Shown piece by piece: positions 1 to 44,424 of a stretch of 44,424 nucleotides of DNA. Location of the stretch: positions 1 to 44,424 of the forward strand of contig CALWJT010000018.1 of NCBI GenBank assembly GCA_944381075.1, in the 5' to 3' direction. The notes under the pieces were generated by a model. It did not search any database. It was not told the origin of the DNA and worked only from the letters and a program-made list of their open reading frames with translations. A program made the position numbers and the translations under genes. Source of the stretch: an uncultured Clostridia bacterium. Lineage in GTDB: Bacteria > Bacillota > Clostridia > Oscillospirales > CAG-272. Numbering within the stretch: position 1 is the first letter of the stretch; each line of letters opens with the position of its first letter.

Positions 1-90
1 GGGGATGTCATCATCAAAGGAGACGGCTCTGTTACCGTAACCGGGGATATCGAGGGAAGCATTACGGCGACCACCATAATTCGGGAATAA
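1..90 (+). CDS. 3' end of an unidentified protein (partial)
   Basis: The frame starting at base 1 is open and ends at a TAA at 88-90. It gives a 29-residue tail rich in Gly, Asp, Thr and Val with a repetitive beta-strand character (GDVIIKGDGS, then VTVTGDIEGS). The start lies outside the window. A strong hairpin terminator follows at once, which supports this being a genuine gene end. The tail is too short to name a family; short alternating Gly/Asp/Val repeats occur in beta-rich surface or polymer-forming proteins, but that is only a guess. It converges on the phage-like genes to its right. Confidence 0.5.
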   Translation, partial: GDVIIKGDGSVTVTGDIEGSITATTIIRE

Positions 91-110
91 CACATGTCAT
101 GGAAATCGTA

Positions 111-144
111 AAACAAGGGGAACGGCAAGCCGTTCCCCTTGTTT
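111..144 (+). terminator. Rho-independent terminator after the partial plus-strand gene
   Basis: Arms AAACAAGGGGAACGG and CCGTTCCCCTTGTTT form a perfect 15-bp stem with a CAAG loop, followed by TCTTTCT. It lies 21 nt after the TAA of the partial gene. Symmetric A and T ends mean it could also stop leftward transcription from the tail-protein gene that ends at 227. Confidence 0.85.
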
Positions 145-226
145 CTTTCTGTGCACCGGAAAGCGCCATTCGTGTTCCGAAACGCTGCGGAGCACGGTCC
201 GGCTCTGCGGCAAGCGCCCATACGCT

Positions 227-1711
227 TTACTCCGAATAGAACCGATAGCTTCCCTCCAGCGTATAGACCGAATCCTTCAAAAGATCGGTATTTTGGATGA
301 TATAAAAGTAGGCTTTGTCATATGTTTTCGTGAAAATTCCCTGCGTGCCGGCATAGAAACGCCTGTCGCCAAGGTCCACCGCGGGATCGACGCGCATTTC
401 CAGCACATTGCCGCCGCTTTGCAGAACAAGACCCACCGCACTCTTATCGCCGCAGTCGGTCGCCGCCGAAGCGTCGAACATCGCGCGGTTCGTCCCGCCG
501 ATATAATGGCCCGTACCGCGCCACGGGGAAAGCGTCGTACACTGGAGGCCATACCATGTGGCGACCGTTACGTCCTCAAGCGGGACAAGGTCCACATGCA
601 CAAGGAAGCGCACGCCGTCGAAGAGGAGCCTGTGGCATTCGCGCAGCACCTCGCGTCCCGTCCCGTCGGATTTTTTGGTATTGTACGCCTGCACATAATT
701 GGTCCAGACCGCCTCGATCCGCTCGCAGTAGCCCTCCGCGTCCGCAACTTCCCTGCCGTCGGCGAAAAACTTGAGCTCCGCACAGCGCGCGGTCGGCGTG
801 CCGCCGGCGCCGGTATTGGTATATTCGTGATTGCCGCCGGTAAAATGGCCGGAGCTTACGGCGTCGCCGTCGATATCCGATTTTGCCGCCATGACAAACG
901 GAGAATGCCAGTCGCTCGTCGTCGTGACGGCGATCGTTCCGCCGCTGTAATCCGACGAGACAAACTCCGTCGCATTGTCGATAAACGCGAACTGATAGAA
1001 ATCAAACAGATTGTTGCCGCCCTTCTTTTTCAGGCGAACGCGCATATCCTTCGCGGCGGAATACTTGTATATGACGTCCAGAACGTCGCCGTCGGCATGA
1101 TAATACACCGGCTTTGTGAGCCTGTCCACGCGGGCATTCAGCGTTTCGATCTGCGTATCGAGAAAATAGTCGTAGTACCGTTCGTATTCCGTTGGCGCCG
1201 TCTCTCCCTTGACAAGCATACACGTCCGGTTGACCTCGAAAAGCGTCAGTCCTTTGTAAATGGCGTAATTGAACCGAAGATATTTCGTGCCGGCGGGCGT
1301 CGTAAACGAATTGGAGGTCGTCCCGCTGATATAATCCCCGTCCGCATCGTAGAAAAAAACGCCATAGGAAGCGTCCGCCCACGGCTTCGTGTAGCCGCTC
1401 TGCGCCGGTACAAGCCCCAGCCAGTACGCGGTCGACGGCTCCGCCTCGATCTTGGCCGTGCAGTGATAGGAATTGTCAAACTGCGCCGTCGGATACGGTA
1501 CGCCGTCCACATAGTAATGCGGGCTTATGGTGTCGTCCGTCTGTCCCGCAGGATCATATCGATTCGACGACGTTTTATGGAGAATATGCCCGAACGACGT
1601 CTTTTCCGGCGTGATAGCCCCGTCCGCGATCGCCGTTCCGTCTCTCGCGGCGGCGTCGGCAAGCTCATATTCCGTCTGTGTTTTATTGTCAAATATTTTC
1701 GTGATTTTCAT
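227..1711 (-). CDS. Phage tail / receptor-binding-like protein
   Basis: A 494-residue protein that looks like a tail-fibre or upper-baseplate component. The first 60 residues have the N-terminal character of BppU/tail-fibre proteins. Residues of about 60-180 form a beta-rich module ending in motifs common in Clostridia phage fibres (a 'FFYDADGDYISG' strand, 'FTTPAGTKYLRFNY', then a 'MLVKGETAPTEYERY' end). After a short helical linker (near 'LDTQIETLNARVDRL') comes a large beta-rich C-terminal domain that I do not recognise. An ATG at 1723 overlaps the previous stop. I prefer the ATG at 1711 because GGAGG lies 5 nt before it. It is translationally coupled to the BppU-like gene upstream. It probably contacts a cell-surface glycan; the ligand is unknown. 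Confidence 0.7.
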   Translation of the reverse strand: MKITKIFDNKTQTEYELADAAARDGTAIADGAITPEKTSFGHILHKTSSNRYDPAGQTDDTISPHYYVDGVPYPTAQFDNSYHCTAKIEAEPSTAYWLGLVPAQSGYTKPWADASYGVFFYDADGDYISGTTSNSFTTPAGTKYLRFNYAIYKGLTLFEVNRTCMLVKGETAPTEYERYYDYFLDTQIETLNARVDRLTKPVYYHADGDVLDVIYKYSAAKDMRVRLKKKGGNNLFDFYQFAFIDNATEFVSSDYSGGTIAVTTTSDWHSPFVMAAKSDIDGDAVSSGHFTGGNHEYTNTGAGGTPTARCAELKFFADGREVADAEGYCERIEAVWTNYVQAYNTKKSDGTGREVLRECHRLLFDGVRFLVHVDLVPLEDVTVATWYGLQCTTLSPWRGTGHYIGGTNRAMFDASAATDCGDKSAVGLVLQSGGNVLEMRVDPAVDLGDRRFYAGTQGIFTKTYDKAYFYIIQNTDLLKDSVYTLEGSYRFYSE

Positions 1712-1722
1712 AGGTCCCTCCA

Positions 1723-2187
1723 TCAGTTCAGAAAGAGCGTCTCGCCTGTCACACAGACAGGCGTACCCGTTTCCAGCGCATCGAATTCCTCCTCCAGCGC
1801 CTCCGCCTTGCTCATCGCGCCCGCTACCATGCTGCTGAGCGCTTCATATACCGTAGAGGACGGCGCCGCCGGCGCTGTTCCGTCGCCGTATCCCGATTCG
1901 CAGACGAGAAGCGGGGCGCTGTCCGCCGTCATAAGGTCGCCGCCGAAAACGGAGACCTGCCATATGCCCGCCGAAAAAACGGGCATGTCCCCGCTTGCGA
2001 TGGCGTCCTCCGACAGTACGACATGATACACCGTCTCTCCCTTCCGAAAGATAGCCGTTTTTACAATGCCGTCCCATTCCGGACCGAACGCAAAGGTACA
2101 GCCGATGAAATTGCGGCTGCCTGCGACCACGTGCGCATGGTCCACTCTTGCAATATGCTGCCTGTTTACTTGAAATTTGAGATCCAT
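1723..2187 (-). CDS. Phage baseplate upper protein (BppU-like), small
   Basis: A 154-residue protein beginning MDLKFQVNRQHIARVD. The N-terminal 100 residues resemble the N-terminal immunoglobulin-like domain of BppU (DUF2479) baseplate proteins: alternating strands with a central 'FGPEWDGIVKTAIF' motif typical of small clostridial phage tail accessory proteins. Residues 115-145 form a short Ala/Glu-rich helix that could trimerise or link to the fibre gene downstream. GGGAGG stands 5 nt before the ATG. The TGA at 1725-1723 overlaps an ATG of the next gene. No head, tail-tube or lysis genes are next to it, which is unusual for a baseplate gene. Confidence 0.65.
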   Translation of the reverse strand: MDLKFQVNRQHIARVDHAHVVAGSRNFIGCTFAFGPEWDGIVKTAIFRKGETVYHVVLSEDAIASGDMPVFSAGIWQVSVFGGDLMTADSAPLLVCESGYGDGTAPAAPSSTVYEALSSMVAGAMSKAEALEEEFDALETGTPVCVTGETLFLN

Positions 2188-2334
2188 ACATCCTCCCTTT
2201 CGGCCTTTTGGCCTTTCTTTTTATGAATCACCTGTTTTTTGAATCCAAAAGAAAACGGACAAATGATAAAACATATGTTTGTATTAGAATACCCCAACCG
2301 CTTCATGAAATACAAGGAAATCGACTGAAACGTT

Positions 2335-2721
2335 TTACGTCTGTTCAAAAATTTTTTCAAAATCCTCAAGCGCCATATCGTGGATATAGTGCGCGTTGCG
2401 CTCGCTCATGCCACCGCAGCTTTCCGCGACCTTCGCCCAGGTATCCCCCAAAATATACCTTCTGCGCAGAACAGCACGCGCCACCGGATCCTCCATCTCG
2501 TCAATCATCCTTGTCGCGTCTAATTTTTTTCTCGTCAAGGCCTGGATCAGCGCCTCTATCTCCTCCTCCCTTTGCGCAATCGCCGGCGATCCTGCATTTC
2601 CCGAAGAATCCTCGCCGCTTGACCTCCAGTAGGCAAGCTCCGCCGTTTTTTCCCCGATTTCCGTTCCGTACTGAAGCAGACCTTCCAAGTACTGCTTCCC
2701 TCTCATGTCTTCCTTCTTCAT
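2335..2721 (-). CDS. DUF1492-type phage regulator (sigma-70 region 4-like)
   Basis: A 128-residue protein. Residues 1-70 are mostly charged helix. Residues of about 70-128 carry the family-like core: a 'DEMEDPVARAVLRRRYILG' helix, 'TWAKVAESCG', then a recognition-like helix with 'SERNAHYIHDMALEDFEKIF'. This matches the DUF1492/ArpU-like late-gene activators of Gram-positive phages, which have a helix-turn-helix related to sigma-70 region 4. I chose the ATG at 2721 because GGAG sits 5 nt upstream; an open frame extending to 2823 would run through the promoter. Two tail genes lie downstream on the same strand after 147 nt, its likely targets or co-transcribed partners. A LexA-type box overlaps its start of transcription. 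Confidence 0.75.
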   Translation of the reverse strand: MKKEDMRGKQYLEGLLQYGTEIGEKTAELAYWRSSGEDSSGNAGSPAIAQREEEIEALIQALTRKKLDATRMIDEMEDPVARAVLRRRYILGDTWAKVAESCGGMSERNAHYIHDMALEDFEKIFEQT

Positions 2722-2753
2722 GGCTTCTCCTTTCCCATCCCATTTTTTAGTTT

Positions 2754-2799
2754 TGAACGTTTGTTCGCATATTTTACCACAACCTCCATAATTTGTCAA
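2754..2799 (-). promoter_or_regulatory. SOS-type promoter: sigma-A promoter overlapped by a LexA (Cheo) box
   Basis: On the minus strand, -35 TTGACA (2799-2794), a 17-nt spacer and -10 TAAAAT (2776-2771). Immediately downstream is CGAACAAACGTTCA (2767-2754), matching the Gram-positive LexA consensus CGAAC-N4-GTTCG at 9 of 10 specified bases. The site covers the predicted start of transcription near 2764, so LexA binding would block initiation. The DUF1492-type gene starts 33 nt further on. Confidence 0.8.
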
Positions 2800-2871
2800 T
2801 ATTTTTTTGTAAAATAATCCCATCTATCTCTTGTTGAAACGAATTTTTTTCCATTCTTCAGGTTTCTATTC

Positions 2872-2903
2872 AAAAAAAACGGACCAAGAGAAAAACCTCT
2901 CGG
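2872..2903 (-). terminator. Probable terminator, leftward
   Basis: On the minus strand CCGAGAG, a short loop and CTCTTGG (one G-T pair) form a 7-bp stem followed within 4 nt by a run of eight T. It would end transcription arriving from the AT-rich island before it reaches the SOS promoter. Confidence 0.55.
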
Positions 2904-3394
2904 ATCATCTTCTAATCGCAAATCGCTTTTCCTGGTCGATCAAAATTCTCGTATACAAAACCAATCGTGTGTGCCCTATCGGGAATCAGGACGACCCTGT
3001 AAGCAGATTCTCCTCTTTTTCGCATGGGCGAAAAAGAGGAGAATCATTCCAAGTGACCATACAGCGTCGCTATTATGAAAAACTTAATAGAAAGGCACCC
3101 ACATGATACCCACTGGCCACAACCGCCACCTTCGCTTCTTTACAGGATAAGTAAAAAACAGCTTGATGTATTCAGGTATTTTAGAAAGGTTGGGGGAAAA
3201 AGAAATATATTGCCACCAAATATTTTCCATTTTTATATGATATCTTTGTTGACGCCCTCACCGAAAACGGGAAACCAACGTACGGTAAGTTGCCCTTTTC
3301 TTTCATAGAAAAATATTCCTTAATTTAACAGCGATAAGGATACTCTACCTTTTGCTGTGATTATCCCTATTAAAAAAATCGTTTCTATGATTGA
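2904..3394. other. AT-rich non-coding stretch
   Basis: About 490 bases with no gene I can support. Open frames here lack recognisable motifs and good ribosome binding sites. The one clear structure is the perfect inverted repeat at 3006-3045. Base composition is well below that of the neighbours, as in the zincin gene to the right, which suggests the stretch belongs to the same acquired island. Confidence 0.6.
3006..3045. repeat. Perfect 18-bp inverted repeat (hairpin)
   Basis: Arms GATTCTCCTCTTTTTCGC (3006-3023) and GCGAAAAAGAGGAGAATC (3028-3045) are exact reverse complements around a 4-nt ATGG. No T-run follows on either strand, so it is not a classical terminator, though the stem contains five T/A pairs. 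It could be a terminator variant, a mobile-element remnant or a structured RNA end. Confidence 0.8.
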
Positions 3395-3985
3395 TCATCG
3401 TTGACATTGGTAGAAGTTTCCGAACATAAGTGCTCGGCGAGGGATATTTTTTAATATATAAAAAAATGAGAAAATGTCAGACCAAGCTAATGAAATATTT
3501 AAGACAACAAGCCAACATCCCAGCAGATAATGATGAAAAATAAAGAAAGGAATAACAAAAAATGATATGAGTAAAACCGGTGATATTAACACGAATAATT
3601 TCTGAGATTTTCTTAACCAAACACAATGCTCAACACTAATCGAAAAAGGAAACTTATATACGATTACAGCAGTCTTAATTTTATGCGGTAGGATTAATAG
3701 ATGAATCGATTCATGTAGAATGGTCAATGTTATTAGCGATACTACTGCTATTAAAACTAAACAGAAAAATAGCTGTATGTTAACTTCTTCGATGTTGAAA
3801 ACAGAACATATCTGACTTATATTTTTTGCCAAAAGCACCCCAAATGCTGCATACAACACGCAGTTGATTGGCGTTATATATTTTTTATACGCTGTTTTCC
3901 AATGACTATATATATTGCAATTCGGATAGTTTTCTGAAACTTTACAAATCAAATTTGAAAAAACATGTTCAGTTATTACTTTCAT
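3395..3985 (-). CDS. Integral-membrane zincin-like protein (DUF3267/M50-like)
   Basis: A 196-residue protein with about four membrane segments (near residues 38-56, 70-92, 129-150 and 157-182). The HESIH sequence, an HExxH zinc motif, lies at the end of the second hydrophobic segment. A later 'NISLAWSD' resembles the third-ligand region of DUF3267/M50-type membrane metalloproteases. This predicts a zinc-dependent intramembrane protease or a relative; no substrate is visible. The ATG at 3985 has GGAAGAG just upstream and overlaps the acyl-carrier-like frame by 17 nt, so the two were translationally coupled. Codon use is AT-rich, unlike the GC-rich neighbours, a sign of horizontal origin. Confidence 0.6.
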   Translation of the reverse strand: MKVITEHVFSNLICKVSENYPNCNIYSHWKTAYKKYITPINCVLYAAFGVLLAKNISQICSVFNIEEVNIQLFFCLVLIAVVSLITLTILHESIHLLILPHKIKTAVIVYKFPFSISVEHCVWLRKSQKLFVLISPVLLISFFVIPFFIFHHYLLGCWLVVLNISLAWSDIFSFFYILKNIPRRALMFGNFYQCQR

Positions 3986-4181
3986 TTCTCTCTTCCATTT
4001 GTTGTTCAATAATGGTAGATAGGTTATCAATATCTCTTATAGATTCCAATATAAGAATTTCGTCGGGGAATGTTATCTTATAAACTTCTTCAAGTTTTAC
4101 AATGAATGATACAAAAGATATCGAATCGAATGCCACTCTCTGTCGTGCATGGAATACACTACGACATGCCGTACTTTCCAT
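3969..4181 (-). pseudogene. 5'-truncated acyl carrier protein
   Basis: The C-terminal about 55 residues match acyl carrier proteins: 'FDSISFVSFIVKLEEVY' contains the DS motif whose Ser (codon at 4124-4122) carries 4'-phosphopantetheine, followed by 'ITFPDEIL' and a last helix 'IRDIDNLSTIIEQQ'. Helix 1 and the loop before DS are missing. Upstream of about 4140 the composition turns GC-rich and the frame runs into the end of the DUF368 gene. No ribosome binding site precedes the only in-frame ATG (4181). I infer a deletion or insertion breakpoint between 4130 and 4196 that removed the N-terminus. It overlaps the downstream zincin gene. Confidence 0.65.
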
Positions 4182-4195
4182 ATGGGCAGAAAAGC

Positions 4196-5038
4196 TTACG
4201 TAGCCTCTTTCTTGGAAATCCAGAAGATCGCACAAAATCCGGCGGCTGCCGTCAGGATGCAAAGCGGAATCTCCCAGCCGGTCGGCAAGCCCGGGAAAAG
4301 CTCAGGCAGCGACCCAAGGATAAAACCGAAGATCAGAAGATAGGTTCCCATCGGATGACGCCCCATCGCCCGCTCCAAAATTCCCGTCGTGAGAAAAATG
4401 CCGGCGAGCGTCCCGATAACGAGAGGAATAAACGACAAAAGCGCCATGAAATCAAGGCTGCTGACCGCTTCGGTCAGCGGCTCATAGATGCCAAGGACCA
4501 GAAGCATCTGAGAAACGCTGATCCCCGGCAGGACCAGCGCGACGGCAATCACAAGCCCGCCCACAAGCTGTATCAGAATTCCAAGCAGCAAGGAGAGGAA
4601 CCCCTCTCCGCCGATCTCAAAAAGTCCGGAGGGGATAAGGGAAATCGACAGCGCCGCCGCGATCCCGATGATCGGATACAGGAAAACCGCTGCGCTCACG
4701 CGCTTTACGCCGGCAGAACGGAAAATCATCGGTGCCCCTCCGACGACCGCTCCAAGAAAGAAAAACCGGGTCGGGAACGCGCACGCTTCGTTCTCCAGTA
4801 AAAAAGTGATGAGCTTTGAAAACAGAAAAAGCCCTGCGACCGCGCCGAGAAGAAATTTTAAAAGAAAAAGGATGCTTTCACGGCGTCTCTCCTTATGAAA
4901 AATGCCGTTGACGGACCCAATCAAGCGGTCATAGACGCCGAGGATCATCGCCATTGAACCGCCGGAAACGCCCGGCACCGTCATGGTGCCGCCGATCCAT
5001 GCGCCGGAGGCTATCGTATAGATTGTGTTGATTTTCAT
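4196..5038 (-). CDS. DUF368 membrane protein (PopT-type undecaprenyl-phosphate translocase)
   Basis: A 280-residue polytopic membrane protein. The N-terminal 'GGTMTVPGVSGGSMAMILGVYDRLI' block and the internal 'ALVLPGISVSQMLLVLGIYEPL' block are the paired PGxSG-type repeats of the DUF368 family, an inverted duplication. Some members (PopT) are established as flippases returning undecaprenyl phosphate across the membrane for wall synthesis; that role is inferred here by family. Length fits the family. A -10-like TATAAT lies at 5079-5074 without a convincing -35. Immediately downstream is the island junction with the truncated acyl carrier protein, so the native downstream context has been lost. 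Confidence 0.85.
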   Translation of the reverse strand: MKINTIYTIASGAWIGGTMTVPGVSGGSMAMILGVYDRLIGSVNGIFHKERRRESILFLLKFLLGAVAGLFLFSKLITFLLENEACAFPTRFFFLGAVVGGAPMIFRSAGVKRVSAAVFLYPIIGIAAALSISLIPSGLFEIGGEGFLSLLLGILIQLVGGLVIAVALVLPGISVSQMLLVLGIYEPLTEAVSSLDFMALLSFIPLVIGTLAGIFLTTGILERAMGRHPMGTYLLIFGFILGSLPELFPGLPTGWEIPLCILTAAAGFCAIFWISKKEAT

Positions 5039-5130
5039 AAAAGAATTTCCTTTTTGGATTGGAATGTATTGAAATTATAGTTTTTTTCCCTCAAAAAAAT
5101 GACTGACAGCGATATCCGAGAAGAAAAACA

Positions 5131-5167
5131 AAGGCTTCCTTGTATGAAGAAGATACAAGGAAGCCTT
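5131..5167 (-). terminator. Terminator of the pfkB-like/ruvX/glyS operon
   Basis: AAGGCTTCCTTGTAT (5131-5145) and ATACAAGGAAGCCTT (5153-5167) form a perfect 15-bp stem with a 7-nt loop. On the minus strand the stem is followed by TGTTTTTCTT. It lies 67 nt after the stop of the membrane-protein gene that ends the operon. Confidence 0.9.
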
Positions 5168-5233
5168 ATTCCGGGATTTTCGGTGCAGGAAAAGGCCGGC
5201 CGCACACCCCTTGCGGAAGACGGCAGAAAAGAT

Positions 5234-5737
5234 TCAACGCTTTTCGTTTTCTCTGGCAAACAGCGCTGCCGCACATCCTGCTGCAAACAGAGCGCAGGAC
5301 ACAAACAGCAGCGGCACCGCCCACGCCGTCAAATCGTGTACATACGACGCGCTCGTCACATAATCGATGGAAGCCTCCGTTGAAACCTGACCATCGGCAA
5401 GCCGGATGCCCTCCCAGTAAGCGGCAAGCTTCTGGATAAACGGCACCAAAACGCCAAATGCCGCGATTCCCACCGCCGCAAGTCCGCCCGTTTTCATCCC
5501 GCGCCCGATACGGTGGATCAAAACAAGGGAAATCAAAAGCATGAAAACGAAGCAGACGGCCGACACGACAACGTCGTCGACCGGGAAATAAAAGGTATCC
5601 CGTACACCGAGCGGCGCATCCTGCATCGGCTTCAGCCACTTCTGAAGACAAGAAATCAAAATCAGGATGACAAGATACGCACCGCTTATCGCTACGGCGG
5701 CAGCGAGAAGCCTTTTTGCAGTTTTTTTCTTATTCAT
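5234..5737 (-). CDS. Hypothetical four-TM membrane protein
   Basis: A 167-residue protein with a basic N-terminus (MNKKKTAKR) and four hydrophobic segments (about residues 9-31, 54-76, 84-103 and 138-160). The loop between segments 3 and 4 is about 35 residues and contains several acidic and aromatic residues. I do not recognise the family. Its ATG lies 2 nt after the glyS stop, so it is the last gene of that operon, and a strong terminator follows. Confidence 0.6.
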   Translation of the reverse strand: MNKKKTAKRLLAAAVAISGAYLVILILISCLQKWLKPMQDAPLGVRDTFYFPVDDVVVSAVCFVFMLLISLVLIHRIGRGMKTGGLAAVGIAAFGVLVPFIQKLAAYWEGIRLADGQVSTEASIDYVTSASYVHDLTAWAVPLLFVSCALFAAGCAAALFARENEKR

Positions 5738-5739
5738 AT

Positions 5740-7131
5740 TCAGAACTCCATTCTGCTTTCGATATAAGGGACCAGATCCTCGATGCGGATTCTTTCCTGC
5801 TCCATTGTATCTCGATCACGGACCGTCACGCAGCCGTCGCTTTCGGAATCGAAATCATACGTGATGCAAAACGGCGTACCGATCTCATCCTCACGACGAT
5901 AACGCTTGCCGATCGAACCGGCCTCGTCATAGTCCACGGGAAAACGCTTCGCGAGCCTATCGTGGATCTCCCACGCGGGCGCCGCGAGCTTCTTGGAAAG
6001 CGGAAGGACGGCGGCCTTGACCGGCGCCAGCGCCGGATGCAGGTGCAGGACCGTGCGCACATCGCCGCCCTCAAGGGGCTCCTCGTCATAGGCGTCGATA
6101 AGGAACGCGAGCGCGACGCGGTCGGCGCCCAGCGACGGCTCGATCACATACGGGATATATTTTTCCCCCGTCGCATCGTCAAAGTATTCCATCGACTCGC
6201 CGCTGTGATTCTGGTGCTGCGTCAGGTCGTAATCCGTGCGGTCGGCGATGCCCCAGAGCTCGCCCCAGCCGAACGGGAACAAATATTCAAAGTCGGTCGT
6301 CGCCTTGGAATAGAAGGAAAGCTCCTCCGGATCATGGTCGCGAAGCCGGAGATATTCACGGTTCATGCCGAGCGAATACAGAAACTCCGCGCAGGTATTT
6401 TTCCAATATGCGAACCATTCCAGGTCCGTGCCGGGCTTGCAGAAGAACTCCAGCTCCATCTGCTCAAACTCACGGATGCGGAAAATAAAGTTGCCGGGGG
6501 TGATCTCATTGCGGAAGGATTTCCCGATCTGCGCGATGCCAAAAGGCAGCTTGCGGCGCGTGGTCCTGACAACGTTCTTGAAATTGACGAAAATTCCCTG
6601 CGCCGTCTCGGGACGCAGATACAGCTCACTCGTGGTGTCCTCCGTCACGCCCTGAAACGTTTTGAACATCAAATTGAACTGGCGGATCTCCGTAAAATCA
6701 TGGCTGCCGCAGTTCGGACAGGGGATGTCATGCTCCTTGATATAATCGGTAAGCTCCGCGTTGCTCCAGCCGCCCGGGTTCACGGAAAGTCCGTTCTGTA
6801 CGGCATAATCCTCAATCAGCTTGTCCGCGCGGTGGCGCGTCTTGCAGGCCTTGCAGTCCATCAGCGGGTCGGAAAAGCCCTTTAGGTGTCCGGAAGCGAC
6901 CCAGACCTCCCGGTTCATGAGGATCGCGCTGTCCAGTCCCACGTTGTATTTGGACTCCTGTACAAATTTTTTCCACCAGGCTTTTTTGATGTTGTTCTTG
7001 TATTCGACGCCGAGCGGACCGTAGTCCCAGCTGTTGGCAAGCCCGCCGTAAATCTCCGAGCCGGGATAGATAAAGCCCCGCGTCTTACACAGAGCTACGA
7101 TTTTTTCCATGGTTTTTTTTGAATGATCCAT
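5740..7131 (-). CDS. glyS: Glycyl-tRNA synthetase (dimeric type)
   Basis: A 463-residue class II synthetase that charges tRNA-Gly. The start '[23 protein letters not shown]' and '[19 protein letters not shown]' are hallmark sequences of the alpha2-type enzyme (GlyQS), found in many Bacillota. Paired Cys (CKAC and, later, CPNC) mark the inserted zinc-binding module. Class II motif 2 is '[10 protein letters not shown]'; 'GRD'-type motif 3 sequences lie near the end of the catalytic part ('[14 protein letters not shown]'). The C-terminal anticodon-binding domain begins near residue 365. GAGG precedes the ATG, 18 nt after ruvX. Length is typical. Confidence 0.97.
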
Positions 7132-7149
7132 TGTGATATCCTCTTTATT

Positions 7150-7572
7150 TTATGTTTGATTTCTTATTTTATCCATATATCCCTGAAGGATCAGCTCCGC
7201 CGCAAGCGAATCGACGACCTCCCGCCGGTTTTTTGCGCGGATGCCGCTTTCCGATAGAATCTTGTGCGCGGACATCGTCGTCATGCGCTCGTCATAAAAA
7301 TCGACCGGGATATCCGACAGCTCACCGATGAGCCGCGCGAGCTCCGTCACCTTTTCCACCTTTTCCCCGCAGGTCCCGTTCATGTTGACCGGCTTGCCGA
7401 TAACGATACGCTCGATCCCATTTTCCTTTGCCGTGCGGACGATCTCCGCCGCAGTCCTGTCCATTCTATAGCTTTTGATATGCCCGATCCCGACCGCGTA
7501 CAGTCCAAGCGCGTCGGAACGCGCAAGTCCCGTGCGAGCCTCGCCGTAATCAACGCCAAGCAGCTTTGTCAT
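7150..7572 (-). CDS. ruvX: YqgF/RuvX family Holliday-junction resolvase-like nuclease
   Basis: A 140-residue RNase H-fold protein. It starts MTKLLGVDYGEARTG, with the first catalytic Asp in 'VDYG', then 'IVIGKPVNMNGTCGE', 'YDERMTT' and a C-terminal Asp in 'VVDSLAAELILQGYMD'. These are the signature blocks of YqgF/RuvX. The family is linked to pre-16S rRNA end processing and to resolvase activity. An upstream GTG at 7590 overlaps the previous stop and could be an alternative start. I prefer the ATG at 7572 because family members begin at the first strand and an AAGG precedes it. It is coupled to the pfkB-like gene. Confidence 0.93.
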   Translation of the reverse strand: MTKLLGVDYGEARTGLARSDALGLYAVGIGHIKSYRMDRTAAEIVRTAKENGIERIVIGKPVNMNGTCGEKVEKVTELARLIGELSDIPVDFYDERMTTMSAHKILSESGIRAKNRREVVDSLAAELILQGYMDKIRNQT

Positions 7573-7586
7573 ATCCTTACCCGCTT

Positions 7587-8717
7587 TCACCCATGATACA
7601 AATCGATGCCGTGCTCCGCGGCATAAGCTTCCAGCTCCGCCTTGGACGGAACCCGCTCAAGGCTCCCGAATTTTGCGCGCGTCATGAGACTGACGATCAC
7701 CGCAAGATGGCAGGCGCGGACCACGTTCTTGCTCTCCAGATATTCCGCGGCAAGCGCGCCCATGAACGTCGGATTCATCCTTTTGCCGGCGTTTTTTGTC
7801 ACGCTCCGAAGAGCGGCAGGCGCAGTGACCGTCTCGTAGTACTTTCCATCATAAATGAAAGCCGTATCGTCCCCTTGCTGCACCACATAATATTTTGCCT
7901 TGATCTTCTGGGAAAGCGCGACAAGCGAACGCAGCGCCTTGTCCGTCGTATTCGGGAAAAAGCCGGTCAAGGCGTAGAGCGCGTCGTCAGAGATGACCAA
8001 TATTTTGATATTTTCCATTTTTTCGACCGGAAACTTAGCGGTAAACGGCGTATACTGCATAATAAGATCCGTTTTGCGCTCCTGTGCCTTCTGCACAGCA
8101 TAGTACGCAAGGCTCTCCTCATAGCGGTATTCCGACGTGCGCGGCAGCTCCGGCATATCAGACGCGGACGTCTTCGTCTCAGGATCGCCGGCCTTATCCT
8201 CTGTACTCTCCTGCCCGGGCTGCGCGGTGCCTCCGGATGCCGAAGCGTCTGAGGCCGGAGCCATATTCATCACGGCAACGCGCTGCTCCAGTCCCAGCTC
8301 CTCGGGAGGGACCAAAAACAGATCGGGCATCGTAATAAAGGCGTCGTCGATCTCCTCCTTGGTAAAATGCTCGGACGCCCCCTTCGACACATAGGTCTCA
8401 TGGGTCTCCAAATCGCTGTAGAGCGTGATGCTCATGCCGGTTTGCAGGGACTTGTCCTTTTTCATAAGGTCGGTCCTGATCCCGCAGCTTTTATAGTATT
8501 CATAAAGACGTTTTCCGTTCGTATCATCGCCGAATTTGGTCCCGAAAAGGCATTCGCCGCCGAGCTTTGCAGTCGTAATGGCCGCCGCTGCCGCCTCTCC
8601 GAACGGATGGAACCGGTACTCCCCGCCGAGCGTGATGCCGCCATCCTTTGTTCTGGGATCCGTTTTCATCTGCAAATTCATATAGCTGCCGCCCAAAATC
8701 AGAATTTTCCGTTTCAA
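7587..8717 (-). CDS. PfkB-fold sugar-kinase homologue lacking the GAGD motif
   Basis: A 376-residue ribokinase-fold protein. The N-terminal signature is preserved ('FGEAAAAAITTAKLGGECLFGTKFGDD' region), as are the strand pattern and the late 'FMGAL' helix. Where active members have [D]-T-x-GAGD before that helix, this protein has 'KNAGKRMNPT'; the anion hole and catalytic Asp are absent. A Ser/Ala/Glu/Asp-rich insert of about 40 residues sits mid-protein (from 'ASDASASGG' to 'TSASDMPE'). I chose a TTG start at 8717 because GGGAGG lies 9 nt upstream and family members begin here; an ATG at 8744 lacks a ribosome binding site. It is the first gene of the glyS operon. Likely catalytically inactive, perhaps a sugar-binding or regulatory protein. 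Confidence 0.75.
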   Translation of the reverse strand: MKRKILILGGSYMNLQMKTDPRTKDGGITLGGEYRFHPFGEAAAAAITTAKLGGECLFGTKFGDDTNGKRLYEYYKSCGIRTDLMKKDKSLQTGMSITLYSDLETHETYVSKGASEHFTKEEIDDAFITMPDLFLVPPEELGLEQRVAVMNMAPASDASASGGTAQPGQESTEDKAGDPETKTSASDMPELPRTSEYRYEESLAYYAVQKAQERKTDLIMQYTPFTAKFPVEKMENIKILVISDDALYALTGFFPNTTDKALRSLVALSQKIKAKYYVVQQGDDTAFIYDGKYYETVTAPAALRSVTKNAGKRMNPTFMGALAAEYLESKNVVRACHLAVIVSLMTRAKFGSLERVPSKAELEAYAAEHGIDLYHG

Positions 8718-8779
8718 CGAAGCTTCCCTCCCATCGTTTTTCATGCTGCCGAGATGTCGGCGCTGGAACCGATAAAATA

Positions 8780-8808
8780 ATTATACAATAAAAATACGGA
8801 TTTGTAAA
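8780..8808 (-). promoter_or_regulatory. Sigma-A promoter of the pfkB-like/ruvX/glyS operon
   Basis: On the minus strand, -35 TTTACA (8808-8803), a 17-nt spacer and -10 TATAAT (8785-8780). It differs from consensus at one base. Predicted transcription start near 8773. Confidence 0.85.
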
Positions 8809-8841
8809 TAAAAAAAACACACTTTCAAGAAAGCCGCGCTA

Positions 8842-9438
8842 TCAGCTCTTCCGAGCCGTTACCATCAGCTCTCTATCTCCTGTCACAGGCTCCGCAAAAT
8901 CCTCCTCGGACGAAACGATCTCAAAGCCGTTCTGTTCCAGAAGCGAGAACACCTTCTCTGACGAAAGCGAAGCATAATGGAACGTTTCCCCAAGCATCGT
9001 TCCCGTCACCTTTCCATCTCTTTTTCCATGCGTGAAGAAAAAGCTGCCTTTCGGATTCAAAAGGGAGGAGATTTTCGGATAGATCTCCGCCTGTCTCTCA
9101 TACGCGATATGCCAGAGGGAATCGAACGCGATCACCGCGTCATAGGTCCGGGCAGGCAGAAACCGCAGAAGATCCACGGTAAGGAAAACGGCGCCTTTCA
9201 GCTCCAGCGCCTTCGCTTTTTCTATCATTTTTTCCGATGCGTCGATGCCGGTAAGCGAAAAGCCACATTCCGCAAGATAGGCATCGATGGGATATCCTGT
9301 CCCGCATCCGACATCCAGCACGCTCGCCCCATGGGGAAGTCCGCTCGCCCACCTCACGACACAGGGATTCATGCCGGCATGTCTTCTGAAATCCTCCCAC
9401 AGATCGCATATTCTGTTATAAGAAGCCTCGTCGCCCAT
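8842..9438 (-). CDS. Class I SAM-dependent methyltransferase
   Basis: A 198-residue protein. Motif I 'LDVGCGTG' is at residues 41-48, the acidic end of strand 2 is 'TGIDAS', and 'YDAVIAFDSLWHI' is the motif IV region. The domain is complete, but no substrate-specific domain is attached, so the methyl acceptor is unknown. The ATG at 9438 is preceded by a GGGGGG run; the open frame upstream to 9663 is low-complexity and not supported. No obvious operon partner: the promoter of the glyS operon lies just downstream. Confidence 0.8.
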   Translation of the reverse strand: MGDEASYNRICDLWEDFRRHAGMNPCVVRWASGLPHGASVLDVGCGTGYPIDAYLAECGFSLTGIDASEKMIEKAKALELKGAVFLTVDLLRFLPARTYDAVIAFDSLWHIAYERQAEIYPKISSLLNPKGSFFFTHGKRDGKVTGTMLGETFHYASLSSEKVFSLLEQNGFEIVSSEEDFAEPVTGDRELMVTARKS

Positions 9439-9759
9439 GGGAGCCCCCCTTTTCTTATCATTCGGCTGAAAATCGAAAGCGGCATTTCCGGCGTTTCCGT
9501 CCGGCGAAGAACGATAGAGCTCTCCATCCGCCGTTCCGGCAGAAAAGCACGGCCCTTGCGTATTCCGGCTCTGCCCGCCGCCCCAGACAGGCCCCGCAGA
9601 TGCCCCGGCAGACTCTCTTTTTCTTTCCGGCTCGGAAAGAGATGTCCGTCTCTTCTCTTCCACGAACAGTTCGCCCGACGGACCGTCCTGTCCTCTTCCG
9701 TTTCAGGACAGGCCTCCGGCAAGCGTTCCGCCGTTTGTCCTTCTTCGAAAAACGATGCC
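9439..9759. other. Intergenic stretch, no feature seen
   Basis: About 320 GC-rich bases between the dUTPase and methyltransferase genes. Open frames on both strands look like compositional artefacts. I see no convincing terminator or promoter. Confidence 0.5.
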
Positions 9760-10194
9760 TTACGTCCCCGTACTGCCGAACCCGCCCGTCCCGCGCGCCG
9801 TTTCCTCCAGCGCCTGCACCGGCTCGAATTCGACGGCAAGATACGGCATCACGACCAGCTGTGCGATCCGTTCGTCCGGCGTCACGACGCGCACCTTATC
9901 CGAATCGTTGTGCAATACGACCATATATTCCCCGCGGTAATCGGAATCCGCGACGCCGACGCAGTTCGCAGGCCGGAGCCCCTCCTTTGCTGCAAGCCCG
10001 CTGCGTGCGAAGATCGCGCCGAAATAGCCGTCGGGGACCGCGATGGCAAGGCCCGTTCCGATCTTCGCCGAGCCGCCCGGCGCGATCTCCACCGCATGAT
10101 CAAGGCAGGCGTAAAGGTCATAGCCCGCCGCCTGCTCGGAGCCTCTCGTCGGGATTCTCGCACCCTCCCGCAGCTTTTGAATCTGAATCTTCAT
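9760..10194 (-). CDS. dut: dUTP diphosphatase
   Basis: A 144-residue trimeric-type dUTPase that hydrolyses dUTP to dUMP and pyrophosphate. All five motifs are visible: motif 1 AAGYDLYA (22-29), motif 2 ARSGLA (63-68, Ala instead of the common Pro), motif 3 GVADSDYRGE (80-89, with the catalytic Asp), motif 4 'ERIAQLVVMP' and motif 5 RGTGGFGSTG (134-143), which closes over the nucleotide. The ATG at 10194 is the family-consistent start; AGGAG lies about 12 nt upstream. Confidence 0.95.
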   Translation of the reverse strand: MKIQIQKLREGARIPTRGSEQAAGYDLYACLDHAVEIAPGGSAKIGTGLAIAVPDGYFGAIFARSGLAAKEGLRPANCVGVADSDYRGEYMVVLHNDSDKVRVVTPDERIAQLVVMPYLAVEFEPVQALEETARGTGGFGSTGT

Positions 10195-10620
10195 TCCCTG
10201 CTTTCTCCTTTTTTCGTTTTTCCCTCGCTCCCACGCTCTTTGCGCAAATATGATCCACATGGAATCTTATGACAGCGGCGTCCTTTGTCATCGAGACAGA
10301 AACCGCCCAAGCCTTCTTTGCCGGCAGGATGCCGCATGACAAAGGAAAGCGTCCGCGCTTTCTCCCCGCCGCGACAAACAAGGCCCGCCCGGTTCCGATA
10401 ACGCCCGCGCAAGCGAAAGGATCCGCGTATGGCGCATCCGCCGGCAGCCGTGCGTAACCGGCACTCAGTTCTCACCGCCGGATATATTCGATCCCGCGCC
10501 GCTCAGTTGCGCCGCAAAAGACGCATGGACAGGATATAGAGAAAATCTGCCGGCAGGATATCCTTTCCCCGTCCCGTGCCGGAAGATCAGGGCTGCCCGC
10601 CCCTGCTATGTCTCCTCCTC
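10195..10620. other. Intergenic stretch between prfC and dut
   Basis: About 425 bases without a supported gene. A 10-bp inverted repeat (CCTTTGTCAT at 10282-10291, ATGACAAAGG at 10336-10345) with a 44-nt gap is the only structure noticed; its meaning is unclear. No consensus promoter was recognised. Confidence 0.45.
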
Positions 10621-12210
10621 TCAGTTGCGGCTGAAATCCGACAGCGACAGCCCCGGATTTTTCTCCAGCGCCCAGCGGATGTTCCATTCGCTCGTGAAAA
10701 TCAGAAGATTTCTGCCGCGGAAATCCTGCACCCACTTGGTGTCGGAGGTGATATTGAGCGACGCCGGATTCGTCTCTCCGTCGATCCAGCGGATATACTG
10801 ATAGGAGAGGTTCGAGCGTCTGACATCCACGCCGTATTCGTTTTTCAGACGGTACTCCAGCACCTCAAACTGAAGTACGCCGACCACCCCCACGATCACG
10901 CGCTCCATACCGGCGCCCGGCTCGAAAAAGATCTGGATAGCGCCCTCCTGGGCGATTTGGTTCATGCCCTTGACGAACTGCTTGCGCTTCATCGTATCCA
11001 CCTGCTCGACCGTTGCGAAATGCTCCGGCGCGAAGGTCGGGATGCCCTCATAGGTTATCTTCATTTTGGAGGAACAGACCGTATCGCCGATGGAAAAAAT
11101 GCCCGGATCGAAAACGCCGATGGTGTCGCCGGCATAGGCCTCGTCCACGATCTCACGCTCCTGCGCCATGAGCTGCTGCGGCTGGGAAAGCTTGATGCTC
11201 TTCCCCTCCTGCACGTGGAAATATTCCGCGCCTCGCTCGAATTTGCCCGAGCAGATCCTGAGGAAAGCAAGCCTGTCGCGGTGCGCCTTGTTCATGTTCG
11301 CCTGAATCTTAAACACAAACGCCGAAAATTCGCCGCAGAGCGGGTCGACAAGAACATCTCCCGCCTTTCTCGGAAGCGGCGGGGTCGTCATGCGCAGAAA
11401 GCTTTCCAAGAACGGCTCCACACCGAAGTTCGTCAGCGCCGAGCCAAAAAACACGGGACTGAGCTTTCCCGCCCGCACCTTTTCCATATCGAAATCAAAG
11501 CTTGCCGCGTCAAGAAGCTCCACCTGCTCGCAAAGCTCGCGGCGGCGGTCCTCGCCGATGATCCCATCGAGCCTTTCCGTATCCGTGATATCGCATTCGA
11601 TGGCCTCAAGCTTTGTCTGTCCGCGGTTTTTCGCATTGAACACGAGAATGCGGCGGTCCTTTCGGTCAAATACGCCGCGGAACGACTGCCCGCAGCCGAT
11701 CGGCCAGTTCATCGGATACGTGCCGATCCCGAATTCCTTTTCCAGCTCATCGATAAGGTCGAACGGATCGCGCGCCTCACGGTCAAGCTTATTGATAAAC
11801 GTAAAAATCGGGATGCCGCGCATCGCGCAGACGCGGAAGAGCTTCCGCGTCTGCGGCTCGATGCCCTTCGCCGCGTCGATGACCATCACGGCGCTGTCCG
11901 CCGCCATCAGCGTGCGGTAGGTGTCCTCCGAGAAATCCTGATGTCCCGGCGTGTCGAGAATATTGATACAGTAGCCCTCATAGTGGAACTGCATGACCGA
12001 CGAGGTGATCGAGATCCCTCTCTTTTTCTCCAGCTCCATCCAGTCGGAAACGGCGTGTCGGTCCGCAGCCTTGCCCTTGACGGCACCCGCCTGCAGGATC
12101 GCGCCCCCATAAAGCAGCAGCTTCTCGGTCAGCGTGGTTTTGCCGGCGTCCGGATGCGAGATGATCGCAAAGGTACGCCGGCGCTCGATCTCTTTTGCGT
12201 AGTTTTCCAA
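10621..12210 (-). CDS. prfC: Peptide chain release factor 3
   Basis: A 529-residue translational GTPase that removes RF1/RF2 from the ribosome after termination. G1 is SHPDAGKT (18-25), G2 lies in 'KRGISITSSVMQF', G3 is DTPGH (86-90), G4 is NKLD (140-143). The RF3 pattern 'AGAVKGKAADRHAVSDWMELEKKRGIS' and full length separate it from EF-G. The start is a TTG (12210) preceded by AGGGAAG; no in-frame ATG fits better. It lies 37 nt after the HAD-phosphatase gene, probably in one transcript. Confidence 0.96.
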   Translation of the reverse strand: MENYAKEIERRRTFAIISHPDAGKTTLTEKLLLYGGAILQAGAVKGKAADRHAVSDWMELEKKRGISITSSVMQFHYEGYCINILDTPGHQDFSEDTYRTLMAADSAVMVIDAAKGIEPQTRKLFRVCAMRGIPIFTFINKLDREARDPFDLIDELEKEFGIGTYPMNWPIGCGQSFRGVFDRKDRRILVFNAKNRGQTKLEAIECDITDTERLDGIIGEDRRRELCEQVELLDAASFDFDMEKVRAGKLSPVFFGSALTNFGVEPFLESFLRMTTPPLPRKAGDVLVDPLCGEFSAFVFKIQANMNKAHRDRLAFLRICSGKFERGAEYFHVQEGKSIKLSQPQQLMAQEREIVDEAYAGDTIGVFDPGIFSIGDTVCSSKMKITYEGIPTFAPEHFATVEQVDTMKRKQFVKGMNQIAQEGAIQIFFEPGAGMERVIVGVVGVLQFEVLEYRLKNEYGVDVRRSNLSYQYIRWIDGETNPASLNITSDTKWVQDFRGRNLLIFTSEWNIRWALEKNPGLSLSDFSRN

Positions 12211-12247
12211 GTGTCTCTTCCCTTTCTATCAACGTTTTCTATGAACG

Positions 12248-12892
12248 TTATCCCAGCGTTTTTTTCAAAAACTTCAAAAAATCTGCCGGCTCTCCGCAGG
12301 CGACATCCGGACCCGCCGCCATCGTTTCCGCCTTATCTGTCGAGGGCGCCCAAAGCGCTGCGGCGGCGGAAAGTCCCAGCTCATGCGAGTAGGTGATATC
12401 GCTCGGTGCGTCGCCAAGGTAGATCGCCTCCTCCGGCCGGATGCCGAATTTTTCTAAAACGATGCCGATGGCCTCCTTTTTTCGGGAGCCGACGGGCGAG
12501 CCGTACTCCACGGCGTCGAACGCCGCCTCCATGCCGAACTGCCGCAGCGTCATGTCGCAGGAGGTCTTGTTTTTGCCGGTCACAAGTGCGGTTTTGACGC
12601 CTTTTTCCTTCAGATATCGGAAAATCTCATGGATCCCGTCAAAGGGCCTCCCGCACATTTGCGGAAGATAGCCCTCATACAGCATATCGTATCGTCTTGC
12701 CGCCGCCTCGTACCGGTCGCCGAGCATGTTTGTGATGATGCCGCGCTCGTTGGGGCCGAGCGCCTCCATAAAATCCTCGTCGGAGACAGGGTGCCCGACG
12801 ATCGGCTCCACCGCCTCGCGCAGCGCGCGGATCATCAGCGGGAACGAATCGCAGATCGTTCCGTCCATATCGAAAATCACAGCCTTCAGCAT
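12248..12892 (-). CDS. HAD-superfamily phosphatase (phosphoglycolate-phosphatase-like)
   Basis: A 214-residue HAD hydrolase. Motif I DMDGT holds the nucleophile Asp8 and Asp10; a C1-type helical cap follows; motif II is 'ALVTGK'; the conserved Lys is in 'GSRKKEA'; motif III is 'YLGDAPSDI'. The cap type matches Gph/PpaX-like small-molecule phosphatases; the substrate cannot be told from sequence. The ATG at 12892 begins the first strand, as usual for the family. Confidence 0.88.
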   Translation of the reverse strand: MLKAVIFDMDGTICDSFPLMIRALREAVEPIVGHPVSDEDFMEALGPNERGIITNMLGDRYEAAARRYDMLYEGYLPQMCGRPFDGIHEIFRYLKEKGVKTALVTGKNKTSCDMTLRQFGMEAAFDAVEYGSPVGSRKKEAIGIVLEKFGIRPEEAIYLGDAPSDITYSHELGLSAAAALWAPSTDKAETMAAGPDVACGEPADFLKFLKKTLG

Positions 12893-12939
12893 CGATTTTA
12901 TATCCTCTCTTTCTATTTTGCCGCAGCCGGCGTCCTCCG

Positions 12940-12964
12940 ATACCGCAGGGATGCCCTGCGGTAT
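12940..12964. repeat. Perfect 11-bp hairpin, no T-run
   Basis: ATACCGCAGGG and CCCTGCGGTAT flank a 3-nt ATG loop in the gap between the HAD phosphatase and the DUF2156-GNAT gene. Without a T-run it is not a standard terminator; it may act as an RNA-stability hairpin or a weak terminator. Confidence 0.5.
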
Positions 12965-13169
12965 GCGTTTGCCGCCCTACGGACCGCAAACAGGGACAGA
13001 GCGGTCTGCCCCGACCGAAAAGTCTGCGGGAGCAAAGCGCCCGCCGGAAAGCCCACGCCGTGCCGTCGCCGGCATCCTTACGCCGTCCGACGCGCCGGAT
13101 CTCCGTCCGCCGGAAAGCGCTTCCTACGCTGGGCCGAAATCCTTTTGGGCAGATGGGACATCCTATAAC

Positions 13170-14567
13170 CTATACCGTGCGCCGAAAATAATAAAACGTT
13201 TCATCCTCGCCCGCAGGACGCATGATGCCCTTCAGCATATTTTGCGATCTCAGGTTTTCCTTATAGCATTTGCCGCGCACCTCGTACATGCCGATGCCAT
13301 AAAGAGCGTAGTCGCACGCCGCTTTGTAGGCTTCCGCGGCATAGCCGTGCCCTTCATATTCCGCAAGGAGCCGAACGCCGATCTCCGCACCGCCGCGGAA
13401 ATCAAAATGATAAAGGATCACCTCGCCGATGAAGGTCCCGTCCAGCCGAACCGCAAAATTCATCGCCGTACTGGATCCGAAATCCTTTTTCTGGTCGAGA
13501 TAAAAATAGTCCTCATCCGGATTTTCACAGTCCTGTCTGTAATCATAGCCCCAATACCGGTTGCGCTCGTCGTCAAGGCACAGCCGGTTATAGGCGGGGA
13601 TGTCCTCCTCCGTGATGGCGTCCAGCACGAGACGCTCCGTTTCAAGCTCCGGAATCTTTTCCACATGATAAAGCTCATTTTTGACCTTGACCGAATACTT
13701 TTCGAGGATTTCGATCGGCTGATACTGCGTTTTGGAGGTCCGCAGCCCGCGGTCTCCGGCATCGTCCTCACGGTTGATATACCGCACGTCGGAAGCGAAC
13801 ATGCGCGCGAAGTCCTGGACCATGGCAGGATAGATGCCCTCATAATCCGGAAGCGCCTTCTCGATATGATCGACAAGCGTATCTCCACATTTTTCGGCAA
13901 GACAGAAGGAAATGAGCTCTCCCCGCAGCACATATCCCCCGCAGCGGAACATGGGGGAGCCCACATAGCGCAGCATCCGCCACGCCCGTTCCAGTTCGTT
14001 TTTCGCACCGTAGGAGTTTTTATGGAACTCCTCCGTAAAGCGCTCGCGGAAAGCATGAATAAGCTCTGCATCCTCCTGCGTCAGCGCCCGGAAAACCGCG
14101 TCGGGATACGCCGCGCGGAATTTCCGCACATGATTGCGCTGTCCCGCATACCGCTTTCCTGCAAACTCCGCAAAATCGGATGCGTCATACAAATAGTCGT
14201 TATAATTGCGGAAAACTCTCGTTTCCACGTTTGGATACCGCTCAAGAATCACATGGACATATTCCCGCGGCACTGCCGAAAATTCAAACGGAAGAAAATT
14301 TTCCGAGCAGAAATCCGCCATATCCGACAGCGCCGCCAAAATGTCGGCATCCTTTTTCACCGCGAACGGATAGTCGAACGCATACCGTCCGCGGATCTTG
14401 CTGCGCACGACAAGGCAGCCGTGAGCTACCGTATATTCCGAGCCCAGCATATACCGCCACATCATTTTCAGTCCAAGCGAATAATCGCTGATGCGGTACG
14501 GACACAGAGAATAATAGGAAGCAAGCTCCTCTGCGTTTTTTTCATCGATGGGTGTAAAGGTCAACAT
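13170..14567 (-). CDS. DUF2156 domain fused to a GNAT acetyltransferase
   Basis: A 465-residue two-domain protein. Residues of about 1-295 resemble DUF2156 (a duplicated GNAT-like fold related to the aminoacyl-transfer domain of lysyl-phosphatidylglycerol synthases): 'YFSLC'-like start, 'YDYPFAVK' area, 'GKRYAGQRNHVRKFRAAYP' and 'HIEKALPDYEGIYPAMVQDFA'. Residues of about 305-465 form a RimJ/RimL-like GNAT domain: 'LETERLVLDAIT', 'GEVILYHFDFRGGAEIGVRL', the acetyl-CoA loop near 'YEGHGYAAEAYKAACDYAL', then 'NLRSQNMLKGIM'. The acceptor is unknown. A good promoter lies 36 nt upstream; the ribosome binding site is weak (AGGA). Confidence 0.8.
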   Translation of the reverse strand: MLTFTPIDEKNAEELASYYSLCPYRISDYSLGLKMMWRYMLGSEYTVAHGCLVVRSKIRGRYAFDYPFAVKKDADILAALSDMADFCSENFLPFEFSAVPREYVHVILERYPNVETRVFRNYNDYLYDASDFAEFAGKRYAGQRNHVRKFRAAYPDAVFRALTQEDAELIHAFRERFTEEFHKNSYGAKNELERAWRMLRYVGSPMFRCGGYVLRGELISFCLAEKCGDTLVDHIEKALPDYEGIYPAMVQDFARMFASDVRYINREDDAGDRGLRTSKTQYQPIEILEKYSVKVKNELYHVEKIPELETERLVLDAITEEDIPAYNRLCLDDERNRYWGYDYRQDCENPDEDYFYLDQKKDFGSSTAMNFAVRLDGTFIGEVILYHFDFRGGAEIGVRLLAEYEGHGYAAEAYKAACDYALYGIGMYEVRGKCYKENLRSQNMLKGIMRPAGEDETFYYFRRTV

Positions 14568-14602
14568 AAAAATCCTATCATTTTTTTTTAGTATTCTGGT
14601 TT

Positions 14603-14631
14603 AGTATAGCATTCTTCTTTTCCTTTTTCAA
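14603..14631 (-). promoter_or_regulatory. Sigma-A promoter of the DUF2156-GNAT gene
   Basis: On the minus strand, -35 TTGAAA (14631-14626), a 17-nt spacer and -10 TATACT (14608-14603); one mismatch in each box. Confidence 0.75.
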
Positions 14632-14713
14632 CCTATTTCCCGAAAAAATCTATTCTTTTCAGCCGGCCTTGATCGTTTTTCAGCCCCTGCCCTCCCTCTC
14701 ATAGCGGTTTCGC

Positions 14714-14791
14714 TTTCTGCCGCTTTGAAAAGCGGCAGGAAAGGCATCGAAAAACGGGGGATCGGGATTTCCCCTGATCCCCCGTTTTTCG
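14714..14791 (-). terminator. Tandem hairpin terminators after the XRE gene
   Basis: The first structure pairs CGAAAAACGGGGGATC (14748-14763) with GATCCCCCGTTTTTCG (14776-14791), a perfect 16-bp stem ending in T-rich sequence on the minus strand. The second pairs around CTGCCGCTTT and AAAGCGGCAG (14717-14740). Both lie directly after the XRE stop at 14809. Confidence 0.8.
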
Positions 14792-14808
14792 GTCGGGAAG
14801 CCTTGACC

Positions 14809-15081
14809 TCACTCTGCACCTAAAAGCGAAGGCTCGCGCTCCTCCAGTCCCAGCAGATACCCAACGGTAACGTCCAGCACCTCGGCAAAATATTTTAATT
14901 CGTAATCCAGCACTACCCTATCTCCCGTTTCGATCCTGCTGACTGTCTTTTGCGTCATGCCAAGTCCGATCAACTGCAGCTTCACCGCCAACGCATTCTG
15001 AGAAAGACCTTTCTGTTGTCTGATTTCGCGGATCCGACCGCCGCATGAGTTCACCTTTCCGTTTTGTCCCGAAATTTTCAT
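14809..15081 (-). CDS. XRE-family HTH transcriptional regulator
   Basis: A 90-residue single-domain repressor-like protein. Residues of about 15-75 form the Cro/CI helix-turn-helix: 'RIREIRQQKGLSQNALAVKL', recognition helix 'MTQKTVSRIETGDR', then 'LKYFAEVLDVTVGYLLGL', the usual XRE end. AGGAG lies 10 nt before the ATG. It diverges from an ABC transporter operon, and the shared intergenic space holds palindromes fit for dimer binding, so it probably represses itself, the transporter or both. Confidence 0.88.
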   Translation of the reverse strand: MKISGQNGKVNSCGGRIREIRQQKGLSQNALAVKLQLIGLGMTQKTVSRIETGDRVVLDYELKYFAEVLDVTVGYLLGLEEREPSLLGAE

Positions 15082-15097
15082 GATTACCGTCTCCTTT

Positions 15098-15123
15098 TGA
15101 TATTACATATATTTACAATATCA
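15098..15123. promoter_or_regulatory. Inverted repeat upstream of the XRE gene (candidate operator)
   Basis: TGATATT (15098-15104) and AATATCA (15117-15123) are exact inverted copies separated by 12 nt. The repeat begins at the ribosome binding site of the XRE gene, where an autorepressor would block its own expression. Confidence 0.5.
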
Positions 15124-15132
15124 TAAGGATAG

Positions 15133-15222
15133 CAGTAAAAATATTCCAAAAATGACCAATTTTAAATTGTTGTGCGAAAAACAAAATGAATTTACTGGTT
15201 TTTACTGAAATTGCTCAGTAAA
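15133..15222. repeat. Four copies of TTTACTG/CAGTAAA in the divergent intergenic region
   Basis: Copies at 15133-15139 (reverse), 15191-15197 (forward), 15201-15207 (forward, exactly one helical turn from the previous) and 15216-15222 (reverse). The second and fourth sit in a 9-bp inverted repeat, AATTTACTG and CAGTAAATT. Clustering between a regulator and its likely target operon suggests operator sites for a DNA-binding protein, the neighbouring XRE being the obvious candidate. Confidence 0.6.
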
Positions 15223-15448
15223 TTTTTAAATCAGGAGGAAGGGAAAGAACCAGCGGAGAGAAAGCGGAGAAACTCCTTCCGCTTTCCGAACCGCGCGCCG
15301 CTTACCTCTCGCTCTATTTTAAAAAGGAAGTAAAAAAATAGAAAAGATCAAAAATAAAATGAAATTCGACATATTTCACTTTTATTCTACAAATCAATTG
15401 TATTATTATAAAATAAAAAATATATTTTTAACAAGCAGGAGTGATGTC

Positions 15449-16363
15449 ATGTCCATCCATATCAAGAACATTTCAAAGTCGTATCGGGACAAAAAGGCCC
15501 TGCAAAACTGCACCTTGACGCTTAACGCCGGGATATATGCCTTATTGGGTCCCAACGGAGCCGGAAAATCCACCCTGATGAATATATTGGCGGGAAATTT
15601 GCTGCCCGACAGCGGTGAAATCTTATATCAGGACGGGCAGGCGCCAGCTCAAAATATTCTGAAAATGGGGAAAAATTACAGATCAAAGCTGGGATTTATG
15701 CCTCAATATCCGGGAATGTATCCTAATTTCACAGTAGAATATTTTATGAAGTACATGTACTATCTCAAATGCGCAGACAAAGAAAATAAAAAATCCCGGA
15801 CCCACGGCGGAGCTCAGACAGAAATCACGGAAATTTTAAAAGCGGTAGAATTATATGACGTGCGCGATAGAAAAATACAAGCCCTGTCCGGCGGGATGAA
15901 GCAGCGGCTTGCCCTCGCGCAGGCGGTTTTAGGGGAGCCGTCCGTTTTGATTCTTGACGAGCCAACGGCCGGACTCGATCCCAGACAGCGGATCTCCATC
16001 CGAAATTATATTTCTCAAATCGCCCTGGATAAAATCGTCCTGATCGCTACCCATATCGTAAGCGACATCGAATGGATCGCACAAAATGTCATTCTACTGA
16101 AGCAGGGGGTCGTCGTCGACTTTGGCTCTCCTCATCACCTGATCTCCAAAATGGATGGGAAAGTATGGGAGCTCAAAGCGGAAAAAGAGGATTTAACCGA
16201 GATACAAACCCATTTCCGGACCGTCAATCTGACTCAAGATGAAAAAGAAGAAAGCATCGTCTGCATCCGCGTTCTTTCAGACATACGGCCCGCAGAGAAC
16301 GCCGTATGCGTCGGGCCCTCTTTGGAAGATTATTATTTATATGTTTTCGGCACGGAAACATGA
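15449..16363 (+). CDS. ABC transporter ATP-binding protein
   Basis: A 304-residue ABC ATPase: Walker A GPNGAGKST (34-42), Q-loop Gln86, signature LSGGM (146-150), Walker B VLILDE (166-171), 'THIVSD' switch. The C-terminal about 80 residues are a regulatory extension of the type seen in ABC-2 exporters (bacteriocin or drug export, or bacitracin-type). I chose the ATG at 15449 because AGGAG lies 7 nt upstream and the family starts here; the open frame from 15359 is AT-rich leader. It pairs with the permease 66 nt downstream. Confidence 0.92.
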   Translation: MSIHIKNISKSYRDKKALQNCTLTLNAGIYALLGPNGAGKSTLMNILAGNLLPDSGEILYQDGQAPAQNILKMGKNYRSKLGFMPQYPGMYPNFTVEYFMKYMYYLKCADKENKKSRTHGGAQTEITEILKAVELYDVRDRKIQALSGGMKQRLALAQAVLGEPSVLILDEPTAGLDPRQRISIRNYISQIALDKIVLIATHIVSDIEWIAQNVILLKQGVVVDFGSPHHLISKMDGKVWELKAEKEDLTEIQTHFRTVNLTQDEKEESIVCIRVLSDIRPAENAVCVGPSLEDYYLYVFGTET

Positions 16364-16429
16364 TCGTCATCGTTATGAGATATCCCAGGCATCTGCGTAT
16401 CCAGCGGGCGCTGCCGGAAGGAGGAACCC

Positions 16430-18652
16430 ATGAAATATGAAATCAAAAAGCTGTCAACCTCTAAATTTTTCATCCTTCTCCTGATCTGCCTTCTCGCGAA
16501 TCTGTTTTTTTGTTATACCGGCATACCGGAACTCCCCGCTGGAAAAGAAGAGATGGACCGCTATCTGGCGCTCTACATAAACGACTATGAAAGCTTTGAA
16601 GCGGCGTACAGAAGCCTCGGTCCGATCGACGACGGTATCGACCCTTCCCGTCTCCCGTCGGACGCCTATTGCATGAAAACCATCGCCGAGCAGGCGATGT
16701 ATCTCTCGCGATACCGCGAGGAGCTGTCCGCAACGCTCTTTCAGGCCGAGGTCAACCTGTCAAGGCTTGATCCGCATACGTTCATGTACCGCTATCAAAG
16801 TCAGATCTTGGAGATCTATCCAAGGCTTGCCGAGCAGCCGATGGAGGTCAGCCAGATCCGAGGCTGGGATTTTTTCTTTGAATATCATACCTCGGACATT
16901 CTATCCGCTATCTTCATCATACTCGCCGCCGTCCTTTTATTCATGATGGAAGAAGAATGCGCCATGACCCCCATCCATCAGACCTGCATCAGAGGAAGAT
17001 TCCGGCTTTCCGTCAACAAGTCGCTTGTGATACTGTTCCTTTCAGCGCTGATCATCGTTTTGCAGACGGTCCTCACACTGCTCTGCCTCCAAATCAAGAC
17101 CGGACTGACAGGACAGCAGCTTCCAATCCAAATGCTTCCGCCGTTCGAGTTCGCCCCGTATTCCCTGTCGATCGGAGGCTTTGCCCTTTTTCAGCTCCTT
17201 TTCAAAATCGCCGGCGTATTTCTTCTCGGACTTGTGACTGCCGCCGTGACAAAATTCACAAGAACGCCGATCTTTTCGTTCGCTTTCTCCGTTCTTCTCC
17301 TTGTCATAGAATCCCGTATCCTGCCCGACGATACCCTGCAAAATGCGTTCGGAAGATACATCAACCTGTATCAGCTCCTGTGTGCGGACGATATTTTCCG
17401 GCGGTATGTTGCGCTTAACCTGTTTGGATACGCAGTCGATGCCGTCGCCGCGCTCATTTTCTGTTTTCTTTTTTGCTGCGGGGCGCTCTATTTTGCCCTA
17501 TACCGGATGTGTCAAAAGGTCCCAAGTCAAAGGCCGCGCATCCTTTCCCGCATCCGAGGAATCGGCAGACGGCGGCGCGGCCCCGTACTCCCCGCCTCCT
17601 ATCCTTTTTGCGAAATTCAAAAGCTTCGCGCGAAAAAATGGATGCTCCTGCTCGCCGCCCTCTTGATTGTTTTCAAATGCTACAGCGTCTACGGAAGCGT
17701 CTCCGATATCGACGACACGGTATACCGCAATTTTCTCGCACAGCTTGAAGGCGAATATTCCGCGGAGAAGGATGCGGACATCCAAGGCATCCGGCTTGAA
17801 ATCGACGAAATCCTGCAAAGAAAAGAGCAAATTGCCGCCGCATACCGGGAAGGGGAGATCGACGAGCGGACCTATGAGAGCTTTATGGAGCAATACTGGG
17901 ATTCCTATGTCATCGACCGCGAATTTGAGAAGGTAGAGGCCCAGAACGAATACCTGAAGCAGCTTCAAGCAGAAGGAAAAACGGGATGGTTTCTTTACGA
18001 TACGGGCTTTTCCATCCTTTTTGGGGGATCCGCCGACTGGCTCTTCTGTCTTTTTCTCTTCCTGTTGACCCATTGGCTTTTTCTTGATGAGAACAGCCTC
18101 AAAATCACGCCTATCCTCAAAACGACACGAAACGGCAGAACGTCCTTTTTCCTGCAAAAAATCGGCTTTGCCCTTCTCCTTGGCGCTTTGTCCGCTGTCC
18201 TTTTCTCCGCCGTCGACTGGATCATGATGACCGCCTGCCTCCCCTCCTCTGCCTTGCAGGCGCCCGCCTACAGCCTGCCGTTACTGGAAGGCATACAATC
18301 GGAAATCACCATCCTTCAAATGTATATCGTCTGCTTTCTTCTCAGACTGGCGACGGCCTCTCTGTCAGCCGCCTTCTTTGCTTGTCTCGGACTTTATTTC
18401 GAGCGATTCGTAAGCCTTGCGACGGGCGCCTTGGCCTTTCTCTTCGTCCCGGCATTGCTGGGGAAAAATATTACGTTCTTTGCGTATATCGACATCACCG
18501 CCTTCCTGTCGGGCAGCCGCGCCGTCGTTCTGTCCTCACAGGTCCCTTTCCTATCCGGATGGGGCATCCTATGGGTCCAGATTCTTCTGTACGGTGCGCT
18601 GTCGCTTCTCTTTTTCTACCGTGCAAGAAAAAAATGGTGTCAACCATCCTAA
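16430..18652 (+). CDS. Large ABC-2 type permease
   Basis: A 740-residue membrane protein organised as two similar halves. Each half begins with a cytoplasmic basic start and one TM segment (residues 11-31 and about 408-426), then a long exported, acidic, helical region (32-150 and about 430-525), then a cluster of five or so TM segments. This is the layout of two fused ABC-2 permease subunits, so one chain plus an ATPase dimer could make the whole exporter. The second exported region is Glu/Gln-rich and probably coiled. GGAGG precedes the ATG. The cargo is unknown; the lipoprotein gene 15 nt downstream is likely a partner. Confidence 0.75.
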   Translation: MKYEIKKLSTSKFFILLLICLLANLFFCYTGIPELPAGKEEMDRYLALYINDYESFEAAYRSLGPIDDGIDPSRLPSDAYCMKTIAEQAMYLSRYREELSATLFQAEVNLSRLDPHTFMYRYQSQILEIYPRLAEQPMEVSQIRGWDFFFEYHTSDILSAIFIILAAVLLFMMEEECAMTPIHQTCIRGRFRLSVNKSLVILFLSALIIVLQTVLTLLCLQIKTGLTGQQLPIQMLPPFEFAPYSLSIGGFALFQLLFKIAGVFLLGLVTAAVTKFTRTPIFSFAFSVLLLVIESRILPDDTLQNAFGRYINLYQLLCADDIFRRYVALNLFGYAVDAVAALIFCFLFCCGALYFALYRMCQKVPSQRPRILSRIRGIGRRRRGPVLPASYPFCEIQKLRAKKWMLLLAALLIVFKCYSVYGSVSDIDDTVYRNFLAQLEGEYSAEKDADIQGIRLEIDEILQRKEQIAAAYREGEIDERTYESFMEQYWDSYVIDREFEKVEAQNEYLKQLQAEGKTGWFLYDTGFSILFGGSADWLFCLFLFLLTHWLFLDENSLKITPILKTTRNGRTSFFLQKIGFALLLGALSAVLFSAVDWIMMTACLPSSALQAPAYSLPLLEGIQSEITILQMYIVCFLLRLATASLSAAFFACLGLYFERFVSLATGALAFLFVPALLGKNITFFAYIDITAFLSGSRAVVLSSQVPFLSGWGILWVQILLYGALSLLFFYRARKKWCQPS

Positions 18653-18667
18653 AGAAAGGAGTTTTTC

Positions 18668-19804
18668 ATGAAAACAAAGCTCATTTGCCTCATTCTCGCG
18701 TTAACATGTCTTTTGACCGCCTGCTCCCATAATCCGCAGCCGGGAACGCAGAGCACCAAATCCTCCGGCACCGTCATGCCGGAAGACGAAGACTATGGGA
18801 AAGACGGGACCCTATATGCGGACGTAAACGGCGTTCTCTACCAGTACAGCATACAAAACGGATATGCGACCCCCTTATGCGGAGATCCGCTTTGCAAGCA
18901 TAACGACAGCAGCTGTCCCTTTTACGGAATCGGAGAGGATTTCTATCGGATCGGCAGCGCCATTCTCTATTCCAAGGGGAATTCGATCCTGAAATATGAT
19001 ACCGAGACCGGAGATATCACAACGCTCGGCACGGCAGACGGGCAGATCTATTATATGACCCTGATCGAAAACAGACTGTATTTCAACGCCCTGAACTACG
19101 ATTTCGCCCCGGACGCCGAGCATACGGTGCGCGTCGGTCTGTTCTATATGGATCTCGCGGACAATTCCATCACAAAGCTGAATACGGAGCCTTTATATGA
19201 GATGCAGGATTTGTACGGATTGGAAAACGGCCGCCTGCTATGGTATGATGTGGGACTTTGGACCTACTATACCTCAGACATGGAGTACCGCGATATCGTC
19301 CCGGCCGACGGTGAAGAACCATACGGGATCCACGCAGGCGGGCATTCGTACCGTCTTGAGGTAAGCTCCGCTGCGCCTATGAGCTTCAACCTGTACAATA
19401 CCGTAGACGGCGAAAAAAACATCGTCCTGCGCGATATCGTTTCGATCAAAGGATACGGGGACGCCTTGTTTGCGACCTATAACCATGAAACGGGCAAGTA
19501 CATAGGTATGCGGCTGTCGGAAGAGGGAAAAGAAGTCCCCGTATATGACTATCAGGGGCGGGAGATCTATCGGTACGATTCGGAGGGCGGCAGCGAAGTC
19601 CTTCTCTGCACGCTGCCGGAGGACTGCATCATCGATTCGCTGGGCCAGGGCGTATCCGCCATGTCCTCAGGCAATTATATCGGGATCCCGCTCAGAGAAT
19701 ACGTATTCGACTCCCGCGGATATGTCACGGGCTATCAGACTGCCAAAAACATTGTGATCGTCAACTGCGTCACGGGCGAATATATCGTCACCAGAACCAG
19801 CTGA
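18668..19804 (+). CDS. Lipoprotein with a conserved-type Cys motif
   Basis: A 378-residue exported protein. The signal peptide ends in the lipobox LTAC, so Cys19 is the predicted lipidated residue. Residues 71-85 read LCGDPLCKHNDSSCPF, a Cys-x4-Cys-x6-Cys cluster with a His that I have seen in clostridial lipoproteins next to ABC-2 exporters; it could bind metal or form disulfides. The remainder consists of Tyr- and Asp-rich beta repeats ('LYYxL' style), suggesting a beta-propeller. AAAGGAG precedes the ATG. Third gene of the transporter operon; probably an extracytoplasmic sensor or accessory of the exporter. Function not established. Confidence 0.7.
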   Translation: MKTKLICLILALTCLLTACSHNPQPGTQSTKSSGTVMPEDEDYGKDGTLYADVNGVLYQYSIQNGYATPLCGDPLCKHNDSSCPFYGIGEDFYRIGSAILYSKGNSILKYDTETGDITTLGTADGQIYYMTLIENRLYFNALNYDFAPDAEHTVRVGLFYMDLADNSITKLNTEPLYEMQDLYGLENGRLLWYDVGLWTYYTSDMEYRDIVPADGEEPYGIHAGGHSYRLEVSSAAPMSFNLYNTVDGEKNIVLRDIVSIKGYGDALFATYNHETGKYIGMRLSEEGKEVPVYDYQGREIYRYDSEGGSEVLLCTLPEDCIIDSLGQGVSAMSSGNYIGIPLREYVFDSRGYVTGYQTAKNIVIVNCVTGEYIVTRTS

Positions 19805-19822
19805 TCCATGCCGCCCCGCCCG

Positions 19823-19855
19823 CACGCGCCCTGTCCGCGGTGCGGACAGGGCGTG
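19823..19855 (+). terminator. GC-rich hairpin after the lipoprotein gene
   Basis: CACGCGCCCTGTCCGC (19823-19838) pairs with GCGGACAGGGCGTGTG (one wobble) around a 3-nt loop, 18 nt after the stop. There is no T-run, so it is a weak terminator at best, but it is followed by another strong hairpin. Confidence 0.5.
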
Positions 19856-19890
19856 TGTGGGGGAGCGCATGAAGAATGCGCAAAGCCAAA

Positions 19891-19936
19891 GGCCTCCCTA
19901 AGAGAGGACGCTGATGCGTCCTCTCTTAGGGAGGCC
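19891..19936. terminator. 21-bp perfect hairpin between convergent operons
   Basis: GGCCTCCCTAAGAGAGGACGC (19891-19911), loop TGAT, and its exact complement (19916-19936). It sits between the lipoprotein gene and trpA, which converge, and probably terminates both; T-rich sequence follows on the minus strand. Confidence 0.75.
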
Positions 19937-19959
19937 CTGCTTCTATAGGAAATGCGCCT

Positions 19960-20730
19960 TTATCGGAGCGCCTCCTTCATGGATCTCACATATGCTCCGA
20001 TATGGGCGGGCGCGTCCTTGCCATATTCCGCAAGCAACCGGACAATGGCAGAACCGACGATGACGCCGTCGGAAACGGCCGCCATTTCCTTTGCCTGCGC
20101 CGGCGTGGAAATCCCAAAGCCAATCGCGCACGGAACATCGGTATTCTCTCGGATCACACCGACGATCTTTGCAAGATCGGTTTGGATCTTCTTCCGGACG
20201 CCGGTCACGCCGAGACTGGAAACCACATACACAAAGCCCTCCGCCTCCCTCGCGATCATCGCGATCCGATTCTCGGAGGTAGGCGCGATAAGCGAGATAA
20301 AATCCACGCCGTATTTCCGGCAGACAGGCTGGAACTCGTCTTTTTCCTCAAAGGGAACGTCAGGCAGGATCAGCCCGTCGATCCCGATATCGCGGCAGGC
20401 ACAGAGGAAGCGTTCCGGTCCATAAGAGAACACCACATTGGCATAGGTCATAAATGCCAGAGGGATGCTGACGTCGCGGCGAAGCTCTCTTACAAAGGCA
20501 AAAATGCTGTCGGTCGTGACACCGCCCTTCAGAGCGCGCAGGTTCGCCGCCTGAATCACGGGCCCCTCTGCGGTGGGATCGGAAAACGGGATGCCGAGCT
20601 CGATAAGGTCCGCGCCATTTTCCGCCGCGGCGCGCACAGCGGCTGCCGTCGTCTCAAGGTCCGGATCGCCGCAGGTAAGAAAGGCGATGAACGCCTTGCC
20701 GTTTTCAAATGCTTTCCCAAGGTTACTCAT
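19960..20730 (-). CDS. trpA: Tryptophan synthase alpha chain
   Basis: A 256-residue TIM-barrel enzyme that cleaves indole-3-glycerol phosphate to indole and glyceraldehyde 3-phosphate. Catalytic Glu44 lies in '[11 protein letters not shown]'; the second acidic position (Asp60 in the Salmonella enzyme) is Glu55 in 'TAEGP', a natural variant in many Bacillota. The phosphate-binding 'GFGIST' and 'GSAIV' loops are intact. The ATG at 20730 (GGGAGG upstream) overlaps the trpB stop by 8 nt. Last gene of the trp operon. Confidence 0.96.
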
Positions 20731-21919
20731 GGATATCCTCCCCTCTGTAGCGGGCAATGGCAGCGCAGTCCTTATCGCCTCTGCCCGAAATGGTTATCAC
20801 AACGATATCTCTCTTATCCATCGCCGGCACCAGCTTCATGGCATATGCTACCGCATGCGCCGATTCGATCGCGGGAATGATCCCCTCCGTCCTTGCCAGA
20901 TATTCAAAAGCGCAGACGGCCTCATCATCCGTTACCGGAACATACTCCGCGCGTCCGATGTCATGCAGATAGGCATGCTCCGGCCCGACGCCCGGATAGT
21001 CCAGTCCCGCAGAAATGGAATAAACGGGCGCGATCTGGCCGTATTCGTCCTGGCAGAAATACGATTTCATCCCATGGAAGATGCCGAGCTTTCCCGTATT
21101 CACCGTCGCAGCCGTCTCAAACGTATCGATGCCCCGTCCCGCCGCCTCGCAGCCGATGAGCCGGACGGATTTCTCCTCAATAAAATGATAGAAGGAGCCG
21201 ATCGCGTTGGAGCCGCCGCCCACGCACGCGATGACCGCGTCAGGAAGTCTGCCCTCCTTTTCCATCATTTGTTCCTTGATTTCCTTCGAGATCACTGCCT
21301 GGAAGTCTCTGACGATCGTCGGGAACGGATGCGGACCCATGACCGAGCCAAGACAGTAATGGGTGTCCTCGATACGGGAGGTCCATTCCCGCATCGCCTC
21401 CGATACCGCGTCCTTGAGCGTTGCCGTGCCGCTTTTCACGGGAATCACCTCGGCGCCGAGCAGACGCATCCGGTATACATTGAGTGCCTGGCGGACGGTA
21501 TCCTCCTCCCCCATGAATACCACGCATTCCATGCCCATAAGGGCGGCGGCGGTCGCCGTGGCGACGCCATGCTGACCGGCGCCGGTCTCCGCGATAAGGC
21601 GGGTCTTGCCCATCCTCTTCGCCAGCAGCGCCTGCCCCAGCACATTGTTGATCTTATGGGCGCCGGTATGATTGAGATCCTCGCGCTTGAGGTAGATCTT
21701 CGCGCCGCCAAGCTCCCTTGTCATTTTTTCCGCATAATAAAGACGCGAGGGCCTTCCCGCATATTCATTCAAAAGCCTTGTGAGCTCCCGCTGAAATCCG
21801 GGGTCGTTTTTATAATGGTTGTATGCTCTCTCAAGCTCGATGACAGCATTCATCAGCGTTTCGGGAATATACTGTCCGCCGTGAATGCCGAAGCGTCCGT
21901 TCGGATTTGTCACCTTCAT
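20723..21919 (-). CDS. trpB: Tryptophan synthase beta chain
   Basis: A 398-residue PLP enzyme joining indole and serine. Lys89 in '[11 protein letters not shown]' forms the Schiff base, Glu in 'ETGAGQHG' is the catalytic acid, and 'GGGSNAIG' binds the cofactor phosphate. Length and sequence are those of the TrpB1 type that works with TrpA. Its ATG overlaps the trpF stop (ATGA); GGAAGG serves as ribosome binding site inside trpF. Confidence 0.97.
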
Positions 21920-22518
21920 CCTTCCTTTCTGACCGCGGCAACAAAAGCCGCCATTTTGTTTTTATCCTTGGCTCCGGCGGTCTCGATGCCGGAGCTGACA
22001 TCCACCGCATAAGGGTGAAATCTCGCCACCGCGTCTCCGACACATGCGGCGTCCAGCCCGCCCGCGAGGAAATACGGCCTTTTCACCGGCCGGATCCAAT
22101 GCCAATCGAACGCCGTTCCGGTTCCGCCGCCCGAATCGAGCAGGACATAATCCGCGCTGCATGCGAGCGCCCGTTCCACATCCTGCGCGCCGGTAATGCG
22201 GAACGCCTTGATCAGCGGTTTTTCGGTATAAGACCGCAGCCGCCGGATGTCGTCCTCCCCTTCCGACCCGTGGAGCTGTACGATATCGATGATTCCGTCG
22301 TCGAGCAAACGGAGGATCGTCTCCGGATCTTCATCGACGAATACGCCGACCACCTCGATCCCCGCACGGAGCCGGTTTTTCAGATAGGCCGCCGTTTCTG
22401 CCGAGACCGCACGCCGGCTCCCCTTGGCAAATACAAAGCCGACGTATTCCGGACGCAGCTCGTTCGCAGCTTCGATCTCGCTGATCCTCGTCAGTCCGCA
22501 AAGCTTGATTTTCGTCAT
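21916..22518 (-). CDS. trpF: Phosphoribosylanthranilate isomerase
   Basis: A 200-residue TIM-barrel enzyme. 'KLCGLTR' carries catalytic Cys7, and '[10 protein letters not shown]' contains the catalytic Asp and phosphate loop. '[12 protein letters not shown]' and 'VGVFVD' are further family blocks. It is separate from trpC, not fused as in enterobacteria. ATGA overlaps join it to trpC and trpB. Confidence 0.95.
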
Positions 22519-23297
22519 ACCCCACCTCGAAGCTCGGCAAGCTTTGCCTTTTTATCGACAGCCCGCATCAGCGCCTCGCCGACCAGCACAGCGTCGACAC
22601 CGAGCGCACGCAGAGCCGCCACATCCGCAGCGTCGGAGATGCCGCTTTCGGACACGAACAAAACACCGTCCGGAACAAGATGCCGAAGCCGCATGCCATT
22701 TTTCGGATCCACGGTAAAATCCCTCAGATCCCGGTTATTGACGCCGACAATCCGCGCGCCCGCTTCCACGGCAAGTCTTACCTCGTCTGCGTCACGCGCT
22801 TCCACCAGAGCAGAAAGGCCGAGCGCGTCGCAAAGGACCATAAATTCCCTTAGCTGCTCTTCCGTCAGAATCGAGCAGATCAGCAGTACCGCCGACGCGC
22901 CGAGCGTTTTCGCCTCGCAGATCATGTATTCGTCCACAATAAAATCTTTGCGCAGGCAAGGGAGCGATACCGCAGCCGCGATTTCCTTCAAATACGCATC
23001 ACGTCCGAGGAACCATTTCGGCTCGGTCAGTACGGAAATACAATCGGCGCCCGCCGCCTCGTATTCCCTCGCGATCTGCAAATAGGGAAATTCGGGAGAG
23101 ATGACCCCCTTCGACGGAGAAGCCTTTTTGCATTCACAGATAAAGGCGATCCCGTCCCTTTTCAAGGCTCGCTCAAAGGGAAATGCTCCTCTCGGCAGGG
23201 AGAATGCCTGCTGCCGAAGGACCTCAAGCGGCACGCGGCGCTCCGCTTGCCGTACCCGCTCTCTGGCATAACCGGCAAGGGAATCCAAGATCGTCAT
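22515..23297 (-). CDS. trpC: Indole-3-glycerol phosphate synthase
   Basis: A 260-residue TIM-barrel enzyme that closes the indole ring. '[14 protein letters not shown]' holds a catalytic Lys, 'LTEPKWFLG' (with the usual FxG end) and '[13 protein letters not shown]' the next, then 'VGVNNRDL' and 'VSESGISD'. All the blocks of the family are intact. ATGA overlap with trpD. Confidence 0.96.
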
Positions 23298-24325
23298 GCC
23301 TCCCCCTCCGGACGGCCGCTCATTTCGATCAGTTTCTGCAGCGTGTCATACGCCTTGCCGGAATCGATCAGCTCCGCCGCAAGCGCTATGCCGTCCCGCA
23401 GGCTCTGCGCCTTGCCGCCGATATAGAGCGATGCACCCGCGTTCATCAAGACTGCATTTCTCCTGTGTCCCTTCTCCGCGCGAAGGACGTCGAGCGTGAT
23501 CCTTGCATTTTCCGCAGGCGTCCCGCCCCGAAGGTCCTCTCTTGCACAGCGCGAGAAGCCGAAATCCTCCGGCGCGATGGTGTAGGTCTTGAACCAGCCG
23601 TCCTTGCATTCACAGACGGTCGTCGGCGCACTCATGGAGATCTCATCGAGCTTATCCTGTCCGTATACGACCATCCCGCGCTTGACGCCGAGACTCATCA
23701 AAACCTGCGCGAGAGGCTCGACCAGATACTCGTCGTACACGCCGAGCAGCTGCAGGGATGGGCTTCCGGGATTTGTGAGCGGGCCCAAAATATTGAAAAC
23801 GGTACGAAACCCCAGTTCCTTCCGGATGGAAGCCACATATTTCATCGAGGTATGGTACTGCTGGGCGAAGAAAAAACACATGCCGACCTCATGCAGCAGC
23901 TCCCGGCACCGCGCAGGACTTTGCCGGATGTTCACGCCGAGCGCCTCCAGGCAGTCCGCCGCTCCGCACCGTGAGGAGGCGGCGCGGTTGCCGTGCTTTG
24001 CGACCTTCATCCCGCCTGCCGCCGCAACAAGCGCGGCCGTGGTGGAAATATTGAAGCTGCCGGCGCCATCGCCTCCGGTGCCGACGATTTCAAACAGCTC
24101 CATATCGGTTTCCACGCGGATCGCGTGCGCGCGCATCGCAGCCGCGCATCCTGCGATCTCATCCGTCGTTTCCGCACGCGCGCTTTTGGTGGAAAGAGCC
24201 GCGAGAAAGGCGGCATTCTGCGTCGGGGAGGTCGTTCCGCTCATGATTTCATTCATGACGGCGTATGCCTCGTCATAGGTGAGATCCTCTTTGTTTACGA
24301 TTTTGACTATGGCCTCTTTGATCAT
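23294..24325 (-). CDS. trpD: Anthranilate phosphoribosyltransferase
   Basis: A 343-residue enzyme adding phosphoribosyl to anthranilate. 'GTGGDG' (82-87) is the PRPP loop, '[15 protein letters not shown]' and '[15 protein letters not shown]' follow as in the family. The ATG at 24325 overlaps the trpG stop (ATGA) and has GGAGG upstream; the longer frame to 24409 is rejected. TrpD is not fused to TrpG here. Confidence 0.96.
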
Positions 24326-24897
24326 ATCGCTTCCTCCTTTATAAAGTGATACAGCATCTGCCTTCCATTTGGCGTCAGGATCGATTCCGGATGGAACTGT
24401 ACGCCCCAAATGGGGTACCTTTTATGCTCCACCGCCATCACTTCCCCCTGCGCAGTACGCGCCGTCACCTTCAGGCAATCCGGTATGGTATCGGGGTCCG
24501 CAGCAAGAGAATGATACCTTGCCACAGGAGCCGTTTCAGGACATCCGCGGAACAGCCGGCATGTCGTATCGAAGCGTACCTCGGACTGCTTGCCGTGCAT
24601 CAGGCATCCCGCATAGGTGACAGAGGCGCCGAACGCTGCCAAGATCGCCTGATGACCGAGGCATACGCCAAGAGTCGGGATGAAGGGTCCCAGAGCCGTC
24701 ACGGCCTCCATCAGGATCCCCGCATCCTCAGGCCTGCCCGGTCCCGGCGAAAGAAGTAGGCGGCGGGGGGCAAGGGCCCGGATCTCCTCTATGGTTATCG
24801 CGTCGTTGCGGACGACGCGGATATCCGGATCGATCTCTCCCACCATCTGAAAGAGATTGTAGGAAAAGCTGTCATAGTTATCGATAAGCAAAATCAT
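24322..24897 (-). CDS. trpG: Anthranilate synthase component II (glutamine amidotransferase)
   Basis: A 191-residue class I amidotransferase that feeds ammonia to TrpE. Nucleophile Cys79 is in 'LGVCLGHQA'; His169 and Glu171 in 'FHPES' complete the triad. '[13 protein letters not shown]' is the classical TrpG/PabA start. It may also serve p-aminobenzoate synthesis, which sequence alone cannot exclude. ATGA overlap with trpE. Confidence 0.95.
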
Positions 24898-26360
24898 AAA
24901 TCCTCCTCCTCAGCCTGCTTCAGGGCATTCAGGACCGCTCTTGCCTTGTTCAAGCACTCCTCGTACTCCTTTTCGGGCACCGAATCCGCAACGATCCCCG
25001 CGCCGCTGCGGACATACACCCTTCCCTTTTTCTTGTAGGCAAGCCGGATCGCGATACAGGTATCCATATTCCCCGTAAAATCGATGTATCCGACAGCACC
25101 GCCGTAAATCCCGCGCCTGCTGTTTTCAAATAGGCCGATGAGCTGGCAGGCACGGATTTTCGGAGCGCCGGAGAGAGTCCCCGCTGGGAGCACCGCTTCG
25201 ATGGCGTCCAGCGCGTCCCTGCCGTCCGAAAGCTCCCCCCTTATCGTGGATCCGATGTGCATGACATGGGAATAGCGCTCGATCGAATGCAGCGCCTCGA
25301 CCCTCACCGTGCCGAACCGGCTGATCCTTCCAAGGTCGTTTCTGCCGAGGTCGACGAGCATATCGTGCTCGGCAAGCTCCTTTTCGTCGGAGAGAAGCTC
25401 CGTCTCAAGCGCCCGGTCCTCCGCCTCCGTCGCGCCCCGCGGCCGCGTACCGGCAAGCGGAAAAGTGTGAAGCACGCCGTTCTCCAGCTTGACGAGCGTT
25501 TCGGGAGACGCGCCGGCAGCTTCCATATCCGTTCCCGAAAAATAAAACATATAAGGGGACGGGTTGATGGTCCTGAGAACACGGTAGGTGTCAAACAGAC
25601 TTCCCTCAAAGGGAGCGCTCAGCCGGTTGGAAAGCACGATTTGGAAAACATCGCCCTCCCGGATATGGCGTTTCGCCCTTTCCACCATCGCACAATAGGC
25701 TTCTTTGTCGAACAAAGGCGTCACCTCGCCGGTGATGCGTCCCGCCGTTTCCCTTGTCCGCTCGCCTGTGCGCAGCAGCGTACAAAGACGGCGCAGCTCC
25801 AGTATCGCCCTGTTGTAGCTGACCTCGATATCACAGAGCGGCATGTTGACGATCAAAATCATTTTTTGACGAAAATTGTCAAAGGCGATGACCTTATCGA
25901 ACAGCATGAGGTCCGCATCCTGAAATTCCTCCGGATCTTTAGCACCCGAACGGACCGTGGGCTCGCTGTAGCCAAAATAATCATAGGAAAAATATCCGAC
26001 GAGCCCTCCCGTAAAGGGCGGAAGGAAGTCCAGCCGCGGGCTTTTGTACTCCGCAAGGACCTGCCGCATCACGTCGGACGGGCGCTCTGTCTCAAAGCGG
26101 ATACCGCCCGCCGTCACAACGCCATCCCTGCACGTGATCTCCATCTTCGGATCAAAGCCCAGAAAGGTATAGCGCCCCCACTTTTCCCTTTCCGCGACGG
26201 ATTCCAGCATATAGCAGTGCATGGATACGTTTTTTAAAATTCTCATCGCCTCAATCGGCGTTATCCTGTCCGACAATATCTCACAGCTCACAGGAACCGC
26301 TTTGTACCGCCCTGCCGCCGCGAACGTCTGAATCTCTTCAAGGCTCGGCCGAATCTGCAT
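24894..26360 (-). CDS. trpE: Anthranilate synthase component I
   Basis: A 488-residue chorismate-using enzyme. 'MLESV' (51-55) is the LLES-type motif of the tryptophan feedback site, so the enzyme is probably inhibited by tryptophan. The catalytic part has 'GDVFQIVLSNR', 'PLAGTRPRG', 'VDLGRNDLGRIS', 'HIGSTIRGEL' and 'GTLSGAPKIRA'. I chose the ATG at 26360, with GGGAGG upstream; the open frame to 26465 passes through the leader terminator. First gene of the trp operon, preceded by a T-box. Confidence 0.97.
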   Translation of the reverse strand: MQIRPSLEEIQTFAAAGRYKAVPVSCEILSDRITPIEAMRILKNVSMHCYMLESVAEREKWGRYTFLGFDPKMEITCRDGVVTAGGIRFETERPSDVMRQVLAEYKSPRLDFLPPFTGGLVGYFSYDYFGYSEPTVRSGAKDPEEFQDADLMLFDKVIAFDNFRQKMILIVNMPLCDIEVSYNRAILELRRLCTLLRTGERTRETAGRITGEVTPLFDKEAYCAMVERAKRHIREGDVFQIVLSNRLSAPFEGSLFDTYRVLRTINPSPYMFYFSGTDMEAAGASPETLVKLENGVLHTFPLAGTRPRGATEAEDRALETELLSDEKELAEHDMLVDLGRNDLGRISRFGTVRVEALHSIERYSHVMHIGSTIRGELSDGRDALDAIEAVLPAGTLSGAPKIRACQLIGLFENSRRGIYGGAVGYIDFTGNMDTCIAIRLAYKKKGRVYVRSGAGIVADSVPEKEYEECLNKARAVLNALKQAEEEDL

Positions 26361-26379
26361 CTGTTTTTCCTCCCGCAGC

Positions 26380-26412
26380 AAAAAAAATTCCTCCGGCTTC
26401 TGCCGGAGGAAT
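26380..26412 (-). terminator. T-box leader terminator before trpE
   Basis: On the minus strand ATTCCTCCGGC, loop AGAA, GCCGGAGGAAT, then a run of T (perfect 11-bp stem, 26412-26387, T-run to 26380). It lies just upstream of the trpE ribosome binding site, the place of the regulated terminator of a T-box. Uncharged tRNA-Trp should favour the alternative antiterminator. Confidence 0.9.
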
Positions 26413-26737
26413 ACGGCGGGAAGACTTTCCCGTCCCAACAACAAAAAATCCCCGACAGAACCCATTTTCTGTCAAGGACGAATAATCATCTTATCCGCGG
26501 TGCCACCTTGATTCGCATTCTTCAAAGAATGCGCCCTTGCAGGATACCAACATATCCCCGGCAACTGACGTATGCCTCCACGTTGCAGAATACTCGGAAA
26601 GAAGGCATCGGCCTCCTTCTCCTTTGACTGCACCCTCCGCGGTCCATTTGCCAAGCAGTTTCTAACCCGGCTCTCAGCGCCGCGGGCTCTCTGTATAGGC
26701 TTGCATGACGTTATCTCCGCTTCAACGGTTTCTGAAT
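26380..26737 (-). promoter_or_regulatory. Tryptophan-specific T-box riboswitch
   Basis: The leader of about 360 nt has the T-box element AAGGTGGCACCGCGG (26509-26495), close to the consensus AGGGUGGNACCGCG. The tRNA-binding bulge reads UGGC, whose last base pairs with discriminator G73, the base of bacterial tRNA-Trp. In Stem I the specifier loop contains AAATGGACC, with UGG (Trp) at 26646-26644. A Stem III-like hairpin (GCATTCTTTGAAGAATGC) precedes the T-box sequence. Terminator and target gene agree on tryptophan. Confidence 0.93.
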
Positions 26738-26743
26738 GGTGCC

Positions 26744-26772
26744 ATTGTATCACAAGATTTTCATCTTGTCAA
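26744..26772 (-). promoter_or_regulatory. Consensus sigma-A promoter of the trp operon
   Basis: -35 TTGACA (26772-26767), 17-nt spacer, -10 TACAAT (26749-26744). Predicted start near 26737, just before the T-box leader. Confidence 0.92.
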
Positions 26773-27148
26773 TAGCTTCTTCCGATTTTTTTCTTCGGTC
26801 GGCGTTTCCTTTTACAAAGGCATATCAGGATGTGGCTTCCCTATGGAGCCGGCTCCCTGCCCCGCTCTGCCGGAATCCCCGCCGCAGCCCCAAGGGGACT
26901 GCCTCTCTTTTCTTGCGCGGAATCCTCTTTGCAGTCATGGAAAATCTGCTGCAAGGCTCAGGATTTTCCTTTTCCCCCCGCCGGACGGCGCAGGATCAAA
27001 AGAGCTCCCCCGGGACCATGTCATTTTTCAAGCTCTTTCCCTTTCAACGGAGAAAGGCGTTTTGTTCGTTCCTTCTCCGTTCTGATTTTGAGCCTCTGTC
27101 CCGCGGCGAAATGCACCTTTCATCCCGCGCCGGAACCGCATCCTGTGC
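26773..27148. other. Intergenic stretch between trp promoter and lactonase operon end
   Basis: About 375 bases with no gene I can support. A weak hairpin (CCTTTC...GAAAGG near 27041-27058) may end the lactonase operon, but it has no good T-run. Open frames here lack motifs. Confidence 0.5.
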
Positions 27149-28117
27149 TCACGACGCGCCGCACGGACGTCCGACCACGCAGAACGCTTTTTCGAATCTC
27201 CCAGGGATCGGCGCCGGACGCGCTCCCTCCCCGACCCGCATCCCATAGGCGCCTCCCCGCTCGTTGGCGCAGACGGCAAATCCGCCGAAAAGCGCGAAAT
27301 CCCGCGGAGACACGCCGCCTGTCGGCATGGAATAAAGGTATGCAAGCCGTCCGCCGTCAGCTTCAAAGACGGAAATACGGCTGTCGGTCCGGCTGGCCGC
27401 GTATACCCGCCCGCTTCGATACCGGACAGCGGACGGCATGCCCCCGTCCAGCGGGACGCTGCCAAGATAGGCAAAATTTCCGTTTGCATAGGACAGCGCG
27501 GAAAGCGTCGACGAAAGCTCGTTCACGCAATACGCAAATGCGCCGTCCTCGGAGAACACGAGATGCCGGCAGCCGCAGCCGACGGGCATACTCAGCCTTG
27601 ACACCTCATGCAGCGCAGGATCATAGGTAAAGATCGTATCCATTCCAAGGTCCGCGCAGACAAGATACCTTCCGTCAGGCGTCGGCGCGATGTAGTGCGG
27701 ATGCGCCATATCCTGCCTTGCCGGATCCGCGCCGGCGCCGTGATGGACGACAAGACGGCTGTCTGTCCCGTCTTGCGGCAGCCGGATCACGCTGCCGGAA
27801 AGATAATTCGCCGCATATACCGCGCCGAATGCCGCGCAAAGATGACAGCCGACCGCGCCCTCGGTCGGAACGATATCCGACGCCGCGCCAAGGGCTCCAT
27901 CCGCCCCAATGGGAAAAGCGCAGACGCCGCTGCTCTCGTTTTCCGCGAACGGCGCACGCAGCAGAGCATAAAGCGTGTCCCCGTCGAAAGCGAGATACAT
28001 CGGGCGGTCGGCGGGCGTCTTTCCGATTGGAGAAAGCGCGCCGTCCGAGTCCATGATATAGTGAAAAATCCCGCCTGCGGGATACGGCGAGCAGTCCGCA
28101 ATGTAGAGATGCGTCAT
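27149..28117 (-). CDS. Lactonase family beta-propeller (6-phosphogluconolactonase/YbhE-like)
   Basis: A 322-residue protein with repeated propeller blades. Characteristic stretches are 'AANYLSGSVIRLP', 'HPHYIAPTPDGRYLVCADLGMD', 'CRHLVFSEDGAFAYCVNEL' and 'GMPSAVRYRSGRVYAASR', as in the YbhE lactonase family. It probably opens an aldonolactone; the gene context (dehydratase, SDR, RraA-like) supports sugar-lactone hydrolysis. The ATG at 28117 has GAGG upstream and lies 16 nt after the RraA-like stop. The extended open frame upstream is rejected. Unusually rich in Cys for the family. Confidence 0.85.
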   Translation of the reverse strand: MTHLYIADCSPYPAGGIFHYIMDSDGALSPIGKTPADRPMYLAFDGDTLYALLRAPFAENESSGVCAFPIGADGALGAASDIVPTEGAVGCHLCAAFGAVYAANYLSGSVIRLPQDGTDSRLVVHHGAGADPARQDMAHPHYIAPTPDGRYLVCADLGMDTIFTYDPALHEVSRLSMPVGCGCRHLVFSEDGAFAYCVNELSSTLSALSYANGNFAYLGSVPLDGGMPSAVRYRSGRVYAASRTDSRISVFEADGGRLAYLYSMPTGGVSPRDFALFGGFAVCANERGGAYGMRVGEGARPAPIPGRFEKAFCVVGRPCGAS

Positions 28118-28133
28118 AAGAATGTCCTCGTTC

Positions 28134-29036
28134 TCAAAGCGCGCTCTGCGTGTCGTTCGGGTCGCCGTTTCGCGCGAGGTCATACTCACGGGACCAGTCG
28201 AGATCACGGTACTTTTCACCGCGCGGGTCATTTTGGATGAAATCCATGAGCATGTCGAGCATTTCCTCGCTCCATGTATTTTTATCGATCTGCGCCGTGG
28301 TAAATTTGCCGGCCGTGATCATTTCAAAGCCGAAATCGTCCTTTACATGCGTCTTCGCTGCGCCGTCCACGACCTCCGGGACCAGATGCGCAGGGATGAA
28401 CAGCACGCCGCCGCCCGCGCCGAATACGATATCGCCCGGCAGGACCGTCGCCTTTCCGATCCGGGTGATGCCGTTGAAGTCCTTGATGATGAATTCCCGG
28501 ATCGGAGTCGGGTCGATGCCGCGGTAGTAAACCTGGACGCCCTCCACCTTTTTCATCTGCTCCACGTCGCGGATGCCGCCCCAGATGACGGCGCCGCCGT
28601 TCCCCGTGCGTTTTTTGATCGCCGTTGTCAGATTGCCGCCGAGAAAGGTCCCCTTGTAGATTTTGTCGTACATGTCGACGACCGCGACATCACCGTCCGT
28701 CAGCGAATCCACGACCCATTGATTGAAGGTCCCTTTCCGCCCCTGCGCAGCGCCTGCCGCCATCGTGACGTCGAAAAGGTCCGGCCGCGTCGGGACATAG
28801 GTCGCCGTAACCGCACGGCCGATCAGCTTTCTTCCGTCGTCGTGGAGCGTATGCAGATCGCCCTCAAACTGCGTGATATACCCCTGCGTAAAAATCGGCT
28901 TCCAAAGCTCCTCGAGCGTCATGCCCTTCATCGCCTCAAGATACTTGTCCGGGACCCTCGGCCTGCCGTCCGGAAAGCGCTCGCCGTGCCAAAGCGGGGT
29001 GAGCGCAAGGATCTCTTCTCTGTCGCTGAATTTCAT
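28134..29036 (-). CDS. RraA-like aldolase family protein
   Basis: A 300-residue protein with the RraA fold: 'DGDVAVVDMYDKIYKGTFLGGNLTTAIKKR' and 'GGAVIWGGIRDVEQM', in which GGN and the adjacent Arg-Asp (IRD) correspond to the substrate- and metal-binding residues of 4-hydroxy-4-methyl-2-oxoglutarate aldolases. It is longer than RraA itself (about 160 residues), with N-terminal and C-terminal extensions, as in members found in sugar-acid operons. I infer retro-aldol cleavage or decarboxylation of a 2-keto-3-deoxy sugar acid. A role as an RNase E regulator is unlikely given the context. Confidence 0.82.
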   Translation of the reverse strand: MKFSDREEILALTPLWHGERFPDGRPRVPDKYLEAMKGMTLEELWKPIFTQGYITQFEGDLHTLHDDGRKLIGRAVTATYVPTRPDLFDVTMAAGAAQGRKGTFNQWVVDSLTDGDVAVVDMYDKIYKGTFLGGNLTTAIKKRTGNGGAVIWGGIRDVEQMKKVEGVQVYYRGIDPTPIREFIIKDFNGITRIGKATVLPGDIVFGAGGGVLFIPAHLVPEVVDGAAKTHVKDDFGFEMITAGKFTTAQIDKNTWSEEMLDMLMDFIQNDPRGEKYRDLDWSREYDLARNGDPNDTQSAL

Positions 29037-29057
29037 ATCCTATCCTTTCCCACGGCG

Positions 29058-29786
29058 TCAGAGCGCCATGCCTCCGTCCACCGTGATATCCGTTCCCGTG
29101 ACGTATCTGCCCTCGTCGGAGCAAAGAAAAAGTGCCGCGCAGGCGATATCATAGCTGCTGCCGACATATCCGCAGGGGATGCCCGCAAGGACTTTTTTTG
29201 AATACGCCGCATCGGCAAGCGCGCCGGCGTTGCGCGGCGTATCGATAACGCCGGGGGAAATGTTGTTGACCGTGATCCCATATGGCGCTTCCTGCTTGGC
29301 GATATTGCGCACAAGGCTCATCACCGCGCATTTTGTCGCGGCGTAAACCGCCATGTCGGCGTGCGGCCGGTACTGCTGGACGCTGCCGACGGTGAGGATC
29401 CTGCCCTTTCCCTTTTCCCTCATCGAGGCGGAATACCGCTGCATCAGGGCAAGCGTGCTGCGGAAATTCACCTGAAGCTGCGTTTCCAGCTCGGGATCGC
29501 CGATCTCGTACCATTTGGTACGGTACTGCACGCTTGCGTTGCAGACGAGGATATCCACATCGCCCGTCTTTTCATAAAGCGCCGCGGCCGCATCCCTTTC
29601 GGAAAGGTCACAGACGCACCAAAGCGGACTGTCCAGCGCCTCCGCCGTCTTTTTCGCCTTTTCCGCATCTCTTGAGCCGTGTATCCAGACGCTTGCGCCA
29701 CTTTTCAAAAAAACATCCGCGACCGCACGGCCGATGCCCTGCGTGGAACCCGTGACAAGCGCGGTCTTTCCCGTTAAATCAAACAT
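29058..29786 (-). CDS. Short-chain dehydrogenase/reductase
   Basis: A 242-residue classical SDR: TGSTQGIG cofactor loop near residue 12, 'CNAS' (a variant of NNAG), catalytic Ser in 'VGSVQQ', YAATK as YxxxK, and 'NNISPGVIDTP'. It probably oxidises a sugar or a keto-deoxy sugar acid with NAD(P), as second gene of the operon. Substrate undetermined. Confidence 0.92.
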   Translation of the reverse strand: MFDLTGKTALVTGSTQGIGRAVADVFLKSGASVWIHGSRDAEKAKKTAEALDSPLWCVCDLSERDAAAALYEKTGDVDILVCNASVQYRTKWYEIGDPELETQLQVNFRSTLALMQRYSASMREKGKGRILTVGSVQQYRPHADMAVYAATKCAVMSLVRNIAKQEAPYGITVNNISPGVIDTPRNAGALADAAYSKKVLAGIPCGYVGSSYDIACAALFLCSDEGRYVTGTDITVDGGMAL

Positions 29787-29825
29787 AGAATCCCTTCCTT
29801 TGTCCGTTTCGCTCCGCCGGAGCGT

Positions 29826-31166
29826 TCAGCTCCATTCTCTGTCGTTGGACCATTCGCCGTCCCATTCCTCCGTCGGCTTCCATGCAACAGGATGCTTGGG
29901 ATGCAAATGCTCCGCTATTGCCTCTTCGTTCAGCTCATCGATGCCGAGTCCCGGCCGATCGGGAACGGCAATAAAGCCATCCTCGACAAGCGGATTCGGA
30001 AGCCCGCATACAAGCTCGTTCCATTTCGGACAGTCGGCGGAATGGAATTCGACCGCGAGAACGTTCCGAATCGCCGCCGCGCAGTGTACTGCGGCCATGC
30101 AGCCGACAGGACTTTCCGCCATGTGTACCGCCATCGAAACGCCGTATCGATCGCAAAGACCGCCCAGCTTTTTCATCTGCATGGCGCCGCCTATGGTCAA
30201 AACGTCGGGATGGACCACCGATACGCCGCCCGCCGCCATGAGCGGCTCAAAATTTTCGGCAAGATAGATATCTTCGCCCGTGCAGATCGGGACCGTCGTA
30301 CTGCGCGAGATCCGCGCGTATTGCTCCGTATACTGCCACGGGGCAACATCCTCCATCCACGCAAGGCCATACGGCTCAAGCCGGCGAGCCGCACGGATCA
30401 CATCCTCCGGCGCTATGTGGCCGAGGTGGTCCACGGCAAGCGGAATCTCATACCCGATGACCTCCCGGACCTCTCTTACATAGTTTTCCAGATAATCAAG
30501 CCCCTTTTCCGTGATGTGGATGCCGGTGGCATAGTGCGGGATCGTAAAGACCTCATAGTTTTTACCAAGCATGAGGCTTCGGTCGATGGAACCGCTCTGG
30601 TGCGTGATCGCCTTCATGGAATACCGCTTATAATCCTCCAGCATGCCCGCCGGTGCGCAGAGACAGCCCTCCTCGTCAAACATAAGCTCAATCCCAAGAT
30701 CCATTTTAAGAAAGGTAAAGCCCATCTCCATGCGTTTTTTCAAGGCGAGCCCCATATCATGTCCGGTGTGCCTGCCGTCGACGTCCGTATCGCAGTATAC
30801 GCGCACGCGGTCCCGATATTTGCCTCCCAGCAGCTGATAAAGCGGGATACCGTAGGCCTTGCCTACGATGTCGAGAAGAGCGATTTCGATCCCCGATACG
30901 CCGCCGCCCTGCCTGCTGTGTCCGCCGAACTGCCGGATGCGGTGAAAGAGCTTTTCCACATTCAGCGGATTCTCGCCTAAGATCCTGCTCTTGAGCACGA
31001 GCGCATAGGTCGCGCTCGAGGCGTCCCGGCATTCGCCGTAGCCGACGATCCCCTGATTGGTATACAGCTTGAGCAGGATGCAGCGCTTGGGAACGCCGTC
31101 GATCTCCGCTACCCGCATATCGGTGAGCTTCAGCTCGCTCGGAGAGGAATAGGTGTTAAAAGCCAT
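29826..31166 (-). CDS. Enolase-superfamily sugar-acid dehydratase (mandelate racemase type)
   Basis: A 446-residue protein. N-terminal capping domain to about residue 125, then a TIM barrel. Metal ligands are the Asp in 'AVDHLGH', Glu in 'WMEDV' and Glu in 'TGEDIY'; 'VHMAESP' supplies the catalytic His; 'LKMDLG' is the second-strand base. This matches mannonate/galactonate dehydratase-like members that turn an aldonate into a 2-keto-3-deoxy acid. The ATG at 31166 follows AAAAGGAGG. First gene of the four-gene operon, divergent from AraC. Confidence 0.88.
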   Translation of the reverse strand: MAFNTYSSPSELKLTDMRVAEIDGVPKRCILLKLYTNQGIVGYGECRDASSATYALVLKSRILGENPLNVEKLFHRIRQFGGHSRQGGGVSGIEIALLDIVGKAYGIPLYQLLGGKYRDRVRVYCDTDVDGRHTGHDMGLALKKRMEMGFTFLKMDLGIELMFDEEGCLCAPAGMLEDYKRYSMKAITHQSGSIDRSLMLGKNYEVFTIPHYATGIHITEKGLDYLENYVREVREVIGYEIPLAVDHLGHIAPEDVIRAARRLEPYGLAWMEDVAPWQYTEQYARISRSTTVPICTGEDIYLAENFEPLMAAGGVSVVHPDVLTIGGAMQMKKLGGLCDRYGVSMAVHMAESPVGCMAAVHCAAAIRNVLAVEFHSADCPKWNELVCGLPNPLVEDGFIAVPDRPGLGIDELNEEAIAEHLHPKHPVAWKPTEEWDGEWSNDREWS

Positions 31167-31222
31167 TTTTCTCCTCCTTTTGTTTTTTCTTTCATTGTAC
31201 CATCCGGAAGCGGCCCATACTA

Positions 31223-31257
31223 CCATTATATTATGAGATTTGCAAATAATATTATGG
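31223..31257. promoter_or_regulatory. Palindromic site between the enolase and AraC genes
   Basis: An imperfect palindrome (CCATTATATTATG ... AATATTATGG) is centred on the perfect ATTTGCAAAT (31238-31247). It lies in the 151-nt divergent gap. It is a candidate operator for the AraC-type regulator. Confidence 0.45.
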
Positions 31258-31263
31258 CATCGG

Positions 31264-31293
31264 TTGACATCCAAACCCCTTCCGCGTTATAAT
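31264..31293 (+). promoter_or_regulatory. Consensus promoter of the AraC-type regulator
   Basis: -35 TTGACA (31264-31269), 18-nt spacer, -10 TATAAT (31288-31293). Both boxes are perfect; predicted start near 31300. Confidence 0.9.
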
Positions 31294-31317
31294 GAAAAGA
31301 AAAGGGGGAGACAAGCA

Positions 31318-32205
31318 ATGGCCGAGAACGAATTTTTGCATATATTCCGCTCCCATGCGGCGGCAAGAAACGGTTTTTTCCGCAATCACCGCCACAGTGC
31401 GTTTGAAATCTCCCTGATTCTGTCCGGAGAGGGAAAATACAGGACGGATAACCGGATTTTCGATATCGAAAGCGGCGACATTTTCCTATATCATACCAAC
31501 GAACCGCACTGCATCACGGATATATATGGAACGCAGGAAATGGAAATTTTAAACATCCACTTTGAGCCGCGCTATCTGTGGACCTTTTCCGAGGACATGA
31601 AATATCTGCAAACAATATTCCGCCGCAGTACGCGAGCCGACAACCGGATACCAAGCGGCGATCCGCTAAATTCCGAGGTCTGCACGCTCATGCTCGATGC
31701 ACAGCGGGAATACGAACGGCGGGACGCAGGATACGAACGTCTCCTGCACGGCGATATCCTAAAAATTCTGATCCTGCTCGCAAGGAATGAAAACGCCGTC
31801 ATCCCGGAGGGGAGCACCGATTCCGAAACGCTTTCTAAAATCAACGGATCCATGGATTATATCTGCGAGCACTTCTCAGAGCCGATCACGCTCCGGGATA
31901 TCGCGGCGACCGCCGGACTTTGCCGAACCTACTACTGCTCCGTATTCAAGGAGCTGAACGGCATGACGCCATGGGACTATGTGAGCATCAAGCGAATCGA
32001 ACATGCGATGCACCTTCTAAGGGAAAGCGACAGCACGATATTGAACATCGCCCTGCAAAGCGGCTTCAACAACACGGCAAATTTCAACCGTATCTTCAAA
32101 AACGTCACCGGACTGACCCCGCGGGATTACCGAAGAACGAAAAGAGGCGACGGGGATCCTGCAAGCGCCGGCGGAACACACAGAAGAAAGGGCGTTTTGC
32201 CATGA
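31318..32205 (+). CDS. AraC-family transcriptional regulator
   Basis: A 295-residue regulator. N-terminal cupin with 'FRNHRHSAFEISLILSGEGKY' and 'GDIFLYHTNEPHCI'. C-terminal double HTH: 'EPITLRDIAATAGLCRTYYCSVFKELNG' and 'NIALQSGFNNTANFNRIFKNVTGLTPRDYRR'. It probably senses a sugar or sugar acid and controls the divergent dehydratase operon. GGGGGAG precedes the ATG at 31318; the longer open frame from 31240 would start upstream of its own promoter. Confidence 0.93.
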   Translation: MAENEFLHIFRSHAAARNGFFRNHRHSAFEISLILSGEGKYRTDNRIFDIESGDIFLYHTNEPHCITDIYGTQEMEILNIHFEPRYLWTFSEDMKYLQTIFRRSTRADNRIPSGDPLNSEVCTLMLDAQREYERRDAGYERLLHGDILKILILLARNENAVIPEGSTDSETLSKINGSMDYICEHFSEPITLRDIAATAGLCRTYYCSVFKELNGMTPWDYVSIKRIEHAMHLLRESDSTILNIALQSGFNNTANFNRIFKNVTGLTPRDYRRTKRGDGDPASAGGTHRRKGVLP

Positions 32206-32210
32206 AAAAC

Positions 32211-32245
32211 AAAAAAAGTCCGGAATCGAATTCCGGACTTTTTTT
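32211..32245. terminator. Bidirectional terminator after the AraC gene
   Basis: AAAAAAAGTCCGGAAT, loop CGA, ATTCCGGACTTTTTTT: a 16-bp stem with A and T tracts on both sides. It ends araC-type transcription and the leftward HtrA/sigma/repeat operon (stop at 32411). Confidence 0.93.
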
Positions 32246-32410
32246 GTGCTTGAACGGGACGGCTTTCTACGGCAGATCGTTTTGGGTCCGAGCAGGCGGA
32301 CGCTGCCCGACGCCTCACAAGCGACGATGGGACCGTACCCATCGGAGAAGGGGGCGCCGTGCGAACAATCTTAAGCCTAACAGATTTTCCGATAACAGCA
32401 GACCGGCCTC

Positions 32411-32836
32411 TTAAGCGGCGGAAGCGGCGGCGGTATCCGCCGCACTGCCGTCGACCGGCTCCTCCGTCTCTTCCCCGTCGGCGCCCGTAGTATCGCTCGT
32501 CTCTGTTTCGCTGCCGTCGACCGGCTCCTCCGTCTCTTCCCCATCGGTGCCCGTAGTGTCGCTCGTCTCTGTTTCGCTGCTGTCGACCGGCTCCTCCGTC
32601 TCTTCCCCATCGGCGCCCGTAGTGTCGCTCGTCTCTGTTTCGCTGCTGTCGACCGGCTCGGCATCATTCCCGCCGGCAAGCAGAACAGCGCCAACGACAA
32701 GGCCGACAATCAAAAGACAGGGGATAACCGAAATCAGCGCGATTTTCATTCTTTTTTGCTTGGTCTTCTGCTCAAGAGGCACGGCGGCAGATTCCATGGC
32801 AGAAATCACCGCAGATTCTATTGCCCGTGTCACCAT
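32411..32836 (-). CDS. Single-TM protein with acidic 22-residue tandem repeats
   Basis: A 141-residue protein. Residues 1-29 are a cytoplasmic start with mixed charge, 31-55 one hydrophobic TM segment (KIALISVIPCLLIVGLVVGA), and 58-128 contain three copies of a 22-residue Glu/Asp/Thr/Ser unit, EPVDSSETETSDTTG-type plus ADGEETE, ending in an Ala-rich tail. No signal peptidase site, so it is probably a type II or N-in anchor with the repeats outside. It starts 15 nt after the sigma gene, as an anti-sigma gene often does, but its short cytoplasmic part does not match an anti-sigma fold I know. Function unknown. Confidence 0.6.
   Translation of the reverse strand: MVTRAIESAVISAMESAAVPLEQKTKQKRMKIALISVIPCLLIVGLVVGAVLLAGGNDAEPVDSSETETSDTTGADGEETEEPVDSSETETSDTTGTDGEETEEPVDGSETETSDTTGADGEETEEPVDGSAADTAAASAA
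32450..32647. repeat. Three 66-bp in-frame tandem repeats
   Basis: Units begin at the GTCGAC sites at 32450, 32516 and 32582; a fourth begins at 32648 and breaks off after about 12 bases. Units differ at a few positions. A period of 66 keeps the reading frame, so slippage or recombination would change the length of the exported stalk by 22 residues. Confidence 0.9.
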
Positions 32837-32851
32837 GCAGCCATCCTGCGC

Positions 32852-33430
32852 CTAGTGCAGCATCTTATGGTACTCCGCTACGGAAAGCTCCGTTTTTCTT
32901 CCGGTTTTTTGATAGAGCCCATCGAGAATCCGCGTTAGATTTTCCTGTTCCGCTGCAAGCGCATCTTCAATCGTTTTCTCATTCGTATACATCGACTTCG
33001 CAATTTCCGCAGAAGGCCATGCGAGAAGCGTGCTCGTTATGTAAATAAATCGGTGCAAAGACGGCAAGTTCGCCAGCACCTGCTCACACAACGTTCCTTC
33101 CGTCATGATATTTTCGGTCTCAAATATCCCGACAAAGTTCCTGCCTGCGGGGATACGGAATGCCTTATTGTTCTTCTTCAAGATCTTTCTTTTGCACCAG
33201 CCGACGGCTTTTCTTTCCATACATCTTAAAAAATCCTCTTCCGACGTCATACTTTCATCGAGCAGGCAGCTCCAAGCATTTTTGAAAATATGCGCACAGG
33301 CGGCATCCGCTTCTTTCGGATCGCATAACAGCACATTGCAAATATAAAGGACCCTCTGCTTGCTGGTATGGTAAAGGGCCGCCATCGCATCCCGATCGCC
33401 TTTCCGGGCTTTTCTCATCAACGGTGTCAT
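32852..33430 (-). CDS. ECF-type sigma factor (divergent)
   Basis: A 192-residue protein. The first part matches sigma-70 region 2 ('ARKGDRDAMAALYHTSKQRVLYICNVLL' then 'ADAACAHIFKNAW'). The second half resembles region 4 ('LPSLHRFIYITSTLLAWPSAEIAKSMYTNEKTIEDAL'), an HTH of ECF factors. Conserved features are weak, so it may be a remote subgroup. GGAGG precedes the ATG; it lies 10 nt after the protease gene and before the repeat-anchor gene. I infer it directs expression of a surface response. Confidence 0.65.
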   Translation of the reverse strand: MTPLMRKARKGDRDAMAALYHTSKQRVLYICNVLLCDPKEADAACAHIFKNAWSCLLDESMTSEEDFLRCMERKAVGWCKRKILKKNNKAFRIPAGRNFVGIFETENIMTEGTLCEQVLANLPSLHRFIYITSTLLAWPSAEIAKSMYTNEKTIEDALAAEQENLTRILDGLYQKTGRKTELSVAEYHKMLH

Positions 33431-33440
33431 ATTTCCCTCC

Positions 33441-34757
33441 TCAATAAGCCGCGAGGCAGTCCTCGGTGATGGCAGCGGTGACGGTCTGCTCTACGCCGTC
33501 ACGTACGATCACGATGGAAACGGTATCCCCTGCACGGACGTCAAGCATGGCATCGGTCAAATGATGCTGACGGGTGACGGTAACGGTCCGGTCGCCTATG
33601 GTAACGCTTTTGATAATATCACCTTCTTTGAAAATATCCTCTCCGAGGCTGCCCGGCGTGACCTCGCAGACACGTATCTCCTCGCAGCGGATAAGCAAGC
33701 CGGTTTCGATATCGTATTCGGCGGAGCAGGCGCTGACTTCAACGGTGATGCCGAGTATTCCGCGCATCACGCTCTCGCAGTCCTTGCCGTAGCAGTAGTC
33801 GATGATATTATCCGCAATCGCGCGGGCCACATTGGAGGGGATGGCATATCCGATGCTCTCAACGCTGCTGCCTGAGATTTTGGCGTTCACAATACCGATC
33901 AGCTCGCCCTCATCGTTGAACAGACCGCCGCCCGAATTTCCGGAATTGACAGGAGCATCGGTACGGATAACGCGGAAGGTCACTTCGCTCGAATCGTCGC
34001 TTGCCGTCATGGTAATGTATTCAGAGTCGACGCTGACAATTCCCCGCGTCACCGAAATCCCGCCGAGATCCGTATCGGAAGCAGAGGGATTGCCGATGGC
34101 AATCGCCGTCATACCCGGGACAACCTCATCGGAGTCGGCAACGGTCACAGCCGCAGCAGCCCCCATTTCGGCGGCATTCTTCAGTATCTCGCTCTGATCC
34201 ACGCGCAAAACGGCTATATCATAATTTGCCGAACCGCCGACATAGGTCGCGGGAATCGCATACGCCTCGTCTTCCATCCCGTAGAGGTAAACATAGATTT
34301 TGTCGCTTACCCGGTTTTCCGTGTCGCTGTCGCTGTCATATACAACATGATGATTGGTCACAATAAATGCGCTCCCGTCATCCTCGAGCCGATAAATGAC
34401 TCCCGAGCCTGCCGTGTAATAGGTCTGCGTGGTAGGCATAGGATCCCAAGGAGACGTACCACCGTAGGTAGTTTCAAAGGTGCAGTAAATGCTGACCGAC
34501 GACTGAAGTCCCGACGCAGCCGCGCAGGCGATACTGTCCGTATCTTCACGCGTTATCGTGTCCGTATCCTCTGCTATCCCCGGCGCAGTATCCGAGTCGT
34601 CCGGTTCCTCTGTGGAATCGGTTTTTTCTGTAGCTTGAACGGTGCCGTCGGTATCGGTCGGGTTGGCCGTCAGACCGCATGAGGCCGCTGCCATCCCCGA
34701 AAAAAGAACGCAAAGAAGCACGAGCAAAGAGGTCAGCTTCGTTATTTTTTGTTTCAT
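33441..34757 (-). CDS. HtrA-like serine protease with C-terminal PDZ domain
   Basis: A 438-residue exported S1C-type protease. Signal sequence ends near AASC (Cys27), a weak lipobox, so it may be a lipoprotein. A Thr/Asp/Glu-rich linker (residues 30-75) follows. Triad: His137 in 'TNHHVV', Asp180 in 'YDIAVL', Ser275 in 'NSGNSGG'. The C-terminal about 110 residues look like one PDZ domain ('RVCEVTPGSLGEDIFKEGDIIKSV'). AGAAAGGA precedes the ATG. First gene of a three-gene set with the sigma factor and repeat anchor. Confidence 0.88.
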   Translation of the reverse strand: MKQKITKLTSLLVLLCVLFSGMAAASCGLTANPTDTDGTVQATEKTDSTEEPDDSDTAPGIAEDTDTITREDTDSIACAAASGLQSSVSIYCTFETTYGGTSPWDPMPTTQTYYTAGSGVIYRLEDDGSAFIVTNHHVVYDSDSDTENRVSDKIYVYLYGMEDEAYAIPATYVGGSANYDIAVLRVDQSEILKNAAEMGAAAAVTVADSDEVVPGMTAIAIGNPSASDTDLGGISVTRGIVSVDSEYITMTASDDSSEVTFRVIRTDAPVNSGNSGGGLFNDEGELIGIVNAKISGSSVESIGYAIPSNVARAIADNIIDYCYGKDCESVMRGILGITVEVSACSAEYDIETGLLIRCEEIRVCEVTPGSLGEDIFKEGDIIKSVTIGDRTVTVTRQHHLTDAMLDVRAGDTVSIVIVRDGVEQTVTAAITEDCLAAY

Positions 34758-34844
34758 GGTTTTGATTCCTTTCTATGAATTTTTGTCCAGCGCATCCTCC
34801 GTTTGACAGAATAATGCCCCAAAGCCCCTATATTCCAGTTTCAT

Positions 34845-34860
34845 TCGGGAAAATTCCCGA
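34845..34860. repeat. Small palindrome upstream of the protease gene
   Basis: TCGGGAA and TTCCCGA flank AA in the 134-nt gap between the efflux permease and the protease gene. It may be an operator or an intercistronic hairpin; there is no T-run for a terminator. Confidence 0.35.
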
Positions 34861-34891
34861 CGCTTTCCCTTCGCCGGATACCGCATGAAAT

Positions 34892-36052
34892 TCAGAGACT
34901 ATGCAAGGCATCAATCGGTTGGAGCCGTGATGCCTTGGCTGCCGGATATCCGCCGAATGCGATCCCGATCACCGCACAGAATGCGATGGCAGCTCCGCCC
35001 GCCGTCCAATCCACGGCAGCAGAGGCTCCGGCGATCAAATTATAAATCTGAATGCCAGCGAAGGAGAGCCCCAGGCCGATAAGACCGCCGAGGACGGAAA
35101 GAACGCATGCCTCGCATAAAAACTGGAACATAATGTGCCTGCGCCTTGCGCCAACGGCTTTCCGGATCCCGATCTCTCTTGTTCTCTCCGTTACCGATAC
35201 AAGCATGATATTCATAATACCGATCCCGCCGACGATAAGGGAAATTGCCGCAATGCCGGCAAGAAGAAGCGACATCGTATTGTCGACCTCATCCATCGTT
35301 TCCAGCACGCTCGACTCATGGCTGACAGAGAACGCCTCTTCATCTCTTGTCGCCTGCAGCAGGAACGCCTCGGTGACATTGATCGCCGTATCCACGGTCT
35401 CGTCGCTCGACGCCTTAATATAGAAAGCCGATACCGAGCTTTCACCTGTCATACGCGCCGCGGTGGAATAAGGGATCAGGATCGAGCTGTTGCTGACGCC
35501 GGCAAGACTTGAGCCCTGTTCTTCAAGAACCCCGACCACCTTATAGATCCGCTCGCCGATCGTGATCGTGCCGCCTACGGCATCCCACGTCCCAAACAGG
35601 TCGGTCGCCACATCTGTCCCGATCACGCATACGCTTGTCGTCCATTCGATATCAGAATCCACGATTCGTCTGCCGCGCTGAATCTCTACATCCTGCACAG
35701 TGAAATAGTCCGGCGTAATGCCGTAAACAGCGTAGCTTCCTGTCGTCGTGCCTTTCTTCACGGTTTTGCTGATCGAGACGACAGGGGCGACACTGTCGAT
35801 CATGCTGTAATCGGCAAGCTGCTCGATCGTTTCCACGGAAAGAGCGGCGTCCGAGCCCGACAGGGTCGCCTTGATCCTGTCAGAGCCCATATCCGAAATG
35901 CTGCTCGTAATCCCCTCGGTCGCTCCCTGCGTGATGGATACCAGGATCACAACCGCCATAACGCCGATAATGATGCCGAGCATGGTCAGGATGGACCGCA
36001 GCTTGTTGTTCCAAATGGATTTGATGGAAAGCTCCAATATTTTGCGTGTCAT
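34892..36052 (-). CDS. MacB-like ABC transporter permease (FtsX family)
   Basis: A 386-residue membrane protein. TM1 is at residues 20-45, an exported MacB_PCD-type domain of about 220 residues follows, then three TM segments (from about residue 265) with 'VGGIGIMNIMLVSVTERTREIGIRKAVGARRRHI', the hallmark of MacB/FtsX permeases. The ATG at 36052 overlaps the ATPase stop (ATGA). Forms an efflux or lipid/peptide-handling system with the two upstream genes. Confidence 0.95.
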   Translation of the reverse strand: MTRKILELSIKSIWNNKLRSILTMLGIIIGVMAVVILVSITQGATEGITSSISDMGSDRIKATLSGSDAALSVETIEQLADYSMIDSVAPVVSISKTVKKGTTTGSYAVYGITPDYFTVQDVEIQRGRRIVDSDIEWTTSVCVIGTDVATDLFGTWDAVGGTITIGERIYKVVGVLEEQGSSLAGVSNSSILIPYSTAARMTGESSVSAFYIKASSDETVDTAINVTEAFLLQATRDEEAFSVSHESSVLETMDEVDNTMSLLLAGIAAISLIVGGIGIMNIMLVSVTERTREIGIRKAVGARRRHIMFQFLCEACVLSVLGGLIGLGLSFAGIQIYNLIAGASAAVDWTAGGAAIAFCAVIGIAFGGYPAAKASRLQPIDALHSL

Positions 36053-36726
36053 GCGCCCGCCTCCCTTTCCGTGAGGCGGCCGTCGCGGACGTAGACCTTC
36101 CGCTGCGCTTCGTCCGCTACACGGATATCGTGCGTAATGAGGACAATGGTGTGCCCGTCGCGCCAAAGTCCCTTGATGATATCCATGATCTCTCTGCCGG
36201 AGGCGGAGTCCAGATTTCCCGTAGGCTCGTCGGCAAGGATGATAGACGGCTCTGCGGCAAGGACGCGGGCAATGGCTACACGCTGCTGCTGACCGCCGGA
36301 AAGCTGTGCGGGCTTATGATGGATCCGCTCCGAAAGACCCACCTGTGCAAGCGTTTTCATAACACGTACATGCCGTTCCGACGGGAGTATATTGTGATAA
36401 AGGAGAGGCATTTCCACATTTTCATAGGCAGTGAGATCGGGAAGCAGATTGAACTGCTGAAAAATAAAGCCGATCTTTTCGCCCCTGATATAGGCAAGGT
36501 CGTCCTCCGTGCAGGTATCGACGGATTCGCCGTCAAGAATGTAATCTCCTTCGTCGGCAACGTCAAGGCAGCCGATAATATTCATCAGCGTAGACTTGCC
36601 GCTGCCCGACGGACCGAGAATAGAGACAAACTCTTTGGGCTTTACATGGAGATTGATATCCTGAAGCACAGGCACCGCCTCATCCCCAAGCATATAGGAT
36701 TTATAAATATGTTTTAGGCGTATCAT
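36049..36726 (-). CDS. MacB/LolD-type ABC ATPase
   Basis: A 225-residue ABC ATPase: Walker [10 protein letters not shown] (38-46), signature LSGGQQQR (142-149), Walker B IILADE (162-167), 'TGNLD' after it and 'THDIRVAD'. This is the LolD/MacB class. GGAGG precedes the ATG at 36726, 13 nt after the adaptor gene. Works with the downstream permease. Confidence 0.96.
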   Translation of the reverse strand: MIRLKHIYKSYMLGDEAVPVLQDINLHVKPKEFVSILGPSGSGKSTLMNIIGCLDVADEGDYILDGESVDTCTEDDLAYIRGEKIGFIFQQFNLLPDLTAYENVEMPLLYHNILPSERHVRVMKTLAQVGLSERIHHKPAQLSGGQQQRVAIARVLAAEPSIILADEPTGNLDSASGREIMDIIKGLWRDGHTIVLITHDIRVADEAQRKVYVRDGRLTEREAGA

Positions 36727-36739
36727 TTGAGCGCCTCCA

Positions 36740-37975
36740 TCAATTCCCGAAGGGGAAGCTACCGCCAAACTGGCTCGGATCGAAATCTCCGAAGTCGAAA
36801 TCCCCGAAGTCCAAGCCATCCGGCAGGCTGCCGCCGGGGAAGCTTCCCATTCCGCCGCTTCCCGAACTGTCAGAGCCGGTCAAGGAAGAGGTTATGGTGG
36901 TGGCCACGATAAGATCTCCCTCTTCAAGCTCATCGCTTTCAATTATAATGTAAGTGCCGTCGGACATGCCTGTTTCTACAGTTATCTTAGTGAGCTTGGA
37001 CGTATCCAGCTCTTCCCCGTCATACGCATCGCCAAGAGAAACGCCATTCGGTGCAAGGTATACATAATTGGTATCTCCGGAGGTATAAACGGCGTCCACC
37101 GGAACAAGCAAGCCATCGCCGCTGTCCTCGATCACGATCTCAGCGGCTACGCTCATGCCGGGATAAGTGCCCTCCACATAATCAAAGGCCACCTCGATCT
37201 GATAGGCAGCGGTACTTCCGCTTGTGGAACCGTTATAAGAAATATCGGTAACGGCACCGGTATAATCCCCGCCGACGGCATCGATCGTGATATTGACCTC
37301 CTGGTCGAGCGCGACGGACGAAATGTTCAATTCATCTACCGATATATTCATCGTATATCCATCTGTTCCCATGAACATGGCTACGCTTGTGCTGTCGGAT
37401 ACGATATCCCCTTCGTGGAGGTAGCATTCCAAAAGCACCGCATCATAGGGAGCAATGATATCCACTGTACTTTCATCTTCCAACACGACCACCGCAAGAA
37501 TATCGCCCATCTCAACGGTATCGCCTACGCTGAAATTCAGGCTTTGGACAGTACCGCCGGCAATCACAGGAGCGTCTGCGCTGCCGGCATCGGTATCCGG
37601 CAATGCGGAATACGCCGCAGCATCGTCCTCACTCGCTGCCGGATCGCCGTTCTCCTCATCATCTGATGTGCCCTCGCTCAGCAAATCGATCGCCGTCAGC
37701 GTTTCTTTCGTAACAGGAATAAGCGTCCCGCTCCCGCTGATGGTCGTGCTGACGCTGCCGTAGGAGATCTCGTCGACGCTGTAGGTCGTGGTCCGCGTCG
37801 TGTCGGATCCGCTCGTCTTCCTTGCCGCTATCACAATGGAAGCAAGGATGACAATGACCAGAACGGCAGCGACCGCTGAAACGATAATCGTTCTTTTCTT
37901 TTTCTCCGCGGCCTTTCTGCTGATTTGAGATCTGTCGCCCGTTCGAATGTTCAATTTCTTGGAATTTTGCGTCAT
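36740..37975 (-). CDS. Efflux periplasmic-adaptor-type (MacA/HlyD) protein
   Basis: A 411-residue membrane fusion protein. A basic start is followed by a TM anchor (30-50) and a beta-barrel/lipoyl architecture: 'GGTVQSLNFSVGDTVEMGDILAVV' and 'IIAPYDAVLLECYLHEGDIVSD' are the two lipoyl half-motifs. In between there is only a short acidic linker, as in the monoderm adaptor class. The last about 35 residues are a Gly/Asp/Phe low-complexity tail (repeated DFGDFD), which is unusual. The ATG at 37975 has AAGGA very close (short spacing); the upstream frame to 38080 lacks a better site. First gene of the efflux operon. Confidence 0.9.
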   Translation of the reverse strand: MTQNSKKLNIRTGDRSQISRKAAEKKKRTIIVSAVAAVLVIVILASIVIAARKTSGSDTTRTTTYSVDEISYGSVSTTISGSGTLIPVTKETLTAIDLLSEGTSDDEENGDPAASEDDAAAYSALPDTDAGSADAPVIAGGTVQSLNFSVGDTVEMGDILAVVVLEDESTVDIIAPYDAVLLECYLHEGDIVSDSTSVAMFMGTDGYTMNISVDELNISSVALDQEVNITIDAVGGDYTGAVTDISYNGSTSGSTAAYQIEVAFDYVEGTYPGMSVAAEIVIEDSGDGLLVPVDAVYTSGDTNYVYLAPNGVSLGDAYDGEELDTSKLTKITVETGMSDGTYIIIESDELEEGDLIVATTITSSLTGSDSSGSGGMGSFPGGSLPDGLDFGDFDFGDFDPSQFGGSFPFGN

Positions 37976-38584
37976 TTCCTTTGAATCCTTTCTCGCTGTG
38001 CCAGCTCCGGCCTCTCCGCCGGAAAAATAACAAATTTTATAATAGTCTTGCTCCAAAGCATGGAGGAACCGCTCAGACATGGATATCGCATCAAGAAGCC
38101 TCTTCGCTCCCCCTCTTCTCCGAGAGTGCGCGATACGGTCGGCAAGTGCCTCCGGCTCCAGCGGCGTCCCTCTTTGCCTGCGGAAGCACGTCCAACCGAT
38201 CCCATATGCAGCCGGTTTGTTCTGTCAGCTTTCCGAATGGGTCCGACAGAGCAAAAGCAAATGCCGCCCTTCTCACGGATGACCGGGACAGCGCTTTCTC
38301 AAAAGCTGGAGCCGCAAAGCGCATCATGCTTTTCTGGATTTGCCCCAAAGGGGGGAGAGAGCCGCCGCAGAGCCCATGCCTTCTGGAATATCCATCGTGT
38401 CTGCATCGCCCTTTATCTTTTTCGATTTACAAAGTACGTCATAGAAGCTTACAAAAAAATTTGCCGTTTCTATTTCACCACTGCCGTGACCTCCGTTTCT
38501 TGGATGATGGCATTATTGTAGCAGGCCTCACCAAATTGATGCCAAAGAAAACGGTGAACGAATCGTGAAATTTCCGCAGAAAAA
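37976..38584. other. Intergenic stretch upstream of the efflux operon
   Basis: About 610 bases before the terminator of the two-component operon. I see no supported gene: open frames on both strands lack motifs and ribosome binding sites. It must hold the efflux promoter; an A/T-rich -10-like TATTATAAAA near 38043-38034 lacks a matching -35. Confidence 0.5.
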
Positions 38585-38617
38585 AGCGGAGAAATCCCCA
38601 AAACCGGGATTTCTCCG
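38585..38617 (-). terminator. Terminator of the response-regulator/kinase operon
   Basis: GCGGAGAAATCCC and GGGATTTCTCCGC form a perfect 13-bp stem with a 7-nt loop; on the minus strand TTTTTT follows. It lies 13 nt after the kinase stop. Confidence 0.95.
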
Positions 38618-38630
38618 CCTCAAGATATAT

Positions 38631-39866
38631 TCAATGCTTCCATATCACCTTAAAGCCGATATGCGCGCCATCCCTTCGATATGCGGTAATTTCTCCATGA
38701 TGCTTTTTCGCAATGGATTGGGCAATAGAAAGCCCTATGCCAAAGCCTCCGCCAAAGGTTCTTGCCTCGTCCGAACGATAAAAACGGTCGAACAGCTTAT
38801 CAAGCCTGATATCGTCGACGGACCGACAGCTATTTTCCACCGTCAGAACAATCTGCCGCCGATGCCTGAGCGTAATTTTGATCTCCCCGCCCTCGTCGCA
38901 GTATTTGACCGCGTTGTCAAGCAGGATCGATAGGAGCCTGCGAAGCGCTTCTTCGTTTCCCATGCAAGAAACATCCGGCTGTACATCGCTCTCCATATGC
39001 TTTTTGTGTTCCTCCGATAACGGTTGAAATTCAGCAATGGCATCCAGCACGCATTCACTGAGATCGACCTTGGAGACCGCCATAATCTGCTCGTCCTCGT
39101 CCATGCGCGAAAGCGTGACAAGCTGACCTACGAGCTCCGTCATCTGTTCCCCCTTGCGTCTTATCCCATCAATCCATTCGTTTTCCCCGAGCTGTGACTC
39201 CAGGATCTCTAAATTCGTCATGATCAAAGTCAGCGGCGTTTTCAGTTCGTGGTTGACATCCGTAACAAATTGCTTCTGCTTTTCATAGCTTTCCGCGATA
39301 GGCCGTATGGCTCTTTTGGAAATAAGAAGGATCAAAATCAACACCATAGCGGCCGTGGCAGTCAAAATAAAACCGATCGTACCAATAAACCGGCTGCTCA
39401 TCCCGCGGTACATGCTGCCATCCACAAATACGATGGAATACCCCATTTTGGCGTCGTATATCTTATATCGGTAATCCTCAATCCATCCGCGTTCCTTCCC
39501 CTTGATTACCGCGCTGCGCGCATAATCTTCGGCATCTTCTTTGGCGACAGAGGATATGGATTCGATATTGGTTGCCACAATCTCATCCTCTTCATTCAAC
39601 CATACGGTAAAAAAGCGCGTTGAAAAGGGGGTCTCCTTGTTAATAAAAGACGGAAAAAGATTCGAGCCCTGCATAGCAGAAGGAAGGCTGCCGGAGTTTT
39701 CCGGGAACGTACCGTCATTTTCCGAAAGGATATCGGTCAAGGTATCCAAGGTTTGATTGACGGAGGATACATTCAGCAGATAGGCGATCACAAAAATCAA
39801 AGCAAATATCATACAAATCACGGCCGCGCTGATAGCGATAAAACGCTTTTGAAGCTGTTTGATCAC
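38631..39866 (-). CDS. Sensor histidine kinase
   Basis: A 411-residue two-TM kinase. TM1 8-31, exported sensor of about 130 residues, TM2 162-183, H-box with phosphorylated His206 in 'DVNHELKTPLTL', N-box 'LLDNAVKYCDEGG', G-box 'FGGGFGIGLSIAQSIA'. The start is a GTG at 39866 that overlaps the regulator stop (GTGA) with GGAGG 7 nt upstream; the upstream frame to 40004 is inside the regulator. Pairs with the regulator before it. Its position next to the efflux operon suggests it controls export or envelope stress genes; this is inference. Confidence 0.95.
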   Translation of the reverse strand: MIKQLQKRFIAISAAVICMIFALIFVIAYLLNVSSVNQTLDTLTDILSENDGTFPENSGSLPSAMQGSNLFPSFINKETPFSTRFFTVWLNEEDEIVATNIESISSVAKEDAEDYARSAVIKGKERGWIEDYRYKIYDAKMGYSIVFVDGSMYRGMSSRFIGTIGFILTATAAMVLILILLISKRAIRPIAESYEKQKQFVTDVNHELKTPLTLIMTNLEILESQLGENEWIDGIRRKGEQMTELVGQLVTLSRMDEDEQIMAVSKVDLSECVLDAIAEFQPLSEEHKKHMESDVQPDVSCMGNEEALRRLLSILLDNAVKYCDEGGEIKITLRHRRQIVLTVENSCRSVDDIRLDKLFDRFYRSDEARTFGGGFGIGLSIAQSIAKKHHGEITAYRRDGAHIGFKVIWKH

Positions 39867-40537
39867 GTTTCTGCCTCCAGCACATAACCGGCGCCTCGGA
39901 TATACCGTATGCGGATCGGAGCATCGATGGCCTCCAATTTCTTTCGGATATTGGAAATGTGCGCCCAAATCACGCTGATATCTACATTTGCGTCCCAGCC
40001 CCAAATATGCGTGATGAATTGCTCAGAACGAATGATCACCCCCGGCGCTTGCAGCATCATTTCCATGAGCTGAAATTCTTTGCCGCTGAATACCTGCGTC
40101 TGCCTTTTATATGAAAATTCGTAAGTCGAACGGTTGAGCACCGTATCGTTGTAGGTAAGCAAATCTGGAGTAAAATTGTCCTTGCGCCGAAGCATCGCCC
40201 GAACCCGTGCGAGCAGTTCCGCCGTCGAAAAAGGCTTGGGCAGGTAATCATCCGCACCCGCATCTAAGCCTTCGACCTTTTGATAGGTCTCAGTCTTTGC
40301 GGTGAGGAACAGCGCAGGCGTGGTAATTCCCATCTGCCGCAGCTTTTTCAGCACAGATACGCCATCCATCCCGGGCATCATGATATCAAATATCAAGCCG
40401 TCATATTCATCTGTCACAGCGTAATCAAAGGCATCATTCCCGTTTGAAACGCCGTCGACGATATAGTGCTTGCTTTCAAATATAAACAGCAGGCTTTTTA
40501 AAAGCTCTTTGTCGTCCTCCGCAATTAAAATCCGCAT
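39863..40537 (-). CDS. OmpR/PhoB-family response regulator
   Basis: A 224-residue regulator. Receiver with acidic pocket 'AEDD', phospho-acceptor Asp51 in 'IFDIMMPGMDG', Thr in 'FLTAKTE' and Lys in 'YLPKPFS'. C-terminal winged helix: 'FSGKEFQLMEMMLQAPGVIIRSEQFITHIWG' and 'VIWAHISNIRKKL', 'RYIRGAGYVLE'. GGAGG precedes the ATG. First gene of the operon with the kinase. Confidence 0.96.
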   Translation of the reverse strand: MRILIAEDDKELLKSLLFIFESKHYIVDGVSNGNDAFDYAVTDEYDGLIFDIMMPGMDGVSVLKKLRQMGITTPALFLTAKTETYQKVEGLDAGADDYLPKPFSTAELLARVRAMLRRKDNFTPDLLTYNDTVLNRSTYEFSYKRQTQVFSGKEFQLMEMMLQAPGVIIRSEQFITHIWGWDANVDISVIWAHISNIRKKLEAIDAPIRIRYIRGAGYVLEAET

Positions 40538-40764
40538 GGAAACCGCCTCCGTTAACGTGATCGTTTATATGATAGCATAATTGCCTAAATCGGCGCCAAA
40601 GGATAGTGAATGGATGATATCATAAAAATCATGTGCATTCAAGCATCCCTTTGTGAATTTATAATTTTGCCGGTAGGATCCGTAAATTACAGTTCCAAGA
40701 TTCCAGTCCTGTAGGTCCAAAAAAAGCTGCATGGTAATGTAAAGATAAAAAGGAAAGGTAAAAA

Positions 40765-40799
40765 AGCGAAAAAGCCTTATCTCATAAGGCTTTTTCGCT
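40765..40799 (-). terminator. Terminator after tRNA-Leu
   Basis: AGCGAAAAAGCCTTAT and ATAAGGCTTTTTCGCT form a 16-bp stem with a 3-nt loop; T-rich sequence follows on the minus strand. It lies 26 nt after the tRNA end. Confidence 0.92.
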
Positions 40800-40825
40800 C
40801 TGGTTGCATTTTTATTAAGTAAAGG

Positions 40826-40907
40826 TGGTGCGGGCGACAGGACTTGAACCTGCACGGTCGCCCACTGGTTCCTAAGACCAGCGCGTCTGCCATTCCGCCA
40901 CGCCCGC
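40826..40907 (-). tRNA. tRNA-Leu, anticodon UAG
   Basis: The acceptor stem GCGGGCG pairs with CGCCCGC; the anticodon arm is CTGGT-CTTAGGA-ACCAG, so the anticodon is UAG (reads CUA/CUN Leu). A long variable arm (TGGGCGACCGTG) marks a class II tRNA; T-arm CAGG-TTCAAGT-CCTG. CCA is encoded (40828-40826). It has its own perfect promoter and terminator. Confidence 0.97.
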
Positions 40908-40918
40908 ATTATGATATG

Positions 40919-40947
40919 ATTATAGCATAACCGTCTCCTGCTGTCAA
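40919..40947 (-). promoter_or_regulatory. Perfect promoter of tRNA-Leu
   Basis: -35 TTGACA (40947-40942), 17-nt spacer, -10 TATAAT (40924-40919); the tRNA 5' end lies 11 nt downstream. Confidence 0.93.
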
Positions 40948-41033
40948 TGTAAAACCTCCGGTTCTTGATAAAAATTAGGTGTCAGACCATACAGCACCGC
41001 ACATCCCGGCCGATCACTGCGGCGCCCGCAAAC

Positions 41034-41056
41034 AAAAAGGGGACCTTTCAGTCCCC
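41034..41056 (-). terminator. Terminator of the amino-acid ABC operon
   Basis: On the minus strand GGGGAC, loop TGAAAG, GTCCCC, then TTTTTG. It lies 49 nt after the ATPase stop. Confidence 0.9.
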
Positions 41057-41104
41057 CGCCATGGCAGAAAGCCGCTTTTCCGAAATACCGCGCGGTCTCC
41101 CCTT

Positions 41105-42028
41105 CTACAGAACCTTGGACAGAAATTCCTTCAGCCGCGCATCCCTCGGATGCTCAAAAAATTCGGACGGCGTGTTTTCCTCCTTGATCTTTCCCTCATT
41201 GACGAAGAGGACTCGCGTGCCGACCTCGCGGGCAAAGCCCATTTCATGCGTGACGATGACCATCGTCATCCCATCCTCGGCAAGTTGCCGGATCAAGTCG
41301 AGAACCTCGCCCACCATCTCAGGGTCGAGCGCGGAGGTCGGCTCGTCGAACAGCATGACCTCCGGATTCATCGCAAGCGCGCGAACGATGGCAATTCGCT
41401 GCTTTTGACCGCCGGACAGCTTGCTCGGATAGACATCCCGCTTATCGGAAAGTCCGATGCGCTCCAGAAGCTCGAGTGCCCGGGCCTCTGCCTGCTCCTT
41501 GGTCTGGAGGCCGAGCTGCGTCGGCGCGAGCGTTAGGTTCTGGAGCACGGTCAAATTGCCGAACAGATTGAAATGCTGAAAGACCATGCCCATTTTCCGG
41601 CGCGCCAGATTGACATCGATGAAATTGTCGGCATAGATCTTTTTCAATAGGGCGTCATAGGCCTTTCCCTCATGCTTTTTCAACAGATCCTCTGCTTTGA
41701 TTTTGCGAATGGCCTCTGTTTCCGCCGCCTCCTCCGAAGCAGCGGGAGCTCCTGCTTTTATGCCGGCAAGAACGCTCTGATAGGTTTCGGAAGCGCGGAT
41801 CACGTCAAAATGCAGATAAGGATCCGGCTCCGTAATGAGCTTCCCGTCCAGCCAGACCTCGCCGTAGGTTGGCGTTTCGAGCAGATTCATGCAGCGCAGA
41901 AGCGTAGACTTGCCGCTGCCAGACGGACCGACGATCACCACCCGCTCGCCTCTTTCGATCTCGCAGGAGACGCCGTGCAGGACGGCGACGTCCCCGAAGT
42001 TTTTATAGATGTTTTTAACGCTTATCAC
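41105..42028 (-). CDS. Polar amino-acid ABC transporter ATPase with an insertion
   Basis: A 307-residue GlnQ-class ATPase: Walker [10 protein letters not shown] (34-42), '[11 protein letters not shown]' Q-loop (Gln151), 'KLSGGQKQR' signature, '[20 protein letters not shown]' and '[10 protein letters not shown]'. Between Walker A and the Q-loop (residues of about 67-138) there are some 70 extra helical, Ala/Glu/Lys-rich residues not found in the usual 240-residue protein. The start is a GTG (42028) with AGGAGG 10 nt upstream, overlapping the permease gene; the extended frame to 42088 lies inside the permease. Confidence 0.93.
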
Positions 42029-42710
42029 CGGAACGCAGCCTCCTTTCGATTTGCTTGATGGCAAAGGTGAGCGCATAAACAATGACAAGATAGAAAAGCG
42101 CCGCCACCGTCATCGGTCCGAGGTAGCTGGCAAGATTGTGTCCGCTGCCGATGTTCTGCGCCGCCGCTGTCAGGTCGAACATACCGATCATGCTCACAAT
42201 CGAGGTTTCCTTGATCAGCGCGATCAGTTCGTTTCCGATCGCGGGAATCACGTTTTTGATTGCCTGAGGAATGATGATCTTGCGCATGGTGATGCCCTGT
42301 GTCAGTCCCAGCGCACGCCCCGCCTCCGTCTGCCCGATATCGACCGACAGGATGCCGGCGCGGATATTTTCCGCCACATAGGCACCGGAATTGATCCCAA
42401 ACGCGAGGATCGCCGTTATGATCTTCGGAAATCCGCGGATGGCAAATATAATAAACGCCATGATGAAAAGCTGAAGCGCCATCGGCGTTCCGCGGATTAC
42501 GACAAGATAAACGTTGCAGACTGCACGCGGGATCTTCATCCAGCGGCTTTTTCCGCTTGAAAGCCTGACAAGCGCGACCAGCGTTCCGAGGAAAAGCCCT
42601 ATAATGGCAGCTCCAACGGATATGGCAAGCGTTAGCTTCAGTCCCTCAAGCAGCGCGGAAAAATATTTTTCATTGGTAAAACACTGGGCTACGTCGCTAA
42701 AAAACTTCAT
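42015..42710 (-). CDS. Polar amino-acid ABC transporter permease
   Basis: A 231-residue HisM/GlnP-type permease with about five TM segments: '[30 protein letters not shown]', '[20 protein letters not shown]', '[30 protein letters not shown]', then '[19 protein letters not shown]'. The EAA-type coupling loop '[33 protein letters not shown]' is clear. It overlaps the ATPase start and lies 93 nt after the binding-protein gene. Confidence 0.96.
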
Positions 42711-42746
42711 TCGTATCCATCCTTTTCCTATGCCCCGACATCAAGA

Positions 42747-42772
42747 GGAACTGCATATTTCTATGCAGTTCC
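42747..42772 (-). repeat. Intercistronic hairpin between binding protein and permease
   Basis: GGAACTGCAT and ATGCAGTTCC form a 10-bp stem with a 6-nt loop, 32 nt after the binding-protein stop, without a T-run. It probably protects or partly attenuates the transcript so that the binding protein is made in excess over the membrane parts, a usual arrangement. Confidence 0.7.
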
Positions 42773-42803
42773 CAGAGCTTCTATCTCAGAACTCGCCCGA
42801 ATA

Positions 42804-43637
42804 TCATTCCAGTCCCATGTGTTTGCGGATCAGCTCCTCCACACCTTCGGTGCCGAGCTCCTCGAGGACCTCGTTGATCGCATTCAGCAGCTCGTCATTG
42901 CCTTTTGTGACACAGATCGCGTAGGATTCCTCCGTCGGACTCGGAGCCTCGCCCTCCGCGCCGGCGTAATAAAGCGCCGCGCAGGAGTATCCGTCGTTTT
43001 TATCCACGATATAGGAGGCGGGGAGCTTATCGACGACCACGACGTCGATCTGGTTCGCGCCGATGGCGTCCGCCGCCACCTGCGCGTTGTCGAAGCGGGA
43101 AATCTCCGCGCCCGTGCCCTTCAGCACGCCGTCAAAGCCCTCGTCACCGTTTATCTCGCCGGCCACATAAATATCGCCGGTCGTATCCTTCTGAACGCCG
43201 ATCTTCTTGCCGGCGAGATTATCCCAGAGGATATACTCGACATCGCCGTCCTTGCCGTCCGGCGTCATGGCCCCGTCCTTATAGATGACATACTGGACAG
43301 ACGTAAAATAGGTATTGGAAAAATCCACCTTCTCCTTGCGGGCATCCGTCACCGTGATCCCCGCGGCGCCGGCATCGCAGACCTTCCCCGCAGAGACATT
43401 GTCGATGATGACGGAAAACGTCGTATTTTCAAATTCTACCTTTTTGCCGAGCTTCTCGCCGACAAGGTTCATGATGTCGACGTCTACGCCGACGATTTCC
43501 GTGCCGTCATAATACTCGAACGGTGCGAAATACGCATTGGTATGTACGATGATCGTGTCCTCCTTGCCGCAGCCGGCCATAAGAAAACAGCCGAGCGTCA
43601 AGGCAAGCGCGAGCGCGAGCGAAAGAATTTTCTTCAT
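42804..43637 (-). CDS. Amino-acid ABC transporter substrate-binding lipoprotein
   Basis: A 277-residue family 3 solute-binding lipoprotein. Lipobox LMAGC (Cys23). 'YFAPFEYYDGTEIVGVDVDIMNLVGEKLG' is the classical start of GlnH/HisJ proteins, 'VCDAGAAGITVTDARKEKVDFSNTYF' the ligand-binding block with Thr and Arg that hold the amino-acid backbone. The specific amino acid is not evident. AGGA lies 8 nt before the ATG. A consensus promoter precedes it. Confidence 0.96.
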   Translation of the reverse strand: MKKILSLALALALTLGCFLMAGCGKEDTIIVHTNAYFAPFEYYDGTEIVGVDVDIMNLVGEKLGKKVEFENTTFSVIIDNVSAGKVCDAGAAGITVTDARKEKVDFSNTYFTSVQYVIYKDGAMTPDGKDGDVEYILWDNLAGKKIGVQKDTTGDIYVAGEINGDEGFDGVLKGTGAEISRFDNAQVAADAIGANQIDVVVVDKLPASYIVDKNDGYSCAALYYAGAEGEAPSPTEESYAICVTKGNDELLNAINEVLEELGTEGVEELIRKHMGLE

Positions 43638-43677
43638 TTTGAAGTTCCTCCAAAGTGTTATGTATTTTTATGCCGTC

Positions 43678-43706
43678 ATTATACAGCATCGTTCCGATTC
43701 TGTCAA
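43678..43706 (-). promoter_or_regulatory. Perfect promoter of the amino-acid ABC operon
   Basis: -35 TTGACA (43706-43701), 17-nt spacer, -10 TATAAT (43683-43678). Predicted start near 43671, about 34 nt before the binding-protein ATG. Confidence 0.93.
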
Positions 43707-43715
43707 CCCTTTTTT

Positions 43716-43748
43716 GAAAAAATATTCAAAATTTTTGAATATTTTTTC
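43716..43748 (-). terminator. A/T-rich terminator after murC
   Basis: GAAAAAATATTC and GAATATTTTTTC form a perfect 12-bp stem with a 9-nt loop, 25 nt after the murC stop. T-run is inside the stem; the stem is AT-rich, so the call is less certain than for GC-rich ones. Confidence 0.7.
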
Positions 43749-43773
43749 ACATTCTTACATGTGAGATGAAAAT

Positions 43774-44424
43774 TTATTCATTTTTATCCAGAAGGTCCGC
43801 CAGATGGTCGACCGGCCCCGCGCCCAGGATCAGGACCGTATCGCCGGAGCGCGCCTCCTCTTTTATCCTTTCTGCGGCAAGCGAATAAGAGGAAAGATAG
43901 GCTCCGCCCGGCGTCGCGCAGGCAAGCGCCTCCGATGACACGCCGCAGAGGTTCTTTTCTCTCGCCGCATAAATATCCAGAAAATATACAGCGTCGGCGC
44001 CCGCAAAGCAGCGGGTAAAGCCGTCCCACAGCGCTGCCGTGCGCGAATAGGTATGCGGCTCGAAGAAGCAAAGGAGCCTTCCCTTCGTCATCTGCCGCGC
44101 AGCACGGATGGTGGCTGCGATCTCCCGCGGATGATGCGCATAGTCGATGTAGACGCGCGCGCCGTTCACTTCCCCTTTGTATTCAAACCGGCGCCGAAGC
44201 CCCCGGAAAGAAGCGAGCGCCGAGGAAATATCAGAGGCGGAAATCCCCAGTCTGTCCGCAACAGCGGCGGCCGCAAGCGCGTTATATATATTATGGTAGC
44301 CGTACACGGAAAGCTCGATATGCGCGAGCTTCTTTCCGTCCCCCATCAGGTCAAAGGACGGCTTCCCGCTGGAAAGCTCGATTTTTTCCGCAGTATAGTC
44401 GGCATCCTCACGGATGCCGAACGT
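43774..44424 (-). CDS. murC: UDP-N-acetylmuramate--L-alanine ligase, C-terminal part
   Basis: The frame is open to the window edge (217 residues seen; about half of a normal MurC). Family blocks: 'YGYHNIYNALAAAAVADRLG', 'DYAHHPREIAATI' (Mur ligase C-terminal domain, MurC version), 'FEPHTYSRTAAL' and 'DIYAAREK'. It adds the first amino acid, L-alanine, to UDP-MurNAc in the cytoplasm. The ATP-binding loop and the start lie outside the window. Not a pseudogene as far as can be seen. Confidence 0.95.
   Translation of the reverse strand, partial: TFGIREDADYTAEKIELSSGKPSFDLMGDGKKLAHIELSVYGYHNIYNALAAAAVADRLGISASDISSALASFRGLRRRFEYKGEVNGARVYIDYAHHPREIAATIRAARQMTKGRLLCFFEPHTYSRTAALWDGFTRCFAGADAVYFLDIYAAREKNLCGVSSEALACATPGGAYLSSYSLAAERIKEEARSGDTVLILGAGPVDHLADLLDKNE

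What the first reader, a model, noticed from the sequence alone, without database searches (positions are those of the whole stretch)
227..2799. SOS-controlled mini tail cassette: LexA box, DUF1492-type regulator, baseplate and receptor-binding genes
Seen: a near-consensus promoter whose start is covered by CGAACAAACGTTCA, followed by a DUF1492-type gene and two tail-type genes, with no terminase, portal, capsid, tube or lysis gene in view. Known: DUF1492/ArpU proteins activate phage late genes, and LexA boxes make genes DNA-damage inducible. Inference: this is either a domesticated remnant or a stand-alone damage-induced source of tail-tip proteins, possibly supplying a tail particle encoded elsewhere.
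Basis: partly seen in the sequence, partly recalled or inferred. Interest (0 to 1): 0.72.

Follow-up and report, generated by a model that had tools for sequence, protein, structure and literature searches.

The report
SOS-controlled tail genes of phage-like particle
This gut bacterium keeps tail-fibre genes and a switch gene under what looks like DNA-damage control, and a separate set of virus-head genes elsewhere in its chromosome carries the same control signal, which suggests a domesticated particle of the kind known to package bacterial DNA in gut bacteria, although particle production itself was not tested.

Summary
A near-consensus promoter (11 of 12) with a LexA-type box at its start drives a DUF1492/ArpU-type gene, followed by a gene of BppU-like fold and a 498-aa fibre-type gene. 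The window is a whole contig, so this genome shows no upstream context; the same locus in a congener (G003) does, and no phage gene flanks it. The DUF1492 gene is an old resident: beside a DUF368 permease in 6 of 6 congeners that have either, each with the boxed promoter. The fibre pair is in 2 of the 6 and looks selected, not decaying.

Following the box through the family led to a likely partner: a compact head operon (Zn-ribbon, TerS-like, TerL, P22-type portal, scaffold-like, capsid, hub-like) on contig C5 of the same genome, with relatives in four other genera. A box stands at its promoter in 10 of 10 family genomes whose operon start is assembled. The layout matches FpGTA, the two-operon podovirus-like gene-transfer-agent-like element of Faecalibacterium (2026), for which that paper's text never mentions LexA. 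Best reading: a LexA-controlled, split, GTA-like particle. The link between the two loci is inferred, and against it the parts do not always travel together.

The parts
2771..2799 (-). Promoter of the DUF1492 gene: TTGACA, 17-nt spacer, TAAAAT with TG before the -10
   Evidence: 11 of 12 match; same promoter type in 6 of 6 congeners
2754..2767 (-). LexA-type box CGAACAAACGTTCA over the expected transcription start
   Evidence: top site of the window by the family matrix; box at the same place in 6 of 6 congeners
2335..2721 (-). DUF1492 / ArpU-type (phrog_36) regulator, 128 aa; old chromosomal resident next to the DUF368 permease
2268..2281 (-). Second, weaker box (core AAACATATGTTT) before the 154-aa gene; G003 has GAACAAAAGTTC before its copy
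   Evidence: 9.35 bits; G003 13.45 bits
1723..2187 (-). 154-aa baseplate/fibre-attachment type protein with BppU-N-like fold and a C-terminal helix
227..1723 (-). 498-aa fibre / receptor-binding type protein, 68% identical in G003
   Evidence: N- and C-terminal types occur in one 925-aa frame in G077
111..144 (.). Palindromic intrinsic-terminator-like stem between the fibre gene and the convergent neighbour
1..90 (+). End of a non-phage GDV-repeat protein; the G003 locus has HTH proteins with the same repeat type, convergent, on that side
   Evidence: sequence compared with L030 9911-12418, by eye
4196..5038 (-). DUF368-type permease (name recalled, by eye), the conserved upstream neighbour (flank, not part of the cassette)
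   Evidence: present in 6 of 7 genomes of the genus; next to DUF1492 in all six

Best explanation
The window holds the regulator-plus-tail-tip arm of a domesticated, LexA-controlled, split phage-like particle of gene-transfer-agent type. Shown by sequence: (1) a LexA-type promoter precedes a long-kept DUF1492/ArpU-type gene and, in G000 and G003, a two-gene fibre unit with its own second box; (2) the same genome carries on contig C5 a compact P22-like head operon (Zn-ribbon, TerS-like, TerL, portal, scaffold-like, capsid, about 200-aa protein, hub-like) with no integrase or replication gene seen beside it; (3) that operon is kept across genera and has a LexA box at its promoter. Inferred: on DNA damage RecA inactivates LexA, both loci are derepressed, the DUF1492 protein (activator by family) raises the fibre unit and perhaps other late genes, the head operon makes DNA-packaging heads with a short tail, and the BppU-like subunit fixes the 498-aa fibre to it. 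No lysis gene was seen in the stretches of G000 that were read; none was searched for genome-wide. Packaging of host DNA, release and transfer are assumed from the FpGTA precedent.
For: Box and promoter. The box is the family's LexA box: in the fetched sample it precedes dinB, lexA, recA, uvrBA and a uvrD-like gene (by eye), and the LexA HTH is conserved, G000's included. Chromosomal setting. Selection. Head operon in G000, G001, G003: (G000 TerL PF03237 1.7e-12; G001 portal PF16510 2.2e-9 and capsid PF25209 4.7e-6, 27.5 bits against a cut-off of 27); capsid 78-79% identical to G000's, low dN; capsid relatives in 14 of 395 family genomes, at most one each. It follows rqcH (by eye) in 4 of 7 family genomes whose upstream flank can be read: G000, G135, G490, G527, three genera; G000 and G001 share a sigma/anti-sigma pair downstream. 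LexA box at the head promoter in 10 of 10 family genomes with the operon start assembled. BppU-type fibres go with P22-type heads: one LexA-boxed stretch of G123 holds P22_portal (5.7e-29) and BppU_N (2.9e-5); prophage L037 has P22_portal (5.3e-14) and a 154-like fibre. Precedent: FpGTA I (head) and FpGTA II (baseplate, fibre, RBP, lysis), about 125 kb apart (PMC12946183, sections 9, 10 and 26 read).
Against: G001 has the head operon and DUF1492 but no fibre pair; G002, G004 and G005 have DUF1492 but no capsid hit (75, 93 and 87% complete), so the parts do not travel as one unit. G010 and G027, which have the head operon, gave no DUF1492 hit. The operon is not after rqcH in G001, G134 and G010. 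In G001 a serine-recombinase-like gene with ParB- and Mob-like genes lies about 4 kb upstream (by eye). The G481 copy lacks TerL and the first 188 portal residues on its contig, a broken copy or misassembly. No holin or endolysin was seen beside either locus in G000. The box also stands before ArsR/metal-ATPase-type genes, where it may be an ArsR operator. Five other stand-alone 154-like loci showed no box in my scan. In the genus, boxes before lexA score low and recA mostly has none. BppU-type subunits are best known from long-tailed phages (recalled). G123's contig starts 0.17 kb before its box, so an early phage region there is not excluded. Homology to FpGTA proteins was not tested.
Confidence: 0.57

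Rival explanations
1. The DUF1492 gene and fibre pair are a stand-alone SOS-inducible module (surface display, or a bacteriocin- or tailocin-like weapon) with no functional tie to the head operon.
For: Distribution is uncoupled in part (G001, G002, G004, G005). A relative of the fibre's C-terminal part lies in a 599-aa protein of G101 with Cu_amine_oxidN1 domains and, by eye, a signal peptide. Other boxed mini-cassettes exist: lysozyme (L184) and barnase with barstar (L185).
Against: The 154-aa fold is a virion-attachment type domain; it shows no signal peptide by eye; P22-type portal and BppU_N share one LexA-boxed stretch in G123.
Confidence: 0.22
2. The fibre pair serves an ordinary prophage or tailed particle elsewhere in the genome rather than the C5 head operon.
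For: A second terminase contig, C34 (3.2 kb), exists in G000; G003 has a prophage on C46 (by eye).
Against: No tape-measure (PF10145) hit in G000 or G003, 1 of 7 genomes of the genus hit. The pair lies at a chromosomal place shared by two species. C34 is too short to judge.
Confidence: 0.1
3. It is a decaying prophage remnant that has kept a few late genes by chance.
For: Few phage-type genes at the locus; the pair is missing from 4 of 6 congeners.
Against: Open frames over saturated synonymous divergence, low pN/pS; boxed promoter in 6 of 6 congeners; flanks non-phage in G003.
Confidence: 0.05
4. The box is not a LexA site but the operator of another repressor, or of the DUF1492 protein itself.
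For: Similar boxes precede ArsR or metal-ATPase-type genes (nine loci by eye); boxes before lexA in G000, G001 and G003 score low (6.3, 1.4, 4.1 bits) and recA in 6 of 7 genomes of the genus has no promoter-near box.
Against: Family members carry the same box before core SOS genes; the head operons, which have no DUF1492 beside them, have it too.
Confidence: 0.06

Closest known systems
FpGTA, podovirus-like GTA-like element of Faecalibacterium prausnitzii (PMC12946183, Nat Commun 2026; sections 9, 10, 26 and passages read)
   Same: Two separate chromosomal loci: a head operon (TerS, TerL, portal, scaffold, capsid) and a structural operon with baseplate, fibre and RBP genes; no replication genes; locus II not detected in part of the strains
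   Different: Here DUF1492 heads the fibre locus, LexA boxes mark both loci, the head operon begins with a Zn-ribbon gene, and no lysis genes were seen. Sequence homology to FpGTA was not tested; the paper's main text has no occurrence of 'LexA' or 'promoter'
RcGTA-type GTAs of Alphaproteobacteria (seen: search listing for R. capsulatus; passages of PMC6473078 for Dinoroseobacter shibae)
   Same: Some GTA genes outside the main cluster, a dedicated direct activator (GafA), links to LexA/SOS
   Different: Long-tailed type (recalled); GafA is not described as an ArpU protein; LexA input there is described beside CtrA and quorum sensing
UviA and the UV-inducible bacteriocin of Clostridium perfringens (passages of PMC10467148)
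   Same: A small sigma-like regulator switching on an effector inducible by DNA damage
   Different: UviA is a TcdR-type sigma factor, not DUF1492; the effector is a bacteriocin
PBSX of Bacillus subtilis (recalled; named in PMC12946183)
   Same: Damage-induced defective particle of a Gram-positive
   Different: Long-tailed, one large prophage-like block, controlled through its own repressor (recalled)
BppU of phage TP901-1 and the upper baseplate protein of phage 80alpha
   Different: No Pfam BppU_N hit for the window protein; those are parts of full siphophages

Membership tests
GTA-like element (FpGTA type) | Head and packaging genes (TerL, portal, capsid) in the host chromosome without integrase or replication genes | tested here: met
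   None seen by eye around G000:C5 (40 kb read) or beside G490, G527, G135, G010. Exception to weigh: a serine-recombinase-like gene about 4 kb upstream in G001. G003, G027 and G591 contigs end near the operon start
GTA-like element (FpGTA type) | Vertical inheritance at a fixed locus | tested here: inconclusive
   After rqcH in 4 of 7 with a readable upstream flank (G000, G135, G490, G527); not so in G001, G134, G010; G000 and G001 share downstream genes, G000 and G003 one. One copy per genome in 14 of 395
GTA-like element (FpGTA type) | Second locus with baseplate, fibre and RBP genes | tested here: met
   Window 227-2187, found in G000 and G003 only; that it serves the head operon is inferred
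GTA-like element (FpGTA type) | Holin and endolysin in the second locus | tested here: not met
   None in the window cassette or at G003:C9 (by eye); a distant lysis locus is not excluded. So it is called GTA-like by anatomy and not filed as FpGTA
GTA-like element (FpGTA type) | Sequence homology to FpGTA proteins | not tested
GTA-like element (FpGTA type) | Packages random host DNA | not testable with these tools
   Needs particles and long-read sequencing
LexA regulon (GAACN4GTTC type) | Box at the promoter, shared with core SOS genes of the clade | tested here: met
   weak at lexA and mostly absent at recA inside the genus
LexA regulon (GAACN4GTTC type) | LexA binds and damage induces | not testable with these tools
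   bench work
DUF1492 / ArpU-type regulator | Profile match over the curated cut-off | tested here: met
   PF07374 23.4 bits, cut-off 21.5; phrog_36 2.8e-13
DUF1492 / ArpU-type regulator | Activates late genes | not testable with these tools
   family knowledge only (recalled)
BppU_N domain | Pfam PF10651 sequence match of the 154-aa protein | tested here: not met
   so only 'BppU-N-like fold' is claimed
BppU_N domain | Fold match to solved BppU-type baseplate proteins | tested here: met

The most novel reading that the evidence does not exclude
A clade of gut Clostridia has an old gene transfer agent whose head operon and tail-tip/activator locus, on different contigs, are both wired directly to LexA, so that DNA damage alone starts DNA packaging for neighbours. 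The host-owned DUF1492 gene is its late activator, fibre genes are swappable cargo behind it, and LexA-boxed orphan ArpU genes and LexA-boxed late operons elsewhere in the family (G123, G029) are further versions of the same host-run programme.
Probability: 0.37. Interest if true: 0.88.

Novelty: new variant of a known kind. Interest (0 to 1): 0.72.

Why it matters
GTA-like packaging was reported in 2026 to be common in gut Clostridia, and the sections I read show no trigger (PMC12946183; SOS is mentioned there only in general). A LexA box at both loci, kept at the head promoter across genera, gives a concrete, testable trigger (DNA damage) and a sequence rule (LexA box, Zn-ribbon, TerS, TerL) for finding such elements in genomes. 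It also gives orphan DUF1492/ArpU genes a likely job, and warns that some short IMG/VR records (L242) may be host-owned particle operons rather than viruses.

Tried and rejected
Chance box: rejected by position conservation and the matrix, although the pattern alone is at chance level and one-mismatch boxes in G000 are fewer than those of the reversed control pattern (53 against 147 per strand). Remnant at a prophage edge: rejected from L030. Database relatives: the 498-aa protein has none in INPHARED by tblastn and its alignment none in IMG/VR; the DUF1492 alignment none in IMG/VR; these IMG/VR scans start from two short peptide patterns and can miss relatives. The 154-aa protein has weak relatives in 2 INPHARED records (best: Butyrivibrio virus Ceridwen, 33%, 3e-9) and DUF1492 in 4. 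G000's capsid has none in INPHARED. Structure of the 498-aa protein: pLDDT 31, not used. Foldseek against the PDB gave no hit at E<=1e-3 for the 154-aa model; the VIA second look and the viral library did. C8:36566-36614 in G000 has the same promoter-box layout, but a DinJ-like antitoxin gene (by eye) lies behind it and the contig ends in a peptidase-like frame with no profile match better than 0.02, so it was left open. IMG/VR contig L243 has the head genes but showed no box of the searched form.

The 40 loci were chosen from the remaining rows for the strict GAACN4GTTC form, so their gene mix is no random sample. Searches looked back only 330-400 bases and missed the G003 head promoter, which one search shows. 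dS values are saturated. The outgroup row of the tree joins LexA of one genome with RecA of another. Fetched but not analysed: L186-L190, L203, L208, L209, L235, L240, L241.

Printed record: searches of the held library gave FpGTA as the only two-operon podovirus-like precedent I saw and no report of LexA boxes at such operons; subscription papers are not held.
Full report
1. What is in the window. The window is the whole contig C18 of an unnamed 2.0-Mb genome in 47 contigs, 93.6% complete. On the - strand a promoter (11 of 12, TG before the -10) with the box CGAACAAACGTTCA at 2754-2767 precedes a DUF1492/ArpU-type gene at 2335-2721, a 154-aa gene at 1723-2187 and a 498-aa gene at 227-1723. 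The pattern with one mismatch is expected 2.5 times by chance in this window, so the pattern alone proves nothing. By a matrix from boxes of 14 repair-gene loci of family members, 2754 is the best site of the window, 14.5 bits, with 0.13 such sites per shuffled window in 30 shuffles.

2. The locus is ordinary chromosome. In 6 of 7 genomes of the genus a DUF368-type permease is found (G004 also has a second, distant one), and in all six the DUF1492 gene lies next to it; G006 has neither hit. All six have TTGACA-N17-TA(A/T)AAT followed by (A/G)AACNNNNGTT(C/T), though the G004 copy is poor (0.9 bits). In G003 the order is permease, DUF1492, 151 aa, 495 aa, transporter, two HTH/GDV-repeat proteins. 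In G001 and G002 the transporter follows DUF1492 directly. Contig C18 begins with the end of a GDV-repeat frame, convergent as in G003, so both flanks in G000 correspond, by eye, to chromosomal genes of G003. The fibre pair is present in 2 of 6. The two copies are 49% and 68% identical, with pN 0.33 and 0.21 against pS 0.75 and 0.68, like their neighbours (DUF368 pS 0.64, glyS 0.76): old and under selection. In a tree of LexA, RecA and DUF368, G000 groups with G002+G003 (support 81), so one loss in G002, or two gains, is needed.

3. The box is the LexA box of this family. The pattern promoter + box gave 121 matches (my sum of the table) in 77 of 118 family genomes, against 6 for the reversed control pattern. 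In 70 fetched loci with 72 promoter-box sites (40 of the loci chosen for the strict box form), repair genes named by eye are dinB (nine loci), lexA, recA, uvrB (two) and a uvrD-like gene. Nine loci hold ArsR or metal-ATPase-type genes, where the motif may be an ArsR operator. Of 20 proteins scanned, nine match phrog_36 (ArpU type) below 1e-5: L108, L130, L136, L145, L147 (second gene), L150, L151, L168 of the family, and L072 of another family of the order; L101, L144, L159 and L164 do not. So boxed ArpU genes recur, mostly without late genes nearby (L145 is in a late operon, L108 faces an HTH and an ImmA-like gene). G000's LexA has the same HTH motif as its relatives. Inside the genus the evidence at core SOS genes is thin: weak boxes before lexA in G000, G001 and G003, and a box before recA only in G003.

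5. The partner. A terminase search of the genus led to G000:C5. From about 64.4 to 72.1 kb lie a 78-aa Zn-ribbon, a 155-aa TerS-like frame, TerL (442 aa), an open portal frame (566 aa), a 198-aa scaffold-like protein, the capsid (299 aa), a head protein and a 603-aa hub-like protein, followed by chromosomal genes. G001:C75 and G003:C30 have the same operon. Profiles: G000 TerL PF03237 1.7e-12; G001 portal PF16510 P22_portal 2.2e-9; G001 capsid PF25209 4.7e-6, just over its cut-off; the scaffold-like, 198-aa and hub-like proteins match nothing. Capsids are 78-79% identical to G000's; dN is 0.13-0.15 for the capsid, about 0.2 for TerL, 0.26-0.28 for the portal and about 0.6 for the hub-like protein, with pS 0.54-0.79. 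Capsid relatives occur in 14 of 395 family genomes, five genera, one copy each (the G054 hit is weak). Upstream lies rqcH in G000, G135, G490 and G527, but other genes in G001, G134 and G010; G003, G027, G591, G563 cannot be read that far. G001 has the same sigma/anti-sigma pair downstream as G000, and about 4 kb upstream a serine-recombinase-like gene with ParB- and Mob-like genes (by eye). The G481 copy lacks TerL and the portal's first 188 residues on its contig.

6. The partner is LexA-boxed too. Before the Zn-ribbon the promoter TTGACA-N17-TA(T/A)AAT carries a box just upstream of the -35, within the spacer, or both: G000, G001, G490, G135, G027, G527, G134, G591, G003 and G010: 10 of 10 family genomes with the operon start assembled. 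G563 starts inside the portal and G481 lacks the start; G528 and G054 were not fetched. Shuffles of each stretch give a box in 0.5-2.2% (eight stretches). Of two IMG/VR contigs with the capsid, L242 has a box before the -35 and L243 showed none.

7. Do the two loci belong together? For: the same control signal in the same genome; BppU-type fibres with P22-type heads in one LexA-boxed stretch of G123 (P22_portal 5.7e-29, BppU_N 2.9e-5; the contig starts 0.17 kb before the box) and in prophage L037 (P22_portal 5.3e-14; 154-like fibre); an ArpU gene between Zn-ribbon and TerS in a LexA-boxed late operon of G029; and the published FpGTA, whose particle proteins come from a head operon and a separate baseplate/fibre/RBP/lysis operon about 125 kb away, with 40-nm heads and about 9-kb DNA (PMC12946183, sections 9, 10, 26 read). 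Against: G001 has the head without the pair; G002, G004 and G005 have DUF1492 without the capsid; G010 and G027 have the head without a DUF1492 hit; no lysis gene was seen. I put the link at 0.57.

8. Comparison. The arrangement works like FpGTA; membership in that element is not claimed, since lysis genes are missing from the second locus and homology was not tested. LexA has been tied to GTAs in Alphaproteobacteria: predicted LexA sites at the GTA cluster and recA of Dinoroseobacter (passages of PMC6473078). New here, as far as the held library shows, are the LexA boxes at both loci of a podovirus-like GTA-like element, their retention at the head promoter across genera, and the DUF1492 gene in front of the fibre genes.

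Noticed in passing
window 2800-4195: Low-G+C insert (34% against 54% for the window) between DUF1492 and the permease, holding DUF3267 zincin-like and carrier-protein-like frames; not seen at this place in the five congeners read.
   Followed up: partly
L099 12567-13386 (G000:C8 end): Second promoter-plus-box site of G000 with a DinJ-like antitoxin gene (by eye) behind it and a peptidase-like frame cut off by the contig end.
   Followed up: partly
L233 (G123:C59, 15 kb): Three boxes before a 13-kb late-gene run, Zn-ribbon to hub-like gene, with P22_portal and BppU_N, ending near a greA-like gene; no integrase seen, but the contig starts 0.17 kb before the first box.
   Followed up: partly
L234 (G029:C31): Two boxes before Zn-ribbon, ArpU, TerS-like, TerL-like, portal-like, P22 coat protein, Dit, Gp37 and Amidase_3 genes, beside rnpA-yidC-like genes: a LexA-boxed siphovirus-type late operon; the contig ends behind the amidase.
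   Followed up: partly
L185 4754-5778 (G146:C27): Box before a ribonuclease (PF00545) with a weak phage-head-like N-terminus and a barstar (PF01337): a bacteriocin-like pair under SOS-type control.
   Followed up: no
L184 5957-7122 (G155:C42): Box before an 80-aa protein and a GH25 lysozyme, in non-phage surroundings: possible stand-alone lysis cassette.
   Followed up: no
L142 4185-4550 (G122:C22): Lone Spo0A C-terminal domain protein under a LexA-type box.
   Followed up: no
L111, L112, L123, L126, L148, L157, L160, L163, L166: GAACN4GTTC-like boxes at promoters of ArsR or metal-ATPase-type genes (by eye); ArsR operators and LexA boxes may look alike in this family.
   Followed up: no
L242 (IMGVR_UViG_3300024268_003959): IMG/VR contig of 7.5 kb that holds the boxed head operon; probably a host-owned particle operon filed as a virus.
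   Followed up: partly
L228 (G481:C35): Head operon without TerL and the portal's N-terminal third, other genes in their place: a broken copy or a misassembly.
   Followed up: partly
head operons, inside the Zn-ribbon gene: A box-like GAACATATGTTT lies within the Zn-ribbon coding sequence in six of six gaps printed; it encodes the conserved EHMF residues and may be coincidence.
   Followed up: no
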